From an uncultured Eubacteriales bacterium (GTDB lineage Bacteria > Bacillota > Clostridia > Christensenellales > Borkfalkiaceae), in the NCBI GenBank assembly GCA_902767225.1, contig CACXGN010000003.1, positions 1 through 64,000 of the forward strand: a DNA stretch of 64,000 nucleotides, in the 5' to 3' direction. The translations under genes and the position numbers were made by a program. The notes under the pieces were generated by a model. The model was not told the DNA's origin. It saw nothing but the letters and a program-made list of their open reading frames with translations, and made no database searches. Position 1 is the first letter of the stretch, and each line of letters starts with the position of its first letter. Below are positions 1 through 64,000 of the stretch, one piece after another.

Positions 1-37
1 GAACCATTTGGTCAAATCGCACACCCACATACAAAAC

Positions 38-64
38 AAAAAAACAGCGCGTTGGCTGTTTTTT
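38..64 (-). terminator. Intrinsic terminator behind the tRNA-Gln remnant
   Basis: An A-rich/T-rich hairpin with a 9-bp stem (40-48 with 55-63, loop 49-54) has T runs on both strands. On the minus strand it comes directly after the truncated tRNA-Gln 3' end at 70-90, as expected for a tRNA terminator. Confidence 0.65.
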
Positions 65-69
65 CGTTT

Positions 70-90
70 TGGCAGGGGTAGCTGGATTCG
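70..90 (-). pseudogene. 3'-end remnant of a second tRNA-Gln
   Basis: These 21 bases are identical to 247-267, the 3' end of the intact tRNA-Gln (T-arm 3' half, acceptor strand and CCA). The rest of the tRNA is missing: upstream on the minus strand the sequence changes into an unrelated palindromic stretch (91-177). It keeps its own terminator at 38-64. Either a duplicated tRNA was interrupted, or the element carries a copied tRNA tail. Confidence 0.65.
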
Positions 91-187
91 CTTCTCTCGA
101 GCCTCCCGCAAAACAGTCCACTGGACTGTTTTCTTGCCTGTGGCAAGCACGCGACATAAAGCCGCTGGCTCCTAATTCGAATCCAGC
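81..187. repeat. Palindromic element bounded by T-arm inverted repeats
   Basis: The outer 10-bp arms GCTGGATTCG (81-90) and CGAATCCAGC (178-187) are exact inverted repeats and match the tRNA-Gln T-arm. Inside are two further hairpins: 11-bp arms at 110-120 and 122-132, and 6-bp arms at 133-138 and 142-147. It has no coding sense. It looks like a small non-autonomous palindromic repeat associated with tRNA genes; that reading is inference. Confidence 0.55.
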
Positions 188-210
188 ACTTAAAACAAGA
201 AAACTATTCA

Positions 211-246
211 TTAAAAAAAGAACGGGCTGTGCCGTTCTTTTTTTAA
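211..246 (-). terminator. Terminator of tRNA-Gln
   Basis: A 15-bp hairpin (211-225 with 232-246, loop 226-231) ends in T runs and sits directly 3' of the minus-strand tRNA-Gln. Confidence 0.8.
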
Positions 247-322
247 TGGCAGGGGTAGCTGGATTCGAACCAACGAAGTGACGGAGTCAGAGTCCGTTGC
301 CTTACCGCTTGGCGATACCCCT
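247..322 (-). tRNA. tRNA-Gln (anticodon CTG), CCA encoded
   Basis: On the minus strand the acceptor arms AGGGGTA and TACCCCT pair over 7 bp, followed by a G discriminator and encoded CCA. The anticodon stem ACGGA/TCCGT encloses loop CTCTGAC, which gives anticodon CTG (reads CAG, glutamine). The T-loop TTCGAAT is canonical. The 5' end resembles bacterial tRNA-Gln. A terminator follows at 211-246. Confidence 0.95.
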
Positions 323-425
323 AAATTTTTATTGCTATTGTATTTTATCAAATCCCAAAAAAATTTACAAGCGTTTTCATTATATTTTATAATTTTTATG
401 TGAAAAGATTTTATTTTTTGTTCCG

Positions 426-454
426 TTGACTTTTTAATTAAACGCGGCTATACT
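426..454 (+). promoter_or_regulatory. Sigma-A promoter of rhaM-ygjP
   Basis: TTGACT (426-431), a 17-bp spacer and TATACT (449-454), about 27 bp before the rhaM start codon. The Shine-Dalgarno site AGGAG precedes ATG 481. Confidence 0.75.
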
Positions 455-480
455 TTAAAAGTATATAAAAGGAGACTGTT

Positions 481-798
481 ATGGAAAGATACGCTTGGAA
501 AGCAACCGTAAAAGAAGGCAAACTTGACGAATATATTAAAAGGCACAACAATATTTGGCCGGAACTTAAAGAATTATTAAAGTCGGCGGGGATTTGCAAT
601 TATTCCATTTGGAACTGCGGCAATGAACTATTCGGATATTACGAGTGCGAAAAGGGTGCTTCTTTTGCTGCAAAAACGCAGGCGAACAGCGAAATAGTTG
701 ACAAGTGGAACGAGTATATGAAAGACGTTATGATAATGGAAATGGATAAAGTTACCGGTGCGCAACCAAAACTTGACGAAGTGTTCTACTTAAAATAA
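481..798 (+). CDS. rhaM: L-rhamnose mutarotase
   Basis: This 105-aa protein matches the RhaM family in length and pattern. The family interconverts the alpha and beta anomers of L-rhamnose in the cytoplasm so the sugar can enter catabolism. Tyr18 and His22 fall where the catalytic residues lie in E. coli RhaM, and the C-terminal stretch ending near PKLDEVFYLK is typical. The start has a good AGGAG site and a clear promoter. The stop overlaps the next start (TAATG), so the two genes are translationally coupled. No rhamnose isomerase, kinase or aldolase is in the window, so it may act with a pathway encoded elsewhere or on a related 6-deoxysugar. Confidence 0.9.
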   Translation: MERYAWKATVKEGKLDEYIKRHNNIWPELKELLKSAGICNYSIWNCGNELFGYYECEKGASFAAKTQANSEIVDKWNEYMKDVMIMEMDKVTGAQPKLDEVFYLK

Positions 799-1454
799 TG
801 ATTGCCCCGAAGAAGATATACCGTAGCAAACGGAAAACCCTTTCTATAAAGATAGATGGGGACGGTAACCTTTTAGTTTATGCACCTGAAAAACTATCCG
901 AAGAAAGGATATTTGCCTTTATAAACGAAAAGCAAGGCTGGATAATAAAAAACGTTGAGAAAATAAAAAACGCAAAATCCGAATTTTCACCGCTTAAACT
1001 AACGGACGGAGAGATTATCCCATACTATTCGGGAAACCTTACCGTTAAAAACGTGTGCGGTGAAAGAACAAAGATAAAATCCGGCGTGCTATACGTTGGA
1101 AAAAACGATACGGAAGGTTTTAAAAGGTTTATAAAGCGGGACTTTAAGAAGTATATATGCGCACGCGTAAAATATATTGCAAGTATTATGAACGCCAATT
1201 ATATATCGGTTTCGTTAAAGTTTTCTAAAACCAGATGGGGATCGTGCGGGGCGGCTAACACACTTAATTTTTCTGCTTATATGGCGTTTGTTCCTACTTA
1301 TTTAACTGATTACGTTATAGTTCACGAACTTGCGCATACATATCATAAAAACCACGGTGCGAAGTTTTGGAAGTTGGTTGAAAAATACATGCCGGACTAT
1401 ATGGAGCGAAGGAAAGAACTTAAAAATTATAACGGAATAAATCGAATAATATAA
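798..1454 (+). CDS. YgjP-type zinc metallopeptidase domain protein
   Basis: This 218-aa protein fits the YgjP/DUF45 family of M48-like metallopeptidases. The zinc motif HELAH lies at residues 176-180 with a further His at 186 (HKNHG), and the RWGSCG segment typical of the family precedes it. There is no signal peptide, so it should be cytoplasmic. The physiological substrate of this family is unknown; YgjP genes often accompany restriction or repair genes elsewhere, but here it is simply coupled to rhaM by a 1-nt overlap. A terminator follows at 1511. Confidence 0.85.
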   Translation: MIAPKKIYRSKRKTLSIKIDGDGNLLVYAPEKLSEERIFAFINEKQGWIIKNVEKIKNAKSEFSPLKLTDGEIIPYYSGNLTVKNVCGERTKIKSGVLYVGKNDTEGFKRFIKRDFKKYICARVKYIASIMNANYISVSLKFSKTRWGSCGAANTLNFSAYMAFVPTYLTDYVIVHELAHTYHKNHGAKFWKLVEKYMPDYMERRKELKNYNGINRII

Positions 1455-1510
1455 AGTAATGGGTGTTAAGCGTGTATTTTAGCGCTTATTATCGCATTTT
1501 AGTTATATTT

Positions 1511-1541
1511 AGCGGTTTGCTTTATTGCAGCCGCTTTTTTT
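1511..1541 (+). terminator. Terminator of rhaM-ygjP
   Basis: AGCGG (1511-1515) pairs with CCGCT (1531-1535), extended by an inner GC pair, and is followed by a run of T. Confidence 0.65.
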
Positions 1542-1640
1542 ATTGATTTTTCCAAAAACCGAATTCCACTCAGAATAGAATTTAAATTCGGGCGACTTTT
1601 TATGAGAATTAATATTGAGAATTTTTTTGCTTTTATTTCT

Positions 1641-1669
1641 TTGACTTTACATTATATATTTGTAATAAT
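1641..1669 (+). promoter_or_regulatory. Probable promoter of the DJ-1/PfpI gene
   Basis: TTGACT (1641-1646), then a -10 of the form AATAAT (1664-1669) after 17 bp. The leader is short, with AAGGTG before ATG 1693. The rest of 1542-1640 shows no gene. Confidence 0.5.
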
Positions 1670-1692
1670 CTTTGTCGGAATTAAGGTGAATT

Positions 1693-2214
1693 ATGAAGAT
1701 TGCAGTTTTATTTTCAAACGGAACGGAAGAAATCGAGTCTCTTACCGTGGTGGACGTTTTGCGCCGCGCAGGGGTAGAGTGCGAAATCGTTTCAATCAGC
1801 GGGAAAAATCCCGTCGGTTCGCATAAGATCGGCGTTGCGGCTGACAGAGTGATAGAAGAAATATCAATAGAAGAATATGACGGAGTGGTAGTCCCCGGCG
1901 GTATGCCCGGATCGGAAAACATATCTAAAAACGAACGCGCGATAGAACTTATAAAAAATATGTTTAAGATGGGTAACCTTGTCGCCGCGATATGCGCCGC
2001 CCCCGCGGTGGTTCTTGCAAGGCACGGTTTTGCAAACGGAAAAAGGATCACTTGCTATCCGTCTGATAATTTTAAAAACCAACTTGGTTTTGCAATTTAT
2101 ACAGGTGCAAACGTGGAAGTCGACGGAAATATCATCACCGCCGACGGCATAAAATCCGCAATGAAATTTGCGATAACTATTTGCGATTACTTGGGCGTTA
2201 AACCCAAATTCTGA
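1693..2214 (+). CDS. DJ-1/PfpI (ThiJ) family protein
   Basis: This 173-aa single-domain protein has the DJ-1/YajL/PfpI fold signature. Glu15 lies in the N-terminal NGTEEIE motif and the nucleophile-elbow Cys101 in AAICAAPAV. Family members act as glyoxalase III or deglycase-like enzymes or as redox-linked chaperones and peptidases; sequence alone does not decide. The closest match in pattern is the DJ-1/YajL branch. It has a good Shine-Dalgarno site and its own promoter. It ends 14 bp before the large secreted protein at 2229, so the two could share a transcript, but no functional link is evident. Confidence 0.88.
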   Translation: MKIAVLFSNGTEEIESLTVVDVLRRAGVECEIVSISGKNPVGSHKIGVAADRVIEEISIEEYDGVVVPGGMPGSENISKNERAIELIKNMFKMGNLVAAICAAPAVVLARHGFANGKRITCYPSDNFKNQLGFAIYTGANVEVDGNIITADGIKSAMKFAITICDYLGVKPKF

Positions 2215-2228
2215 TAAAAGGTAAAAAT

Positions 2229-4595
2229 ATGAAGAGTTTAAGAAAAAACAAAATTTTAAGTTTGTTGATTGCATCCCTTATTTGTTTAACGGCAGGGTTT
2301 GCCCTCTGTTTTATGAATAAAACCGACGGCAAGATAAAAACCGCAAGTGCGGCTTCTTCAAGCGATCCCGCTTACACGGTTGAAATTTACGCTTGCTGGG
2401 GTTGGTATAAATGGGGTTTGGTTTGGTATGGCGGCACTCCCCAAAAGAGTTACGATTTTCAGGTGTCAGTCTACAATACGGACGGCAGCACGGTGGATTA
2501 TAGCTTTTCAAAATCAAATCTCGGTGCGTCGGCTAAAAAATCTAATCCGGATTATTACTCCATGGTCAGTTCTTCGAGCTATGTAACTTGCCCGAATAAA
2601 ATTTCATTTTATTGCAAAAACAATAGTTTTACGGCGAAGGAACTTCACTACGGCGCAAAGGTCTATTATAAAGGCACGTTAATAAACAGTTTTTATACTT
2701 CTTGGAGATACGATACCGTAGGATCGGGTAATGTAAATAACACGTGGGATCTGAGTTCGACGGGAGTGTATTCGTTTTCGGTAAATAACGATACCCAAAG
2801 CGGAGTTGATAAAACGGGTGCCATAACTTCTTTCAACGTTTTAAGTTCAAATGCTGTTTATCCTGTTATAAAAGGTTCGTCTTTCATGGTGGGGAATAAA
2901 ACGATATCATATTCCGCACCTACGTTAGCGCATTATAAATTTTTAGGATATTACAACGGAAACACTAAAATATATAACTCAGACCTATCGCTGGCATATA
3001 CAGGCAAGGCAACTGCAAACGGAACGCTGCAAGCAAAATGGGAAATAGATAAACATACGGTATCGCTTGGCGTGAACGACTCGTCCTACGGAACTATAAG
3101 CGCAACGTCAATTGCAAATGTTCCTTACGGTTCAACGATAACAACGAGCGGTAATACGCTTACCGTAAACGGAACTACCGTCACAGCGACGCCGTCAAAC
3201 GCTACTGCGCAATATACGTATGCTTTCGACAAATTCGAAATGAGTAGCACTACCGTCGGCGGTAATATGAGCATAACGGCTAAATTTACGCGAACACTAA
3301 GATCATACAATGTGGTTTTTAAAAACTACGACGGGGCGACGCTAAAATCCGAAAGCGTTGCATACGGCACTACTCCTACTTACACGGGCGAAACTCCCGT
3401 AAAGCCCGCCACGGCGCAAATTACATATACGTTTGCGGGGTGGACGCCTGCGCTAACTAGCGTTACCGGTGCCGCGACTTACACCGCAACGTTTACAGAA
3501 AGTGCAAGAAAATATGACATATGTTTTATTAACTTTGACGGAACGGTATTAAAAAATTATTCGTTAGAATACGGTGAAACTCCCGAATATGACGGCGATA
3601 TTCCGGTAAAACCTGCGACCGAACAAAAGAGTTTTACTTTTAATGGTTGGGATAAAGAGATCGCTACCGTAACGGGTGACCAAACTTATAGCGCGACGTA
3701 TAGCGAGATTTACAACGCTTCCGTATCGCTTTCGCTCGGCGGAGAAATTGTTGTTAACTTCTATATTTATCTGCCTTATTACACGGCGGACGAAAATGCA
3801 TATTTTACGCTTACTTATAATCACAACAAAACTTCTTATTCAACAGAACGCACTACCGACACGGTAAGTATAAACGAATTAGAACAGCGTGCGGACGGAA
3901 GATATAAAATATCTTGCGGACTTGCTTCCGCGCAGATATGTGATCTTATCGATCTGCGGTTATTCGACGGATCGGACAATCTTTTATACAGCAAAACCGA
4001 TTACTCTATAAGGGATTACTGCAACGCGGTGATAGACGGCGGGTATAACGAAAATCTCGTTGATTTATGTAAGTCTATAATGAATTACGGCGGATACGCG
4101 CAAATTCTGTTCGGATATAACGTAGATGACGTTGCAAACGCCGAAAAAGATTACGCGTCAGATATCGAAAGCGTTAACGTGGAAGATATAAAAGAGCAAA
4201 AAAATATAGAAGAAGGCGCGACCGATTTTGCGCTTACCGGCGATATAACCTTGATGGCGCTCGATAAATCGGCGATCCGCTTTTACTTCGATTTGGAAAA
4301 TGAAGAAGATTTAAGTGATTACGAAATTTCCGTAAGCGAAGGCTTTAAGGTCAGAACGGGGGAAAACAACGTAGGAAAATTTATCGAAGTATACAATATT
4401 CTTTCAATAAATTATAGCAAGGCGTTTACAGTTACCGTTAAAAACATAAGCGATTTGACCGAAACGACTATAACTTATTCCGTGCTAGATAATATTAAAG
4501 CAAAACTTATGGGAAATGCTTCCGTAAACACTAAAAATTTAAGCAAGGCGATGTATCTTTTCGGGTTAGCGTCAAGCGCGTTTTTCGGGAATTAA
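2229..4595 (+). CDS. Secreted InlB-repeat protein
   Basis: This 788-aa protein begins with a basic start and a hydrophobic signal sequence, probably cleaved near residue 42 (TASAAS). After a beta-rich region (about 45-210) comes a Listeria/Bacteroides-type repeat near 213-278 that contains LAHYKFLGYY. Two tandem InlB-like repeats follow at about 358-424 and 427-492, both of the form VxFxNxDGxxLKxxSxxYG...FxGW. Residues 493-788 resemble a C-terminal module seen in surface proteins of gut Clostridia (FGYNVDDVANAEKDY segment). There is no LPXTG motif and no C-terminal membrane helix, so it is likely released or held non-covalently. Adhesion or surface-layer function is inference. Two tiny genes follow immediately. 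Confidence 0.8.
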   Translation: MKSLRKNKILSLLIASLICLTAGFALCFMNKTDGKIKTASAASSSDPAYTVEIYACWGWYKWGLVWYGGTPQKSYDFQVSVYNTDGSTVDYSFSKSNLGASAKKSNPDYYSMVSSSSYVTCPNKISFYCKNNSFTAKELHYGAKVYYKGTLINSFYTSWRYDTVGSGNVNNTWDLSSTGVYSFSVNNDTQSGVDKTGAITSFNVLSSNAVYPVIKGSSFMVGNKTISYSAPTLAHYKFLGYYNGNTKIYNSDLSLAYTGKATANGTLQAKWEIDKHTVSLGVNDSSYGTISATSIANVPYGSTITTSGNTLTVNGTTVTATPSNATAQYTYAFDKFEMSSTTVGGNMSITAKFTRTLRSYNVVFKNYDGATLKSESVAYGTTPTYTGETPVKPATAQITYTFAGWTPALTSVTGAATYTATFTESARKYDICFINFDGTVLKNYSLEYGETPEYDGDIPVKPATEQKSFTFNGWDKEIATVTGDQTYSATYSEIYNASVSLSLGGEIVVNFYIYLPYYTADENAYFTLTYNHNKTSYSTERTTDTVSINELEQRADGRYKISCGLASAQICDLIDLRLFDGSDNLLYSKTDYSIRDYCNAVIDGGYNENLVDLCKSIMNYGGYAQILFGYNVDDVANAEKDYASDIESVNVEDIKEQKNIEEGATDFALTGDITLMALDKSAIRFYFDLENEEDLSDYEISVSEGFKVRTGENNVGKFIEVYNILSINYSKAFTVTVKNISDLTETTITYSVLDNIKAKLMGNASVNTKNLSKAMYLFGLASSAFFGN

Positions 4596-4611
4596 TGGAT
4601 GAGGTGAACGT

Positions 4612-4734
4612 ATGAAAAAGAAAGATTATTATAAACCCATCATAAAAATTTCCAAATTCACCTTAGAAGACGTTTTGTTCGGTTCGGATTCTTGGAACGA
4701 TTGGCCCGAAACGCCGGACGTTCCGCTAAACTGA
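4612..4734 (+). CDS. Small peptide P1 (40 aa), MKKxxYYxP family
   Basis: This is a 40-aa reading frame with GAGGTG five bases before its ATG and only 16 bp after the InlB-repeat gene. It starts MKKKDYYKPIIKISKF, continues with DVLFGSD and ends with an acidic, proline-rich tail. It aligns with the peptide at 47790 (shared MKK, YY, P, F, DVL, SD and WND). There is no signal peptide and no known domain. A substrate or partner of the neighbouring secreted protein, or a modified peptide precursor, is possible, but its function is unknown. Confidence 0.6.
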   Translation: MKKKDYYKPIIKISKFTLEDVLFGSDSWNDWPETPDVPLN

Positions 4735-4741
4735 GGTTTGT

Positions 4742-4855
4742 ATGAAGAAGTTTTACCAAATACCGACTATCGATATTTCATTTTTCCCGACTTCCGGTGT
4801 TAGTATGAGTTTCCTTTCGGGAGACGATTTTAACGGCGATCCGTTTGAATTTTAA
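4742..4855 (+). CDS. Small peptide P2 (37 aa), related to P1
   Basis: This 37-aa frame starts 7 bp after P1, with GAGGT shortly before its ATG. It begins MKKFYQIPTIDISFF and ends in an acidic tail (GDDFNGDPFEF). The MKK-Y-P-I-F layout resembles P1 and the peptide at 47790, but the centre differs. It is followed by a strong terminator, which makes it the last gene of the operon. Function unknown; translation is supported only by the ribosome site, the spacing and the family resemblance. Confidence 0.55.
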   Translation: MKKFYQIPTIDISFFPTSGVSMSFLSGDDFNGDPFEF

Positions 4856-4875
4856 CGATTGACTGATTTAATTAT

Positions 4876-4904
4876 AAAAAGGCTACTTTCCGTAGCCTTT
4901 TTTT
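4876..4904 (+). terminator. Terminator of the InlB-protein operon
   Basis: An 11-bp stem AAAAAGGCTAC/GTAGCCTTTTT encloses a 5-nt loop and runs into T residues, 20 bp after P2. Confidence 0.85.
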
Positions 4905-4937
4905 ATTGCATAAAGGTGCCTATTTAAAAGATTAACA

Positions 4938-4966
4938 TTGACAATATTATCTTATTATGTTATTAT
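4938..4966 (+). promoter_or_regulatory. Promoter of the surface-glycan cluster
   Basis: Consensus TTGACA (4938-4943), a 17-bp spacer and TATTAT (4961-4966), about 68 bp before the first glycosyltransferase. No other strong promoter was seen until 17906, so it may drive the whole cluster. Confidence 0.75.
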
Positions 4967-5033
4967 TTACTTTGTATATTTATATAAATAGATATTTAAA
5001 TTAATATATAATTTTATAATAGAGCGAAATATA

Positions 5034-5990
5034 ATGGCGAACGAAAAAGTTAAAAACGATAATCCTTTGGTATCAATAATAATCCCGGTATATAACGGTT
5101 CTAATTTTTTAAGCCGTGCGGTCGATTCCGCGCTTAATCAGACTTATAAGAATACCGAAATTATCGTCGTTAATGACGGGTCGAAAGATAACGGCGCTAC
5201 CGAAAAGATAGCTTTATCTTACGGCGATAAGATAAGATACTTTTATAAAGAAAACGGCGGCGTATCCACCGCATTAAACTTCGGTATTGAAAATATGCGC
5301 GGAGAGTATTTTTCCTGGCTTTCGCATGACGACGAATACGAAGCGGATAAAATCGAAAGGGAAGTTAAAGAAATCTTAAACTCCGAAGAAGATACCATCG
5401 TGTTTTGTTCGCTTAATCTGATCGACGAAAATTCGGCGATCATAAATTCCAAATTTAACTTCGGGGTTAAAGACGGACAAAATATATCGCCGAAAGATAT
5501 GATAGTTAAAATCTTGCAAAAATCTTTGGTGAACGGCTGTGCGACTTTAATTCCCAAAAAACTGTTTAAAGATCTTAAATTCAATGTTTCACATAAATAC
5601 GTTCAGGATTTTGAAATGTGGATAGACGCTTGCATTAAAGGCTACTCTTGGAAGTTTATCGACTATAAGGGAGTGAGAAGTAGAGTTCACAAAAACCAGC
5701 TTACTTATACAGGCAAAAAGATCTTTGTATCAGACTGCGCGTCTTGGGCGGATAGGGTGGCTGAAAAAATTGCGGAGATCGACGAAAAAGAATATAAACT
5801 TTCATATAACTTTGCGGCGTATTTCAAAAAATACGGCGCTTACCTTGCCGCGAAAAAGATGATTAAAACCGCGAAAAAGTATAAAAGGATTAGTATATCG
5901 GACAGTCTTAAACTTTTTATTATGGGAATTTACGGTGGGATAAGACCGTTGATCCGTAAATTATATTACGCACTTGTAAGGTCAAACTGA
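5034..5990 (+). CDS. Family 2 glycosyltransferase
   Basis: This 318-aa protein has a classical GT-A/GT2 N-terminus: VSIIIPVYNG near residue 13, VVNDGSKD, and an acidic metal-binding HDDE near residue 100. It should transfer a sugar from a nucleotide donor to a lipid-linked glycan at the inner face of the membrane. The C-terminus is amphipathic and basic but has no clear transmembrane helix. It is first in the glycan cluster and lies 6 bp from the polymerase gene. The Shine-Dalgarno site is weak (AGAGCGAAA). Donor and acceptor cannot be read from sequence. Confidence 0.88.
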   Translation: MANEKVKNDNPLVSIIIPVYNGSNFLSRAVDSALNQTYKNTEIIVVNDGSKDNGATEKIALSYGDKIRYFYKENGGVSTALNFGIENMRGEYFSWLSHDDEYEADKIEREVKEILNSEEDTIVFCSLNLIDENSAIINSKFNFGVKDGQNISPKDMIVKILQKSLVNGCATLIPKKLFKDLKFNVSHKYVQDFEMWIDACIKGYSWKFIDYKGVRSRVHKNQLTYTGKKIFVSDCASWADRVAEKIAEIDEKEYKLSYNFAAYFKKYGAYLAAKKMIKTAKKYKRISISDSLKLFIMGIYGGIRPLIRKLYYALVRSN

Positions 5991-5996
5991 TTTTAA

Positions 5997-7061
5997 ATGG
6001 TTGAATACGTTTTTTTGATAGCATTACCGTGTTTATTCTTCGCGGTAAAAAAATCCGTCGGCGACTTATATAAGTTAACGCGAAACACGTTACTGATTTT
6101 TTTCGTGCTTTTCGCGCTATTGCTTTGCCTTCGCGATTCTTCCGTCGGTATCGACCTTTCGGTTTATCTTATCGATCTGAAATATACAGCAAGGCAACCT
6201 TGGAGCCACGTTTTAGAACTCGATACCGAGTGGGGTTGGTTTATATTTCAGAAAATATTTTTATCGATAACCAAGTCGGAGCGTGCCTTTATCGTTATAT
6301 GCGCGCTTATTTCGGTAGTGCCGATTTGCATAGTATACTGCAAAGAGTGTGAACATCCGTTAATTGCCGTGTCGCTGTTTTTAACCGTAGCGCCCTTTAC
6401 GATGTTCTTTTCAGGAATCAGACAGTCGATCGCAATGGGGCTCGGCGTTCTTGCCTTCTTTTGCTTAAAGCATAAAAAATTTATTCTGTTTATCCTTATC
6501 AGCGCACTTGCGTTTACCTTCCATCAATCGGCGTTTATTCTGATATTTATGCTACCTTTCTACTTTATAAAAATAAAGTGGAAATACGCCATATTCGTTT
6601 TGCTCGCTTTTGCGGTGGTGTTTGCGTTTAGGCAAAGGATTTTCGACGCGATACTTTCGATACTTCCCGAAAAATATCAAAAGAGCGGGGAAAACACAAC
6701 GGAAACCGGCGCTTTCGGTATGATTGTTTTGCTTGGTATGTTCGCGGTCTATTCTTTCATTCTTCCGAAAGAAAAGTATATGAATCGCGAAGACTACGGA
6801 TTAAGAACGCTTTTGGTGTTCGCGCTGTTTATGCAGGCGTTTGCAAGCGTCCACGCGCTCGCGATGAGATTTAACTATTACTACCTATTATTAGTTCCGA
6901 TATTTATGTCAAGGATAGTAAATAGAGTTAGGAAGAGCGATCAAGGGATAGCTGTTTTATCGGTAATCGTAATTGTTATGTTTATGATAACTTATTTCTT
7001 CGTTACTCTTGTATATGGCGAAAATATATTGAAAATCTATCCGTATATTTGGGGTGTGTGA
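5997..7061 (+). CDS. EpsG-like polysaccharide polymerase
   Basis: This 354-aa polytopic membrane protein has about ten hydrophobic segments and the motifs FFSGIRQSIAMG and FTFHQSA typical of the EpsG family. These act as Wzy-type polymerases and join repeat units on the outer face of the membrane. It sits between two glycosyltransferases, with a flippase further down the operon, which is the expected set for a Wzx/Wzy-like pathway. The stop overlaps the next start (TGATG). Confidence 0.82.
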   Translation: MVEYVFLIALPCLFFAVKKSVGDLYKLTRNTLLIFFVLFALLLCLRDSSVGIDLSVYLIDLKYTARQPWSHVLELDTEWGWFIFQKIFLSITKSERAFIVICALISVVPICIVYCKECEHPLIAVSLFLTVAPFTMFFSGIRQSIAMGLGVLAFFCLKHKKFILFILISALAFTFHQSAFILIFMLPFYFIKIKWKYAIFVLLAFAVVFAFRQRIFDAILSILPEKYQKSGENTTETGAFGMIVLLGMFAVYSFILPKEKYMNREDYGLRTLLVFALFMQAFASVHALAMRFNYYYLLLVPIFMSRIVNRVRKSDQGIAVLSVIVIVMFMITYFFVTLVYGENILKIYPYIWGV

Positions 7062-8239
7062 TGAAAGTCGTTCAGATAAACGCTACCGCAAACGTCGGCA
7101 GCACGGGAAAAATCGCATATTCGATTAAAACGCTTTTGGATAAAAAGGGAATTGAAAATTATATTTTCTATTCACTTGGGGACAGCGAAGGCGAAAAACT
7201 CCTTAAATTCGGGAACAAAGCGTATATAAAATTGCAGGCGTTAAAATCGAGAGTTTTCGGAAACTTCGGGTTTAACTCTAAAAGCATCACTAAAAAGATG
7301 CTAAAAAAACTCGACGAAATTTCGCCGGATATAGTTCATCTTCACAATATCCACTCGCATAACGTCAATTTGAAATTGCTTTTTAAGTTTTTAAATGAAA
7401 GAAAAGTAAAGGTAGTGTGGACTTTCCACGATTGCTGGGCGTTCACGGGGTATTGCCCGCATTACGACTATATAAAGTGCGATAAGTGGCAATCGGATTG
7501 TAAAACTTGCGAATTAAGAAAAAGCTTTTCGTTTTTCTCTGATAATAGTGAAAAACTGTTTAAATTAAAAAAAGAACTTATTCTGCCGCTCGATCTAACG
7601 GTCGTAACTCCGTCGGTTTGGCTGAAAAATCAAGTTGAAAAATCCTTTTTAAAAGATAAAAAAACAGTTGTTATAAATAACGGCATAGATCTTTCGGTAT
7701 TTAAACCGACGCCTTCCGATTTTAAGAAAAAATGCGGCATAGAAGATAAATTCTTAATTTTGGGCGTTTCTTATATTTGGGACGATAAAAAGGGACTTTG
7801 CGATTTTATCAAGTTATCCGAAAGCTTAGACGATAGATTTAAGATCGTTTTGGTTGGCGTGGATAAAAAAACGGCGAAGAGTTTGCCGAAAAACATTTTG
7901 GCACTTAAAAAAACCAACAGCAAAAACGAACTTGCAAAAGTTTATTCGGCGGCGGACGTTTTCGTAAATCCAACCAAAGAAGACACGTTCCCAACGGTAA
8001 ATATAGAAGCGCTATCTTGCGGCACGCCTGTTATAACCTATAAAACGGGCGGAAGCACCGAAATAGTTGACGATACTTGCGGCATCGCGGTAGATAAGGG
8101 AAACGTAAGCGGAATAAAAGACGCGATATTAAGTTTGGTTTCAAATCCGAAAGATATTTCGGACTGTGTTAAAAGGGCAGAAAATTTCGACGAAAACGAA
8201 AAGTTTTTAAAATACGTCGATCTTTATCAATCTTTGTGA
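7061..8239 (+). CDS. Family 4 (GT-B) glycosyltransferase
   Basis: This 392-aa protein has a GT4 layout. The N-terminal acceptor domain contains HLHNIHSHNVN and WTFHDCWAFTGYC followed by a Cys-rich KCDKWQSDCKTC stretch. The C-terminal donor domain contains ALSCGTPVITYKTGG and a conserved Glu near STEIVD. I start it at ATG 7061, coupled to the polymerase stop, rather than at the TTG 12 bases upstream. It is probably a cytoplasmic or membrane-associated enzyme adding one sugar of the repeat unit; the sugar is unknown. Confidence 0.87.
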   Translation: MKVVQINATANVGSTGKIAYSIKTLLDKKGIENYIFYSLGDSEGEKLLKFGNKAYIKLQALKSRVFGNFGFNSKSITKKMLKKLDEISPDIVHLHNIHSHNVNLKLLFKFLNERKVKVVWTFHDCWAFTGYCPHYDYIKCDKWQSDCKTCELRKSFSFFSDNSEKLFKLKKELILPLDLTVVTPSVWLKNQVEKSFLKDKKTVVINNGIDLSVFKPTPSDFKKKCGIEDKFLILGVSYIWDDKKGLCDFIKLSESLDDRFKIVLVGVDKKTAKSLPKNILALKKTNSKNELAKVYSAADVFVNPTKEDTFPTVNIEALSCGTPVITYKTGGSTEIVDDTCGIAVDKGNVSGIKDAILSLVSNPKDISDCVKRAENFDENEKFLKYVDLYQSL

Positions 8240-8249
8240 GAAGTTATAA

Positions 8250-10556
8250 ATGAGTTATTTTTTATGCGGACAAACAGGTAATAAAAACAGAGGTTGCGAG
8301 GCGATAGTGCGCTCTACCGTATCGCTTTTGGGCGGAAAGTCGGGCGACGTTTTTTTGGCGACTTCCGATTATGCTACCGACAACCCGTGTGCAAAAGAAC
8401 TCGGGATCAATTTGCTACGTTATAAAAACTACAAAAGCCCCATGCAAAGGGCTTTGGGGCTTATTAAAGGAAAAGTGTTTCCGAATTCTCTCGGCGGGCA
8501 AAAGTATATTCAAAGCGAAGTTTTAGGTCTTTTAGATAAAGGCGATACCGTTATAAACATCGGCGGGGATATTTATTGCTACAACACCCCGAGAAAAGAG
8601 CTTGCGATCAACAGATATTGCAAGAATAAAGGCATTAAAAGCGTTCTATGGTGCTGTTCGATAGAAGAAGAGTCTATAACAAAAGAAATCAAAAAAGACT
8701 TAAATCGGTATGACTATATTTTCGCGAGAGAAATGCTTACCTATAATAATTTGATAGCTTCGGGCTTAAATAAAGAAAAGGTAATAAAGGTATGTGATTC
8801 CGCATTTTATTTAGATATTAAGCCCATAGAACTTCCGAATATTTTTGAAAAGAACAATACGGTCGGCATAAACGTGAGCGACTTCTTTTCCGGCGAAAAC
8901 GGCATAGGGATTAAAAGCGTATGCAACCTTATAGAGTTCATATTAAAAGATACCGATATGGACATATGTTTAATTCCGCACGTATACGACGAAAAGACGT
9001 GTTCGGGCGATCTTAAAATCCTAAAAGACTTATTTGAAAAATATAAGTGTGAAAGAATTTCTTTAATAGATAAAGACTTAACGGCAGAAGAATTAAAGTT
9101 TGCGATATCCCGCCTTAAACTCTTTGTGGGGGCGAGAACGCACGCGACTATCGCGGCGTATTCGACAGGCGTGCCTACACTATGCCTTGGGTATTCCGTA
9201 AAGAGCAAGGGGATCGCAGAAGATCTTTTCGGAACGTGTGAAAATTACGTCGTTTCGGTGTCCGAACTAAAATCGGGCGATGAAGTGAAAAACGCGTTTA
9301 AGTTTATATTAAAACACGAAAAAGAGATAAAAGATAGGCTATTTAAAATTCTTCCCGAATACAAAAAAAGCATTCTTGACGCCGTTAATAAATATATAAT
9401 AAAAAAAGACGAACTGAAAAAGCCGTTTGAAATTTGCAAAGGCGGGATATGTACGGGGTGCTTTGCGTGTGAAAAAATTTGCCCGACGGGGGCGATAAAA
9501 AAGGCGCAAAAGAACGGATTTTTCTATCCCGAAATAGATTTTAATAAGTGTGTTCTATGCGGTAAATGTAAAAATATCTGTCCTGCGCTTAATAAAGCGA
9601 AAGACGATAAAGACTTTATTCCGAAATCATACTGCGCGTTTAATAAAGACGAAAATATAAGAAACGAAAGTTCTTCTGGCGGAGTTATTCCGGCGCTTGC
9701 AAAATCCGTTTTAAGCGGCGGAGGAGTTGTTTTCGGCGTGGCTTTTAATAAAGATTTCACACTTTGCCACACGGCGGCAAAAACGGAAGAAGAACTTAAA
9801 AAGTTTTCGGGTTCTAAATACTTGCAGAGCGATAAAAAAGAAGTTTTTATCGAGATCGAAAACTTACTTAAATCGGGTAAAAAAGTGCTGTTTTGCGGAA
9901 CACCTTGCGAAGTTGGCGGGCTTAAAGCCTACTTAAACTATGAATACGAAAATCTTTTAACCGTAGATTTTATATGCCACGGCGTTCCGTCGCCAGTAGT
10001 TTTTAAGGAATACTTAAAAAGCCTTACCGAAAAATACGGCAAGATAGAAGAAGTGTCTTTCAGAAAAAAAATTCCTTCTTTGGGTAATCAGAATTTTAAC
10101 GCCACATTTGAAAGCGGAAAAGAGATCACGGAAAGGGCGAACGAAAATCCGTTTTATTTGGCGTTTTTGTCAGACTTAAATTTAAGGGAGAGTTGCTATA
10201 ACTGTTCGTTTAAGCTTAAAAAACGGCAAAGCGATATAACTGCCGCAGATTTTTGGGGCGCAGATAAAGTTTTAGGTGTTCAAGATACGGAAAAAGGGTA
10301 TAGCCTTGTTTTAATAAATTCAAAAAAAGGCGAAAAACTTTTTAAGTCTTCGGAAGATAAACTGCAAATTCTTTCGGTAGATCACGCGGCGGCTATAAAG
10401 GATAATCCGAGTTATCACAGTTCGGTTATTAAGCCTGCGTTTTACAAGGCTTTCAATAAAACGCTTAATAAAAAAGGACTTGATAGGGCGGTTAAAAAAT
10501 ATTGCGGAAATTCGATTTTTGCCAAAATCAGAAGGGCAAAATATAAAATAATATAG
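8250..10556 (+). CDS. Polysaccharide pyruvyltransferase - FrhB fusion
   Basis: This 768-aa protein joins two families that are usually separate genes. Residues 1 to about 370 resemble polysaccharide pyruvyl transferases of the CsaB/WcaK type (CGQTGNKNRGCEAIVRS, then GARTHATIAAYSTGVPTLCLGYS). Residues about 395-450 form a two-cluster ferredoxin (CTGCFACEKICP from 401 and CVLCGKCKNICP near 434). The remainder is a coenzyme F420 hydrogenase/dehydrogenase beta-subunit-like domain (SSGGVIPALA, FCGTPCEVGGL, DFICHGVPSP). The first half should add pyruvate ketals to glycan sugars. The second half suggests a flavin/Fe-S redox step on a sugar or its carrier, which is inference. No stop or frameshift separates the parts. 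Confidence 0.85.
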   Translation: MSYFLCGQTGNKNRGCEAIVRSTVSLLGGKSGDVFLATSDYATDNPCAKELGINLLRYKNYKSPMQRALGLIKGKVFPNSLGGQKYIQSEVLGLLDKGDTVINIGGDIYCYNTPRKELAINRYCKNKGIKSVLWCCSIEEESITKEIKKDLNRYDYIFAREMLTYNNLIASGLNKEKVIKVCDSAFYLDIKPIELPNIFEKNNTVGINVSDFFSGENGIGIKSVCNLIEFILKDTDMDICLIPHVYDEKTCSGDLKILKDLFEKYKCERISLIDKDLTAEELKFAISRLKLFVGARTHATIAAYSTGVPTLCLGYSVKSKGIAEDLFGTCENYVVSVSELKSGDEVKNAFKFILKHEKEIKDRLFKILPEYKKSILDAVNKYIIKKDELKKPFEICKGGICTGCFACEKICPTGAIKKAQKNGFFYPEIDFNKCVLCGKCKNICPALNKAKDDKDFIPKSYCAFNKDENIRNESSSGGVIPALAKSVLSGGGVVFGVAFNKDFTLCHTAAKTEEELKKFSGSKYLQSDKKEVFIEIENLLKSGKKVLFCGTPCEVGGLKAYLNYEYENLLTVDFICHGVPSPVVFKEYLKSLTEKYGKIEEVSFRKKIPSLGNQNFNATFESGKEITERANENPFYLAFLSDLNLRESCYNCSFKLKKRQSDITAADFWGADKVLGVQDTEKGYSLVLINSKKGEKLFKSSEDKLQILSVDHAAAIKDNPSYHSSVIKPAFYKAFNKTLNKKGLDRAVKKYCGNSIFAKIRRAKYKII

Positions 10557-10557
10557 T

Positions 10558-12126
10558 ATGCTTAAAAAACGTTCTTACGGAATAATTCTTTCGTATATGT
10601 ATACGATAATAAACGCTGTCAGCGGATTATTCTTATCTTCATACCTTATCCGTTCGCTCGGCGAACACGAATACGGGCTTTACCAAACGGTAACTGCGTT
10701 TGCCGTATACCTTGTTGTGTTCGAGTTTGGTATCGGCACGGTAATGAGCAGAAATATTTCCGTTTGCCGAAGCCGCGGGGAAGAAGAAAACGTTAAAAAG
10801 CATACCGCCACCATTTGGTATGCGAACCTATTTTTAGGTCTTTTGATATTGCTTATCGGCGTAGTGTTTCTCTTTTCTATGGACGCGGTGTATTCAAAAA
10901 CGATTACCGCGAAAGAAATGTGGTATGCGAAAGCGATATTCGGCATGGTTGTCGGATATTTGGTATTTTCATTTTTTACCAACACGCTTAACGGGGTATT
11001 GATAGGATATGAAAAATATGCTTTCGCGCAGATTGTAAACATTTTTAAAATTATATTGAAAGTTTTGCTCGTTGCGACTATAATAATAGGGGTTAAGTAT
11101 GTTATAATAGTTGCGATAGTAGATTTGTCGCTATCTTTTATAGCGTTTGCGGTAACTTTCATATACTGCAAAAAACGTCTCGGCGTCAGTTTTTCAATGA
11201 AAAACTTTGACAAAAAGATCCTTAAAGATTCTTTGCCGCTGTGCTTTGCGCTTCTTCTTCAAACGGTCGTAAATCAGGCGAACAACAACGTGGATAAAAC
11301 CGTTTTAAGTATCATGATCTCAACCGAGGTGGTCGCGGTTTACTCGATAGCGCAGTTTATCTATTCTATGTTTTCGAGTTTTTCTTGCATACCGATCGCC
11401 ATGTATATGCCGGAAATTAGCAAAAACGTATCTTTGGGAAAAACGGGTAGGGAACTTACCGAAACGCTCGTCTCTCCGTCAAGGCTTATAACCATTATCG
11501 CGGCGTCTATTCTTTTCGGGTTCGTGGCTGTGGGAAAACCGTTCGTAATACTTTTTTATAAAGAGAAGAACTTAGAAGTATTCCTGCTTGCGATAATCTT
11601 GATGGCGCCAACGCTTTTGAATTTGATACCCGGCGTTTTGGTCGACGTTTTAGACGTAATCAAAAAGCGTATGGCAAGGTCTTGGATACTGCTCGGAACA
11701 ACGGTATTAAATATCGGGCTAACGATACCTTTCGTTATGTGGTGGGGTATGCTCGGCGCGGTAATAGCGACTGCCGTCGCGGTGTTTATAGGTCCGGTTA
11801 CGATAATGAATATCTACTACGCAAAAGCGATCAAACTCGATATATTATACCTTTACTATAAATCGGTGAAAGGGATAATAATATTTGAACTTCCGCTTGC
11901 GGTCGGCGGGTATTTTTTGTCCGAACTAACCTTTAACTCGTTCGTGGCAATGGGGCTTTCAAGAGAAATAGTTTCGCCGATGTTATCTTTAATTATCAGC
12001 GGAATAGCCTTCGTAACTTTATCCGCCATACTGATCTTCTTTTTAGGAACTGATAAAGAAGAACGGGCGAAAGTTTTATATAAACTTAAATTAAAGAAAA
12101 AACCTGCGCAAAATAGCGCGGAATGA
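10558..12126 (+). CDS. Wzx-type polysaccharide flippase
   Basis: This 522-aa membrane protein has about 12-14 hydrophobic segments and the N-terminal pattern of the MATE/MVF-like oligosaccharide flippases (YLIRSLGEHEYGLYQT). Members move lipid-linked repeat units across the cytoplasmic membrane. It lies 1 bp after the fusion gene, with no Shine-Dalgarno site of its own, so translation is probably coupled. It completes the export set with the EpsG-like polymerase. Confidence 0.88.
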   Translation: MLKKRSYGIILSYMYTIINAVSGLFLSSYLIRSLGEHEYGLYQTVTAFAVYLVVFEFGIGTVMSRNISVCRSRGEEENVKKHTATIWYANLFLGLLILLIGVVFLFSMDAVYSKTITAKEMWYAKAIFGMVVGYLVFSFFTNTLNGVLIGYEKYAFAQIVNIFKIILKVLLVATIIIGVKYVIIVAIVDLSLSFIAFAVTFIYCKKRLGVSFSMKNFDKKILKDSLPLCFALLLQTVVNQANNNVDKTVLSIMISTEVVAVYSIAQFIYSMFSSFSCIPIAMYMPEISKNVSLGKTGRELTETLVSPSRLITIIAASILFGFVAVGKPFVILFYKEKNLEVFLLAIILMAPTLLNLIPGVLVDVLDVIKKRMARSWILLGTTVLNIGLTIPFVMWWGMLGAVIATAVAVFIGPVTIMNIYYAKAIKLDILYLYYKSVKGIIIFELPLAVGGYFLSELTFNSFVAMGLSREIVSPMLSLIISGIAFVTLSAILIFFLGTDKEERAKVLYKLKLKKKPAQNSAE

Positions 12127-12156
12127 GATAAAAAATAATTAAAAGAGGAAATATTT

Positions 12157-13203
12157 ATGTCACTATTCACAGGAAAAACGCTCATGATCACGGGCGGAAC
12201 GGGCAGTTTTGGAAACGCGGTATTAAACAGATTTTTAAAGACCGATATCGGTGAGATACGCGTATTTTCGAGGGACGAGAAAAAACAGGACGATATGCGT
12301 CACGAGTTTCAGGCTAAAATGCCGGAAGTTGCCGAAAAGATAAAGTTCTATATAGGCGACGTGAGAGATATAGCGTCGGTTAAAAACGCTATGCACGGCG
12401 TAGATTATATCTTCCACGCGGCGGCGTTAAAGCAAGTTCCGTCTTGCGAGTTTTTCCCGATTGAAGCGGTAAAGACCAACGTTTTGGGAACAGAGAACGT
12501 TTTGACCGCGGCAATCGAAGAAGGGGTTAAAACGGTAATATGTCTTTCCACAGATAAGGCGGCGTATCCGGTTAACGCAATGGGGACGTCTAAGGCGATG
12601 ATGGAAAAGGTTATCGTTGCGAAGTCCCGCACGGTAGATCCCAAAAAGACAAAGATATGTTGCACGAGATACGGCAACGTTATGTGCAGTAGAGGAAGCG
12701 TTATTCCGCTTTGGATAGATCAAATAAGAAACGGACAACCCATCACCATAACCGAACCTTCTATGACGAGATTTATAATGAGCCTTGACGAGGCTGTGGA
12801 CTTAGTTTTGTTTGCGTTCGAACACGGCGAAAGCGGAGATATTCTCGTGCAGAAAGCACCCGCTTGCACTATCAAAACTCAGGCAGAAGCGGTTATCGAA
12901 ATGTTCGGCGGAAAGAAAGAAGATATTAAAGTTATCGGTATCCGCCACGGCGAAAAGATGTATGAAACGCTTTTAACCAACGAAGAGTGCGCGCACGCTA
13001 TCGATATGGGTAACTTTTACAGAGTTCCTTGCGACAAGCGTGGGCTTAACTACGATAAATATTTTAACGAAGGCAATAAAGACAGAAATCCGCTTACCGA
13101 GTTTAACTCAAATAACACCAAGTTACTTACGCTCGAAGAAGTTAAAAACACGATAGGCAAACTTCAATACATTAAAGACGAACTAAATAAAACTGAAAAA
13201 TAA
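12157..13203 (+). CDS. capE: UDP-GlcNAc 4,6-dehydratase/5-epimerase CapE
   Basis: This 348-aa short-chain dehydrogenase has the nucleotide-binding motif ITGGTGSFGNAV at the N-terminus and the CapE/FlaA1-type segments SRDEKKQDDMRHEF and LSTDKAAYPVNAMGTSK. CapE dehydrates and epimerises UDP-GlcNAc to a 4-keto-6-deoxy-L-hexosamine, the first step to UDP-N-acetyl-L-fucosamine. CapF follows 13 bp later and CapG is at 16588, so the three-enzyme pathway is complete. AGAGGA gives a good ribosome site. Confidence 0.9.
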   Translation: MSLFTGKTLMITGGTGSFGNAVLNRFLKTDIGEIRVFSRDEKKQDDMRHEFQAKMPEVAEKIKFYIGDVRDIASVKNAMHGVDYIFHAAALKQVPSCEFFPIEAVKTNVLGTENVLTAAIEEGVKTVICLSTDKAAYPVNAMGTSKAMMEKVIVAKSRTVDPKKTKICCTRYGNVMCSRGSVIPLWIDQIRNGQPITITEPSMTRFIMSLDEAVDLVLFAFEHGESGDILVQKAPACTIKTQAEAVIEMFGGKKEDIKVIGIRHGEKMYETLLTNEECAHAIDMGNFYRVPCDKRGLNYDKYFNEGNKDRNPLTEFNSNNTKLLTLEEVKNTIGKLQYIKDELNKTEK

Positions 13204-13216
13204 TTTCGGAGAAAAA

Positions 13217-14413
13217 ATGAAAGTTTTAGTTACGGGTGCAAAGGGCTTTTTGGGTAAAAATCTCGTTTGCGCGCTGAACAACTTAAAAATCGGAAACGAC
13301 AGAACCCGCCCGAATCTTAAAATCGACGAGATATTCGAATACGATATAGACGGAACGGAAAGTGAACTTGAAAGTTATTGCCAAAAAGCCGACTTCGTGT
13401 TTAACCTTGCGGGGGTAAACCGCCCCGAAACCCAAGACGAATTTATGAAAGGGAACTTCGGGTTCGCGTCAGATCTTTTAAGATTTTTGGAAAAGCATAA
13501 CAACAAGTGTCCTATTATGTTATCTTCGAGTTTGCAGGCAACGCTTATCGGCAGATACAACGGGGAATATGGCAGAAGCAAAAAAGCGGGTGAAGATCTT
13601 TTTTTCGAATACGGAATAAGAACGGGCGCGAAAGTTTTGGTATACCGTTTCCCGAATCTTTTCGGAAAATGGTCAAGACCAAATTATAACAGCGCTGTCG
13701 CAACCTTTTGCAACAATATCGCAAACGATCTACCGATTTCGGTTAGCGATCCGAACGTAGAGCTTGAACTTGCCTACGTTGACGACGTTGTATCCGAACT
13801 TTTAGACGGTTTGGAAAATAAAGAACACCGCGCCGAATACGACGGCTTAACTCCCGTGCCGACGGATAGCGGAAAGTTCTGTTTCGTTCCGGTAACCCAT
13901 AAAGTTACGCTCGGCGAAATAGTTTCGCTTTTAAATAAATTTGCCGAACAACCTAAAACTCTTATCGTTCCGGATATTCCGAACGGCAGTTTTGCAAAAA
14001 AACTTTATTCAACGTATTTATCGTATCTTCCCGAAAACAAGGTTGCCTTTAAGCTTAAAACCAACTCAGACGAACGCGGAAGTTTTACCGAACTTATAAA
14101 AACGTTTTCTGCGGGACAGTTTTCGGTAAATATCAGTAAGCCCGGAATAACCAAGGGGCAACACTACCATAACAGCAAGTGGGAGTTCTTTATCGTGGTT
14201 TCGGGGAAAGCGCTTATCGAAGAGCGAAAAATAGGAACGGATGAGGTTATGCGCTTTGAAGTTTCGGGCGAAGAACTTACGGCTGTTCATATGCTCCCCG
14301 GATACACGCATAATATTATCAATTTATCAGATAAAGAAAACCTTATAACCTTTATGTGGGCGAACGAAAAATTCGATAGCAATAACCCCGATACGTTTTA
14401 CGAAAAGGTTTAA
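13217..14413 (+). CDS. capF: CapF epimerase/reductase (NAD domain plus cupin)
   Basis: This 398-aa protein has an N-terminal Rossmann domain (VTGAKGFLGKNLV) and a C-terminal cupin (KGQHYHNSKWEFFIVVSG, LPGYTHNI), which is the CapF architecture. The cupin epimerises C3 and the SDR half reduces the 4-keto group, giving UDP-6-deoxy-L-talose-configured HexNAc for CapG. The His residues of HYHN and the later YTHN are the expected metal ligands. It is directly downstream of capE and 4 bp before a glycosyltransferase-like gene. Confidence 0.9.
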   Translation: MKVLVTGAKGFLGKNLVCALNNLKIGNDRTRPNLKIDEIFEYDIDGTESELESYCQKADFVFNLAGVNRPETQDEFMKGNFGFASDLLRFLEKHNNKCPIMLSSSLQATLIGRYNGEYGRSKKAGEDLFFEYGIRTGAKVLVYRFPNLFGKWSRPNYNSAVATFCNNIANDLPISVSDPNVELELAYVDDVVSELLDGLENKEHRAEYDGLTPVPTDSGKFCFVPVTHKVTLGEIVSLLNKFAEQPKTLIVPDIPNGSFAKKLYSTYLSYLPENKVAFKLKTNSDERGSFTELIKTFSAGQFSVNISKPGITKGQHYHNSKWEFFIVVSGKALIEERKIGTDEVMRFEVSGEELTAVHMLPGYTHNIINLSDKENLITFMWANEKFDSNNPDTFYEKV

Positions 14414-14417
14414 AAAT

Positions 14418-15335
14418 ATGGAAAGAGAAACAGGCAAAAATCTTATTTTCGGAGCACTTGCATTTTCGCCGGATAAATGTTCCGGTGAAAATTTAAAAGG
14501 AGCGAAAGATAAACTGACTGTTTACCTTAAAGGGGCGGTCGTTTCTTTGGTCAGCGCGAAAACTTCTAATCCCGAAGTCGAAGTGGCGCTTGTTACCGAT
14601 ACCGAAATTCCGCAAAGATTTTTGAAAATTTTCGATAAATTTGGCGTGAAAGTTTTTCACGAAGAGTTTGACGAGTTCTCTTTCGGCGTTGATTACAAAT
14701 GGGGGCTTGCATTTTATAAACTTTGCGCCCTTAAAAAGATGAGCGTTAAAGGCTATTCTTCCTGCGTTTTGATCGATCTTGATACATACACACAAAGTTC
14801 GCTTATTGACCTTTTCGAAGAAACAAAACACAACGTTATTTTATACGACATAAACCATAGACTTTCGCTTCCGAACACTGTCAAGTTCGAAAAAGAAGTT
14901 GCCGCTTTTTTAGAAAGGGAAGAACCCATCACAAATTTCGGCGGTGAATTTATCGCGGGTAGCGGCGAAAAACTTTTACGGTTTATAGAAATTGCCGAAA
15001 ACGTTTATAACGAGATGCTAAAAAAGAATTTTGCCACTTCTTTTGGAGACGAGTTTATAATCTCCATAGCGGCATATTGCGATAAACAGGATATAACCTG
15101 CGGCGGATACGTTCAAAGGTTTTGGACGGGGGATTTCAGACTTGTTTCGGATTTATATAAAAATAACGCCGTCAGCATAATCCACGTCCCCGCGGAAAAG
15201 ACAGACGGACTTATAAAGATTTTTAATAAAATTGAAAAGAAAGGAAAAATAAAACCCGCAAAGGCGCATAAATACTTACACTTAAATAAGCCGAAATTTA
15301 CCACGGTATTAAAAAGACTTGCGGGAAAAATTTAA
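14418..15335 (+). CDS. Putative GT8-like glycosyltransferase
   Basis: This 305-aa protein resembles GT-A fold, glycogenin/GT8-like transferases. It has a DLD metal motif in VLIDLDTYTQ, preceded by a YKWGLAFYKLCAL helix as in that fold, and a later NFGGEFIAG segment. It probably adds a sugar in the glycan pathway, since it lies between capF and the nucleotidyltransferase-fold gene. The assignment rests on motif pattern, and the exact family is uncertain. Intergenic gaps of 1-4 bp indicate coupled translation. Confidence 0.6.
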   Translation: MERETGKNLIFGALAFSPDKCSGENLKGAKDKLTVYLKGAVVSLVSAKTSNPEVEVALVTDTEIPQRFLKIFDKFGVKVFHEEFDEFSFGVDYKWGLAFYKLCALKKMSVKGYSSCVLIDLDTYTQSSLIDLFEETKHNVILYDINHRLSLPNTVKFEKEVAAFLEREEPITNFGGEFIAGSGEKLLRFIEIAENVYNEMLKKNFATSFGDEFIISIAAYCDKQDITCGGYVQRFWTGDFRLVSDLYKNNAVSIIHVPAEKTDGLIKIFNKIEKKGKIKPAKAHKYLHLNKPKFTTVLKRLAGKI

Positions 15336-15336
15336 G

Positions 15337-16575
15337 ATGAAATACAGCAACCTTACCATCGAACAGAAAATTCTTCTATATCTTCTTTCTGCCGATTTCA
15401 ATAGAGATTACGGCGACTTTTCGCTTACAGAAACCGATCTTAAAACAGCCGATTACAACGCGGTTATAAAAGAGTCTATTTTGCAAGCAGTTCCGCTTTT
15501 CGCGTTAAATTCGGCAAGTAAGTTAAAAGACTTTATAGACGAAAATATTTTCAGTAAGTGGATAAATCTCGGCGGATACGTGCTTACCAATAACCAAAAG
15601 GTGGTCGCCGCGCAAAAGGAATTAACCGCCGCTCTTGAAAAGGCGGGGTTTTCTTACGTTATAATAAAGGGGCTTTCGGCGGCGCAAAACTATCCGTCTC
15701 CGTCTCTACGTGCGCTCGGGGACGTTGATTTTCTGATTTTGCCGAAAGATAAAGAAAAGGTCGCAAAGCTCGTTAAATCACTTGGATACACGGGCGAAGA
15801 CGTAGGACATATATGCCACGTTACTTTTCAAAAAGATAAAGTTGATATTGAAATGCACTTTGAAGTTGCGGGGATCCCTAACGGTGAAGTCGGCGAGAAG
15901 GTAAAAAGTTACCTATCGGATCTTCCCGAAAAGGGTATTAGAATAACGGTATCGGAAGAAACGTTTATGGCTCCGCCGCAAGATCTTAACGGGCTTGTTT
16001 TTCTGTTGCATATGCAACACCATATGCTGTCCGAAGGACTGGGGCTTCGGCACCTTCTCGACTGGGCATACTACGTAGATAGAATAGGCGGCACAAAAGA
16101 AGAAGAAAAATTTATTAAAATCGTTCAAGATATAGGGCTTTTCGTTTACGCCGGCGTTATAACCAAAGTTTGTCACAATCTTTTCGGATCTACTCTTCCC
16201 GCTTGGGCGGAAGACGCCGACGAAGAAGTTTCCGAAACGGTTGCCTTGGAAATATTAAGTTACGGCAACTTCGGTGCGAAAGATTATACCGCGAAGTTCA
16301 GCGGAACGCTGGTATCTAACCGCGGTAAAAACGGCACGAAAGACGGAAAAGTTAAAAACGGGTTTATCGCCGTGCATAATGCTGTTAAAGCGCGAAGCCC
16401 GAAGGCGTATAAATGGGTTATTCCGTATCCCTTTTTATTCATTTACGAAGTGGCAAGATACGGCGTTTTAAGCGCTACGGGCAAAAGACCTTCCGTAAAG
16501 AAGATATCCGCATCAGCAAGCGAGAGAAAAAGGATTTACGAAAAACTTAAAATATTCGAAACCGAAAAACAATAA
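15337..16575 (+). CDS. NTP_transf_5-like nucleotidyltransferase family protein
   Basis: This 412-aa protein carries the signature of the uncharacterised nucleotidyltransferase family (PF14907-like). VIIKGLSAAQNY is followed by ALGDVDFLI, with the DxD pair for metal and nucleotide, and then DIEMHFE with the third acidic residue. Such proteins are recurrent in glycan clusters of Firmicutes, but their substrate is unknown. I start it at ATG 15337, directly after the previous stop, not at the TTG 18 bases upstream. Confidence 0.75.
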   Translation: MKYSNLTIEQKILLYLLSADFNRDYGDFSLTETDLKTADYNAVIKESILQAVPLFALNSASKLKDFIDENIFSKWINLGGYVLTNNQKVVAAQKELTAALEKAGFSYVIIKGLSAAQNYPSPSLRALGDVDFLILPKDKEKVAKLVKSLGYTGEDVGHICHVTFQKDKVDIEMHFEVAGIPNGEVGEKVKSYLSDLPEKGIRITVSEETFMAPPQDLNGLVFLLHMQHHMLSEGLGLRHLLDWAYYVDRIGGTKEEEKFIKIVQDIGLFVYAGVITKVCHNLFGSTLPAWAEDADEEVSETVALEILSYGNFGAKDYTAKFSGTLVSNRGKNGTKDGKVKNGFIAVHNAVKARSPKAYKWVIPYPFLFIYEVARYGVLSATGKRPSVKKISASASERKRIYEKLKIFETEKQ

Positions 16576-16587
16576 ACGGAGAACATT

Positions 16588-17769
16588 ATGATAAAAACCG
16601 ATTACTCTGACGTTAAATTCAAAAACGACGGTAGACTTAAACTTATGATAATCGTCGGCACACGTCCTGAAATAATAAGACTTGCCGCCGTAATAGAAGA
16701 ATGCAGAAAATATTTCGACTGCATACTTGCGCATACAGGGCAGAATTACGACTATAACCTAAACGGGATATTTTTTAAAGACCTTTCTTTGTCCGATCCC
16801 GAAGTTTATATGAACGCCGTAGGAGAAGATTTGGGCGAAACGGTTGGCAACATTATGAACTGTTCGTATAAACTCTTAAAACAAACTATGCCGGACGCAC
16901 TTTTGATTCTAGGCGATACAAACAGTTGCCTTGCCGCAGTTTCCGCAAAAAGGCTTCATATTCCGATATTCCATATGGAGGCAGGGAACCGCTGCAAAGA
17001 CGAGTGCTTGCCCGAAGAGACGAATAGGAGAATAGTAGATATAATCTCAGACGTTAATCTGCCTTATTCCGAACACGCAAGGCGTTATCTTATCGAGTGC
17101 GGTTTTCCGAAGGAACGCATTTTTGTGGTAGGTTCGCCTATGGCGGAAGTTTTGCATAAAAACTTTGATAAAATCGAAAAATCTGACGTTTTAAAAAGAC
17201 TTAATTTAAAAAAGAAAAACTATATTCTTTTATCTTGCCATAGGGAAGAGAATATCGATACGGAAAAGAACTTTATTTCGCTGTTTAACGCGATAAATGC
17301 TCTTGCCGCAAAATACGATATGCCCATACTTTACTCTTGCCACCCGAGAAGTAAAAAACGGCTCGATCAATCGGGATTTAAACTTGACGAAAGGGTAATA
17401 CTTAGCCAGCCGCTTTCTTTCTCAGATTACAACAACTTGCAAATGAACGCTTTTGCGGTAGTATCGGATAGCGGAACGCTTCCGGAGGAATCTAGCTTTT
17501 TTACGTCTATCGGAAAATCTTTCCCCGCGATCTGTATAAGAACTTCTACCGAACGCCCCGAGGCTATGGATAAAGGTTGCTTTGTTCTTGCGGGGATAGA
17601 CGAAAAAAATCTTTTAAACGCAGTCTCTATCGCGGTGGGGTTAACACAAGATAATAAACTTGGCACACCCGTTCCCGATTACGTGGAAGAGAACGTTTCT
17701 GCAAAGGTCGTTAAAGTTATTCAGTCTTTTACGGGCGTCGTCGATAAAATGGTATGGAGAAAATACTGA
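16588..17769 (+). CDS. capG: UDP-HexNAc 2-epimerase CapG
   Basis: This 393-aa protein belongs to the non-hydrolysing UDP-GlcNAc 2-epimerases (IVGTRPEIIRLAAV, HTGQNYD, GDTNSCLAA, FHMEAGNRC, SDSGTLPEE). With CapE and CapF in the same operon it should be the CapG step, which forms UDP-N-acetyl-L-fucosamine. CGGAG precedes the ATG. It is the last gene of the cluster, and a hairpin follows at 17826. A WecB-type ManNAc epimerase is the alternative, made less likely by the context. Confidence 0.88.
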   Translation: MIKTDYSDVKFKNDGRLKLMIIVGTRPEIIRLAAVIEECRKYFDCILAHTGQNYDYNLNGIFFKDLSLSDPEVYMNAVGEDLGETVGNIMNCSYKLLKQTMPDALLILGDTNSCLAAVSAKRLHIPIFHMEAGNRCKDECLPEETNRRIVDIISDVNLPYSEHARRYLIECGFPKERIFVVGSPMAEVLHKNFDKIEKSDVLKRLNLKKKNYILLSCHREENIDTEKNFISLFNAINALAAKYDMPILYSCHPRSKKRLDQSGFKLDERVILSQPLSFSDYNNLQMNAFAVVSDSGTLPEESSFFTSIGKSFPAICIRTSTERPEAMDKGCFVLAGIDEKNLLNAVSIAVGLTQDNKLGTPVPDYVEENVSAKVVKVIQSFTGVVDKMVWRKY

Positions 17770-17825
17770 TTTTATCTATTATATATAATGTATAAAATAT
17801 AAGATAAATAAAGAGTAAATTATAA

Positions 17826-17862
17826 GGCGGTTTTTGGGCTACGAAATGGCAACAAAACCGCC
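17826..17862 (+). terminator. Hairpin ending the glycan cluster
   Basis: GGCGGTTTT (17826-17834) pairs with AAAACCGCC (17854-17862) around a 19-nt loop. Interrupted T runs follow. It is a likely terminator, although the T tract starts 5 bases after the stem. Confidence 0.55.
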
Positions 17863-17905
17863 GTAAATTTTTTAAAAGTTTTTTTAAAAATGTTTTAAAA
17901 AACAG

Positions 17906-17935
17906 TTGATAAAAATACTTTCGCTATGTTATAAT
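17906..17935 (+). promoter_or_regulatory. Promoter of the uracil leader/uraA/upp unit
   Basis: TTGATA (17906-17911), an 18-bp spacer and TATAAT (17930-17935). Transcription should start near 17942, only a few bases before the AAGGAG of the leader peptide. Confidence 0.75.
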
Positions 17936-17963
17936 CGGTATCGAAAGTTAAGGAGATATGCAA

Positions 17964-18077
17964 ATGAAAGGTTTTGTTTCTAAAATTTGTAAATCACAAT
18001 TTGAAATAGAAACAGTATCCCTTTTAAAGCCTTCGTCTTCCTTAATCTCTTTATCTTCTTTATCAGTTAATAATTGA
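17964..18077 (+). CDS. Leader peptide of a putative pyrimidine attenuator
   Basis: This 37-aa frame follows AAGGAG with an 8-base gap; an in-frame ATG at 17958 is too close to that site. The second half is encoded by pyrimidine-rich DNA: in 18021-18060, 32 of 40 bases are C or T and 21 are T. The TGA stop (18075-18077) overlaps the first two bases of the terminator stem that precedes the uracil permease gene. This is the layout of the E. coli pyrL leader, where low UTP slows polymerase and lets the ribosome block the terminator. The function is inferred from layout; the sequence is not homologous to PyrL. Confidence 0.65.
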   Translation: MKGFVSKICKSQFEIETVSLLKPSSSLISLSSLSVNN

Positions 18078-18105
18078 AGTTCCATTTTTTGGAACTTCTT
18101 TTTTT
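18076..18105 (+). terminator. Attenuator-type terminator before uraA
   Basis: GAAGTTCC (18076-18083) pairs with GGAACTTC (18091-18098) around a 7-base loop, followed by seven T residues. It lies between the leader peptide stop and the uraA ribosome site, so readthrough is needed to express uraA unless a further promoter exists. Confidence 0.8.
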
Positions 18106-18142
18106 AAGAAAAACTTGAAGAAAAAATTTTGGAGGTATCAAA

Positions 18143-19558
18143 ATGAACAAACACATGGAACTTGCTTACGGCGTAAGCGATAAACCTAAGTTCCCGCAAC
18201 TTATCGTTTTCGCTTTGCAGCAACTCCTCGCCATCATGGCGGCTACCATCGCTGTTCCCGCGATCATCGGAAACGGGATGTCTCCTTCTGCCGCACTTTT
18301 CGGCGCAGGCGTAGGCACGATAGTTTACTTACTTTTGACTAAATTCAAAAGCCCGGTATTTTTAGGATCGTCTTTCGCGTTCTTGGGATCTATGGCGGCT
18401 GCTTTTGCCGGTGGCGTTTCAATGTCCGTCGGTTATCTCGGTCTTTTGATCGGTGCGGCTTTCGCAGGTCTTGTATACGTTGTAATCGCGATCATCGTTA
18501 AATTCTGCGGCACCGGTTGGATCAATAAGCTTATGCCCGCTGTCGTTATCGGACCTACGGTTGCAATAATCGGGTTATCGCTTGCAGGTAATGCGGTAGG
18601 CGACTTAGTTGCGGACGGCGCTACTAAGACTGCTGCTTCCGGTGCTAACTACGTTGCTTTGGCTTGCGGCCTTGTAACTTTAATCGTAACTATCGTTTGC
18701 TCGGTTTACGGCAAAAAGTTCTTAAAAATGATACCTTTCGTAATCGGAATTCTCGCAGGCTACGCGCTTGCCGCTCTCTTCACCGGAATCGGTGCTTGGG
18801 CAGGAGTTGACGCTCTTAAAGTAATCGACTTCTCTAAATTCAACTCTATTCAATGGTATCCTGACTTCTCGTTCATAACCGCTTTCAGCGGAAATTACAA
18901 CTTTGCCGAAGTAGGTAACTTCGGAGCATACTTAGGAACCATCGCTGTTGCGTATATCCCTGTTGCGTTCGTTGTTTTTGCAGAACACATCGCTGACCAC
19001 AAGAACTTATCTTCCATCATCGGAACCGACTTACTTGAAAAACCCGGTCTTCACAGAACTCTTCTCGGCGACGGTATCGGTTCTATGGCAGGTGCGTTCT
19101 TCGGCGGCTGCCCGAACACCACTTACGGCGAATCCGTCGGTTGCGTAGCGATCTCCGGCAACGCGTCCGTAGTAACTATCCTTTGCACCGCAATAATGGC
19201 AATAGTTATCTCCTTCATCGGACCGTTCTCTACCTTCCTTTCGACAATCCCCGGCTGCGTAATGGGCGGCGTTTGCGTAGCGCTCTACGGATTTATCGCA
19301 GTATCCGGCTTGAAGATGATACAAGACGTTGACCTTAACAAAAAACACAACCTTTACGTTGTATCAACTATCCTTGTAATCGGCGTAGGCGGTCTTAATC
19401 TCAACTTCGGCAAAATTACAATTACCACGGTTGCATGCGCGCTCATTCTCGGCATCATCGTAAACCTTATCTGCGCAAGCTACAAGAAGAAATACGAAGC
19501 AAGAAAGGCTGCGGAAGCGGAAACTGAAAAAGAAGCGGAAGTTAAAGACGCAGAATAA
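18143..19558 (+). CDS. uraA: Uracil permease (NCS2 family)
   Basis: This 471-aa membrane protein of the nucleobase/cation symporter-2 family has about 14 hydrophobic segments. The motif CPNTTYGESVG near residue 320 is typical of the uracil branch, and FALQQLLAIMAATIAVPA near residue 27 is the usual NCS2 start. It should import uracil with protons. GGAGG precedes the ATG. Upp follows 77 bp later, which supports uracil as substrate. The charged C-terminal tail is cytoplasmic. Expression appears controlled by the leader peptide and terminator upstream. Confidence 0.92.
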   Translation: MNKHMELAYGVSDKPKFPQLIVFALQQLLAIMAATIAVPAIIGNGMSPSAALFGAGVGTIVYLLLTKFKSPVFLGSSFAFLGSMAAAFAGGVSMSVGYLGLLIGAAFAGLVYVVIAIIVKFCGTGWINKLMPAVVIGPTVAIIGLSLAGNAVGDLVADGATKTAASGANYVALACGLVTLIVTIVCSVYGKKFLKMIPFVIGILAGYALAALFTGIGAWAGVDALKVIDFSKFNSIQWYPDFSFITAFSGNYNFAEVGNFGAYLGTIAVAYIPVAFVVFAEHIADHKNLSSIIGTDLLEKPGLHRTLLGDGIGSMAGAFFGGCPNTTYGESVGCVAISGNASVVTILCTAIMAIVISFIGPFSTFLSTIPGCVMGGVCVALYGFIAVSGLKMIQDVDLNKKHNLYVVSTILVIGVGGLNLNFGKITITTVACALILGIIVNLICASYKKKYEARKAAEAETEKEAEVKDAE

Positions 19559-19584
19559 TTAAAAACAATACGGAAAAATTAAAG

Positions 19585-19614
19585 TTATCTTGCCCGAAAT
19601 TTCGGGCAAGATAA
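19585..19614. other. 15-bp perfect palindrome between uraA and upp
   Basis: Bases 19585-19599 and 19600-19614 are exact inverted repeats (arm TTATCTTGCCCGAAA) and would form a strong RNA hairpin. No T tract follows, and the upp ribosome site AAGGAG lies about 11 bases downstream. It may stabilise or process the mRNA, or act as a partial attenuator. Confidence 0.5.
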
Positions 19615-19635
19615 TTGCTATATCAAGGAGAAAAA

Positions 19636-20274
19636 ATGAAAGATTATAAAAACGTTCATATTTTAGACCACCCGCTGATTCGCCACAAACTCGCGATCAT
19701 CAGAAATAAAAACACGGACACCAAAAACTTCCGTGAAATAATAGGGGAAATCGCTACCCTTATGGCGTATGAAAGCTTTAAAGACGTTCCCACTCAGGAA
19801 ATCGAAGTAGAAACACCGCTTGAGAAAACCAAGCAGATAGTAGTTAAAGAAAACTCCATAGCGATAGTTCCTATTCTTCGTGCGGGGCTCGGCATGGTAG
19901 ACGGAATTTTAACTCTTTTCCCCGCGGCAAAAGTTGGTCATATCGGACTTTACCGTGACGAAGAAACGTTGGAACCGCAGGAATATTACTGCAAACTTCC
20001 CACCCATATCGACGAAAAAGTGGTTATGGTAGTAGATCCTATGTTAGCAACGGGCGGCAGCGCTTGCGACGCGATCAAAATGCTTAAAAAACGCGGTTGC
20101 AAACGTATAAAACTTATGTCTATAATAGCCGCTCCGGAAGGCGTAGAAAAGGTTGCGGAAACTCATCCCGACGTTGAAATTTACGTTTCCACGTTAGATA
20201 GATGCTTAAACGAAAACGGGTATATTCTTCCCGGTCTCGGCGACGCCGGCGACAGAATTTTCGGAACGAAATAA
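19636..20274 (+). CDS. upp: Uracil phosphoribosyltransferase
   Basis: This 212-aa enzyme converts uracil and PRPP to UMP and pyrophosphate in the cytoplasm. The 13-residue PRPP loop lies in [12 protein letters not shown], and the uracil-binding end [13 protein letters not shown] is present. I start it at ATG 19636 after AAGGAG, giving a standard Upp length and N-terminus ([14 protein letters not shown]); a TTG 21 bases upstream is not needed. It pairs with UraA for uracil salvage and is followed by a terminator. Confidence 0.96.
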
Positions 20275-20281
20275 TTTTAAG

Positions 20282-20316
20282 TTATCCGCTTTTTATAGGC
20301 GGATAATTTTATTTTA
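20282..20316 (+). terminator. Terminator of uraA-upp
   Basis: TTATCCGC (20282-20289) pairs with GCGGATAA (20299-20306), followed by T-rich sequence. Confidence 0.8.
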
Positions 20317-20339
20317 AATAATAAAATAATCAATACCGC

Positions 20340-20368
20340 TTGACGGTGCATTGCTTTTGAGTTATAAT
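20340..20368 (+). promoter_or_regulatory. Promoter of the tandem class II aldolase gene
   Basis: TTGACG (20340-20345), a 17-bp spacer and TATAAT (20363-20368). AAAGGAG follows before ATG 20413. Confidence 0.8.
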
Positions 20369-20412
20369 TTTTAAGATAGAAAAAAGCGCAAATTATTAAA
20401 GGAGAATTCATT

Positions 20413-21702
20413 ATGAATTTCAATTTACTTCACCCTGCAGAACAAATCGTTATGCTTATCAACAGGGTATACCAAAAGGGTCTTACCACCACTTCGGGCG
20501 GAAACCTTTCGATACTTGACAGCGACGGAAACATCTGGATAACTCCTTCCGGTATCGATAAAGGATCTTTAACTCCTTCCGATATATGTAAGGTATTGCC
20601 CGACGGCACGGTTATCGGTAAATACAAACCGTCCGTTGAACTTCCTTTCCACAGAAAGGTTTACGAAATGCGTCCGGACGTATCCGCAGTTTTGCACGCG
20701 CACCCACCGGCACTTGTTAGTTACAGTTTGATCCGTAAAATACCGGAAGTAAACATCATACCTAACCCGCACTACGTTTGCGGAAAAGTAGGTATCGCCA
20801 AATACGAAGTTCCGGGATCAGACGCTCTCGCAACCAGAATAGTTGACGAGATCAAAAAAGGTCTTAACGTGGTAGTTATGGAAAACCACGGCGTTATTTG
20901 CTGTGCGAATAACTTATTCGAAGCGTTCAAGCGTTTTGAAACGTTAAACTTTGCGGCGGATATCGGCATCACCGCGGCTATGCTCGGAAAAGCCGACGTT
21001 TTAACCGACGAACAGATCGAAACATACGGCACGAAAGGCAAAGTCGTTTTAGACGAATTCGTTCCGAAAGTTTATAGTTCGGACGAAAGAAGATTAAGAA
21101 AGGAAATGTGTGCTTTAATCCGCAGATCTTACGATCAGGGACTCTTTACCAGCACGCAGGGAACTTTCTCGGTTCGTCTTTCAAAGGATAGTTTCCTTAT
21201 CACGCCTTGCCACGTTGATAGAAAGTATATTGATCCCGAAGACATCGTTCGTATCGATAACGGCAAGTGCGAAGCAGGTAAAAAGCCCAGCCGTTCGGTT
21301 CTTTTGCATAAACGCATATTCGACGATCACCCCGAGATCAACGCGATCACCGTTGCGCACCCCAAACACCTTATGGCGTTCGGTATCACGCACACGCCCA
21401 TCGATTCCAGAACTATTCCGGAATCATACATTTCGATGAGAGATATCGTAAGATTGCCTTTCTGCACCAACGTGTTAGAGCCCGAAAAAGTATCGGCAAG
21501 CATATCTTCTCACTCGCCGGTTATAATGGTGGAAAACGACTGCGTTATAAGCACGGGGAACTCTCTTATCAACGCGTTCGATAGGTTAGAAGTTGCGGAG
21601 TTCACCGCAAACACAATTATCCACGCTAAAATGATAGGCGATATCGTTATGATAAGCGATAAAGAAGTTGAAGACATAAACGTTGCCTTCCACCTTGACT
21701 AA
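20413..21702 (+). CDS. Tandem class II aldolase/adducin protein
   Basis: This 429-aa protein has two class II aldolase/adducin domains, about 1-205 and 222-429. The first has the catalytic set of fuculose-phosphate-type aldolases: Glu in SVELPFH, the zinc pair in LHAHPP and the third His in ENHGV. In the second these become RSVLLH, TVAHPKH and ENDCV, so the Glu, one of the paired His and the third His are lost. The second half is therefore probably structural or regulatory. Substrate is unknown; a sugar-phosphate such as L-fuculose-1-P or a ribulose-type substrate would fit. It has its own promoter and a terminator shared with the convergent ger operon. Confidence 0.82.
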   Translation: MNFNLLHPAEQIVMLINRVYQKGLTTTSGGNLSILDSDGNIWITPSGIDKGSLTPSDICKVLPDGTVIGKYKPSVELPFHRKVYEMRPDVSAVLHAHPPALVSYSLIRKIPEVNIIPNPHYVCGKVGIAKYEVPGSDALATRIVDEIKKGLNVVVMENHGVICCANNLFEAFKRFETLNFAADIGITAAMLGKADVLTDEQIETYGTKGKVVLDEFVPKVYSSDERRLRKEMCALIRRSYDQGLFTSTQGTFSVRLSKDSFLITPCHVDRKYIDPEDIVRIDNGKCEAGKKPSRSVLLHKRIFDDHPEINAITVAHPKHLMAFGITHTPIDSRTIPESYISMRDIVRLPFCTNVLEPEKVSASISSHSPVIMVENDCVISTGNSLINAFDRLEVAEFTANTIIHAKMIGDIVMISDKEVEDINVAFHLD

Positions 21703-21716
21703 TATTTAACGAAGTT

Positions 21717-21744
21717 AAAGAGCGTTGCTTTTGCAACGCTCTTT
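21717..21744. terminator. Bidirectional terminator between aldolase and gerC genes
   Basis: AAAGAGCGTTGC (21717-21728) pairs with GCAACGCTCTTT (21733-21744) around TTTT, with T runs on the + strand and A/T-rich sequence on the other. It serves two convergent transcripts. Confidence 0.82.
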
Positions 21745-22959
21745 TTACTTTTGTCCAGTTACGTTTACTTTGACGCTATATTGAAGTTTATTTAAATAGG
21801 TTTCTTTATATTTTTTATAGTATTTATTATGATAGCGGTAAAGGCTTTCTTTTATGCTGAAAAAGTCGCAACCGGTATTTATCGAAGATTTAATCAGCGC
21901 GTTTAAACTTTTTCCGAATTTTTGTTCTGCGGCAAGTTTAACGGAGACGGGGAGAGTCTGGTTTTTTTCGTAAGTTGCGTCTGAACTCGAAGAATTCAGA
22001 TCGCTTATCTTACAGTATAGGTCGAGAGAAACAGAAAGTTTAACCGCGGTATCGCTTGCCGATATTTCTATTTTCGGGACGCACCGCTTAATTGTCAAAA
22101 GATAGTTTCTTTCTTCTCCGTCTTCAACAACGTTATTCACTTCGAAAGTCGTGTTATAGAAATCTTCGTAAAGCGAATTTCTCGCAAACGTTTCTTCTTT
22201 ATTCAGCGTGCCTACTAAATATCCGTTTTTATATAGCGCCGTGGTCGTCGCGTCGAAAACCACGGGCTTTTCTTTCTGCTGTTCTCCGCTGCTTTGTCCG
22301 CCGCCGTTACTACCGTTACCGCCGTTACCGCCGGAACCGCCGGAAGAGCTTTCTTCTTCGACGATTTTTATTATCGGCATAAATGAAGATCCGCACGGGG
22401 AATAATACCCCGAACAAAAGGTCTTAACGTCAACCTCTGCTATATCCATATCGAACCCAGGGTTTTTGAATAGTATTTTTTGAAGGGCGAAGGCGGAGAT
22501 ATTGTCAAGCGGCGTTGTCTTTTCCAAAATTTCTTTTGCGGTCTTTTCACTCTTAATAACAAGTGCCGAATCCTGCACTCTGAGCGTTTTTGAAAAATAA
22601 TCCAAAACTTTTATAACGTTAGTCCCGTCCAGCCCGTTTCCTATGATTATAATATTGCAAAAGGCAAGCTTTGGAAACCAGCCCGAAACGTCACCGATAT
22701 TTTTGAGCGCCGAGCCTACCGTGTTTCCTTTTCCGCTAACTTGGGCCTTTTGATTTTCGGTATTTATTTGCCTTGCTTCGGGAACGGCTATTTGCGCCGT
22801 TATTTCATATTCGTATTCTCCCGACTCGTCGGTATCCAACGCCAGCGCAGTTATAATAGCGGTCTTTTCTATATCTATAAGTCCGAAGTCGTTTGAAAAG
22901 AAGAATATAAACAAGAGCAAAAATGCAAAGATAAATATTTTAGCTTTGATAAACCGCAT
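21745..22959 (-). CDS. Ger(x)C-type spore germination protein without lipobox
   Basis: This 404-aa protein is the C subunit of a GerA-type nutrient germinant receptor in the spore inner membrane. IDIEKTAIITALALD after the leader and the C-terminal GerAC domain are typical. Family members are usually lipoproteins with Cys-Trp-Asp at the cleavage site; here the corresponding place reads FFSND, so the Cys is absent and the N-terminal helix probably serves as anchor. A Gly/Ser/Asn-rich linker lies at about 202-224. AGGAG precedes ATG 22959, which overlaps the end of the B gene by 20 bp. Confidence 0.85.
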   Translation of the reverse strand: MRFIKAKIFIFAFLLLFIFFFSNDFGLIDIEKTAIITALALDTDESGEYEYEITAQIAVPEARQINTENQKAQVSGKGNTVGSALKNIGDVSGWFPKLAFCNIIIIGNGLDGTNVIKVLDYFSKTLRVQDSALVIKSEKTAKEILEKTTPLDNISAFALQKILFKNPGFDMDIAEVDVKTFCSGYYSPCGSSFMPIIKIVEEESSSGGSGGNGGNGSNGGGQSSGEQQKEKPVVFDATTTALYKNGYLVGTLNKEETFARNSLYEDFYNTTFEVNNVVEDGEERNYLLTIKRCVPKIEISASDTAVKLSVSLDLYCKISDLNSSSSDATYEKNQTLPVSVKLAAEQKFGKSLNALIKSSINTGCDFFSIKESLYRYHNKYYKKYKETYLNKLQYSVKVNVTGQK

Positions 22960-24064
22960 TTTTTTTCTCCTTTTTTGGTTTGATTTCGACTGCGTTTTTA
23001 TCTTTTTTTATTATAAGCAACGGGGCACAGCACGGAAGAATTACAGACATAAATATATAATAATAACCCGCGTAGTTTAATATAAAGTCTTCGATACTTT
23101 TATAATATTCCGAAAATACCGTTATAAGTATCGTCTCTATGCCGATCAAAACAAGAATGGTTATCCACTTGCGCTTTATATCTATAAGTTTGCAAAGTAT
23201 CTTCGAGCAAAAGAACACGGGAAGCGCCGCGCCTATCACGTTTGAAAGAAGAATACAACTTATTCCGAAGTAGTCGAATCGTTCAAGGTTATTTATTACC
23301 GTGGTGTATTTGGAAGTTTCGGTTAGGGCGTAGCGTTGGCGGAAAGATATATAGGTAAATACGCTGTAAAATACCAAAATGAACAAAAGCGTCATAATAC
23401 AAGAGATAACATATGAAAGCGAAAGTTTGATACGGTCTTTTTTGCCGAACTTAAATTCGCCTATAAAAAAGGCGAAATACACCGCGTCGCCGAACCAGTT
23501 GATCGATTTATAAGAACCTTTAATGATGTTCGTAAATCCGTTTGCGCCTATCGGAAGAACGGAGGCAAGGTCAAGGTTATTTATCGATAAGGCTATCAAA
23601 AGGACGTAGCCTATAAGCGTTATCAAAAAGAACACGTCCGCCGCCCTCCCTAAAATACGCAGTTTTTTCACGCAAAGAAAGAACGCGGCGATAAAAAACG
23701 GCAAAAAGTAGAATACGTTTTGGGCATTTAAATAAATAGTGGACTCTACGTATTCTTTCTGTTCGTAAATCGATAGAACCGACTTTAACAGAAAATATAT
23801 AACGTATAGTATCAAAACTATTTTAGACAGCGTTTTTCCGAGCGAACGGGAAAGAAGGGTATAGATATTTGCGTCAGACTTTTTCGCAACGTATAGCAAA
23901 ACCGAAAATACGGCAAAGTCAATAAGAATATTTATAAGCACCGATATCCAACAGTCTTCGCCCGTGATTCCCGCTATAACGCTCGGCATCATAAAGAATT
24001 TACCGAGCGGCAAAAACGCTATAAAAAAAAGACAAATTTGCCGTGTTTTTAACTGATATTCCAT
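22940..24064 (-). CDS. GerAB-type spore germination permease-like protein
   Basis: This 374-aa protein of the amino acid/polyamine permease superfamily has about ten hydrophobic segments and forms the B subunit of a germinant receptor, thought to bind the germinant. GRAADVFFLITLIGY near the middle is characteristic. I start it at ATG 24064, which has GGAGTG at the right distance, rather than GTG 24070, which overlaps the A-gene stop. It is the middle gene of an A-B-C operon, which is the standard order. Confidence 0.87.
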   Translation of the reverse strand: MEYQLKTRQICLFFIAFLPLGKFFMMPSVIAGITGEDCWISVLINILIDFAVFSVLLYVAKKSDANIYTLLSRSLGKTLSKIVLILYVIYFLLKSVLSIYEQKEYVESTIYLNAQNVFYFLPFFIAAFFLCVKKLRILGRAADVFFLITLIGYVLLIALSINNLDLASVLPIGANGFTNIIKGSYKSINWFGDAVYFAFFIGEFKFGKKDRIKLSLSYVISCIMTLLFILVFYSVFTYISFRQRYALTETSKYTTVINNLERFDYFGISCILLSNVIGAALPVFFCSKILCKLIDIKRKWITILVLIGIETILITVFSEYYKSIEDFILNYAGYYYIFMSVILPCCAPLLIIKKDKNAVEIKPKKEKKNAVYQS

Positions 24065-24066
24065 AA

Positions 24067-25512
24067 TCACTCCGTCATTTTATCCACTTTAAGTCTTCTT
24101 TTGTTTCTGTTTTTAATTGACTTCGGGCGGGAAGAAGTCTCTAACATAAATCCCTTATATATTCCGTCTTTTAGATCTTCTTTAACTATCGGCGAAAATG
24201 GTGCGAATATGGGCGTGCCGAAGTTCTCGAACGAAATAAGATATATTAACAAGATAGATAGCGCGACGATTATTCCGTATCCGCCGATAGAACCGCCTAT
24301 AATTAAAAATATCAGTCTTAAAAGGGAAAATGTCTGTTCTAATTCCGGCACGGTATAAAGGCATATCCCCGAAAAGGCTATTATCATCAAGGCGGGGGCG
24401 GATATTATTCCGGCGTTTACAGCCGTTTCACCTAAAACCAGCGCGCCTACAATCGATACGACCATACCAACGTATCTCGGCATGCGAAGACTTGCTTCGT
24501 TTAATATCTCGAATATCAAAAGAGTAAAGAACATCTCGTAACTTGGGGATAGCGGTATACCCTTAATACTGTTTACTATCGTAAGCAAAAAAGAAAGGGG
24601 GATAAGTTGAAGGTGAAATAGTTCCGCGGCGACGAATACTGCCGGCAGCAACATCGATATCAAAACCGAAATAAGCCTTAAAACGCGCATAAAGGTAGCG
24701 GTATACGGCGAATTATAGTAGTCGCTCGGGCTTTGAAAGTCTTCGATAAGAAGATAAGGGACAGTAAGAACGATGGGCGAACCGTCAACTAAAATCGCCA
24801 CCCTTCCTTCCAAAATCTTTGCGGCAAGGATATCGGGCTTTTCGGTGTTTCCCACTTGCTTAAATATCGACGATTTCTTTTCACCCAAATATTTAGAAAC
24901 GTATGAAGAATCTAATAAGGCGTCTATATTGATATTTTGAAGCCTTTCTTTTAAAGAAGAGACTAGTTTTTTGTCCGCGATACCGTCTATATAGCAAAGG
25001 CAAAGTTGCGTATTAGAATAGTTGCCAATGTTAATGTTTATGAATTTAAGACTTTCGGTCTTTAACTTTCTGCGCATAAGCGAAACGTTTACCTGCAAAC
25101 TTTCCACAAACCCTTCTCTGGGCCCTTTTATGACCGAAGAAGTGGGTGGTTCGGTGATCGCCCTTTTTTCAAACATTTTAAGCCCGAAAGACAGGGCGTA
25201 GGTAAACCCGTCGACAAGCAGCACAGTGTTTCCGCCGACAACTTCGGCGGCGGTTTTTTCTATGGTAGAAACAACCTTTTTTTCCGCGCTTAAAAAGGTA
25301 TCGAAAAGTTTTTTACCCGTGAGGCTTCCCTTTAACGAATTAAGCGGCTTAATGATAAATTCGCCTATCCCATGCTTATCGACGATATCTTTTATAAAAA
25401 CGAGCGTGGCTTTTTTATTCGCCGCAGATAGAGGTAAATATTCAACGTCATCCGAATTTAATATTTCTCTTAATTTATCTGCGGTGTTTTCCGATTTTTT
25501 CGATAATGGCAT
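24067..25512 (-). CDS. GerAA-type spore germination protein
   Basis: This is the A subunit of a germinant receptor, 481 aa from ATG 25512. The soluble N-terminal half is followed by about five membrane segments. Typical pieces are LLVDGFTYALSFGLK, EPPTSSVIKGPREGFVE, GRVAILVDGSPIVLTVPYLL and LSPSYEMFFTLLIFEI. A TTG at 25548 extends the frame by 12 residues but overlaps the likely promoter and lacks a ribosome site. Even ATG 25512 has no clear Shine-Dalgarno site and may be read from a leaderless message. Confidence 0.88.
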   Translation of the reverse strand: MPLSKKSENTADKLREILNSDDVEYLPLSAANKKATLVFIKDIVDKHGIGEFIIKPLNSLKGSLTGKKLFDTFLSAEKKVVSTIEKTAAEVVGGNTVLLVDGFTYALSFGLKMFEKRAITEPPTSSVIKGPREGFVESLQVNVSLMRRKLKTESLKFININIGNYSNTQLCLCYIDGIADKKLVSSLKERLQNINIDALLDSSYVSKYLGEKKSSIFKQVGNTEKPDILAAKILEGRVAILVDGSPIVLTVPYLLIEDFQSPSDYYNSPYTATFMRVLRLISVLISMLLPAVFVAAELFHLQLIPLSFLLTIVNSIKGIPLSPSYEMFFTLLIFEILNEASLRMPRYVGMVVSIVGALVLGETAVNAGIISAPALMIIAFSGICLYTVPELEQTFSLLRLIFLIIGGSIGGYGIIVALSILLIYLISFENFGTPIFAPFSPIVKEDLKDGIYKGFMLETSSRPKSIKNRNKRRLKVDKMTE

Positions 25513-25517
25513 ACCGT

Positions 25518-25546
25518 TAGTATAATTACCCGAAGAATTTTTATGC
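25518..25546 (-). promoter_or_regulatory. Possible sigma-G promoter of the ger operon
   Basis: On the minus strand GCATA (25546-25542) and TATACTA (25524-25518) are separated by 17 bp and resemble the sigma-G/F pattern (-35 GCATA, -10 CATACTA). Germination operons are forespore genes in other spore formers. A sigma-A reading (TTGCAT-18-TATACT) is also possible. Confidence 0.35.
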
Positions 25547-25554
25547 AAAAATAA

Positions 25555-25579
25555 AAAAAGGCGGAAATTCCGCCTAAAA
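25555..25579 (-). terminator. Terminator between membrane protein gene and ger operon
   Basis: AGGCGG/CCGCCT forms a short GC-rich hairpin with T runs on both strands between 25585 and the ger operon. It shows that gerA is not simply read through from the upstream gene. Confidence 0.75.
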
Positions 25580-25584
25580 AAATT

Positions 25585-26154
25585 TTATGTTTTTTTATAG
25601 TTTTCCACCGCTGACGCGATGAGTTTTGCCGCAGAGTAAAGTTCTCCGTCCGATATATCTTTGTCGGAATTATCCTTTATTGCCTTTGCGATTTTCTCGG
25701 TGGACTTTTCGTCCACTTTGAAATTTTTAGGATCGGTTTTAACTACGTCGCTAATAATATCCATCACGGCTTTTGCGGTAACGTTTATAGCGCTGTCGCT
25801 GACGTAATCTCGCAAAATTCCTTCGATTATTAAAAGCACGGCGTCGATTTTATCGGTTTCGCCTCTTGCTACGCGCTTTGCCGCGGCAAAGATCGCGGTT
25901 GAGAGCGAACCGCACAATAGACCGGAAGATAAAATTTCGGCTGAAAAATTAAAGCCGTTTCCGCAAATTATTGCGTCGTAAAAAAAGTTAAGTATGATCC
26001 CCGTGGCAAACGGAATATAAGTCTTTACGGTAAACCTTATTTTTTCACCGAAAAACCTGTCTATTAAGATATAGACTATTGCCGATGCGATAGAGATTAT
26101 AACGGACGGGAGAGTGTAAGACTGTAAAAACCCAAAAACATTTAAAGAATTCAT
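25585..26154 (-). CDS. Unknown membrane protein
   Basis: I do not recognise this 189-aa protein. Taken from ATG 26154 (GGGGT just upstream), it has an N-terminal transmembrane helix and two or three more hydrophobic stretches (PSVIISIASAIVYILID, PFATGIILNFFYDAII, GLLCGSLSTAIFAAAK), then a charged helical C-terminus. A longer reading from TTG 26241 adds residues without hydrophobic logic. It lies between the ger operon and sigK and ends in its own terminator. A role in sporulation is suggested only by position. Confidence 0.6.
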   Translation of the reverse strand: MNSLNVFGFLQSYTLPSVIISIASAIVYILIDRFFGEKIRFTVKTYIPFATGIILNFFYDAIICGNGFNFSAEILSSGLLCGSLSTAIFAAAKRVARGETDKIDAVLLIIEGILRDYVSDSAINVTAKAVMDIISDVVKTDPKNFKVDEKSTEKIAKAIKDNSDKDISDGELYSAAKLIASAVENYKKT

Positions 26155-26353
26155 ATTACCCCACTTATTAGGGAGCGTCGAATTCTCCCCGCTCGGCGTG
26201 ATAAGCGGCAAACCTTTCGTAGTATGCAAAATGATTTGCAAAATAGAACGATTCTATATTCTCACCCCCTTATTTTTCCAAGCGCGGAAAAATTGTAAAA
26301 TAAAAAAGCGAAAATAAAAGGGCTTTATGACGAAAAAATAAGAAAAAAGAAAA

Positions 26354-26380
26354 ATATATTTCTTGAGTTTTGCATAAGAT
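26354..26380 (+). promoter_or_regulatory. Possible mother-cell promoter of sigK
   Basis: ATATATT (26354-26360) and CATAAGAT (26373-26380) resemble sigma-E (CATAnnnT) or sigma-K -10 elements. The spacing (12 bp) is slightly short, so the call is tentative. AAAGGAG precedes ATG 26408. Confidence 0.35.
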
Positions 26381-26407
26381 TTAAAAAACTTAAAAAGGAG
26401 ATATATT

Positions 26408-27109
26408 ATGTTTTTCGATAAAATTTTATATTTACTTGGAAGGCTTACTTTTTTCACGGGGGCGGTGCTGTCCGGAAGTTCGTTCCCAAAGCCCTTATCT
26501 GCGGAAGAAGAAAAAGAGTGCCTGTTTAAAATGAAACAGGGGGATAGCGCGGCACGCGAAAAACTTATAACGCACAATATGCGCCTTGTAGCGCACGTCG
26601 TAAAAAAATATAACGGGGCGGCTGAAACCGACGACCTTATATCGGTAGGTTCAATAGGACTTATCAAGGCGATAAACACTTACGAAGACGGCAAGGGCAC
26701 GCAACTTGCCACTTACACCGCAAGATGTATCGAAAACGAGATACTTATGCTTCTTCGCGCAAATAAAAAGTATAAAAACGTGGTGTCTCTATCGGATACG
26801 GTCGGGGCGGATAAAGACGGCAACGAACTGACTTTAATGGATCTTTTATACGAAAAAGACGACGAAGTTTTTTCAAAAGTGGATAAAAGTATCGAGAGCG
26901 AAAAGTTTATTGAATTTTTAAAAAGATCTTTGACCGACAGGGAGTTTACCGTGCTGTCGCTAAGATACGGACTTAAAGGCGGAAAAAGTTATGCGCAAAG
27001 AGAAGTGGCGAAGTTTTTGAAAATTTCACGCTCATATATTTCGCGTATAGAAACGAAAGCCATACAAAAACTTAAAATAGCCGTCAAAAAAGAGGATTTT
27101 TATTGCTAA
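26408..27109 (+). CDS. sigK: Pro-sigma-K, late mother-cell sigma factor
   Basis: This 233-aa sigma-70 family protein matches the SigE/SigK branch. A hydrophobic pro-sequence (about residues 1-20) is followed by FPKPLSAEEE, then region 2 (MRLVAHVVKKYN, DDLISVGSIGLIKAI, TYTARCIENEIL) and region 4 with a helix-turn-helix (REVAKFLKISRSYISRIE). Sigma-K directs late mother-cell genes for coat and cortex after removal of the pro-sequence. The gene is uninterrupted, with no skin-type element. Sigma-E is the alternative, but the pro-sequence and context favour sigma-K; no spoIIGA lies upstream. Confidence 0.88.
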   Translation: MFFDKILYLLGRLTFFTGAVLSGSSFPKPLSAEEEKECLFKMKQGDSAAREKLITHNMRLVAHVVKKYNGAAETDDLISVGSIGLIKAINTYEDGKGTQLATYTARCIENEILMLLRANKKYKNVVSLSDTVGADKDGNELTLMDLLYEKDDEVFSKVDKSIESEKFIEFLKRSLTDREFTVLSLRYGLKGGKSYAQREVAKFLKISRSYISRIETKAIQKLKIAVKKEDFYC

Positions 27110-27147
27110 ACTTAAATTTGTATGCTAAAATGAAATAGGTGAAAACT

Positions 27148-27390
27148 ATGGAAAATAAAATTGCCGTTATAGCGATTATAGTCAGCGATATAAACGCTGT
27201 CGAAAATGTGAATAATATCCTTCACGGATCGAGAGAATACGTTATAGGTAGGCTAGGTATCCCGTATCGCGAAAAAAACGTAAGCGTGATAAGCGTGGTG
27301 TTAGACGCACCCGTTGAAATAATAAACGGCATAAGCGGAAAACTCGGTATGATAAACGGAGTTTCAAGTAAGGTATTAACTACTAAATAA
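27148..27390 (+). CDS. TM1266-like ACT-fold regulator
   Basis: This 80-aa protein fits the TM1266 family, described as a putative regulator of iron-only hydrogenase systems, with a ferredoxin-like ACT/NikR-C fold. IAVIAIIVSD, NNILHGSREYVIGRLGIPY and GKLGMINGVSSKV are the family features. I start it at ATG 27148 with AGGTG upstream rather than GTG 27139. No hydrogenase or HydEFG maturase is in the window, so the usual partners are absent here. It is followed by an SDR gene after 2 bp. Confidence 0.75.
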   Translation: MENKIAVIAIIVSDINAVENVNNILHGSREYVIGRLGIPYREKNVSVISVVLDAPVEIINGISGKLGMINGVSSKVLTTK

Positions 27391-27392
27391 TT

Positions 27393-28181
27393 ATGGAATA
27401 CACATTTATAAGCGGTGCTACCGGCGGCATAGGCAAAGCGTTTTGCAAATTATGCGCGGAAATGAAAAACAATCTTTATATAACGGGCAGAAACGATAAA
27501 AAGCTTCAAGAGTTAAAGAGCGAACTTTTATCGATAAACCCGGAAATTTCCATTGAATACTTTGCCTGCGACTTAACTAGTGAGCAAAGCAGAAATGATA
27601 TGCTTATAGATATCGATAGCAAGGGAATTAAATTTTCGCGAATTATTAACGTTGCGGGCGTGGATATTCAGAAAGCCTTTATAGACTACACGCCCGAAAA
27701 AGTGCTGTTTCAGTTAAGGGTGAATTGCGAAGCGACCGTAAGTTTAACCCACGCGCTTTTATCTAAAAGGGCTGAAAATCTTGAAATCATCACGATAAGT
27801 TCTATGTCGGGCGTATCGCCCATGCCGTATTTTGCCCTATATTCGGCAACAAAAGCCATGCTTACGAACTTTTTTACCGCTCTTCACTACGAACTTAAAA
27901 AGTCGAACGCAAAAGTTACGGTGGTGCTTCCGGGCGGCGTTCCCACTCGCCCCGATATTATAGAAGATATCAAAGGGCAGGGGCTTTGGGGCAAACTTTC
28001 AAGTAAGAGCGCGGAATTCGTTGCAAAAGGCGCAATTAGGGCAGTTAGAAAGAACAAGATAAAATACGTTCCGGGGTTCTTTAATAAGTTTTTATACTGT
28101 TTAATGAAGATAGCGCCAAAACGCATAACGCTTAATTTTATAGCAAACAGATGGAAAAAACAGACCAAAGACGCCTTTTAA
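27393..28181 (+). CDS. SDR family oxidoreductase
   Basis: This 262-aa classical short-chain dehydrogenase/reductase has the cofactor motif SGATGGIGKAFC near the N-terminus, the catalytic Ser in TISSMSGV, and Tyr150/Lys154 (YSATK). It is probably NAD(P)H-dependent and cytosolic, and acts on an unknown ketone, alcohol or acyl substrate. It sits between the TM1266-like gene and thyA, 10 bp before the latter. Confidence 0.85.
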   Translation: MEYTFISGATGGIGKAFCKLCAEMKNNLYITGRNDKKLQELKSELLSINPEISIEYFACDLTSEQSRNDMLIDIDSKGIKFSRIINVAGVDIQKAFIDYTPEKVLFQLRVNCEATVSLTHALLSKRAENLEIITISSMSGVSPMPYFALYSATKAMLTNFFTALHYELKKSNAKVTVVLPGGVPTRPDIIEDIKGQGLWGKLSSKSAEFVAKGAIRAVRKNKIKYVPGFFNKFLYCLMKIAPKRITLNFIANRWKKQTKDAF

Positions 28182-28191
28182 CGGGGGAAGT

Positions 28192-29022
28192 ATGAGTTAC
28201 GCAGATAAAGTTTTTAAGGAAAATTGCAAAGATATTATCGAAAACGGTTTTTCGGACAAGGATTTGCCCGTTCGCCCAAAGTGGCTTGACGGCACGCCCG
28301 CACACACCGTTAAAAAGTTTTGCATCGTGAACAGATACGATTTAAGAAAAGAGTTCCCGATCTTAACTCTTCGCCGCACGGCGTTTAAGTCTGCTATAGA
28401 CGAAATTTTATGGATATGGCAGAAAAAGTCTAATAACGTTAAAGACCTTAACTCCCATATTTGGGACAGTTGGGCGGACGAAACGGGGTCTATCGGTAAA
28501 GCATATGGTTACCAACTCGCTAAAAAAAGCGTTTACCCCGAAGGCGAATTCGATCAGGTGGACAGAGTTTTGTTCGATTTGAAAAACAATCCTTCGTCAA
28601 GACGGATCATGACGAATATCTATAATTTCGAAGACCTGCACGAAATGCACCTTTATCCGTGCGCGTATTCTATGACATTTAACGTAGTGGGGGATACCTT
28701 AAACGGGATACTAAATCAAAGAAGTAACGACGTTGCCGTGGCAAACAACTGGAACGTCGTGCAATATGCCGTTTTGCTTCATATGTTTGCGCAAGTTTCC
28801 GGCTTAAAGGTTGGTGAACTCGTCCACGTTATTGCCGACGCGCATATTTACGACAGGCATATTCCCGTTATAAAAAAGATGTTAAATAATCCCGAATTTC
28901 CTGCGCCGAAGTTTTGGATAAACCCCGAAATCAAAAACTTTTACGACTTTACCGTAGAAGACTTTAAGCTCGAAGGTTACGAATTCAATAAAATAGACGA
29001 AAAGTTTGAGGTTGCCGTTTAA
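28192..29022 (+). CDS. thyA: Thymidylate synthase
   Basis: This 276-aa enzyme converts dUMP and methylene-tetrahydrofolate to dTMP and dihydrofolate. Cys157 in LYPCAYS is the nucleophile. GILNQRSNDVAVANNWNVV and HIYDRHIPV form the substrate pocket. It is of standard ThyA length. GGGGGAAG precedes the start, and the stop overlaps the start of folA (TAATG), which couples dihydrofolate production to its recycling. Confidence 0.95.
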   Translation: MSYADKVFKENCKDIIENGFSDKDLPVRPKWLDGTPAHTVKKFCIVNRYDLRKEFPILTLRRTAFKSAIDEILWIWQKKSNNVKDLNSHIWDSWADETGSIGKAYGYQLAKKSVYPEGEFDQVDRVLFDLKNNPSSRRIMTNIYNFEDLHEMHLYPCAYSMTFNVVGDTLNGILNQRSNDVAVANNWNVVQYAVLLHMFAQVSGLKVGELVHVIADAHIYDRHIPVIKKMLNNPEFPAPKFWINPEIKNFYDFTVEDFKLEGYEFNKIDEKFEVAV

Positions 29023-29522
29023 TGAAAGCGATAGTTGCTGTAGATAAATTTTGGGGGATAGGCAAAAAGAACGGGCTTTTATTCAACCTTCCCGCGGACA
29101 TGCGGTATTTTAAGGAAAAAACGCTTGGAAAAGTTGTGGTTATGGGCTCAAACACGTTAAAGTCTTTTCCGAACGGCAAACCGCTTAAAGATAGAACGAA
29201 TATCGTTTTATTCCCCGGTGGAGAAAAAAGGGAAGATTGTATCGTGGTGGATAGCATAGACGAACTTAAAACCGAACTTAAAAAATATAATCCCGACGAT
29301 GTGTTTATAATAGGCGGGGCAATGTTTTATAAAACAATGCTTCCGTATTGCTCGGAAGTTTTGGTAACGAAAGTGGCGGCAGACGGAAAAGCGGAAGTTT
29401 ATTATGAAAACTTGGATATGCTCGATAATTGGGCTTGCATATCCGAAAGCGACTCGTTAGAGACCAACGGATATAATATTAAGTTCACGGTATATAAAAA
29501 TTCGGACGTTAAACCTTTTTAG
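29022..29522 (+). CDS. folA: Dihydrofolate reductase
   Basis: This 166-aa enzyme regenerates tetrahydrofolate with NADPH. AIVAVDKFWGIGKKNGLLFNLPADM contains the N-terminal loop and the acidic residue equivalent to Asp27, here in LPADM. VVMGSNTLKSF and IIGGAMFYKTM are the NADPH and folate motifs. It is translationally coupled to thyA. The usual WxLP is FNLP here, a common small variation. Confidence 0.93.
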   Translation: MKAIVAVDKFWGIGKKNGLLFNLPADMRYFKEKTLGKVVVMGSNTLKSFPNGKPLKDRTNIVLFPGGEKREDCIVVDSIDELKTELKKYNPDDVFIIGGAMFYKTMLPYCSEVLVTKVAADGKAEVYYENLDMLDNWACISESDSLETNGYNIKFTVYKNSDVKPF

Positions 29523-29547
29523 AACGCAATTTTTTTAAAATTGGTTA

Positions 29548-29576
29548 TTGACTTATTCGAAAAAATGATATATAAT
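29548..29576 (+). promoter_or_regulatory. Promoter of the small lipoprotein gene
   Basis: TTGACT (29548-29553), a 17-bp spacer and TATAAT (29571-29576); AAGGAG follows. Confidence 0.82.
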
Positions 29577-29611
29577 ATAATAAGAATATACTCTTTAAGG
29601 AGAATATGGAT

Positions 29612-30034
29612 ATGAAAAAATTATTAACTGCGATAGTTGCGGTTTGTCTCGCTATTTGTGCGGCGCTTTCTTTTGCCGGCTGTTCTATTTTGGTCGGCGG
29701 CACTGTGCTTAAATACGAAGGTTATGAAACGCAGGGCGAAGTTTCCGCAGAAAGCAGCAAAGCGATTTACGACGCTATTGAAAACGATATAAAATATTGG
29801 TATCTCGGCTTTGATATGAAAGGAACCTTTATGCTTACCGCAAAAGGTGAAACTATAGCAGAAGGCACTTGGGAACAGATTGGCGATAACGTTACCGTCA
29901 GATTGACCAACGGTAAGAAAATCGAACTTAAAGGCGACGGGCTTATAATGGCTTGGACGATGGATTTTAGCGAATACGATCCGGACGTAAACGTGTTCGT
30001 AACGTTTAAGTTTAAACTTCCCGATAACCACTGA
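29612..30034 (+). CDS. Small putative lipoprotein
   Basis: This 140-aa protein has a lipoprotein signal ending in SFAGC, with Cys at about residue 23. The mature part is a compact beta-rich domain (GFDMKGTFMLTAKGETIAEGTWE, a pattern seen in small lipocalin-like domains). I start it at ATG 29612, which is 9 bases after AGGAG; ATG 29606 is too close. It is monocistronic with a strong promoter and terminator. Function unknown. Confidence 0.75.
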   Translation: MKKLLTAIVAVCLAICAALSFAGCSILVGGTVLKYEGYETQGEVSAESSKAIYDAIENDIKYWYLGFDMKGTFMLTAKGETIAEGTWEQIGDNVTVRLTNGKKIELKGDGLIMAWTMDFSEYDPDVNVFVTFKFKLPDNH

Positions 30035-30050
30035 TAAAAAGGTAAATAAT

Positions 30051-30080
30051 AAAACGCGGTGAAATATCACCGCGTTTTTT
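30051..30080. terminator. Bidirectional terminator
   Basis: AAAACGCGGTGA (30051-30062) pairs with TCACCGCGTTTT (30067-30078) and has T runs on both strands. It separates the lipoprotein gene from the convergent DNA-metabolism pair. Confidence 0.85.
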
Positions 30081-30840
30081 ATATATCTTCGTAAGTTTCG
30101 GGCATAAACTTTCTGAACTTTTTGGGCATATAGTTGTTCTGTTGCCGTAAATTTTTCCGCTCTTTTATATTCACGTCGTTAAAATATCTTTTAAATAGGG
30201 CTGAAAATTCTTTTTCGTTTTCGGATAGCCTAATAGTTGCGGCGGTGTCGGTATATCCGTATTTTATCAAAAACCCGTCGGATACCGCCACTTTGTTTCT
30301 CTTTATATCGTGAATAACGAAGGGGATACCGCGAAGCCTTTCTAAAAAGTGCGGCGCAACGAGTTCGGTTATATCGTTATCGGGGGCGTAAGTAGAGTAA
30401 AGTATCCCGCGCTCTGTCTCCACAAACCTTAAAAATCCCTTTTGGCGGTGCTGTTCGTTCAGCACTTTTTCTACTGTATACTGGAATTTAGAGACGACGG
30501 GATCGCTCATGTTCATATATATATTACGCCTGAGCAAAAGCGTTTTATACGCGAAGTCAAAAGCCGTCATATACGCGCCCTTTTCGTCCGACGAAACGCA
30601 CGCTTTAAGGCGGTAAATTATAAGGTTGCCACCGTAGCGGAAAAGGGCTTTTTTAACTCTTTCCTTTTCTGATTTTTCCGCGCCCGCGTTTAATATTTCG
30701 CAGCCCATTACCGATTGAAAGTTTCCGTGCGTAAAAATATCTTTCGGAGAGATCTTGTCGGTAAAACTGACGTATAGTGCCGCCAAAAGTCCGTCTATCC
30801 CTTTTTCTACTATAAAAACGTAATTTGTATTAGTCATCAT
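30079..30840 (-). CDS. TIGR03915-like putative DNA metabolism protein
   Basis: This 253-aa protein matches the TIGR03915/DUF4130 family in N-terminus (YVFIVEKGIDGLLAAL) and C-terminus (YMPKKFRKFMPE). The family is found beside, or fused to, uracil-DNA-glycosylase-like domains and next to the radical SAM protein TIGR03916. Its biochemical role is not established. Here the gene overlaps the radical SAM gene by 4 bp, and no glycosylase domain is fused. I would expect it to act with the radical SAM partner in DNA repair or modification. Confidence 0.83.
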   Translation of the reverse strand: MMTNTNYVFIVEKGIDGLLAALYVSFTDKISPKDIFTHGNFQSVMGCEILNAGAEKSEKERVKKALFRYGGNLIIYRLKACVSSDEKGAYMTAFDFAYKTLLLRRNIYMNMSDPVVSKFQYTVEKVLNEQHRQKGFLRFVETERGILYSTYAPDNDITELVAPHFLERLRGIPFVIHDIKRNKVAVSDGFLIKYGYTDTAATIRLSENEKEFSALFKRYFNDVNIKERKNLRQQNNYMPKKFRKFMPETYEDI

Positions 30841-32090
30841 AATTCACCGAATAGGGCGGAGACTGCCGCTTCCGTTTCGCCGAACATGGAAAGTTGTTCG
30901 GCGGAATCTACACTCTCTGCACAAATTAGTAGATTTTTAACTTTTTTTTCGCTTTCTATTCCCATAAATCTTCCGCCGCACGTAATAAAGTGTTTCGCCC
31001 GTTTTAAGACCACGCGCATACGGATAAGATCTGTAAAGTCAAGTTTGCAAAACTTTCGTGCTTCGCGTATTCTCGACGCGCACCTGATCCCTATCCCCGG
31101 AACGCGCACAAGCATTTCGTATGGTGCGGAGTTTATCTCTACGGGGAAAAGTTCAAGGTGTTTAAGCGCCCAAGCGCACTTCGGGTCGTATTCAAGGTTT
31201 AAGTTTCCGTTGTCTTCAGTTATTTCGTCCGCGGTAAATCCGTAAAACCTTAAAAGCCAGTCTGCCTGATAAAGTCTGTGTTCTCTGATTTTCGGTGCGG
31301 CAGTAACGGGGAGAAGGGTGTTTTCAAAGTTAGTGGGAATATAAGAAGAGTAGTAAACCCTTTTCATCTTATAATTTGAATACATATATTCCGAAAGTTT
31401 AAGGATATGCGAGTCTGACTCGGGCGACGCGCCTATAATCATCTGCGTAGTCTGTCCCGCGGGTAAAAAGTCGCTTCGCCGCCTTTCGGGGGTTATAAAG
31501 TATTTATCGGCAGACAGCATTTTCATAGGCTCTATTATCGCGGTTTTGTTCTTCTGCGGTGCAAGAAGTTTTAAACTTCTTTCGCTTGGAAGTTCGATAT
31601 TGAAACTCATGCGGTCGGCATACTTGCCCGTTTCTTCGATAAGTGTTTTGTCCGCTGAAGGTATACCTTTAACGTGGATATATCCGTTAAATTTATATTC
31701 AACTCGGAGTTTTTTGACCGTCAGGTATAATTGCTCCATTGTCCAGTTTGGGCTTTTGACTATTGCCGAAGATAAAAAAAGCCCTTCTATATAATTTCTT
31801 TTGTAAAATCCTATAACCAGCGAACAAATCTCGTCCGGCGTGGCGGTCGCCCGCTTTATGCCGTTCGATCTGCGGTTAACGCAATACGCACAGTCGTATA
31901 CGCAATCGTTGCTTAAAAGAATTTTAAGTAGGGAAATACATCTGCCGTCTTGCGTGAAAGAGTGGCAAATGCCTGAATAATGCGCGTTTCCTATTCCACC
32001 GCTGTTTTTTCTGTTCGATCCGCTCGACGAGCACGACACGTCGAATTTTGCGGAGTTTACAAGTATCGATAATTTCTCTTCGCTAAACAT
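30837..32090 (-). CDS. TIGR03916-like radical SAM DNA repair/modification protein
   Basis: This 417-aa protein has a radical SAM cluster motif CVYDCAYC near residue 63 with AYCVNRRSN after it, and a helix-hairpin-helix near the C-terminus (VRVPGIGIRCASRIREAR) that suggests DNA binding. This matches the putative DNA modification/repair radical SAM family TIGR03916. An N-terminal Cys/Ser-rich segment (KFDVSCSSSGSNRKN) is usual in the family. It is transcribed with the TIGR03915-like gene. The reaction is unknown. Confidence 0.87.
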   Translation of the reverse strand: MFSEEKLSILVNSAKFDVSCSSSGSNRKNSGGIGNAHYSGICHSFTQDGRCISLLKILLSNDCVYDCAYCVNRRSNGIKRATATPDEICSLVIGFYKRNYIEGLFLSSAIVKSPNWTMEQLYLTVKKLRVEYKFNGYIHVKGIPSADKTLIEETGKYADRMSFNIELPSERSLKLLAPQKNKTAIIEPMKMLSADKYFITPERRRSDFLPAGQTTQMIIGASPESDSHILKLSEYMYSNYKMKRVYYSSYIPTNFENTLLPVTAAPKIREHRLYQADWLLRFYGFTADEITEDNGNLNLEYDPKCAWALKHLELFPVEINSAPYEMLVRVPGIGIRCASRIREARKFCKLDFTDLIRMRVVLKRAKHFITCGGRFMGIESEKKVKNLLICAESVDSAEQLSMFGETEAAVSALFGEL

Positions 32091-32166
32091 TGTTTCTTCC
32101 TTTTACGGTTATTATACACCGAGAAAAACAAAAAGTCAAACAAATGTTCGCATTTTCAATTAAAAT

Positions 32167-32192
32167 AAAAAGCGGTAAATTTTACCGCTTTT
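32167..32192. terminator. Bidirectional terminator after serA
   Basis: AAAAGCGGTAAA (32167-32178) pairs with TTTACCGCTTTT (32181-32192), with T runs on the minus strand 3' of serA. Confidence 0.8.
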
Positions 32193-32208
32193 TGATTTTT
32201 TATCATGG

Positions 32209-33372
32209 TTAGATAATTCTTACCTTTATTATACCTTCGGTATTTTCGATATGCGAAACGGATTCTTCCGAAACTTTTTTATCGGTATCGATAATGGTTA
32301 CGGCATATTCGCCACGGCTTTGGTTTGCCATATTGCTTATGTTGATGCCTTCGTTACCGACAACGCCGGTTATCTGGGCGATAATGTTAGAAACGTTTTT
32401 ATGGAGAATAACCAAACGGTGTTCGGTGGTTCTCGGCATAGAACAGTTCGGATAGTTAACCGAATTTACGATATTTCCGTTTTCGATATAATCGATAAGT
32501 TGGTTTGCCGCCATAACCGCGCAGTTATCTTCGGCTTCCGGAGTGGACGCGCCAAGGTGGGGGATGCAAACGATATTGTTAACTCCGATAAGTTCGTCCG
32601 CAGGGAAGTCTACAACGTATCTTGAAACTTTGCCTGAATTTACGCCTTCGATTATGTCTGCATTGTTGACGAGTTCGCCCCTTGCACAGTTGATTATAAC
32701 GACGCCGTCTTTCATTTTGGAAATCATATCGGCGTTTATCATACCCTTATTTTGGTTAGCGATATAGGGGATATGGATAGTGATATAATCGCAAGATTTT
32801 AAAATATCGTCAAGTTCTTTAACCACGGTAACGTGTCTTGAAAGTTTAAGCGCCGCGTTTACCGAAAGATATGGGTCGTAGCCGATAACTTCCATACCGA
32901 GCCCCAAAGCCGCGTTGGCAACCTTTGCACCGATAGCGCCAAGCCCAATAATTCCGAGTTTTTTGCCTTCGATTTCTCCGCCGACGAATTGAGATTTACC
33001 TTTTTCGACGAGTTTGCCTACTTCTTCGCCCTTGCCTTTTAAGGTTTCAACCCATTTGATTGCGTCCGCAATTTTTCTGGAACCAAGTAATAGCGCCGCG
33101 ATAACGAGTTCTTTAACCGCGTTTGCGTTTGCGCCGGGGGTGTTGAATACGACGACGCCTTGCTTAGCGTATTCTTCCACGGGGATATTGTTTACGCCCG
33201 CGCCCGCTCTCGCAATCGCTACGGTATTTTTATCGAGAATGTAGTCGTGCATTTTAAAGCTTCTGAGCATTATTCCGACGGGGGAAGTGACTTCAGATCC
33301 GACGTTATAACTTTCGTCGAAAATATCGTCGATAACGCTGCTTATGGAATTTAAGGTTAAAATATTTTTCAT
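32209..33372 (-). CDS. serA: D-3-phosphoglycerate dehydrogenase, short form with ACT domain
   Basis: This 387-aa enzyme oxidises 3-phosphoglycerate to 3-phosphohydroxypyruvate, the first step of serine synthesis. GLGAIGAKVANAALGLGMEV is the NAD-binding loop, INCARGELVN carries the catalytic Arg region and HLGASTPEAEDN the catalytic His. A C-terminal ACT domain from about residue 315 (LVILHKNVSNIIAQITGVVG) may sense serine. The intervening domain of long forms is absent. The start overlaps the serC stop (TAATG). Confidence 0.93.
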   Translation of the reverse strand: MKNILTLNSISSVIDDIFDESYNVGSEVTSPVGIMLRSFKMHDYILDKNTVAIARAGAGVNNIPVEEYAKQGVVVFNTPGANANAVKELVIAALLLGSRKIADAIKWVETLKGKGEEVGKLVEKGKSQFVGGEIEGKKLGIIGLGAIGAKVANAALGLGMEVIGYDPYLSVNAALKLSRHVTVVKELDDILKSCDYITIHIPYIANQNKGMINADMISKMKDGVVIINCARGELVNNADIIEGVNSGKVSRYVVDFPADELIGVNNIVCIPHLGASTPEAEDNCAVMAANQLIDYIENGNIVNSVNYPNCSMPRTTEHRLVILHKNVSNIIAQITGVVGNEGINISNMANQSRGEYAVTIIDTDKKVSEESVSHIENTEGIIKVRII

Positions 33373-34445
33373 TATTTATTCTCCATTTCGAATTTCTTCA
33401 TAAAGTCGATAAGCGCTTTAACACCTTCGATCGGCATAGCGTTGTAAATAGACGCTCTCATACCGCCGACAAGTCTGTGTCCTTTTAAGGAAACGAGTCC
33501 GGCTTTTGTCGCTTCGGCAACGAATTTTGCGTCAAGATCGGGATCGCCGGTTACGAACGGAACGTTCATGAGCGAACGGTCTTTTTTATTGACGTTGTTT
33601 TTATAGAGTTTGGAGTTATCGATAAAGTCGTAAAGCATTTTAGCCTTTTCTTCGTTTATCTTCTGCATTGCGGGAACGCCGCCCATTTGTTTAAGGTGAC
33701 GGAAAACGAGCATAGCCATATAGATAGAAAAGCAAGGCGGGGTGTTATAAAGGCTGTCGTTCTTATCCTGAATAGCGTAGTTAAGCATAGTGGGGCAGAT
33801 GGGCAAAGCCTTACCTAAAAGATCACGCTTAACGATAACGATGGTAACGCCTGCGGGCGCGATGTTTTTCTGTGCGCCGGCATAAATAAGCCCGAACTTT
33901 TTAACGTCAACCACTTCGCTTAAAATGTTGGAACTCATATCGGTTACGAGTGTTGCGTCAGTTTTCGGAAGGTCGGTAAAACGAGTTCCGAAAATCGTGT
34001 TGTTATATGTAAAGTGAACGTAGTCTATTCCGTCGCGGAATTTAACGTTATTCATATCGGGGATATAGGTATATCCGTCTTCTTTGCTGGAAGCGGCAAC
34101 GCTCATATCGCCGTATTTTAAACCTTCTTCATAAGCCTTGTTGGCAAAGTTACCGGTAACAATGTAGTCAGCTTTGCCGTTACTCAAAAGGTTAAGCGGA
34201 ACAGCGGCAAATTGCTGAGATGCACCGCCCTGAACGAAAAGCACCGCATAATCGTCCGGAATACCCATAAGTTCGCGAAGTAACGCGTTAGCTTCGGCGT
34301 TTACCGCCATAAAAGGTTTGCCGCGGTGGCTCATTTCTATAATGCTCATACCCGTTCCTTGGTAATCCAAGAATTCTTTCTGTGCTTGTTCCAAAACGGG
34401 AAGGGGCAGGGTGGAAGGACCTGCGGCGAAGTTAAATACTCGCAT
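33372..34445 (-). CDS. serC: Phosphoserine aminotransferase
   Basis: This 357-aa PLP enzyme converts 3-phosphohydroxypyruvate and glutamate to phosphoserine. The N-terminal NFAAGPSTLP and MSHRGKPF motifs and the PLP lysine in GLIYAGAQKNIAPAG are clear. It is first in a serC-serA operon, with AAGGAG before the ATG. No serB-type phosphatase lies beside it. Confidence 0.95.
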   Translation of the reverse strand: MRVFNFAAGPSTLPLPVLEQAQKEFLDYQGTGMSIIEMSHRGKPFMAVNAEANALLRELMGIPDDYAVLFVQGGASQQFAAVPLNLLSNGKADYIVTGNFANKAYEEGLKYGDMSVAASSKEDGYTYIPDMNNVKFRDGIDYVHFTYNNTIFGTRFTDLPKTDATLVTDMSSNILSEVVDVKKFGLIYAGAQKNIAPAGVTIVIVKRDLLGKALPICPTMLNYAIQDKNDSLYNTPPCFSIYMAMLVFRHLKQMGGVPAMQKINEEKAKMLYDFIDNSKLYKNNVNKKDRSLMNVPFVTGDPDLDAKFVAEATKAGLVSLKGHRLVGGMRASIYNAMPIEGVKALIDFMKKFEMENK

Positions 34446-34509
34446 AATATTTCTCCTTGTGAAAATAATTTTTCAAAATGTTAAAATCGGCTTTATGCCG
34501 TTCTCAACT

Positions 34510-34538
34510 ATTATACGCTTGCGGAAAAAATTTTTCAA
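34510..34538 (-). promoter_or_regulatory. Promoter of serC-serA
   Basis: On the minus strand TTGAAA (34538-34533), a 17-bp spacer and TATAAT (34515-34510). A leader of about 60 bases contains a short CGGC/GCCG hairpin; no riboswitch was recognised. Confidence 0.75.
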
Positions 34539-34600
34539 GCGTTTTTGCCCCTTATATATTATTTATTTAAAGTTATTTTAATTATTTGGTTTATTTTGGG

Positions 34601-34629
34601 TTTACTTTTTCCGCCTTTGCGTGTATAAT
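34601..34629 (+). promoter_or_regulatory. Promoter of rnj-trmR-trhP
   Basis: TTTACT (34601-34606), a 17-bp spacer and TATAAT (34624-34629). Confidence 0.7.
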
Positions 34630-34675
34630 AAAATCAGAAAAAAATCGAGTATTATAGCAAAATTAAGGAGCAACA

Positions 34676-36604
34676 TTGAACAACAAAAAAGATATGAAAA
34701 AAGCGTCTTTTAAGACGGAAAATAAAAAGATCGGAAAAAAGGCGGACAAACAAAAGGCAACGCCTTCTTTGTCGTCAAAGAAAAACAGGGCGGCAAAGCC
34801 TTTCGAAGAAAAGCAAACGGCTAAAAGCAATAAGTCCGAAAAGACGAATAGTAAAAAGAATAAAGCGGCAAAAGGCAGACCGATAAAGGATAAACGCCAA
34901 AAAGCGGAACCTGTAAAAAATAGCGGGATTATAAACGTTAAAGCCGACAACAAGCAGAAAAAATCGCTTAAAATAAGATTTCTCGGCGGCGTGGGCGAAA
35001 TCGGAAAGAATATGACCGTGTTAGAATTCGGTAAAGATATAATCGTTATCGACGCGGGGCTTACTTTCCCCGGCGAAAATATGCCCGGCGTTGATCTGGT
35101 TATTCCGGACGTTACTTATCTTATCGAAAACAAAAACAAGATAAAAGGTTTCGTTATAACACACGGGCACGAAGACCATATAGGAAGTCTTCCGTTCATA
35201 TTAAAAGATCTTCCGAACGTTCCCGTTTTCGGCACGAAGTTAACGCTTACGCTTATTGAAAACAAACTTAAAGAACAAAACCTTAAAGACGTGAACTTAA
35301 ACTGCGTTAAGGCGGGCGGGATAATAAAACTCGGTGCGTTTACCGTGGAATTTATCAACGTTAACCACTCGATAGCGGGTGCGGTGGCTCTATCTATAAC
35401 CACACCGGTCGGCGTGATTTTTCACACGGGTGACTTTAAAATAGACTATACGCCCGTCAACGGCGAAACGACGGATTTAGGACGCATTGCGGAAATAGGC
35501 AGAAAGGGCGTTTTACTCTTTATGGCGGATTCTACCAACATAGAGATAGAAGGGACTACGATGAGCGAGGCGGTGGTTAAAGAAACGCTCGATCACGTGT
35601 TCTCCAAAAACCAAAAGCGCAGACTTATTATCGCCACTTTCGCGTCTAACGTGCATAGACTTCAACAGATTTTAGACCTTGCCGCAAAGTATAAAAGAAA
35701 GGTGGCGCTGTCAGGCAGAAGTATGATAAATATTGCCGAAGCGGCGGCAAAAATAGGCGAACTTAATATTCCCGAAAATCTTATCGTTGACGTGGAAAAG
35801 ACCAAAAAATTCCGCGACGAAGAGATAGTTATCGTATCGACCGGAACGCAGGGCGAACCCATGAGCGCTTTAACCCGTATGGCGAGCGGCTCTTTTTCAA
35901 ACGTTACGATAGGCGAAAACGACACGGTAGTTATAAGCGCGTCCGTAATCCCCGGAAACGAAAAGATGATATACGGCGTTATAAACAACCTATACCGTTT
36001 GGGTGCGGAAGTAATTTACGAGTCGTTAGAACCCATCCACGTTTCGGGGCACGCGTGCCGCGGCGAACTTAGGGTTTTGCACTCTTTGTTAAAGCCGAAA
36101 TTCTTTATTCCCGTTCACGGCGAATACCGCCACTTAAAAAAGCACGCAAGGCTTGCTTCTTCCATGGGTATGAAGGAAAGCAATATTTTAATAGCCGAGA
36201 TAGGCGATACGGTGGAACTTACTTCTTCAACGATGAAGTTCGGCGAAAAGTTCTCCGCAGGCTCACGCTTTGTGGACGGCGTGGGGATCGACGGGGCGGA
36301 CAGTTTCGTTTTAAGGGATAGGATACATCTATCCGAAGACGGGCTTATCGTCGTGGTTTTGGGCGTTAACGAGTTTTCGGCGGAAGTCGCTTCGCTTGAA
36401 ATTATAGGTAAGGGATTGATGCTAAGCGAAAGTATGATAGCCGAAGCAAAGGCAAACCTTAAAAATGCGCTTTCGCAAGTCGACTTAAAAAAGATGGGCG
36501 ACGAGACGGAGATTGCGTCTTTTATAAGAAGAAGTTTGAAAAATTACGTTTTCAAACAGACTAAGAAAAATCCGATGATCCTTCCGATCGTTTTAACGGT
36601 GTAA
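34676..36604 (+). CDS. rnj: Ribonuclease J with Lys-rich N-terminal extension
   Basis: This 642-aa RNase J is a metallo-beta-lactamase/beta-CASP enzyme of mRNA decay and rRNA maturation. The zinc motif HGHEDH lies at residues 163-168, followed by later HSIAG, HTGDFK and HVSGHA elements. About 95 residues before the conserved core (RFLGGVGEIGKNM) are very rich in Lys, Ser and Ala and look disordered, perhaps for RNA binding. The start is a TTG with perfectly placed AAGGAG; the ATG six codons later lies too far from that site. It heads an operon with two tRNA-modification genes. Confidence 0.92.
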   Translation: MNNKKDMKKASFKTENKKIGKKADKQKATPSLSSKKNRAAKPFEEKQTAKSNKSEKTNSKKNKAAKGRPIKDKRQKAEPVKNSGIINVKADNKQKKSLKIRFLGGVGEIGKNMTVLEFGKDIIVIDAGLTFPGENMPGVDLVIPDVTYLIENKNKIKGFVITHGHEDHIGSLPFILKDLPNVPVFGTKLTLTLIENKLKEQNLKDVNLNCVKAGGIIKLGAFTVEFINVNHSIAGAVALSITTPVGVIFHTGDFKIDYTPVNGETTDLGRIAEIGRKGVLLFMADSTNIEIEGTTMSEAVVKETLDHVFSKNQKRRLIIATFASNVHRLQQILDLAAKYKRKVALSGRSMINIAEAAAKIGELNIPENLIVDVEKTKKFRDEEIVIVSTGTQGEPMSALTRMASGSFSNVTIGENDTVVISASVIPGNEKMIYGVINNLYRLGAEVIYESLEPIHVSGHACRGELRVLHSLLKPKFFIPVHGEYRHLKKHARLASSMGMKESNILIAEIGDTVELTSSTMKFGEKFSAGSRFVDGVGIDGADSFVLRDRIHLSEDGLIVVVLGVNEFSAEVASLEIIGKGLMLSESMIAEAKANLKNALSQVDLKKMGDETEIASFIRRSLKNYVFKQTKKNPMILPIVLTV

Positions 36605-36605
36605 C

Positions 36606-37196
36606 TTGATAGGCGAACTGATTAAACTTCGTGCCGAAGCAAAGAAAAGCGGCGAGCCCATACTTCGCGACGCATCTTTTGAACTTTTGATAAAAACGGT
36701 TAAAGAGCATAAGCCGAAGTCTATGCTCGAAATAGGCGTGAACTTGGGGCTATCAGGTATCGCGATGCTGCTTTCTTCGGAAAACTCCCGCTTGACGGGG
36801 ATAGAGATCGACGAAGAAAAAGTTAAACTCGCAAGGCAAAATTACGCCAAGTTCGGCGTGGATAAAAGGGCGCGGATAATTCTTGGCGACGCAACCGAAG
36901 TTATACCCGTGCTTACCGGAAAATACGACTTTATTTTTCTCGACGGTCCGAAAGGGCATTACGGGGAATACGTTTCTTATTTATTGCCGCTATTATCGGT
37001 AAACGGAATACTTTTTGCGGATAACGTGCTGTTTCGCGGATACGTTACGGGTAAAGTAAAAACGCCGCATAGATTTGCCACCACCAAGCACGGTATGGAA
37101 AAATACTTAAAAACCGTGTGCGAAGATAAAAAACTTATAACAGAGATTTACGATATAGAAGACGGCGTTGCCGTCACGGAAAAACTTTCGGATTAA
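36606..37196 (+). CDS. trmR: tRNA 5-hydroxyuridine O-methyltransferase (TrmR/YrrM-like)
   Basis: This 196-aa SAM-dependent O-methyltransferase of the YrrM type has MLEIGVNLGLSGIAML (SAM motif I), GIEIDEE and FIFLDGPKGHYGEY (metal-linked motif). In B. subtilis TrmR methylates 5-hydroxyuridine at the wobble position to 5-methoxyuridine. The neighbouring U32 gene is the hydroxylation partner, so context supports the assignment. It starts with TTG 1 bp after the rnj stop and is translationally coupled. Confidence 0.82.
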   Translation: MIGELIKLRAEAKKSGEPILRDASFELLIKTVKEHKPKSMLEIGVNLGLSGIAMLLSSENSRLTGIEIDEEKVKLARQNYAKFGVDKRARIILGDATEVIPVLTGKYDFIFLDGPKGHYGEYVSYLLPLLSVNGILFADNVLFRGYVTGKVKTPHRFATTKHGMEKYLKTVCEDKKLITEIYDIEDGVAVTEKLSD

Positions 37197-37202
37197 GGCA
37201 AA

Positions 37203-38435
37203 ATGGAAAAAGTCGAACTTTTGTCGCCCGCGGGCGATATGGAAAAACTTAAAACCGCGATCTACTTCGGCGCGGACGCCGTTTATATCGGCGGAAAATC
37301 AATGAGCCTTCGCGCGCTTGCGGGGAACTTTTCGGACGAAGAAATAATATCGGCGACCGAGTTTTGCCACAAATTAAATAAGAAAATTTACGTTACGGTA
37401 AATATCTTTGCCAAAAACTCCGACCTATTCATGGCGGAAAGATACTTTAAGTTTTTGGAAAGCGCGGGGATAGACGGCGCTATCGTTTCGGACACGGGGC
37501 TTATCGCGCTTGCAAAAAGCGTCGCGCCGAAACTTCCTATAAATCTATCCACGCAGGCGAATACGCTTAACTATAAGACGGTGGAATTTTGGAAGAACTT
37601 CGGGGTCAAAAGGGTTATTTTGGCGAGAGAACTTTCGCTTAAAGAGATAAAGGAGATCCACCTTGCCGTTCCGGATATCGAGATAGAAACGTTTATTCAC
37701 GGCGCAATGTGTATATCTTACAGCGGAAGATGTCTTTTATCCGACTATCGCACGGGCAGACAATCTAACCGTGGAGAGTGCGTTCAGGCGTGCCGCTGGA
37801 ACTACGAGATAAGAGAACGCGGAAGCGACGGCGAGTTTATGGAGATAGAAGAAGACGAGCGCGGAAGTTATATTTTAAACAGTAAGGACTTAAACCTAAT
37901 AAATTATATCCCCGAACTTATAGACGCGGGCGTTTGCTCTTTTAAAATAGAAGGCAGGATGAAGTCCGAATACTATCTGGCGACGGTAGTGAACGCATAC
38001 AGAAGGGCGATAGACGCCTTTTATTCTAATGGCGCTGAATATAAAGAAAACCCGCTTTACGCTAATGAACTTGAAAAAACGGCGCATAGGGATTTTACTA
38101 CGGCGTATCTTTTAGGTGAGAATAAAAGGACGGTAAACTATACCGACAGCCAAAGCAAGGGTACGCATAAGTTTATAGCGTCGGTATTAGAGGGCAACGA
38201 TAACCGAGAATACGCGATAATAGAGATGAGAAACCGCTTTAAAGTCGGCGACGTTTTGGAAGTTTTATCCCCGTCTTTATCTTTTAATAAAAAGATAGCC
38301 GTAGAAAGGCTTACCGATATGTCGGATAAAGAGATTGAAGACGCAAAAATCGTTCAGCAAAAACTTAAACTTTATACGTCCGTAAAACTGTCCGCCGGGG
38401 ACATGCTCAGAAAGGAAGTGAAAGAACATGAATAA
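37203..38435 (+). CDS. trhP: U32 peptidase-family tRNA hydroxylation protein (TrhP-like)
   Basis: This 410-aa protein opens with ELLSPAGDMEKLKTAI and carries the U32 signature ETFIHGAMCISYSGRCLLS, followed by further cysteines in NRGECVQACRW. U32 proteins of this type form 5-hydroxyuridine at tRNA position 34, using prephenate in characterised bacteria. Bacillus has two such genes (yrrN and yrrO); only one is present here. It lies 6 bp after trmR, making a complete minimal route to 5-methoxyuridine. Confidence 0.85.
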   Translation: MEKVELLSPAGDMEKLKTAIYFGADAVYIGGKSMSLRALAGNFSDEEIISATEFCHKLNKKIYVTVNIFAKNSDLFMAERYFKFLESAGIDGAIVSDTGLIALAKSVAPKLPINLSTQANTLNYKTVEFWKNFGVKRVILARELSLKEIKEIHLAVPDIEIETFIHGAMCISYSGRCLLSDYRTGRQSNRGECVQACRWNYEIRERGSDGEFMEIEEDERGSYILNSKDLNLINYIPELIDAGVCSFKIEGRMKSEYYLATVVNAYRRAIDAFYSNGAEYKENPLYANELEKTAHRDFTTAYLLGENKRTVNYTDSQSKGTHKFIASVLEGNDNREYAIIEMRNRFKVGDVLEVLSPSLSFNKKIAVERLTDMSDKEIEDAKIVQQKLKLYTSVKLSAGDMLRKEVKEHE

Positions 38436-38743
38436 TTTTTGCTTTCCGTTCTTAGAATGCTAAGTGCGTCTTTCTAAAAATTTTATACCTGAAATAAAAA
38501 CTGTTTGGTCGAAAATTACGATAAAGAGATAACAGTTATAGAAAAGAAAAAATAGTAAAGAAAAAATATTTAAAAAAAGTTGCACAAAAAAACTGCGTGG
38601 AAAAACACGCGTTTTTTTCTATTTTTGACCTAAAATGACAAAAATTGTCCGTTTTGCACAAGAAAATTGATTTTTTATTAGTTATTTTGCTGAAAAAAAT
38701 CGCTGAAAAAAAGAAAAAAGTAACAAAAATTTTAAAAAATGGG
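38436..38743 (+). other. A/T-rich intergenic region with a terminator hairpin
   Basis: No gene is evident in this stretch of over 300 bases. A hairpin GCGTG/CACGC followed by seven T residues (38593-38617) is a likely terminator for rnj-trmR-trhP. Inverted copies of TTGCACAAAA occur near 38580 and 38652. The rest is A-rich. Confidence 0.5.
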
Positions 38744-38772
38744 TTGACTGATAGCCTTTTATAAGTTAAACT
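38744..38772 (+). promoter_or_regulatory. Promoter of the sugar-transport operon
   Basis: TTGACT (38744-38749), a 17-bp spacer and TAAACT (38767-38772). Transcription would start near 38779, so the ATG at 38781 is not the translation start. Confidence 0.65.
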
Positions 38773-38810
38773 TAGTCTGTATGAAAATAAAAAAAGGGAG
38801 AGTGTCTTCT

Positions 38811-39710
38811 ATGGCGGATAAAAAAATCGTTGAGATTTTTGACGATATAGAGTTTAATCACGTTTTCGGGCTTAAAGGGCTTGACAGTACAATCACAGGT
38901 CAGAACGTTTTCGGCGAACTTAAATGGGACGGGGCAAAACCCGGTCACAGTTGGACTATCACCGAGTGGAATTCTGCACATTTACTTAAAGACGAAGTTA
39001 CCGCGATTAAAACGGCAAACGGCGGAATAGACTTTAATAACGAAAGTAAATCGGTGGTTATATATCCCGGCAAAAATATGATCTCGCTTAAAACTCTTTG
39101 CTCTAAAGAATACAAAGCGCCGAGAAAATCTCATACCGATCCGTGGATACATCTTCTTCTTGAACAGAAAGTTCCAGAAAATCGTTCGGTATTTTTAGCT
39201 GACGTAGCTCACATGTTCGTAGAACTCGAATTTGAAATTCCGTTCGATAAAAACATGATGACCGAAAAGGAATTCAATCCGGATATGCATACTTCACAGG
39301 TTTCGTGGTATTTCACGATAGAGAACGCGGCGTCTGAAAAATTAGACTTCGAAGGCAGACCCGATTATTACTGGTTCGGGCTTCCGCTATACGATCACCG
39401 TTTCGGGATATTTAAGGGCGAAGATATTCAATACGATAGGGGCACTCAAAAACTTATATATAAGATGGACGAAAGTTCTTATATAAAAGACGATAAAATT
39501 CAGATCGGAAAAACCTATTCATTTAAAATAGATATAATCGAAAATTTAAAAAAGGGTTTCGATCTGACCAAGAAAGAAGGCTGGCTTAAAGGTGCCGAGT
39601 GGAAAGATATGAAGATAGGTTCTACCAACATAGGTTGGGAAAACCCCGGCACGTTAGATAGCGAATTTTTTATAAAGAAAATTTCGGTGAAAGCCGAACT
39701 TAAAGACTGA
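38811..39710 (+). CDS. Unknown cytoplasmic protein, paralogue of the 43237 lipoprotein
   Basis: I do not recognise this 299-aa protein. It has no signal peptide and is beta-rich. It aligns by eye with the lipoprotein at 43237: LKTLCSKEY with LTSLCSNEY, PWIHLLLEQKVPENR with KWVHLILTSTFLDPR, YYWFGLPLYDHRFGIF with FFWLGLRLFDTRYSFN, and STNIGWENPG with DFNIGWEMTN. I start it at ATG 38811 after GGGAG; an ATG at 38781 lies at the transcription start. It is the first gene of an ABC sugar-transport operon, so an intracellular carbohydrate-binding role is plausible but unproven. Confidence 0.65.
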   Translation: MADKKIVEIFDDIEFNHVFGLKGLDSTITGQNVFGELKWDGAKPGHSWTITEWNSAHLLKDEVTAIKTANGGIDFNNESKSVVIYPGKNMISLKTLCSKEYKAPRKSHTDPWIHLLLEQKVPENRSVFLADVAHMFVELEFEIPFDKNMMTEKEFNPDMHTSQVSWYFTIENAASEKLDFEGRPDYYWFGLPLYDHRFGIFKGEDIQYDRGTQKLIYKMDESSYIKDDKIQIGKTYSFKIDIIENLKKGFDLTKKEGWLKGAEWKDMKIGSTNIGWENPGTLDSEFFIKKISVKAELKD

Positions 39711-39755
39711 ATTAACCCGCCGAAACGGTTCGGCAAGAAAGATAAGGAGGAATAA

Positions 39756-41285
39756 ATGTCGAAGGTAAGATTTATATTGCTTGCGGTAATAATGGCGGCG
39801 CTTATGGTCGGCACGTATATCATAAAAGCAATGAATTCCGAAGGATATGATCCTTTCGACCCGTATACTATCGTTTTAGACGCTGGCGGCGATATCGGTA
39901 ACTATAACACAACGGCGTCTATGGAAAAGTCCACGTCTAACCCGTATCCGTATAACGAACTTGAAACTTTATGTAAAGAGTGGATGGCTCTTCCCGGAAA
40001 CGAAGACTATAAAGTCGTCGTTGCCGAAACAAGTTATAACGGATCAACGAGTTCACTTAGACCGCTTCTTAACGCGAAGACCGCTCCGGACGTTATTTAT
40101 ATGAACGGAACGACGGCTGAAGAAGATAAAGATAAAGGCTGGTTCGAGCCTTTAAAGAAATATCTTATGTCGCCTAACGTTTACTGCGAAGAAGGGACGC
40201 TCGGCTCCGAACGCTGGATAGACCTTTACGGTGGCGAAACTGAATTCGTTCCGCAGTCCGACGGCGAGTATTATTACATAAATATGGAGCGCATCCCGAT
40301 AGGTATAATTTATAATACCAAGATCCTTGAAGAATGTGGCATAAGTTATCCGTTTTCCAGTTTAACCGAACTTATAAACGCGGAAAAGAAAATTTCCCAA
40401 AGCAATAAGGGGTATACCTATTTAACGTCTTATCGTTGGCTTGATATTCAGCTTGAAAGCAATATGTTTGCCTATCTTTTGGACGATCCGTTGATAGATA
40501 TTGACGGGAATAAAAACCTTGACTTAAAGGAACTTATTTCCGCTTATAAAAACGGAAAATGGGCAGTCGATAACGATAGATATAAAGCGTATTTGGAACT
40601 TGTTCAGAAAAAGACAAAATACTATCCGAGAGCGTATGAAAGTTTAGACGCGCTTTCAAGTTTCGTTGGCGGCAGGGTTGCGTTTATGGAAGGAACGGGC
40701 GCGGTTTTGCGTCAGCTTTCGGTAAACACGTCAATACCGTTCACTTATAAAATAATGCCGTATCCCACGGTGGAACAGCAAGACCTTAAAAATTTGGGAA
40801 TAACGGGTGCAGACTCTATAACTAACGATACGCTTCGTCAAAGCAGACGCGGAACGGCGGGTTACGGAACGTCTTGGTGGGTAACCAACACCGCGCAAGA
40901 TAAGGGGCAAAAGACGGTCGATAAGATCGTAGATTTATTGATGTTCTTAACCGCTCCCGAACAGAATAATAGGCTCGTCAGTAAACTCGGCGGCGGAATA
41001 CCGCTCAATCCTAACGAAGGTATAGATATCAACGAATATTTAAAACCGCTTCTCGACCTTTACGTTGAAGACGCAAAAGACGAAAACAAGATAAGCTGGG
41101 CGGTTTGGAACAGTTGGAACGTTTTAGGCACGGATTACTCTAACCACTTTATGGAAGTAACAAAAAAATATATCAACGCAGAACTCAACGGCTCGCACAA
41201 CTTCTCTTTCGCAAACCTTGTTGACGATTTGAAAGGCACAACGGCGGCAACGATAAGAGAAAAAGAAAAAACTTTACCGAAATAA
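39756..41285 (+). CDS. Carbohydrate ABC transporter substrate-binding protein
   Basis: This 509-aa protein is a CUT1-type extracellular solute-binding protein (GGDIGNYNTTASM, LLNAKTAPDVIYMNG, FVGGRVAFMEGTGA, GYGTSWWVTNTAQ). The N-terminus is a single transmembrane helix (residues about 5-26) without a lipobox Cys, so it seems anchored by the helix rather than by lipid. AAGGAGG gives a strong ribosome site. It precedes two permease genes in the same operon. Substrate is unknown. Confidence 0.85.
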   Translation: MSKVRFILLAVIMAALMVGTYIIKAMNSEGYDPFDPYTIVLDAGGDIGNYNTTASMEKSTSNPYPYNELETLCKEWMALPGNEDYKVVVAETSYNGSTSSLRPLLNAKTAPDVIYMNGTTAEEDKDKGWFEPLKKYLMSPNVYCEEGTLGSERWIDLYGGETEFVPQSDGEYYYINMERIPIGIIYNTKILEECGISYPFSSLTELINAEKKISQSNKGYTYLTSYRWLDIQLESNMFAYLLDDPLIDIDGNKNLDLKELISAYKNGKWAVDNDRYKAYLELVQKKTKYYPRAYESLDALSSFVGGRVAFMEGTGAVLRQLSVNTSIPFTYKIMPYPTVEQQDLKNLGITGADSITNDTLRQSRRGTAGYGTSWWVTNTAQDKGQKTVDKIVDLLMFLTAPEQNNRLVSKLGGGIPLNPNEGIDINEYLKPLLDLYVEDAKDENKISWAVWNSWNVLGTDYSNHFMEVTKKYINAELNGSHNFSFANLVDDLKGTTAATIREKEKTLPK

Positions 41286-41326
41286 ATTTACGATTTATAT
41301 TCCTTAAAAAATAAAGGGGCAGATAA

Positions 41327-42295
41327 ATGAATAAAAACAAAAAGAAAGATAAAGTCGATCTTGACGCGTTGATACCGGAAGGGGTAACGCGGATAAAAAT
41401 CCATCATAAGAGCGATCTTAAAGCGTATATATGGTTAGCGCCCGCACTCATACTGTTGCTGACGTTTAACTTTATACCGCCGATAATGTCGCTTATCACG
41501 TCGTTCACAAGCTCAAACGGCGTAACTATGGAAAGATTCGTGTGGTTTGCTAACTACGGCGAAGCTTTAGCTGACGGCGTGTTCTGGCAATCTATATTAA
41601 ACGTGTTTATTATAACGATAGCGACGTTTATACTTACGCACGTAGCCAACCTTTTCCTTGCCGAATTGCTATATAGCATGAAAGCAAAACGCCTTTCGGC
41701 ATTTTATAGGGTAATGCTTATAATCCCGATGGTCGTTCCTATCATAGTAACGCTTATGATCACGCAATACATAACTTATTCCGCTTCCGAAAACAGCTTG
41801 GCGAATATCGTTATAGGTTGGTTCGGGGCAAAGCCTTCTATGTGGTTCTGGGATTCTAATCCCGCGATGGTAATATTTACTATCATCATAAGGGGCTTCC
41901 CGTGGGCGGGCGGCACGACGATGCTAATTTACCTTGCCGCACTTCAAGGAATTTCCACCGAAATGATCGAGGCCACAAAGCTTGACGGCGTTGGGTCTTT
42001 CAAGCGCATTGTTCACTTCCATTTACCCATGATGGTAGGGCAGATCAAATACTTTGTAATAACAGGTATAATCGGCGGTATGCAAGATTATAACGTTCAA
42101 CTTTTAATCACGCAGCCTGCGTCCGATAACGGCTCTTCAATGGTTCCCGGCTATCTTATTTACAGGCAGGCGTTCACGAATTCGAGATACGGTCTTGCCA
42201 ACGCCATAGGTATATTGCTGTTTATTTTGATACTTGGTTTAACCTTTATCAATAACAGATTTATCCAGAATAAAAACAGCGAGGAGGTTAAATAA
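41327..42295 (+). CDS. Sugar ABC transporter permease, MalF/UgpA type
   Basis: This 322-aa protein has six membrane helices and the EAA loop EMIEATKLDGVGSFKRIVHFHLP, which contacts the ATPase. It pairs with the permease at 42295, whose start overlaps its stop (TAATG). No ATP-binding subunit is encoded here; CUT1 systems in Firmicutes often share an MsmX-like ATPase. Confidence 0.92.
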   Translation: MNKNKKKDKVDLDALIPEGVTRIKIHHKSDLKAYIWLAPALILLLTFNFIPPIMSLITSFTSSNGVTMERFVWFANYGEALADGVFWQSILNVFIITIATFILTHVANLFLAELLYSMKAKRLSAFYRVMLIIPMVVPIIVTLMITQYITYSASENSLANIVIGWFGAKPSMWFWDSNPAMVIFTIIIRGFPWAGGTTMLIYLAALQGISTEMIEATKLDGVGSFKRIVHFHLPMMVGQIKYFVITGIIGGMQDYNVQLLITQPASDNGSSMVPGYLIYRQAFTNSRYGLANAIGILLFILILGLTFINNRFIQNKNSEEVK

Positions 42296-43212
42296 TGAAA
42301 GAACTCGTTGCAAACGACGGAACTGTCATAAAAAAGGTTAAATATAAAAAGACGGCGAAAGATAGGGTGGAGATCGGTAAGAAAGTTCTATCTTCCACTC
42401 TCGCTCAGATATTCATATGGTTCTTCCTATTGATGGCGTGGCTTTCAATTTACCTTATCGTGGTAAAGAGTATCAAAACCCCCACACAGGATCAGAAATG
42501 GCCGTTTGAACCCACGCAGATAATATGGCGCGTGGCGGTAAGCAACTATTCTATCGCATTGACGACGATAAGTAAGTTCATATTCAATTCGTTCGTTATA
42601 ACGCTGATCGGAACGGCAGGGCAACTTATCGTGCCGATACTCACGGCATACGCCTTCGTTCGTTTCCGCTTCCCCGGAAAGAACGCGATCTTTATGGGCT
42701 TTTTGGCACTCATGATGATCCCCGGAACTTTAACTTTAACCAGTCAATACATAATAGTTAAAACACTCGGTATGGTCAACTCGATATGGGGCGTTATATT
42801 GCCTGCGGTATCGGGCGCGATACCTATGTCGGTATTCCTATTGCGGTCTTTCTTCGGTGGCGTTTCGCAAGAGATGTTCGAGGCGGCAGAGATAGACGGC
42901 GCACGGGATCTTACGGTGCTTATGCGGATAATGGTTCCGCTTTCAATGCCGATTATCGCTGTTTTGGGCGTTCAGGCATTTATGGGTATTTGGAACGACT
43001 ATCTGTGGCCTAGCTTGGTTTTATTAAGATCGGATGCAAGGACTATATCCGTCGCACTCGTGTCGCTTACCGATCAATTCTATAATATGACGCACTCGTA
43101 TAGCGTAGCGTTTGCGGGATATTTGATTTCCGCAATACCGATAATAATCTTGTTCGTATTCTGTTCAAAGCAGTTCGTCGAAGGTATATCTGCGGGCGCG
43201 TTCAAGATGTAA
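42295..43212 (+). CDS. Sugar ABC transporter permease, MalG/UgpE type
   Basis: This 305-aa protein has six membrane helices and the EAA loop EMFEAAEIDGARDLTVLMRIMVP. FVRFRFPGKNAIFMG is typical of the MalG branch. It is translationally coupled to the preceding permease and followed after 24 bp by the lipoprotein paralogue gene. GAGGAGG precedes the start. Confidence 0.92.
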   Translation: MKELVANDGTVIKKVKYKKTAKDRVEIGKKVLSSTLAQIFIWFFLLMAWLSIYLIVVKSIKTPTQDQKWPFEPTQIIWRVAVSNYSIALTTISKFIFNSFVITLIGTAGQLIVPILTAYAFVRFRFPGKNAIFMGFLALMMIPGTLTLTSQYIIVKTLGMVNSIWGVILPAVSGAIPMSVFLLRSFFGGVSQEMFEAAEIDGARDLTVLMRIMVPLSMPIIAVLGVQAFMGIWNDYLWPSLVLLRSDARTISVALVSLTDQFYNMTHSYSVAFAGYLISAIPIIILFVFCSKQFVEGISAGAFKM

Positions 43213-43236
43213 CTTTTCCCGATAAGGAGAAAAATA

Positions 43237-44400
43237 ATGAGAAAATCCAGATTGATAAAACTACTATGTATTTTGATGTCGGTTCTTGTCGTATCGGGGC
43301 TGTTCGGTTGCAAACCGAGAGAGACTTACGTGTTTAAGTCCACCGAATATGATAAATCGTTCGACGATAGCGGTAGGGTAAACTTGGTTCAAAACAACTC
43401 TTACGGCAAGGGTTTTACGGCGGCGAATAACGAAAGCACGCCCGTGTTTACCGATCTTGCCGATGACGGTTATTCCCCGTATATAACACAAGCGGCTTTG
43501 CACTATAATAAAACGCAAACGTCCACACCTATTTGGACGATAATGCAGCACCACGCCACTTACTCTCTTGCCCAAGAAGAATATTGCGAACCGGCGAAAA
43601 GACCGATAGGTAAGAATAAAGACGGGATCGACCTTTTAGAGTATAAATGGTCAACTCCCGGCTCGGTGGTTACAGTTATTCCCAGTCAAAGAAGTATCGA
43701 ACTTACTTCCCTTTGTTCTAACGAATACTCGAAAGATAACAATCACGACGGTATCCGTGACGGGGTTGATTATATGGAAAGACCTTCGGGCAGTAAATGG
43801 GTGCATTTGATTTTAACTTCCACTTTCTTGGATCCGAGAAGCGCGGGCGCAAGTAAGGTTAAACTTATCGACGCGGAAAAAATCGAGTTTGAAGTAGATT
43901 TCACCTTAACCAAGCACGACGTTTACGGGGTAATGGATAATTCCAGAGCCGCACAGTTCTCTTTATATTTGCAGGTTTATTCGAGCAATAGCGTAGACTC
44001 TACCGGTGGGCTTACAAACTTCTTCTGGTTAGGGCTTCGCTTGTTCGATACCAGATATTCGTTTAATACTTACGGCACTCCGCGTGAATTCTCTTACGAT
44101 AAAGACAGTAAAGCGTGGATGTATACGCCCAGATCGCAAGACGTTATAGGAAACTCCGGCGAGGCGCTGGAAATCGGTAGAGAATATCACGTTAAATACG
44201 ATATTATAAGCGTAGCGAAAAAGGCTTTGGAAGATATTCAGAATGCGCCTGAAAATCCGATGTTCACACATACTACTTTCGAAGAACTTACGATAAGCGA
44301 CTTCAATATCGGTTGGGAAATGACGAACGTTGCGGACGCGTCGATCAAAATGAAAGACTTCGGTCTTTGGATGACGCCTGCGGCAAAATCGGAAAAATAA
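43237..44400 (+). CDS. Unknown lipoprotein, paralogue of the 38811 protein
   Basis: This 387-aa protein has a lipoprotein signal ending in SGLFGCKP (Cys about 27). Its mature beta-rich region aligns by eye with the cytoplasmic protein at 38811 from LTSLCSNEY to DFNIGWEMTN. The N-terminal 110 residues are extra. It closes the transporter operon and is followed by a terminator. An extracellular counterpart that captures or senses the transported glycan is an attractive inference. I know no family name. Confidence 0.65.
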   Translation: MRKSRLIKLLCILMSVLVVSGLFGCKPRETYVFKSTEYDKSFDDSGRVNLVQNNSYGKGFTAANNESTPVFTDLADDGYSPYITQAALHYNKTQTSTPIWTIMQHHATYSLAQEEYCEPAKRPIGKNKDGIDLLEYKWSTPGSVVTVIPSQRSIELTSLCSNEYSKDNNHDGIRDGVDYMERPSGSKWVHLILTSTFLDPRSAGASKVKLIDAEKIEFEVDFTLTKHDVYGVMDNSRAAQFSLYLQVYSSNSVDSTGGLTNFFWLGLRLFDTRYSFNTYGTPREFSYDKDSKAWMYTPRSQDVIGNSGEALEIGREYHVKYDIISVAKKALEDIQNAPENPMFTHTTFEELTISDFNIGWEMTNVADASIKMKDFGLWMTPAAKSEK

Positions 44401-44413
44401 AAATTAAATAATA

Positions 44414-44454
44414 ACTAAAAAAACGGCTTAAAATCGAGCCGTTTTTTTTAGTTT
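44414..44454 (+). terminator. Terminator of the sugar-transport operon
   Basis: A long stem pairs ACTAAAAAAACGGCT with AGCCGTTTTTTTTAGT around an 8-base loop, with a T run. Confidence 0.85.
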
Positions 44455-44490
44455 TAGCGATAATTCATAAAAAAAATTTCAAATTAACTA

Positions 44491-44519
44491 TTTACATTGC
44501 TAAAAGTTTATGGTATAGT
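44491..44519 (+). promoter_or_regulatory. Promoter of the large secreted protein gene
   Basis: TTTACA (44491-44496), a 17-bp spacer and TATAGT (44514-44519). The leader of about 115 bases contains no convincing open frame. Confidence 0.65.
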
Positions 44520-44641
44520 TAAAAAAATGGAATAAAAGTGAATTTATTTAGAAAACACTGATAGGTTATAACAAGAATATTGATGTCGCGCATTAAAATG
44601 GTGTTTTTTTCTAATCAATGTATTGTTTAGGAGAGATTGCT

Positions 44642-47257
44642 ATGAATAAAAGAGTAAAAAGAGTTGGGATTTCAGTTCTTTTAACACTTGCGACGCTTTT
44701 ATTGATACTTGCTTTTGTTTTTTCGTTTGGCGTAAGCAAAACTAAAAATGCCTTTGCTGCCGGATCGTGGACGGGGTATAATACCACCGGTCCCGGAAAG
44801 GCTGCTTTGTATGGTGCCGAAAAATGGATTGCAGGCGGTGATTCCGGTGCGGCTACTACCGCTGCTGACGGTGAATATACCAAGTTTAAAAGTTGGTATA
44901 AAGGCGAAGCCTGTTATTATACCTATGGCGGCACTTCGAATTCCGCTACCGCCCTTAACGTGAACGGACTTTCATTTGCTCTTAAAATTCCATATGAAGT
45001 CTTTTCTGCGGAAGGTGCGACCGGATTGGTTTTTTATCTTGCAAGTTCGGCATCTGTTAACGCCGTAACCAAAACTCACTTGTATTCCGCGGGGTCGTCT
45101 TGGAACATTGCCTTTAACGTTTTCCGTCAATACGGAACGACTAATCAGATAAGGGTTTGTTTTTCATCATCTTACGGAACGAACTCAGATTCTACCTTAG
45201 ATAACGGAAATAATGGCGGGCATAACGTCGCTTATGCTGACACAAGCGGATCGAGTTTTGCTTGGGCAAATCATAGTGCAGATTATGGTTCGTATATCAC
45301 AATGAATATGTCGACTTCCGGCTACCTTTATCTGACTGTAAAGCTTGATACTAACAACGATAGTTTATATAATGGTCGGTACGTTAAAGCGACGATTACG
45401 CAAAGCGGCGGAAGTCAAGTACCCGGCACGGGAACGTTAAAGTCGAGTTATACTTGTTATTTGGACTGGACTAAATTTGGTAGTTCTTTGGCAGGAACAA
45501 GCCCTTATAGAACGTATTTGCAAGTTAATACTTCGCAAAGGACAACAACGGGTAATAACTGGGGTATCTGCGTAGGCGGGCTCGGTCAAACCAACCTTTC
45601 CACAAGCGGAACGCTTAGCGATAAAGCTGAAAATGGCAATAACGACATTTCAAATATTTACTGTTCTTCCGGCGCTCAGTATGCTAATAACGGTCAATCT
45701 CTTACGCTTGACGGTTTAACTATTGACTATTTTGCAAATGGGTTAAACTTTGCCTCTGGTAACGTTGGGGGGGTCGGCGTGGCATTGGTAACTTCAAGCA
45801 GTGCCAACCCTATGACCACCAGCGTTTTTAGCTCTTATATTTATGAAAACGGCTCGTCCGCCGCAGTTTATTTTGCAAATGGATCCGGCGGTAACATTGC
45901 GTATTATATGAGTTCCGCAGGCGTGCTTTCACCTTTTTGGGGAAGTAGCGGCGAGATGTATGCAAAAAAGACTGGACTTTCTTCTTCAACCGGAATAAGG
46001 GTAGTTATGCGGTTCCAGAATTGCAAGGCGGATACTTATACATTTAGCGATATTTTTCCGAACGGATACGTTATAATTCAATATGACGTTCGTTCAGGAT
46101 CGAGTATTTCGGACACCACTTCTTTTGCGTCTTCATCATCTGTAAATTCTCAGGTGATTTACGTTGACGGTGATTATTTTAACAATACAATGTATCTTTC
46201 CGTATGGGGGCAAAAAGTTAGCGGTTCTCCGTTCACTTCCGCAGGCGGAAAAGTTTCTTTAACCGCCAGATGGAATACTTTTTCAAACTATAAGCTGACT
46301 CTTCGCGACGCCGCTTGCACGGGGACTCAAACTCTCACGTTCATGAATTCAAGAACTGACGTTTGGACATATATTCAACTTCCGTATAGAAAAGACGCTT
46401 TCGGTAATGCAGTTGCATACTATAAAGTTAGTGGCACTAAATATTATCCCGGAGATAAAATTTTGGTTGCGTCGCTTAGCGGTCAAACGCTCACCGCATA
46501 TTATCTCGACATAGCGATTAACGGCACGTCGATAAATACTTCAAACGGCGCGGTCAAATATTCCGGCATGGCGACCTATCAATACAAAAATAGTATTTAT
46601 AGTGACGTTACCGCAACAGAGATAGGATTAATAGTATTTCCGACAGATAAGGTCGCCTCATCGAGACAGACTTCGAACATTATTTATTGTAAAGACTCTT
46701 TCACGCTTGCAAATTACCCAGCGGGTAGTTCAACGACAAGTTCTTATAACGCAACTTGCGCTGCACCGGCTTCAGGCGATTTTGAAACAGTAAACGTAAC
46801 GATCGCTAACCTTAATACGTATAACTACGGCAGAGATATTGCTGTTAGGGGATACGTTCGCGTGGGTAGCACTTATTATTATGGTCTTGGCGGAACGTAT
46901 TCAAAGTCTGCACATGTGGCAGCTTGTCAGTCCATAGGCTCGTCGACGAATACTTATCTAAAAAAATATGCGGAAAGTTCGCTTGAAATTCAGCATACAG
47001 GTTCATCGGGATCGGTTTCGGTTTCAAAAGTCGCTTGCGGCGGATATACTTCGACAACCGTTAGCTCTATAACTAAGAGCAGCGAATCTGGCAATACGTT
47101 TACTATAAAAGTTGTATTTTCCGACACTCAATATTTGCAAGGCAATAAAATAATGGCACTTTATGTAACGGCAAACGGTATCAGAACTAGATATGCGATA
47201 TCTTCTCAATCGCTAAGTAGCAAAACTTTGACGTTGTCTTATACAATAAAAGGCTAA
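44642..47257 (+). CDS. Large secreted beta-rich protein, unknown function
   Basis: This 871-aa protein has a signal peptide (hydrophobic core about 12-30, cleavage near NAFAAGS). It is very rich in Ser, Thr, Gly, Asn and Tyr. At least two segments look like one repeated jelly-roll-type domain: ALNVNGLSFALKIPYEVF and SLTLDGLTIDYFANGL are equivalent starts, and the second resembles LALDGLELKFTANSL in the protein at 47961. No LPXTG or C-terminal helix is present. I start it at ATG 44642 after AGGAG, not ATG 44618. A surface or secreted carbohydrate-binding role is inference. Confidence 0.65.
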   Translation: MNKRVKRVGISVLLTLATLLLILAFVFSFGVSKTKNAFAAGSWTGYNTTGPGKAALYGAEKWIAGGDSGAATTAADGEYTKFKSWYKGEACYYTYGGTSNSATALNVNGLSFALKIPYEVFSAEGATGLVFYLASSASVNAVTKTHLYSAGSSWNIAFNVFRQYGTTNQIRVCFSSSYGTNSDSTLDNGNNGGHNVAYADTSGSSFAWANHSADYGSYITMNMSTSGYLYLTVKLDTNNDSLYNGRYVKATITQSGGSQVPGTGTLKSSYTCYLDWTKFGSSLAGTSPYRTYLQVNTSQRTTTGNNWGICVGGLGQTNLSTSGTLSDKAENGNNDISNIYCSSGAQYANNGQSLTLDGLTIDYFANGLNFASGNVGGVGVALVTSSSANPMTTSVFSSYIYENGSSAAVYFANGSGGNIAYYMSSAGVLSPFWGSSGEMYAKKTGLSSSTGIRVVMRFQNCKADTYTFSDIFPNGYVIIQYDVRSGSSISDTTSFASSSSVNSQVIYVDGDYFNNTMYLSVWGQKVSGSPFTSAGGKVSLTARWNTFSNYKLTLRDAACTGTQTLTFMNSRTDVWTYIQLPYRKDAFGNAVAYYKVSGTKYYPGDKILVASLSGQTLTAYYLDIAINGTSINTSNGAVKYSGMATYQYKNSIYSDVTATEIGLIVFPTDKVASSRQTSNIIYCKDSFTLANYPAGSSTTSSYNATCAAPASGDFETVNVTIANLNTYNYGRDIAVRGYVRVGSTYYYGLGGTYSKSAHVAACQSIGSSTNTYLKKYAESSLEIQHTGSSGSVSVSKVACGGYTSTTVSSITKSSESGNTFTIKVVFSDTQYLQGNKIMALYVTANGIRTRYAISSQSLSSKTLTLSYTIKG

Positions 47258-47298
47258 AAAATGACGATTAAATAATTGTATAAAGTCTGATTTTATCT

Positions 47299-47334
47299 AA
47301 ATCGGCGCAAAAACAAACGTTTTTGCGCCGATTT
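47299..47334 (+). terminator. Strong hairpin after the secreted protein gene
   Basis: A 16-bp perfect stem (47299-47314 with 47319-47334) has a 4-base loop. The 3' side contains five T residues within the stem but no T tail, so it may act as a terminator or as a 3'-end stabiliser. Confidence 0.6.
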
Positions 47335-47459
47335 GTCATATTTAACTCTTATATGTGCCGAAATATTGAATATTTTTCCTAAATTACTTAAAAATTTTCA
47401 CAAATTAAAATTTTTTTTATTTTTTTAGTATAATTTCGCCTGATTTTTCGTTTTTACTG

Positions 47460-47488
47460 TTGACTTAAATTATTAATTATAGTATATT
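47460..47488 (+). promoter_or_regulatory. Promoter upstream of the decayed gene and peptide P3
   Basis: TTGACT (47460-47465), a 17-bp spacer and TATATT (47483-47488). It may be the original promoter of the lost paralogue and now serve P3 and the protein at 47961. Confidence 0.6.
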
Positions 47489-47589
47489 ATATATATAAAA
47501 ATAGGATAAATGGAGTTCTATGCCGTTTTTAATATAGAAAATCTTGTTTAACGCTTATAATGCTTATAATCTTATATATATATTGAATA

Positions 47590-47771
47590 TAGCAAAACAA
47601 TCGGACAATACATATTACGATAAAAAGTACTTTCTATGCAACGACTTTTTTATAGAACAGTAAGTTTGTTGCGCAGATGTTACTAAGAACGGAACAAGGA
47701 CCAGATATTCAATAATGTCTCAGTTATTGAGCAGTAAAACGGTACGATTATGTTTACGATAAAAGGCTAAC
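47590..47771 (+). pseudogene. Decayed C-terminal fragment of a secreted-protein paralogue
   Basis: Translated with frame changes, this stretch matches the last 40 or so residues of the protein at 44642. TIKSTFYATTFL-stop-NSK matches TIKVVFSDTQYLQGNK. VTKNGTRTRYSIMSQLLSSKT matches VTANGIRTRYAISSQSLSSKT, and the end reads TIKG-stop in both. There is one in-frame TAG and at least two frameshifts. The body of the gene is missing. It is the fossil of a tandem copy. Confidence 0.7.
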
Positions 47772-47789
47772 ATTTTGGGAGAATAAATA

Positions 47790-47906
47790 ATGAAAAAGAA
47801 TTTATATTATGAACCATTATTAGAATTTATAGACTTTGATTGTCTCGATGTTTTAAGTATTTCCGATACTATCGGCGATAAGTGGAACGACGGCGGCGGA
47901 TTCTAA
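47790..47906 (+). CDS. Small peptide P3 (38 aa), MKKxxYYxP family
   Basis: This 38-aa frame has GGGAG eight bases before the ATG. It begins MKKNLYYEPLLEF and contains DCLDVLSISD, then KWNDGGGF at the end. It shares MKK, YY, P, F, DVL, SD and WND with P1 at 4612. It lies 54 bp before the secreted protein at 47961, so again next to a large exported protein. No signal peptide. Function unknown. Confidence 0.6.
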   Translation: MKKNLYYEPLLEFIDFDCLDVLSISDTIGDKWNDGGGF

Positions 47907-47960
47907 TATATTTGCTTGCTGTAAGGCAAAATTTTCGACTTTTGATTAAGGATGGGAAAT

Positions 47961-49655
47961 ATGAATAAGACACTTAAAAGCAGAGTAAAATATTTACTCG
48001 TGATTTCTTTAACCATACTTCTTGCTTTTGGTTCGCTATTGACGGTCTTTTTGGGGGGCTATTCTTCTGCAAGCGCTGCGCAAGATACAGGCGGTTGGAC
48101 TTCTTGTCCCGCAACCGTGTATGAAGATGCTACCGATAACACCGCCTGGACGGTTTTCGATACCGTTTCCGCGGGAACTACTGCAAGTGCAAGCGATAAA
48201 AGTTACGTTAAGATAAATTCGGTAAGCAAAAGCGGAGCACACGTCAACTATTCTGAAAAAATTTCGCTTGACGGCAAAACCGTTTCATTCAGACTTACAA
48301 ACTACGGCGGAAACAGAATAGGTTTCGGTCTTACGGAAAGTGCCGATGGATTTTCTCCGTCTAGTGGAAAATTCAACGCAGTTTTAAACCGTGCCTGGAA
48401 CTGGGATAATCTTTATTTTCAGAACGACGCGCATGCCGAAGTAACGTCCGGTGGTCCGATGACTATCGCTTATAAAGACGAAAATTTAACGAGTGACGAA
48501 TTCGGAACGCAAAGTGCAAAAAAATATTGCATGACGATAAATTCCACCGTTGAATTTTCTCTTAAATTCGAAAAACTTTCAAACGTTTATAGGATCACAT
48601 TTGACGGAAACGCTTTTTCTCCCGTAACCAACGTTATTTACGTTTCTAAAAATTACATACCGGACGAAGCTTATATCTGCGTTTTCGGTTATGAAAGCGG
48701 AAATCCGAACGTGTTTATAAAGGCGTTTGAAATGAAACCTACCGAAGGTTCGCATACAACCGCAAGATACGAAGAATATTCTTCTTTAACTCACCTTTAT
48801 CATGTTGACCACACGTGGGGCGACTATTCGATGCATAATTCCGAAAAACTCGCTCTCGACGGGCTTGAACTTAAATTTACGGCAAACAGTCTTAACAACG
48901 TAGAAAACGCTCACTTATCCAAAGATTCGTGTTTTGCCTTTACTTTCACACAAGACGCTAATGCAGACGCGGACGCACTTTCTTCCGCTAATAAGTTCAC
49001 GCTTTCCTTTTGGCCGTATCTTGACAGTTCAAAAGAATACGCAAGTGGACTGTATTTCAGAAACAGCCATGACTACACTTCTCCCGCAATAGCATCTTTA
49101 ACCGAAAACGGGGAAGTTGCCGCAAATCTTAACGACAATTATGACGGAAACAGATATTTATTCGTCGACGAAAATATTATGAACGGAAACGATGAATACG
49201 TAGGCTACGGCAAAGTATCGTTCTCCGTTAAGTTTGAAAAAGTTAATAACTCATATAAAATTACAACGACGTTACTTACCGGCACAAACTACGGTTTAGT
49301 AACCGAAAATAGCCAAACTGAATCTTTCGTTTGCTACGTTCCCGCAAGCAATTTCGCACTCGATCAGGACGGAAAAGCATACCTTGCTTTCTACGGCTTT
49401 GAAAGCGACGCATTAGTTAGCGCAGGATACGAAACGGACTGCTATATCGGTATCGTTAAAGCGGGCACTTTGCCTTACATTGACCGTGACGATGTTTTGG
49501 ATCCCGAAATGGAATACTACGATCAAGAAACCGGTGAATACATCGGCAGTTGTTTTGCCGGCGTTTCGGTTCACTCTATCTACGTATCGATCGGGGTAAT
49601 TTCCGCCGCTACACTTTTATTTATCATTAAAAGATTATTAAGTCGCGGAAAATAA
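47961..49655 (+). CDS. Membrane-anchored surface protein with duplicated domain
   Basis: This 564-aa protein has a signal peptide (cleavage near SSASAAQ), two copies of one beta-rich domain and a C-terminal transmembrane helix (YVSIGVISAATLLFIIKR) followed by basic residues. Duplication evidence: ISLDGKTVSFRL with LALDGLELKFTA, VEFSLKFEKLSNVYRIT with VSFSVKFEKVNNSYKIT, and AYICVFGYES with AYLAFYGFES. I start it at ATG 47961 with AAGG upstream; ATG 47952 is also in frame. It faces outward and may bind glycans, which is inference. Confidence 0.7.
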   Translation: MNKTLKSRVKYLLVISLTILLAFGSLLTVFLGGYSSASAAQDTGGWTSCPATVYEDATDNTAWTVFDTVSAGTTASASDKSYVKINSVSKSGAHVNYSEKISLDGKTVSFRLTNYGGNRIGFGLTESADGFSPSSGKFNAVLNRAWNWDNLYFQNDAHAEVTSGGPMTIAYKDENLTSDEFGTQSAKKYCMTINSTVEFSLKFEKLSNVYRITFDGNAFSPVTNVIYVSKNYIPDEAYICVFGYESGNPNVFIKAFEMKPTEGSHTTARYEEYSSLTHLYHVDHTWGDYSMHNSEKLALDGLELKFTANSLNNVENAHLSKDSCFAFTFTQDANADADALSSANKFTLSFWPYLDSSKEYASGLYFRNSHDYTSPAIASLTENGEVAANLNDNYDGNRYLFVDENIMNGNDEYVGYGKVSFSVKFEKVNNSYKITTTLLTGTNYGLVTENSQTESFVCYVPASNFALDQDGKAYLAFYGFESDALVSAGYETDCYIGIVKAGTLPYIDRDDVLDPEMEYYDQETGEYIGSCFAGVSVHSIYVSIGVISAATLLFIIKRLLSRGK

Positions 49656-49661
49656 TTGAAT

Positions 49662-49689
49662 AAAAAAGAACGCCTCGGCGTTCTTTTTT
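49662..49689 (+). terminator. Terminator after the surface protein gene
   Basis: AAAAAAGAACGCC pairs with GGCGTTCTTTTTT, with a tight loop and T run. It separates this gene from the GH65 operon. Confidence 0.85.
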
Positions 49690-49746
49690 GAAGAAAAACA
49701 TTTTTGATATAAATTTTATTAACATATTACTTTAAGGAGAAAATCT

Positions 49747-51993
49747 ATGTTTGGTCTTAACGAAAAGAAGTTCTTTTCCGAAAAAGATTACGAAATGTCT
49801 GACGAGCCTATTCTCGCCACACTTTTTACCACCGGCAATGGCTATATGGGCGTTCGCGGAAGTTTTGAAGAATTCGGCTCGCTCCGTATTCAAGGCGCTT
49901 TCGTCAGAGGGTATATTGACGAAATTATCGAAGTCTGTGAACCTTTCACCGACAACGAATATATGAAAAAATATTATCTCGACGAAGAAAAATTAAAAAC
50001 GTTTGAAAAACAAGACAGTTGCGTTAATATGCCCGACTTCTTGCTCGTTAAAATCACTATCGGCGAAAAAACCTTCTATACATGGGAAGGCAAGATCTTA
50101 AAGTGGGAAAGATATCTTGATTCTGCAAATGCAGAATACGTTCGTAAACTCACTTGGGACGACGGCGACGGCAACGTTACCGAACTTGAATTCCGCCGTT
50201 TTGCGTCCTTTAATAATCAGAACGTTTATTGCCAAAAAGTTATCGTTCGTCCTATAAATCACAAACTTCCGGTAACGATCACCACCGGTATAGACACCGC
50301 TGTTAAAACTTGCGGTCAGTTCATTACAAAAAACGACGATTTTACCGCGGACGAAACGGGCATGTTCTATGCTTTCCACGCGGTTAACAAATATAAATTT
50401 AAAGCGGCTTATGCTATAAAGAGCGTTTTCCCCAAGGGCAAAACGGACTTTACGTATTCCGAAAACGGCAGGCTCGGTGCCGTTCACGTTTGCGAAAAGG
50501 CAAAAGAATACGTCTATGAAAAAATCACCTTTGTCGGCACAGAAAGGGATACCGATAAAAACGTTAACGAGTGGGTTAAAGAAGAAGCCGATAAACTTGC
50601 CGTTTCTTACGACGAGCAACGCGTTCTTCACGTTAAAGCCTATAAAAACTACTTCGACACGATGGATATCGTTATCGAAGGGGACGACCAGGCTGACGGC
50701 TATTTAAGATTTGCAAGTTACCATACCGCTATTTCCGCCTGCATGAACGACGACGTTCACGGTATCTCCGCCAAAGGTCTTACCGGTGAAAGATACAATC
50801 AATTCGTTTGGTGGGACAGCGAAATTCACCAGATGCCTTTCTTTATTTACACCGCTCCCGAAACCGCCAAGCATTTACTTATGTATAGATACCGCATGCT
50901 TCCGCAGGCTAAAAAGAACGCGAAATTAAACGGTATGGACGGCGCTATGTTCGCCTTCTGCTCTTCGGTTTTAGGCGACGAAAAAGTTTGGGTCTATGCT
51001 CGTCACCCCTTCTTGCAGATCCACATAGACTCCGATATTCCTTACGGTATTATTCATTACTACACCGCTACCGGCGACGAAGACTTTATGAAAAATTACG
51101 GTATGGAAATGATCCACGAGTGCTTGAAGTTCTGGAAGTGCAGAGTTGAAAGCCGCAACGGCAGATACGAAATTCTTCGTGTAACGGGAACGGACGAACA
51201 CCACCCATACGTCGATAACGACGCTTACACCAACTATTGCGTTAAGTTCGCTTTCGGCAAGTTCTTGGATCTTTGCGAAAAGTTCGATTATAAGATCACT
51301 AAATCAGACTATGCCGCATTTAAAGATATTTACGAAAATTTATACGTTCCTATGCTCCCGAACGGTATGATCCCGCAGTTCGACGGATACTTCGATTTAT
51401 CCCGCGGGCTCGAAGAAGCGGGCAAAGGCACCTTAAAGCAGTTCCAAATGAAAAAGAGCGGGCTTTATCACAAGAGTCAGGTAATTAAGCAGCCTGACGT
51501 TGCGCTCTTATTCACGATGGTAAACGTTGGTGTTGATTATTCGCACTTCGCGGAAAACTGGGATTATTACGAACAGATGTGCGAAAGCAGTTCGTCGCTT
51601 ACTTTCCCGGTTCACGCTATCGCAAGCGCTAAAAATCACAGGATGCTATCCTTTTACAATTACTATATGAACACCCTTAAAATGGACGTTGACGATATTC
51701 ACGGCGTCGCTTGGCAAGGTGTTCACAGCGGCTGTCTTGCCGGCGGATACCTTGCTATGATTTACGGTATCTTCGGCGTTATAGCGGGCGAAGACGCTAT
51801 CGCGTTTAAGCCGAACGCAGTTCCGTTCTTCAAAAAGATCTCCGCGAAACTCTTCTATCACGGCAGCAAAATCTCAGCAAAACTCGAAGGTAATAAGTTG
51901 ACGCTCGAACTTATCGGCGGCGACGAAGTTCCGGTTATTTTGCCAGATGGCAAGAAATTTACATTAAAAAACAACGTTACGGTTTTATTTTAA
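49747..51993 (+). CDS. GH65 disaccharide phosphorylase
   Basis: This 748-aa protein has the glycoside hydrolase family 65 layout: an N-terminal beta-sandwich (GNGYMGVRGSFEE), then an alpha/alpha-barrel. The general acid is Glu484 in VTGTDEHHPYVDNDAYTN. Other family segments are SAKGLTGERYNQFVWWDSE and HSGCLAGG, the phosphate-binding loop area. It should split an alpha-glucoside such as maltose, trehalose, kojibiose or nigerose with phosphate to beta-glucose-1-phosphate. The next gene uses that product. Which disaccharide cannot be told from sequence alone. Confidence 0.9.
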   Translation: MFGLNEKKFFSEKDYEMSDEPILATLFTTGNGYMGVRGSFEEFGSLRIQGAFVRGYIDEIIEVCEPFTDNEYMKKYYLDEEKLKTFEKQDSCVNMPDFLLVKITIGEKTFYTWEGKILKWERYLDSANAEYVRKLTWDDGDGNVTELEFRRFASFNNQNVYCQKVIVRPINHKLPVTITTGIDTAVKTCGQFITKNDDFTADETGMFYAFHAVNKYKFKAAYAIKSVFPKGKTDFTYSENGRLGAVHVCEKAKEYVYEKITFVGTERDTDKNVNEWVKEEADKLAVSYDEQRVLHVKAYKNYFDTMDIVIEGDDQADGYLRFASYHTAISACMNDDVHGISAKGLTGERYNQFVWWDSEIHQMPFFIYTAPETAKHLLMYRYRMLPQAKKNAKLNGMDGAMFAFCSSVLGDEKVWVYARHPFLQIHIDSDIPYGIIHYYTATGDEDFMKNYGMEMIHECLKFWKCRVESRNGRYEILRVTGTDEHHPYVDNDAYTNYCVKFAFGKFLDLCEKFDYKITKSDYAAFKDIYENLYVPMLPNGMIPQFDGYFDLSRGLEEAGKGTLKQFQMKKSGLYHKSQVIKQPDVALLFTMVNVGVDYSHFAENWDYYEQMCESSSSLTFPVHAIASAKNHRMLSFYNYYMNTLKMDVDDIHGVAWQGVHSGCLAGGYLAMIYGIFGVIAGEDAIAFKPNAVPFFKKISAKLFYHGSKISAKLEGNKLTLELIGGDEVPVILPDGKKFTLKNNVTVLF

Positions 51994-52011
51994 CGAAAGG
52001 GAGATGAATTT

Positions 52012-52659
52012 ATGTTAAAAGCAGTAGTTTTTGATTTAGACGGCGTTATCGTTCACACGGACAAGTATCACTATTTGGGTTGGAAAAAACTTGCCGACGA
52101 ACTCGGTATTTATTTCGACGAAACCATCAACAACAGACTTCGCGGTGTTTCACGTATGGCAAGCCTTGAAATTATTTTAGAGCGTTTTGACGGCAAACTT
52201 ACTGACGAAGAAAAGATTGCCGCTGCCGATAGAAAGAACGGCTATTACCGTGAACTCTTAAAGCAGATGAGTCCCGCGGATTTAAGCCCCGAAGTTAAAG
52301 AAACCTTAGACGGTTTAAGAGCGAAAGGTCTTAAACTCGCTATCGGTTCTTCCAGCAAGAACGCTAAGTTTATTTTAGAGCGCATAGGTCTCGGCGATTA
52401 TTTCGACGCGATTAGCGACGGCAACAACATCACCCACAGCAAACCCGATCCCGAAGTGTTCAACTGCGCGGCAAAATATCTCGGCTTTGACACGAAAGAC
52501 TGCCTTGTCGTAGAAGACGCGGAAGCGGGTATAGACGCTGGCATCGCTGGCGGATTTAAAACCGCAGCGATAGGCGACGCTAAAAAATGCGGCAAGTCCG
52601 ACTTTATATTAAACACCTTTTCCGATCTTTTATCGGTTACGGATAAGTTAATGAAATAA
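52012..52659 (+). CDS. pgmB: Beta-phosphoglucomutase
   Basis: This 215-aa HAD enzyme has nucleophile Asp8 and acid Asp10 in VVFDLDGVIVHTD. GVSRMASLEIIL is the cap-domain element typical of beta-PGM, and SSSKNAKFIL and VVEDAEAGIDA complete the HAD core. It converts beta-glucose-1-phosphate to glucose-6-phosphate and follows the GH65 gene by 18 bp with its own Shine-Dalgarno site. Confidence 0.93.
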   Translation: MLKAVVFDLDGVIVHTDKYHYLGWKKLADELGIYFDETINNRLRGVSRMASLEIILERFDGKLTDEEKIAAADRKNGYYRELLKQMSPADLSPEVKETLDGLRAKGLKLAIGSSSKNAKFILERIGLGDYFDAISDGNNITHSKPDPEVFNCAAKYLGFDTKDCLVVEDAEAGIDAGIAGGFKTAAIGDAKKCGKSDFILNTFSDLLSVTDKLMK

Positions 52660-52670
52660 TAAAAATTAAT

Positions 52671-52699
52671 AAGCCCTGCTGTTATTCAGCGGGGCTTTT
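52671..52699 (+). terminator. Terminator after pgmB
   Basis: An 11-bp stem (52671-52681 with 52687-52697) with one G-T pair and a short T tail. It overlaps the beginning of the XRE gene region. Confidence 0.7.
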
Positions 52700-52707
52700 A
52701 AGGTAAT

Positions 52708-52911
52708 ATGGAAACGATAGGGCAAAGGATAAAACAATTAAGAACGGAAGAAGGGCTTTCCCAAACGGCTTTTGCGGATAGGTTATGCACCACGCAAGAT
52801 ACCGTATCACTTTGGGAACTGGGTAAAAGCCTTCCCACGATAGAACTTCTTATAAAACTCTGCAAAACCTTTTCGGTCAGCGCAGATTATATTTTAGGTT
52901 TAGAAGGCTAA
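52708..52911 (+). CDS. Small XRE-family transcriptional regulator
   Basis: This 67-aa protein is essentially one Cro/CI-type helix-turn-helix domain (GQRIKQLRTEEGLSQTAFAD, QDTVSLWELGKSLPTIELL), ending in SADYILGLEG as in many single-domain regulators. There is no separate sensor domain. It lies between two terminators and has no clear promoter, so it is probably expressed by readthrough from pgmB or from a weak start. Target unknown. Confidence 0.82.
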   Translation: METIGQRIKQLRTEEGLSQTAFADRLCTTQDTVSLWELGKSLPTIELLIKLCKTFSVSADYILGLEG

Positions 52912-52913
52912 CT

Positions 52914-52942
52914 AAAAGCCCCGCTTGTCGCGGGGCTTTTTT
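52914..52942. terminator. Terminator between XRE and tetR genes
   Basis: AAAAGCCCCGC (52914-52924) pairs with GCGGGGCTTTT (52930-52940), with T runs on both strands. Confidence 0.82.
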
Positions 52943-52974
52943 ATCGTTTATCATATTCCTATTTGCGCATATAA

Positions 52975-53574
52975 TCAATCAAACAAGTTGATTATCGTTT
53001 TGCAAACCATTTTACACATTTCGTCGTAATCAATATATTCGTGTTTATCGAAAACGTATTCATGCGAAAAGGACTGAATTATATCCATAGAAAAATGCAC
53101 CTTTTCAACAAGGTTATCGGTTTTTAGTCCCAAAGACTGCAATTTGGCGGAAAATCTTATCGTGATTTCGTCTTCAAGCCCTATAAATTTTGCCGAAACA
53201 GCCTCGTCAGACCCCGCAAGGGAGTGAAGTGCTTCGTGGATTTTTTGGTTGTTTTTATGCGTTTTTATAACTTCCTGCAAAACTTTCGGCACGAGTTCGT
53301 TAAGGTCCGGCGTTTCTTTTAACATATCTAAAAGTTTTTCGAGCGGGGTAAACACGTTTTTAAGATAAATTTCTAAAACGCAAAGCAAAATATCGCGCTT
53401 ATCTTGAAAGTATCCGTAAACTATTCCGGTGGAAACGCCTGCGCGTTTTGCGATCTCCGCGGTGTTCGTTCCGTAATATCCGACTTCGGAAAACAGTTCG
53501 TATCCTGCCTGTATTATCCTTTTCTTTTTTTCGATCGACCGCTCTTGCCTAGGCTCTCTTACTTCGTTTTTCAT
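52975..53574 (-). CDS. TetR family regulator
   Basis: This 199-aa regulator has the N-terminal TetR helix-turn-helix (AEIAKRAGVSTGIVYGYFQDK) and a helical ligand domain. I start it at ATG 53574. The longer frame upstream reads through the promoter, and the -10 box lies only about 8 bases before this ATG, so the message is probably leaderless. It is divergent from the copper ATPase gene, and a 22-bp inverted repeat between them is its likely operator. Ligand unknown; copper sensing by a TetR protein would be unusual. Confidence 0.85.
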   Translation of the reverse strand: MKNEVREPRQERSIEKKKRIIQAGYELFSEVGYYGTNTAEIAKRAGVSTGIVYGYFQDKRDILLCVLEIYLKNVFTPLEKLLDMLKETPDLNELVPKVLQEVIKTHKNNQKIHEALHSLAGSDEAVSAKFIGLEDEITIRFSAKLQSLGLKTDNLVEKVHFSMDIIQSFSHEYVFDKHEYIDYDEMCKMVCKTIINLFD

Positions 53575-53581
53575 GAAAATT

Positions 53582-53610
53582 ATTATATCATACCAGAATA
53601 ATAAAATCAA
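53582..53610 (-). promoter_or_regulatory. Promoter of tetR
   Basis: On the minus strand TTGATT (53610-53605), a 17-bp spacer and TATAAT (53587-53582). Transcription should begin at or next to ATG 53574. Confidence 0.65.
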
Positions 53611-53619
53611 GAAAAAAAT

Positions 53620-53641
53620 AATATGAATAATATTTCATATT
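53620..53641. promoter_or_regulatory. Likely TetR operator
   Basis: AATATGAA (53620-53627) and TTCATATT (53634-53641) form a perfect 8-bp inverted repeat with a 6-bp centre. It ends 4 bp before the copA -35 box and lies upstream of the tetR -35. Confidence 0.6.
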
Positions 53642-53644
53642 TGC

Positions 53645-53673
53645 TTGACAATAATTTTTAGCGGCGGTATTAT
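53645..53673 (+). promoter_or_regulatory. Promoter of copA
   Basis: TTGACA (53645-53650), a 17-bp spacer and TATTAT (53668-53673). Start of transcription near 53680 leaves almost no leader before ATG 53684. Confidence 0.7.
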
Positions 53674-53683
53674 AATAATTAAA

Positions 53684-56113
53684 ATGGAATTAATGAAAAA
53701 GAAGTTTTTAATCGGCGGTATGAGTTGCGCCGCCTGTTCAAATACGGTTGAAAAAGCCGTCAATAAACTTGTCGGAATATCGAGCGCCGAAGTATCTTTG
53801 ATCGATAAAAGCATGGTCGTTATTTACGATGACGGTATAGTCGACGAAAAAGCGATAATTTCCGCAGTCGTTTCCGCGGGCTATACCGCGGCAATCTACA
53901 CGGAAAAACCCAAAAAAGACGAATATACTAAAAGCCTTTTAATGCGGTTTATTATATCCGGTGTTTTACTTATCGCCATTTTATACTTTTCTATGGGGCA
54001 AATGATAGGGCTAAAAGTTCCGAAGCCCATAATAAACGTTCCTATTCAGTTCGTGCTTTGCACTTTGGTGCTGGCTGTCAACTATAAGTTTTTCACAAGC
54101 GGAATAAGGGCAATGATCCATCTTTCCCCGAATATGGATACGCTTATCACGTTGGGGACTTTAACGGCGTATATTTACAGCGTTACTGTAAGCATAATAG
54201 CCTTTGCGAGCGGAAATATCGAGCACGTCGGGCACGATATGGAAGGGGGCGGATCAATAAAGGTATTTTTTATGTCTTCCGCTATGGTTTTCGTTTTCGT
54301 AACGTTCGGTAAATTTTTGGAAGAGTTGTCTAAAAAACGCACGGGCGACGCGATCGATAAACTTAATAAGTATATCCCCGATACGGTAACAGTTATAAAA
54401 AGCGGTGAAAAAATAAAAATTTCTCTTTCCGAACTTAAAAAGGGCGACACGGTAGTTATAAAAGCGGGGGATTACGTCCCTTGCGACGGCAGTATAATAA
54501 GCGGGCTTATAACGGTCGATAAATCCGCCATAACGGGCGAAAGTTTGCCCGAAGAAGTTAGCGAAAAAGGCGAAGTTTTGTCTGGAAGTATCGTTAAATC
54601 GGGCTATGCCGAGTTTACCGCCGAAAAGGTTGGGGGAGACGCGCTCTTTTCAAAAATTATAGAACGCGTTAAGTCTGCAAGCGCAAAAAAAGCGCCTATT
54701 CAAAGGCTTGCCGATAAAATTTCAGGCGTGTTCGTTCCGATTGTTACCGCGATCGCACTTGTGACTTTTATAGTCTGGATTTCGGTAACGGGCGATCTAT
54801 ACCGTTCGTTCAATTATATGATAGACGTTTTCGTAATTTCCTGCCCGTGCGCGCTGGGGCTTGCCACACCCGTCGCCGTGGTCGTTTCAACCGGGGTTGC
54901 GGCGTCTAACGGAATACTATTTAAAAACGCTGAAATTATTCAAAAGTCCGCCAAAATAAACGCCGTTCTGCTCGATAAAACGGCAACCCTTACCGAAGGA
55001 AAAGTTAAAGTAACCGAAGCGGTTTTTCTTAAGGACGAAGAATACTTAAAAAGAGTTTGCTATTCGTTAGAGGAAATGTCTAACCACCCGATGGCTGAAA
55101 GCATTAAAGAGTATTGCGGGCATGGAAACTTAAAGGTAGATAATTACGAGTATATTATAGGCAAAGGAATAAAGGGAAAAATAGATGGCAAGACCTATTT
55201 TTTAGGCAGCGCTAACCTTGTTTCTAGTTCCGATATTTTAGAAGGGGCGCAAGTTTATCTGTCGGAAGGCGAAAAAACTGTTGCCGCTTTTAAGTGTGCG
55301 GATACTTTAAAACCGAACGCCAAAGCCGCAATAGAGAAACTTTCCGAAATGAACGTTAAAACCGCGATGATCACGGGGGATAACTATTCGGTTGCCAAAA
55401 CCATTGCAAACGAGACTGGAATCGACGAATATTTTTACGAAGTTTTACCCGAAAACAAATTCCAAAAGGTGGAAGAATATAAGGAAAAGGGCTACGTTGT
55501 TGCGATGTGCGGAGACGGAATAAACGATTCGCCCGCGCTATCCGCGGCGGACGTGGGAATCGCTATGGGCACGGGAACGGATGTCGCTATCGACAGTTCG
55601 GACGTGGTTTTAGTCAGCGGAAACGTCGGCGCGATTTCAAAACTTATTAAAATTGCGAAAAAATCTTTAAGCGTTATAAAGGGCAATCTTTTCTGGGCGC
55701 TTATATATAACGTTATCGCAATCCCGATAGCGGCGGGGGCGTTATCAACGGTAGGCGTAAGCCTGTCTCCCGCAATATCCGCAGGGTGCATGTCATTAAG
55801 TTCTATCTTCGTCGTATTAAACGCTTTAAGGATAAACACATTGAGGGCAAAAACGGATAAAAAAACGGTTAATAAAAAAGAAGATTCAGATATTTTTGAA
55901 GGAGAAGAAGCTATGAAAATTTATATTGACGGTATGATGTGTAAACATTGTGCGGCGAAAGTTGAAGACGCGCTTATGAAAATTGACGGAGTGGAAAAGG
56001 TGAAAATAAACCTTAAAAAAGGCTTTGCCGAGATAAAGAAAGTCGAACTGCCGGAAAGTGTCGTTAAAAAAGCGGTGGAAGACGCGGGATATACTTTCGT
56101 TGAAATTAAATAA
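53684..56113 (+). CDS. copA: Copper-translocating P-type ATPase with N- and C-terminal HMA domains
   Basis: This 809-aa P1B-ATPase exports Cu(I). It has an N-terminal metal domain with CAAC at 15-18, membrane segments, the TGES actuator loop, the CPC metal site at 387-389, phosphorylated Asp431, HP in SNHPMAES, and the GDGINDSPAL hinge. The phosphorylation motif reads DKTATLT where the usual form is DKTGTLT. A second HMA domain with MCKHC is fused at the C-terminus. Inside the gene, AAGGAG sits eight bases before an in-frame ATG at 55913, which would release this domain as a free chaperone. Regulation is probably by the divergent TetR protein. Confidence 0.92.
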   Translation: MELMKKKFLIGGMSCAACSNTVEKAVNKLVGISSAEVSLIDKSMVVIYDDGIVDEKAIISAVVSAGYTAAIYTEKPKKDEYTKSLLMRFIISGVLLIAILYFSMGQMIGLKVPKPIINVPIQFVLCTLVLAVNYKFFTSGIRAMIHLSPNMDTLITLGTLTAYIYSVTVSIIAFASGNIEHVGHDMEGGGSIKVFFMSSAMVFVFVTFGKFLEELSKKRTGDAIDKLNKYIPDTVTVIKSGEKIKISLSELKKGDTVVIKAGDYVPCDGSIISGLITVDKSAITGESLPEEVSEKGEVLSGSIVKSGYAEFTAEKVGGDALFSKIIERVKSASAKKAPIQRLADKISGVFVPIVTAIALVTFIVWISVTGDLYRSFNYMIDVFVISCPCALGLATPVAVVVSTGVAASNGILFKNAEIIQKSAKINAVLLDKTATLTEGKVKVTEAVFLKDEEYLKRVCYSLEEMSNHPMAESIKEYCGHGNLKVDNYEYIIGKGIKGKIDGKTYFLGSANLVSSSDILEGAQVYLSEGEKTVAAFKCADTLKPNAKAAIEKLSEMNVKTAMITGDNYSVAKTIANETGIDEYFYEVLPENKFQKVEEYKEKGYVVAMCGDGINDSPALSAADVGIAMGTGTDVAIDSSDVVLVSGNVGAISKLIKIAKKSLSVIKGNLFWALIYNVIAIPIAAGALSTVGVSLSPAISAGCMSLSSIFVVLNALRINTLRAKTDKKTVNKKEDSDIFEGEEAMKIYIDGMMCKHCAAKVEDALMKIDGVEKVKINLKKGFAEIKKVELPESVVKKAVEDAGYTFVEIK
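55913..56113 (+). CDS. Possible internal-start CopZ-like copper chaperone (in frame within copA)
   Basis: AAGGAG (55899-55904), an 8-base gap and ATG 55913 in the copA frame would yield a 66-aa HMA protein beginning MKIYIDGMMCKHCAAK. Size and sequence match free CopZ chaperones. The preceding 20 or so codons are a charged linker (DKKTVNKKEDSDIFEGEE). Either one mRNA makes both proteins, or a former separate copZ became fused and its ribosome site remains. Confidence 0.5.
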   Translation: MKIYIDGMMCKHCAAKVEDALMKIDGVEKVKINLKKGFAEIKKVELPESVVKKAVEDAGYTFVEIK

Positions 56114-56135
56114 ATAAAATATTAAAAAGAAAAAT

Positions 56136-56165
56136 AAAGTCCTGAAAATTTCGGGGCTTTATTTT
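56136..56165 (+). terminator. Terminator of copA
   Basis: AAAGTCC and GGGGCTTT pair, with one G-T pair, around an A/T-rich centre, followed by ATTTTTG. Confidence 0.65.
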
Positions 56166-56197
56166 TGTTTAATGCCGCAAAAATGTAGTTTATGCAC

Positions 56198-56226
56198 TTG
56201 AAAACAGACACAATATATTGTATAAT
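56198..56226 (+). promoter_or_regulatory. Promoter of the parE-parC operon
   Basis: TTGAAA (56198-56203), a 17-bp spacer and TATAAT (56221-56226), followed by TGGAGA before ATG 56262. Confidence 0.75.
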
Positions 56227-56261
56227 AAAAAAGATTTTTGAAAATAATACTTGGAGATAAA

Positions 56262-58211
56262 ATGGCAAAAAACACTTATAAAGCGGAAGATATTAAAATA
56301 CTCGAAGGGCTTGACGCAGTAAGAACGCGCCCCGGTATGTATATCGGAACTACCAGCGTTAAAGGGCTTCACCATATTCTTTGGGAGATCGTGGATAACG
56401 CGGTTGACGAGGCTGCAAACGGCTATGCGAATAAGATTGACATAGTTATATACGCAGACGGAAGCGCATCTGTTGAAGATAACGGAAGGGGTATTCCTAC
56501 CGATATCCACTCAAAAGCGGGCGTTTCGGGCGTGCAAGTCGTTTTTACTCAACTTCACGCGGGTGGCAAGTTCGATTCTGATAGCTATAACTATTCGGGC
56601 GGTCTGCACGGGGTAGGCGCGTCGGTAACTAATGCGCTTTCCGAGTGGCTGGAAGTCGAAGTATATAAAAACACCGTATATAAAATGTCTTTTAAAAGTT
56701 TTCTCGATAAAGAGACGGGGAAAATCCGCTCCGGCGTTCCGGTTGCACCTTTAAAAGACACCAAGGAAAAGACGAAAAAGAAAGGAACTTTTGTCCGCTT
56801 TATGCCGGACGCAAGGGTGTTTGAAACTATCGTATGGAACGCGGACACGATTGTTAAAAGGATAAAGGAACTTGCCTTTTTGAATAAAGGGTTAGAGATA
56901 AATTTTCACGACGAACGGACGAATATTTACCATAGATTTAAATACGAAGGCGGAATTGTTGACTTCGTTAAATACTTAAACGAAGGGAAACAAACCTTAT
57001 ACCCCGAGCCACTTTACGCGCAGGCGGAAAAGGACGGTATTTTAGTGGAGTTCGCGATACAGCATACCACGGCATACGTAGATAGTATCTGTTCTTACGT
57101 AAACAATATCCCGACGGGTGAAGGTGGTATGCACGAAACGGGGTTCCGTTCGGGGCTGACCCGTTCTTTTAACGACTTTGCCCGCGAAAAGAACATATTA
57201 AAGGATAAAGACGATAACCTTTTGGGCGACGACTTTAAAGAAGGGCTTACCGCAATACTGTCTATCAAGATGAAAAACGTTCAGTTCGAGGGGCAGACCA
57301 AAACCAAACTCGGCAACCCCGAGGCTCGCCCAGCCGTAGAATACGTTACGGTGAACGAACTTGAAACGCTGACCAAAAACAAAAAACTTTCAAAGACGTT
57401 TGAAACTATAATAAATAAGGCGATGGGCGCGGCGAAAGTCCGCCTTGCCGCAAAAAAAGCAAAAGAGATCGCAAGGGCGTCAAAAAGCATAGAAGCGCAA
57501 ACGCTCGTCGGTAAACTTGCGTCTTGCTCGGGAAGAAAGCCCGAACTTAACGAACTGTTTATAGTAGAAGGCGATTCTGCGGGCGGCAGCGCCAAAAAGG
57601 CGAGAGACCGCAGATATCAGGCAATATTGCCCCTTCGCGGAAAACCGCTTAACGTAGAGAAAAAGAAACTTGATCAGATTTTGCAGAACGAAGAGATAAG
57701 AACCATAATTTCCGCGCTCGGCACGGGGATAGGCTCGGAATTCGATATTGAAAATTTAAAATATCATAAAGTCATAATTCTGTCCGACGCGGACGTAGAC
57801 GGCTATCACATAAGAATACTTTTATTAACATTCTTTTTCAGGTATATGAAAGACCTAATAAACGAAGGGCACGTGTATATAGGTATGCCGCCGCTATACG
57901 GCGTTAAAAAGGGCAAAACCGAAGAATACGCATATGACGACGCCGAACTTAAAAAGGTTCAGGAAAAAGTCGGTAGGGGTGCGGAAATTCAGCGTTATAA
58001 AGGTCTTGGCGAAATGGACGCATCTCAGCTTTGGGAAACCACAATGGATCCCGAAAAGCGCAGTCTCATCAGGGTTACTATCGAAGACGCGGCAGAAGCG
58101 GATAGGCTTATCACCATTTTGATGGGCGACGAAGTAACCGAAAGAAAGAAATATATCTTTGAAAATTCAGACTTTAACCGCGAAGACACTTTCGCTAAAA
58201 TAAAACGCTAA
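56262..58211 (+). CDS. parE: Type IIA topoisomerase subunit B (ParE/GyrB)
   Basis: This 649-aa ATPase subunit has the GHKL motifs EIVDNAVDEA, EDNGRGIP and SGGLHGVGASVTNAL, and the TOPRIM motifs LFIVEGDSAGG and LSDADVDGYHIR. I start it at ATG 56262 (MAKNTYKAEDIKILEGLDAV) with GGAG upstream. It pairs with the A subunit 13 bp downstream. I favour topoisomerase IV because no dnaA, recF or other origin genes are nearby, where gyrBA normally lies in this group; gyrase is not excluded by sequence. Confidence 0.85.
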   Translation: MAKNTYKAEDIKILEGLDAVRTRPGMYIGTTSVKGLHHILWEIVDNAVDEAANGYANKIDIVIYADGSASVEDNGRGIPTDIHSKAGVSGVQVVFTQLHAGGKFDSDSYNYSGGLHGVGASVTNALSEWLEVEVYKNTVYKMSFKSFLDKETGKIRSGVPVAPLKDTKEKTKKKGTFVRFMPDARVFETIVWNADTIVKRIKELAFLNKGLEINFHDERTNIYHRFKYEGGIVDFVKYLNEGKQTLYPEPLYAQAEKDGILVEFAIQHTTAYVDSICSYVNNIPTGEGGMHETGFRSGLTRSFNDFAREKNILKDKDDNLLGDDFKEGLTAILSIKMKNVQFEGQTKTKLGNPEARPAVEYVTVNELETLTKNKKLSKTFETIINKAMGAAKVRLAAKKAKEIARASKSIEAQTLVGKLASCSGRKPELNELFIVEGDSAGGSAKKARDRRYQAILPLRGKPLNVEKKKLDQILQNEEIRTIISALGTGIGSEFDIENLKYHKVIILSDADVDGYHIRILLLTFFFRYMKDLINEGHVYIGMPPLYGVKKGKTEEYAYDDAELKKVQEKVGRGAEIQRYKGLGEMDASQLWETTMDPEKRSLIRVTIEDAAEADRLITILMGDEVTERKKYIFENSDFNREDTFAKIKR

Positions 58212-58224
58212 GGGGGAACGATAA

Positions 58225-60642
58225 ATGGATAACGAAAAAGGATTCGTGTTTACGTCCCTTGACGACGTGTTTAAAAAGTCAATGATAGCCTATGCGGAAG
58301 ACGTTATATTAGATCGCGCTCTTCCAAGGGTGGAAGACGGCTTAAAACCCGTGCAGAGAAGAATACTCTTCGATATGTATGAAAATGGGCTTTATCCGGA
58401 CAAGCAACATAAAAAGTGCGCCAAGATCGTCGGTGACTGCTTGGGTAAGTATCATCCGCACGGCGACTCTTCCGTTTACGGGGCGCTAGTCCGTATGGCG
58501 CAGGATTTTAATATGCGTATTCCGCTTATTAACGGACACGGTAACTTCGGAACGGTAGACGGCGACGGGGCGGCGGCTTATAGGTATACCGAGGCAAGAC
58601 TTTCTCCGCTTGCGATGGAACTATTGCGCGATATCGATAAAGATACCGTGAACTTTTCGCTTAACTTCGACGATACACTAAAAGAGCCGGACACTTTGCC
58701 AGGAAGATTTCCTAACCTTTTGGTCAACGGCGCTATGGGTATAGCGGTAGGTCTTGCGACGAATATTCCAACTCATAACCTATCCGAAGTTATAAACGGA
58801 ACGGTGGCGTATATTGATAATCCCAAGATTTCTCTTAAAGAGATGATGAAGTATATAAAAGCCCCCGACTTCCCGACCGGCGGTTACATAATCGCGGGGG
58901 ACGAACTTATAGAGGCTTATAAAACGGGAAAGGGAAAAATCAAGATAAGAGCCCGCGTTACGATTGAAAAAGAGAGCGGGGACAAGGAAAACCTTGTTAT
59001 ATCCGAACTTCCGTATCAGGTAAATAAATCCGAACTTTTAAAAAAGATAGTTGAATTAAAGGAAAACAAAAAGGATATTTTGGGCGGAATAGGCGACGTT
59101 GTAGACGAATCGGACAGAGACGGCATGCGCGCCGTTATAAAGCTTAAAAAAGACGCAGACGCTAAAAAGATTTTGGCATACCTTTATAAAAACACCGATT
59201 TAGAAACTTCTTTCGGCATAAATATGGTGGCGATCGCCAACGGTAAACCGTGTCAGTTGGGGCTTTTAGATATTATCTCTTACTACGTAAACTACCAAAG
59301 AGAAGTTATTCTTCGCCGCAGCAAGTTCGACTTAGAGCGTGCAAAAGAGCGCGCCCACATCTTGGAAGGGCTTATCATCGCCGTTAAAAATATCGACGAA
59401 GTAGTAAAGATCATAAAGAACGCCGACAACACCGCCGACGCCAAAGAAAAACTTAAAAAGCGGTTTACGTTATCGGACGTTCAGGCGCAGGCGATCCTTG
59501 ATTTAAGGCTTGCAAGACTAACTAAACTTGAAGTAAATAAGTTAGAAGAAGAACTTAAAGAACTTAAAATAAGGATAAAAGAACTGACTGAAATCGTTAA
59601 CAGCAAACAAAAGCAGATGGAAGTCGTTAAAAAAGAACTTATCGAGATTAAGAAAAAGCACGGCGACGACAGAAGAACCAACCTTATCGTCGGCGGGGAA
59701 GAGATAAAAATCGAAAACGTCGAAAAAGAGTTAAAGCAGATAGACGATTTAGTTGTTGCCGTAACCAAAGGCGGAACGATTAAGAAAATGACCGCCAAAA
59801 ACTATAAGGCAAGCGATAAAGGATTAAAGAGTTCTACGCAAGAAGACGAGTTTATTATTGCGCTTACAGAGGCTAAGAGCGATATGACGCTTATGGCGTT
59901 TACAAATCTCGGTAATTGCTGCAAGATCGATTTAGAGATAACCCCAGAGTGCAGATTCCGCGATAAGGGCATTAAGTTTAATTCCGTTTGCAAAGACGCG
60001 GCAAGGAACGAATATCCCGTTTCGCTTTTCGCGGTATACGAAAACACACTTCCTACCGGTAACCTTTTGTTCTTCACCAAAGACGGACTGATAAAAAAGA
60101 CCGAGTGGAGCGAATACAACGTTATTAAGCCATACTATCAGGCGATAAAACTTAAAGACGGCGACGAACTTATATCGGTTCAACAAGACTTGCCGGATAC
60201 CACTATCGCGTATATCACCGAAGAAGGGCTTGCATTAAACGCGCTTAAAGACGATATACCCGTCCAAGGCAGAGTTGCGGGCGGCGTTAAGGGAATTAAA
60301 CTTAACGATAAAGACAAGATAAAATTTGTTTCGCAAGTAGACGAAGAAGGCGAGTTTGTTATAATCACCGACTGCGGGTTCTATAAACGAGTTATTTCAA
60401 GCGAAATAGAGCCTATGGCAAGATACCGTAAGGGAATAAAGATAGTCGAACTCGGCAAAGAAGCGAAAGTCGTTTACGCGGGCTACGTTAAAGACCCGTT
60501 CGACCTTGCTGTGATAGACGATTTCGGCGTGGCGTTTTCGGTCAACACCGAAGATATGCCGATAGAGAATAGAACCACAAAGGGTAAAACCTTAAAGAAC
60601 GAAAACAAAAAACGCCACCCCTTGTCGGTTTATAAGATATAA
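58225..60642 (+). CDS. parC: Type IIA topoisomerase subunit A (ParC/GyrA)
   Basis: This 805-aa breakage-reunion subunit has active-site Tyr121 in [12 protein letters not shown]. The quinolone-resistance region [21 protein letters not shown] is intact. A coiled-coil arm spans about 425-480. The C-terminal beta-pinwheel contains [13 protein letters not shown] in place of a canonical QRRGGKG GyrA box, which favours ParC. GGGGGAA precedes the ATG. It forms an operon with parE and ends before a bidirectional terminator. Confidence 0.85.
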
Positions 60643-60651
60643 AACATAATA

Positions 60652-60680
60652 AAAAAGACAGCGAAGTTCGCTGTCTTTTT
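60652..60680. terminator. Bidirectional terminator between parC and ychF
   Basis: AAAAAGACAGCGAA pairs with TTCGCTGTCTTTTT, with T runs on both strands. Confidence 0.85.
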
Positions 60681-60715
60681 ATATACAAAAATTTTTATTT
60701 AATAAGTAAAACTGA

Positions 60716-61813
60716 TTAAACGTTAAATCTGAAAAGCACTACGTCGCCGTCTTTTATAACGTAATCTTTACCTTCGGAACGCACCTTTCCTTTTTCTTTT
60801 GCGGCGTTAAAAGATCCGAGTTCCACAAGATTTTCGTAACTGACGATTTCCGCTCTGATAAATCCGCGTTCAAAATCGCTGTGGATTTTACCTGCTGCCT
60901 GCGGGGCTTTGGTGCCGTTTTCTATCGTCCACGCGCGCACTTCTTTTTCGCCGGCGGTAAGATAACTTATAAGTCCCAAAATTTTATAGGACGCTTTTAT
61001 CAGTTTTGAAAGCCCGCTCTCTTTTAGCCCCAACTCTTCCAAAAACATTGCCTTTTCGTCTTCCGGCAGGGTAGAGAGTTCTTCTTCCGCTTTTGCGCAT
61101 ATTACCATAAATTCGGCGTTTTCGCCATAAGCGAACTCTTTAACTTTTTTTGCGAGCGGGATTTCTTCCGCGTCTTTCCCCATATCCGTTTCACCCACGT
61201 TTGCGGTATAAATAACCGGCTTATCGGTTAGTAAAAACAAGTCTTTAAGATAGGCTTTTTCATCTTCCGAAACGTCAAGCGTTCTTGCGGGCTTGCCGCT
61301 CTCTAAATGCGCGTAAAGTTTAGATAAAAAGTCCGATTCAACTTTATACTTTTTATCGCCCGTCTTTATCATAGAAATGGCTTTATCCAGCCGCTTTTTC
61401 ACCGAATCCATATCGGCGAAGATAAGTTCCAAATTTATCGTTTCTATGTCGCGAAGGGGATCTACCGTGCTTTCGACGTGGGTAACGTTTTCGTCTTCAA
61501 AACATCTGACGACGTGAACAATCGCGTCCGTTTCCCTTATATTTGCCAAAAACTTATTGCCAAGCCCTTCGCCCTTGCTGGCGCCCTTAACAAGCCCCGC
61601 GATATCCACGAATTCAACGACGGCGGGGGTGATCTTTTTGGTGTTATACATTTTGCCCAAAACGTCAAGGCGGTTATCCGGAACGGCTACCACGCCGACG
61701 TTAGGTTCTATCGTGCAAAAAGGGTAGTTGGCGCATTCCGCACCGGCTTTGGTTATTGCGTTAAAAAGGGTTGATTTGCCTACGTTCGGCAGTCCGACGA
61801 CTCCTAATTTCAT
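60716..61813 (-). CDS. ychF: Ribosome-associated ATPase YchF
   Basis: This 365-aa OBG-type P-loop protein has [16 protein letters not shown] at the N-terminus, [20 protein letters not shown], and a C-terminal TGS domain ending in [15 protein letters not shown]. YchF/Ola1 proteins prefer ATP because the usual NKxD is altered; the corresponding place reads YTANVGE. It is linked to ribosomes and oxidative stress. Single gene with its own promoter. Confidence 0.95.
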
Positions 61814-61845
61814 TTTTTTCTCCGTAAAGTTAAAATATATAAATA

Positions 61846-61874
61846 ATTATAATCCAAAATAAAATTAAAAACAA
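61846..61874 (-). promoter_or_regulatory. Promoter of ychF
   Basis: On the minus strand TTGTTT (61874-61869), a 17-bp spacer and TATAAT (61851-61846); ACGGAG follows before ATG. Confidence 0.7.
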
Positions 61875-61883
61875 GTTTTTGAT

Positions 61884-61913
61884 TTGCTTTTCACGTAAAA
61901 TATATGATATTAT
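61884..61913 (+). promoter_or_regulatory. Promoter of argS
   Basis: TTGCTT (61884-61889), an 18-bp spacer and TATTAT (61908-61913), 24 bp before ATG 61937. It nearly abuts the divergent ychF promoter. No T-box leader fits in this space. Confidence 0.55.
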
Positions 61914-61936
61914 ATTAAAGTAAATAAAGGATAGTT

Positions 61937-63619
61937 ATGGATTATAAATCGTATATTGCAAAAAAACTTAATATCGAAGGGGTAGACGAAAACACTATCG
62001 CTTCTTTTTTGGAAGTTCCGCCGACAAGCGACATGGGCGATTTTGCGTTGCCTTGTTTTAAGCTTGCAAAGATTTTGCGTTCTTCGCCCGTAAAGATTGC
62101 CGAAGACCTTGCAAACGGTTTCGCCGTTGATAACGTGATATTATCTTGCTCCGCCGTGAACGGATATCTTAACTTTAAGATAAACAGAAACGGGTTTGCA
62201 AAAAGCGTTATAGCCGAAGTTTTATCGAAAGGCGATCTATACGGCAGCGACGATATAGGAAGCGGCAAAACCATCTGTATAGACTACTCTTCGGTAAATA
62301 TAGCAAAGCCCTTTCATATCGGGCATTTAAGCACCACGGTAATAGGCGGCGCACTCTGCAAGATCCTTAAATTTTTGGGATATAAAGTCGTCGGGATAAA
62401 TCACCTTGGGGATTACGGCACGCAGTTCGGCAAACTTATAGTGGCGTTTAAAAAGTGGAGCAGCAAAGAAGCCGTAATAGAAGGCAGGCTTAAAGAACTT
62501 AACAGAATTTACGTTAAGTTCCACGAAGAGGCAAAGGTTGATCCTTCGCTTGACGACGAGGCGAGAAGATATTTCAAACTTATCGAAGAAGGCGATAAAG
62601 AGAGTAACGAACTTTTTAATCTATTTAAAGAAATTACCTTAAACGAAGTCGAAAAGATTTATAAGATGCTTAACGTGTCTTTCGATTCGTATGCCGGCGA
62701 AAGTTTTTATAACGACAAGATGGCGCCGGTAATCGAAGAACTTAAAGAAAAGAACTTATTGAAAGAGTCTGACGGCGCTTCGGTAGTCGATCTATCCGAA
62801 TACGATATGCCGCCGTGCTTAATATTAAAGTCTGACGGTTCGAGCCTTTACGCCACGCGCGATATTGCCGCCGCAGAATACAGAAAGACGACGTATGATT
62901 TTTACAAGTGCCTATACGTTGTCGCATACCAGCAAAACCTTCACTTTAAGCAGGTGTTTAAGGTATTAGAACTTATGGGCAAGCCTTGGGCGAAAGATCT
63001 TATTCACGTTGCCTACGGCATGGTGTCGTTAGAGAGCGGGGCAATGAGCACGAGATCCGGCAACGTTATCTTGCTTGAAGACGTGCTTAATACCGCGATA
63101 GAAAAAGCTTACGGAATAATCGACGAAAAAAATCCCGCGCTTAAAGATAAAGAAAAGATCGCGCGCGCGGTGGGAACAGGTGCGGTTATTTTCGGCGCGC
63201 TTTGCAATAATAAAATAAAAGACATAGTTTTCAGTTACGACAGGGTGCTTTCATTTGAAGGCGAAACTTGCCCTTATATTCAGTATACCGTTGCGCGTTG
63301 CAACAGCGTTTTGAATAAATTTGCGTATAACGGGGAATTTTCTGCGGAAGATTTGAACTCGGAAGAATACGAAGTTATATCAACGATAGCAAGATTTAGT
63401 GAAACCGTTAAATCCGCCGCGGAAAAATACGAACCGTCTTTTATAGCGAGATTTGCCTTGGACCTTGCCACCGCTTTCAATAAATTTTATATCGACAATA
63501 AAATAGGCGACGAAAACGCTTTAATCAGGAATAAGCGCCTTGCCATAACCAAGGCGGTAAAATCCACCCTAACAAACGCGCTTACCCTTTTGGGGATAGA
63601 GACCGTGGAGCAGATGTAA
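61937..63619 (+). CDS. argS: Arginyl-tRNA synthetase
   Basis: This 560-aa class I aminoacyl-tRNA synthetase charges tRNA-Arg. The HIGH motif is in IAKPFHIGHLSTT. KMSKS is replaced by MSTRSGN, as is normal for many ArgRS. The N-terminal additional domain and C-terminal DALR anticodon-binding domain (QYTVARCNSVLNKF onward) are present. AAAGGAT serves as ribosome site. The stop overlaps the start of the following phosphatase gene. Confidence 0.95.
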   Translation: MDYKSYIAKKLNIEGVDENTIASFLEVPPTSDMGDFALPCFKLAKILRSSPVKIAEDLANGFAVDNVILSCSAVNGYLNFKINRNGFAKSVIAEVLSKGDLYGSDDIGSGKTICIDYSSVNIAKPFHIGHLSTTVIGGALCKILKFLGYKVVGINHLGDYGTQFGKLIVAFKKWSSKEAVIEGRLKELNRIYVKFHEEAKVDPSLDDEARRYFKLIEEGDKESNELFNLFKEITLNEVEKIYKMLNVSFDSYAGESFYNDKMAPVIEELKEKNLLKESDGASVVDLSEYDMPPCLILKSDGSSLYATRDIAAAEYRKTTYDFYKCLYVVAYQQNLHFKQVFKVLELMGKPWAKDLIHVAYGMVSLESGAMSTRSGNVILLEDVLNTAIEKAYGIIDEKNPALKDKEKIARAVGTGAVIFGALCNNKIKDIVFSYDRVLSFEGETCPYIQYTVARCNSVLNKFAYNGEFSAEDLNSEEYEVISTIARFSETVKSAAEKYEPSFIARFALDLATAFNKFYIDNKIGDENALIRNKRLAITKAVKSTLTNALTLLGIETVEQM

Positions 63620-64000
63620 TGAAAAAACTCGTTATCTTCGATCTTGACGGAACTATTCTTAATACCATTTCGGATATAACCTTTAACGTCAATTTGACAA
63701 TGTATAAATTCGGGCATAAAAGGCTTTCCGAAAAAAAGATAAGATCGCTTGTGGGGTATGGGGCGGCAAAATTGATCAAAGACAGTATAAAAGACCCTAT
63801 ATCTGAAGAAGAATTTAGCAAACGGCTTGACTTTTATAACGATCTTTACACTAATTCCGATAGCCCTAAAACGGTTAAGTTTTACGGAATAGATAAACTT
63901 TTAACCGAACTTAAAAGCCGCAATATTAAAATAGCCATTTTAACGAACAAGCCCCAACCGACGACGGACGAAGTGTATAAAAGGTTTTTAAAAGACTACG
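63619..64000 (+). CDS. HAD family phosphatase, Gph-like (partial, runs off the window)
   Basis: At least 127 residues of a HAD hydrolase are visible: nucleophile Asp in VIFDLDGTILNT at the N-terminus, a helical cap region (GYGAAKLIKDS) and motif II Thr in IAILTNKPQP. The pattern is that of phosphoglycolate phosphatase-type enzymes. It is coupled to argS by a 1-nt overlap (TAATG). The C-terminal half with motifs III and IV lies beyond the window, so substrate class is open. Confidence 0.82.
   Translation, partial: MKKLVIFDLDGTILNTISDITFNVNLTMYKFGHKRLSEKKIRSLVGYGAAKLIKDSIKDPISEEEFSKRLDFYNDLYTNSDSPKTVKFYGIDKLLTELKSRNIKIAILTNKPQPTTDEVYKRFLKDY

Follow-up and report, generated by a model that had tools for sequence, protein, structure and literature searches.

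The leader upstream of uraA and upp

The window, by which we mean the whole stretch of 64,000 nucleotides analyzed here, lies on contig 3 of a genome that measures 1.24 Mb and is 98.8% complete. The locus under study comprises a putative promoter, a short leader frame, an intrinsic terminator, and two genes for uracil uptake and salvage, arranged as follows.

17906-17935, + strand: putative promoter, with TTGATA (17906-17911), an 18-nt spacer, TATAAT (17930-17935), and TG before the -10 box; 11 of 12 consensus matches
17950-17955, + strand: Shine-Dalgarno sequence AAGGAG of the leader frame
17964-18077, + strand: leader frame of 37 codons, with ATG at 17964 and TGA at 18075-18077
18021-18060, + strand: pyrimidine-rich tract, 32 of 40 nucleotides C or T, including 21 T; proposed region of UTP/CTP-dependent pausing
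18076-18105, + strand: intrinsic terminator, a stem-loop (18076-18098) followed by seven T residues, its 5′ arm overlapping the leader stop codon
18143-19558, + strand: uraA, NCS2-family uracil permease, assigned from profile matches under the curated cut-offs
19636-20274, + strand: upp, uracil phosphoribosyltransferase, over the cut-off for NF001097 and TIGR01091

The promoter, the AAGGAG, the 37-codon frame, and the downstream uraA and upp genes were all found where a sequence-only reading of this DNA had placed them, and its count for the tract proved exact. That reading had also given the terminator a T7 run, which is present, and an 8-bp stem, which folding replaces with one of 9 pairs (−11.8 kcal/mol, z = −4.8); the overlap it described between the TGA and the stem amounts to 2 nt. 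An alternative in-frame ATG at 17958 would give 39 codons, but it lies merely 2 nt from the AAGGAG. At least 32 C or T residues are reached by 0.03% of 40-nt segments in the 54.7 kb of coding sequence of the window; taking the best 40-nt stretch from randomly drawn 37-codon pieces gives P = 0.003. The permease assignment was made from scores of 293.7 bits against NF007995 (PRK10720 uracil permease; curated cut-off 477) and 274.7 against TIGR00801, just under its cut-off of 291.8.

Promoter-like hexamers occur at the equivalent place in related uraA loci. The putative start region directly 3′ of TATAAT reads CGGTATCGAAAG and is free of the T or C run that serves as the criterion for pyrimidine control by reiterative initiation, as scored on a start site that is itself predicted. 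Runs of T and A directly 5′ of the promoter (17868-17905) recur at many related uraA loci and may constitute an UP element. Between uraA and upp, at 19585-19614, lies a perfect inverted repeat (TTATCTTGCCCGAAA / TTTCGGGCAAGATAA) that has no T run and is perhaps a processing or stabilizing hairpin. Just 3′ of upp, a 429-aa frame (20413-21702) encodes a single protein with a tandem pair of class II aldolase-like domains. It is followed on the minus strand, at 21745-24070, by two adjacent frames of membrane or secreted type that resemble spore germination proteins, GerC- and GerB-like, in a genome of just the 1.24 Mb given above.

Conservation of the layout and of the nucleotides

We collected uraA from 60 relatives and read the regions upstream; the relatives with named records are uncultured Clostridia, chiefly from animal gut and rumen. 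The leader is real and conserved. Of the same-genus loci, 25 could be read upstream of uraA, and at 23 of these a short frame ending at a terminator precedes the gene, the 23 including one locus (L012) with a weak Shine-Dalgarno sequence assigned by eye. These frames span approximately 22 to 41 codons and stop at positions from −6 to +17 nt relative to the beginning of the stem, +1 being the most frequent value and that of the window, and nearly all related leaders carry AAGGAG or a close variant. A few (L012, L016, and L030) have a weak Shine-Dalgarno sequence or a weak pyrimidine bias. Under a strict test requiring a Shine-Dalgarno-led frame that ends at a terminator, 27 of 30 loci passed against 0.14 of 30 expected from dinucleotide shuffles; since these 30 loci had been preselected by the same geometry, the figure to go by is the per-locus null of 0-2%. 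Applied to 206 gene starts from the window and the fetched loci, the detector made 22 calls, every one of them at uraA and none elsewhere. A second match in the window's own genome (G000:C15) was rejected as a further leader, being low-complexity A/T sequence. Side by side with these, locus L014 in another family of the order (genome G047) has a strong terminator approximately 80-115 nt 5′ of uraA, within whose stem a possible GTG frame of 8 codons comes to an end; no PyrR loop was found 5′ of this uraA, and no PyrR match in the genome was over the cut-off. The short GTG frame may be a pared-down leader or may have no relation to it.

The sequence-only reading predicted that, if the leader senses UTP, its U-richness and the placement of its stop codon at the stem would be kept among relatives while the peptide would not, and this is the pattern we observed. 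Over 435 pairs, the leader peptides have a mean z of 0.39, hardly above shuffled sequences across species, close relatives excepted. Pyrimidines are more frequent in the 3′ half of the frame than in its 5′ half at 21 of 23 genus loci (P = 2e-5), at 7 of 7 more distant loci, and at 14 of 14 loci of a second, later order set (P = 0.001); the loci share descent and are not independent, so that these P values overstate the evidence, a concern partly answered by their spread over several families. The enrichment peaks within approximately 55 nt of the stop codon and, relative to the frame head, involves both T and C at all three codon positions. Arginine codons follow the same course, with a CGN:AGR ratio of 15:1 in the frame tails, 7:8 in the heads, and 6:59 in uraA. 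Judged by this comparison, selection has been shown to act on the nucleotides of the leader rather than on its peptide. The proposal of UTP sensing is supported, with a correction: the enrichment concerns C+U and not only U, which makes both UTP and CTP candidate signals.

PyrR and the translated leader at uraA

A PyrR-binding element at the site had been named as an observation that would overturn this proposal. No match to the PyrR-binding loop (RF00515) was found in the window leader even at E values up to 10, nor among 16 related loci, and a profile search of the 98.8% complete genome for PyrR gave a best match of 25.7 bits against a cut-off of 138; going by the sequence of this match, we consider it a purine phosphoribosyltransferase. 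PyrR control of the window's uraA was therefore rejected, as neither the loop nor the gene was found. In a search for riboswitches and T-boxes, the sole match in the window at gathering score was a distant tRNA, and the leader gave nothing credible at E values up to 10. There were also zero matches in the genome to aspartate carbamoyltransferase (pyrB), so that it probably depends on uracil uptake; the organism appears, from its gene content, to be unable to make its own pyrimidines.

To the wider order belong 347 surveyed genomes, 147 of them with uraA, and 80 upstream regions were read. Fifteen carry a PyrR loop, called by a regular expression pattern alone, 14 carry the translated-leader layout, none carries both, and the rest carry neither. 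PyrR is encoded in 15 of 15 genomes with the loop versus 0 of 15 with the translated leader, the latter being the 14 plus one (L243) called by eye. It is also absent from six further leader genomes of a named collection (G061-G066), and one genus (g40) shows both states, PyrR loop and translated leader, at uraA. This exchange of two terminators 5′ of uraA, one of which belongs to a pyrimidine-responsive class, is our strongest evidence, albeit indirect, for the nature of the signal.

Within the window's genus, several members with a de novo operon have PyrR-binding sites before pyrR, and eight members encode PyrR together with a translated leader at uraA, so that the leader is not simply a substitute for PyrR. 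Four PyrR-negative members with a de novo pyr operon (pyrC-carB-pyrK-D-F-E-B) have no comparable translated leader at pyrC. Terminator-like hairpins lie 5′ of pyrC at L176 (G006) and L175 (G005), in genomes with no PyrR match over the cut-off; the leader at L176 resembles a PyrR loop without matching it.

A pyrBI-type attenuator and its alternatives

We propose that uraA-upp is under ribosome-coupled transcription attenuation of the pyrBI type, a reading to which we assign a probability of about 0.74 and in which pausing, ribosome catch-up, and the response to UTP and CTP are inferred. Polymerase would start at approximately 17942, and a ribosome would soon enter the 37-codon frame. With UTP and CTP plentiful, polymerase would cross the tract fast and leave the ribosome lagging, the hairpin at 18076-18098 would fold, and transcription would stop. 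With pyrimidine nucleotides scarce, polymerase would stall in the tract and the ribosome would catch up; once at the stop codon, it would cover the 5′ arm of the stem as the hairpin is made, and uraA-upp would be transcribed. Uracil uptake is thus probably turned on by the leader at low UTP and CTP. A tract of C+U is reasonable here because UraA and Upp feed both nucleotide pools.

The E. coli pyrBI leader, PyrL, shares with the window a short translated frame, a stretch rich in pyrimidines shortly before an intrinsic terminator that can be covered by a ribosome, and a pyrimidine gene downstream (PMC4824070, PMC5021804), and in the pyrL sequence the frame, the pyrimidine-rich stretch, and the terminator follow the order of the window's parts. 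In pyrL, tight coupling across the leader is needed to prevent the terminator (PMC5021804). In E. coli, a stop codon within a few bases represses the terminator and full termination is seen beyond about 30 bp; in amino-acid attenuators, over 20 bp separate the leader from the terminator, and that of pyrBI lies inside the leader frame (PMC4824070). By these spacings, the stop-to-stem distance in the window fits direct blocking by the ribosome as in pyrBI and not the amino-acid attenuators. The two systems differ in that the pyrL frame extends across the terminator and stops shortly before pyrB, whereas the frames of the window and most relatives end at the start of the stem, and in that pyrBI encodes aspartate carbamoyltransferase, whereas the window encodes uracil uptake and salvage, in Bacillota. 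The window leader would therefore work like pyrBI without being a copy of it; the likeness would be one of function, and no sequence kinship is claimed. The E. coli rph-pyrE attenuator also has a translated frame that ends close before the terminator, with pyrimidine control through the spacing of ribosome and polymerase; its leader is a full gene, rph, whereas that of the window is a dedicated small frame. The PyrR attenuators of Bacillota (RF00515) likewise place a premature terminator before pyrimidine genes, at uraA elsewhere in this order among others, but act through binding of the PyrR protein to an RNA loop and involve no leader translation, and in the window neither loop nor protein was found. 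For Bacillota, hisZ/hisS* of bacilli were reported as the first instance of leader-peptide attenuation, and there too relatives use another sensor at homologous genes; those leaders are predicted to respond to an amino acid by means of consecutive His codons (PMC2965389), whereas we propose pyrimidine nucleotides for the window.

The main doubt concerns coupling. Bacillota are classed at phylum level as species with runaway transcription (PMC13323073), and a pyrBI-type switch needs the ribosome to reach polymerase, which would be rare under such conditions. The window genome has features that match this class, namely an encoded Rho and purine-biased genes (53.7%). Its NusG contains an Asn-Thr pair (in NTRGVTGF) which we tentatively take to occupy the place of B. 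subtilis N81/T82. N81 and T82 are the pro-pausing residues of B. subtilis NusG (PMC12288461), and NusG-linked pausing at T-rich sequence could supply time for catch-up. As a conserved signal, NusG pausing at TTNTTT was rejected, since the tracts do not exceed shuffles in the frequency of this motif.

Any change in the distance between ribosome and polymerase would act on a frame that ends on a terminator, which is all that the anatomy displays, and the leader might accordingly report the speed or availability of ribosomes, as a general sensor of translation or growth state with no special link to pyrimidines. The conserved pyrimidine tract, the confinement of the layout to uraA among the genes tested, and the mutual exclusion of leader and PyrR attenuators at uraA in the order set make this unlikely. 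Somewhat less likely again is control by Rho, in which the tract would be a Rho-loading region protected only by leader translation, with the intrinsic terminator as a backup. Rho is encoded, the genes show the purine bias of 53.7%, and B. subtilis Rho targets pyrimidine-rich RNA; its sites, however, exceed 150 nt and are high in C relative to G (PMC13323073), whereas the tract is T-rich and approximately 40-55 nt long. Moreover, a conserved intrinsic terminator already stands at the end of the frame, and Rho alone would leave the exchange with PyrR loops unexplained.

Attenuation by serine or leucine, with the ribosome stalling at Ser/Leu codons when charged tRNA is scarce and thereby altering the choice between terminator and antiterminator, appears very improbable. 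The window peptide is rich in both residues, and tails across the genus contain 18% Ser and 17% Leu, but Ser/Leu runs are missing in many relatives (for example, L015, L016, L020, L054, and L074). Conservation of these codons had been named as evidence against nucleotide sensing; instead, they are replaced by Phe, Ile, Pro, Val, and CGN Arg codons while the pyrimidines stay, and synonymous choice at Arg tracks pyrimidines. The stop codon lies at the stem, as against a terminator more than 20 bp away in amino-acid attenuators (PMC4824070), and the downstream gene is a uracil permease. A conserved antiterminator was looked for and not found: pairing between CTTC in the tract and GAAG in the stem was rejected, as at L005 and L006 the tract is nearly unchanged while the stem goes from GAAGTCC to GGAAACC. 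We give equally little credence to the idea that the tract is kept for pairing with the Shine-Dalgarno region, which would shut off late translation of the leader, rather than for sensing. Positions 17947-17957 of the window could form a duplex with 18035-18046, the leader fold has a z of −2.4, and the duplex was slightly above shuffles in a first set (P = 0.007); this excess was not replicated in an independent order set (P = 0.45), and such pairing could in any case coexist with nucleotide sensing.

In the literature searched, which covered few subscription journals, we did not come across any ribosome-coupled pyrimidine attenuator described from Bacillota. We give an even chance to the view that lineages of this phylum came by a pyrBI-type attenuator at the uracil permease gene, whether by acquisition or as their own invention, and swap it with PyrR attenuators. 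If the pyrBI-type reading is true, a phylum classed as runaway would show tight coupling of transcription to translation, locally at any rate, where a pause is built in. The leader would let one ask, in a natural system, whether ribosomes in Bacillota can catch up with RNA polymerase. One gene would then be served by two interchangeable pyrimidine sensors, a PyrR protein-RNA switch or the timing of ribosome and polymerase, which differ even within a genus, and a sensor that does without a dedicated protein would suit small genomes living on uracil salvage.
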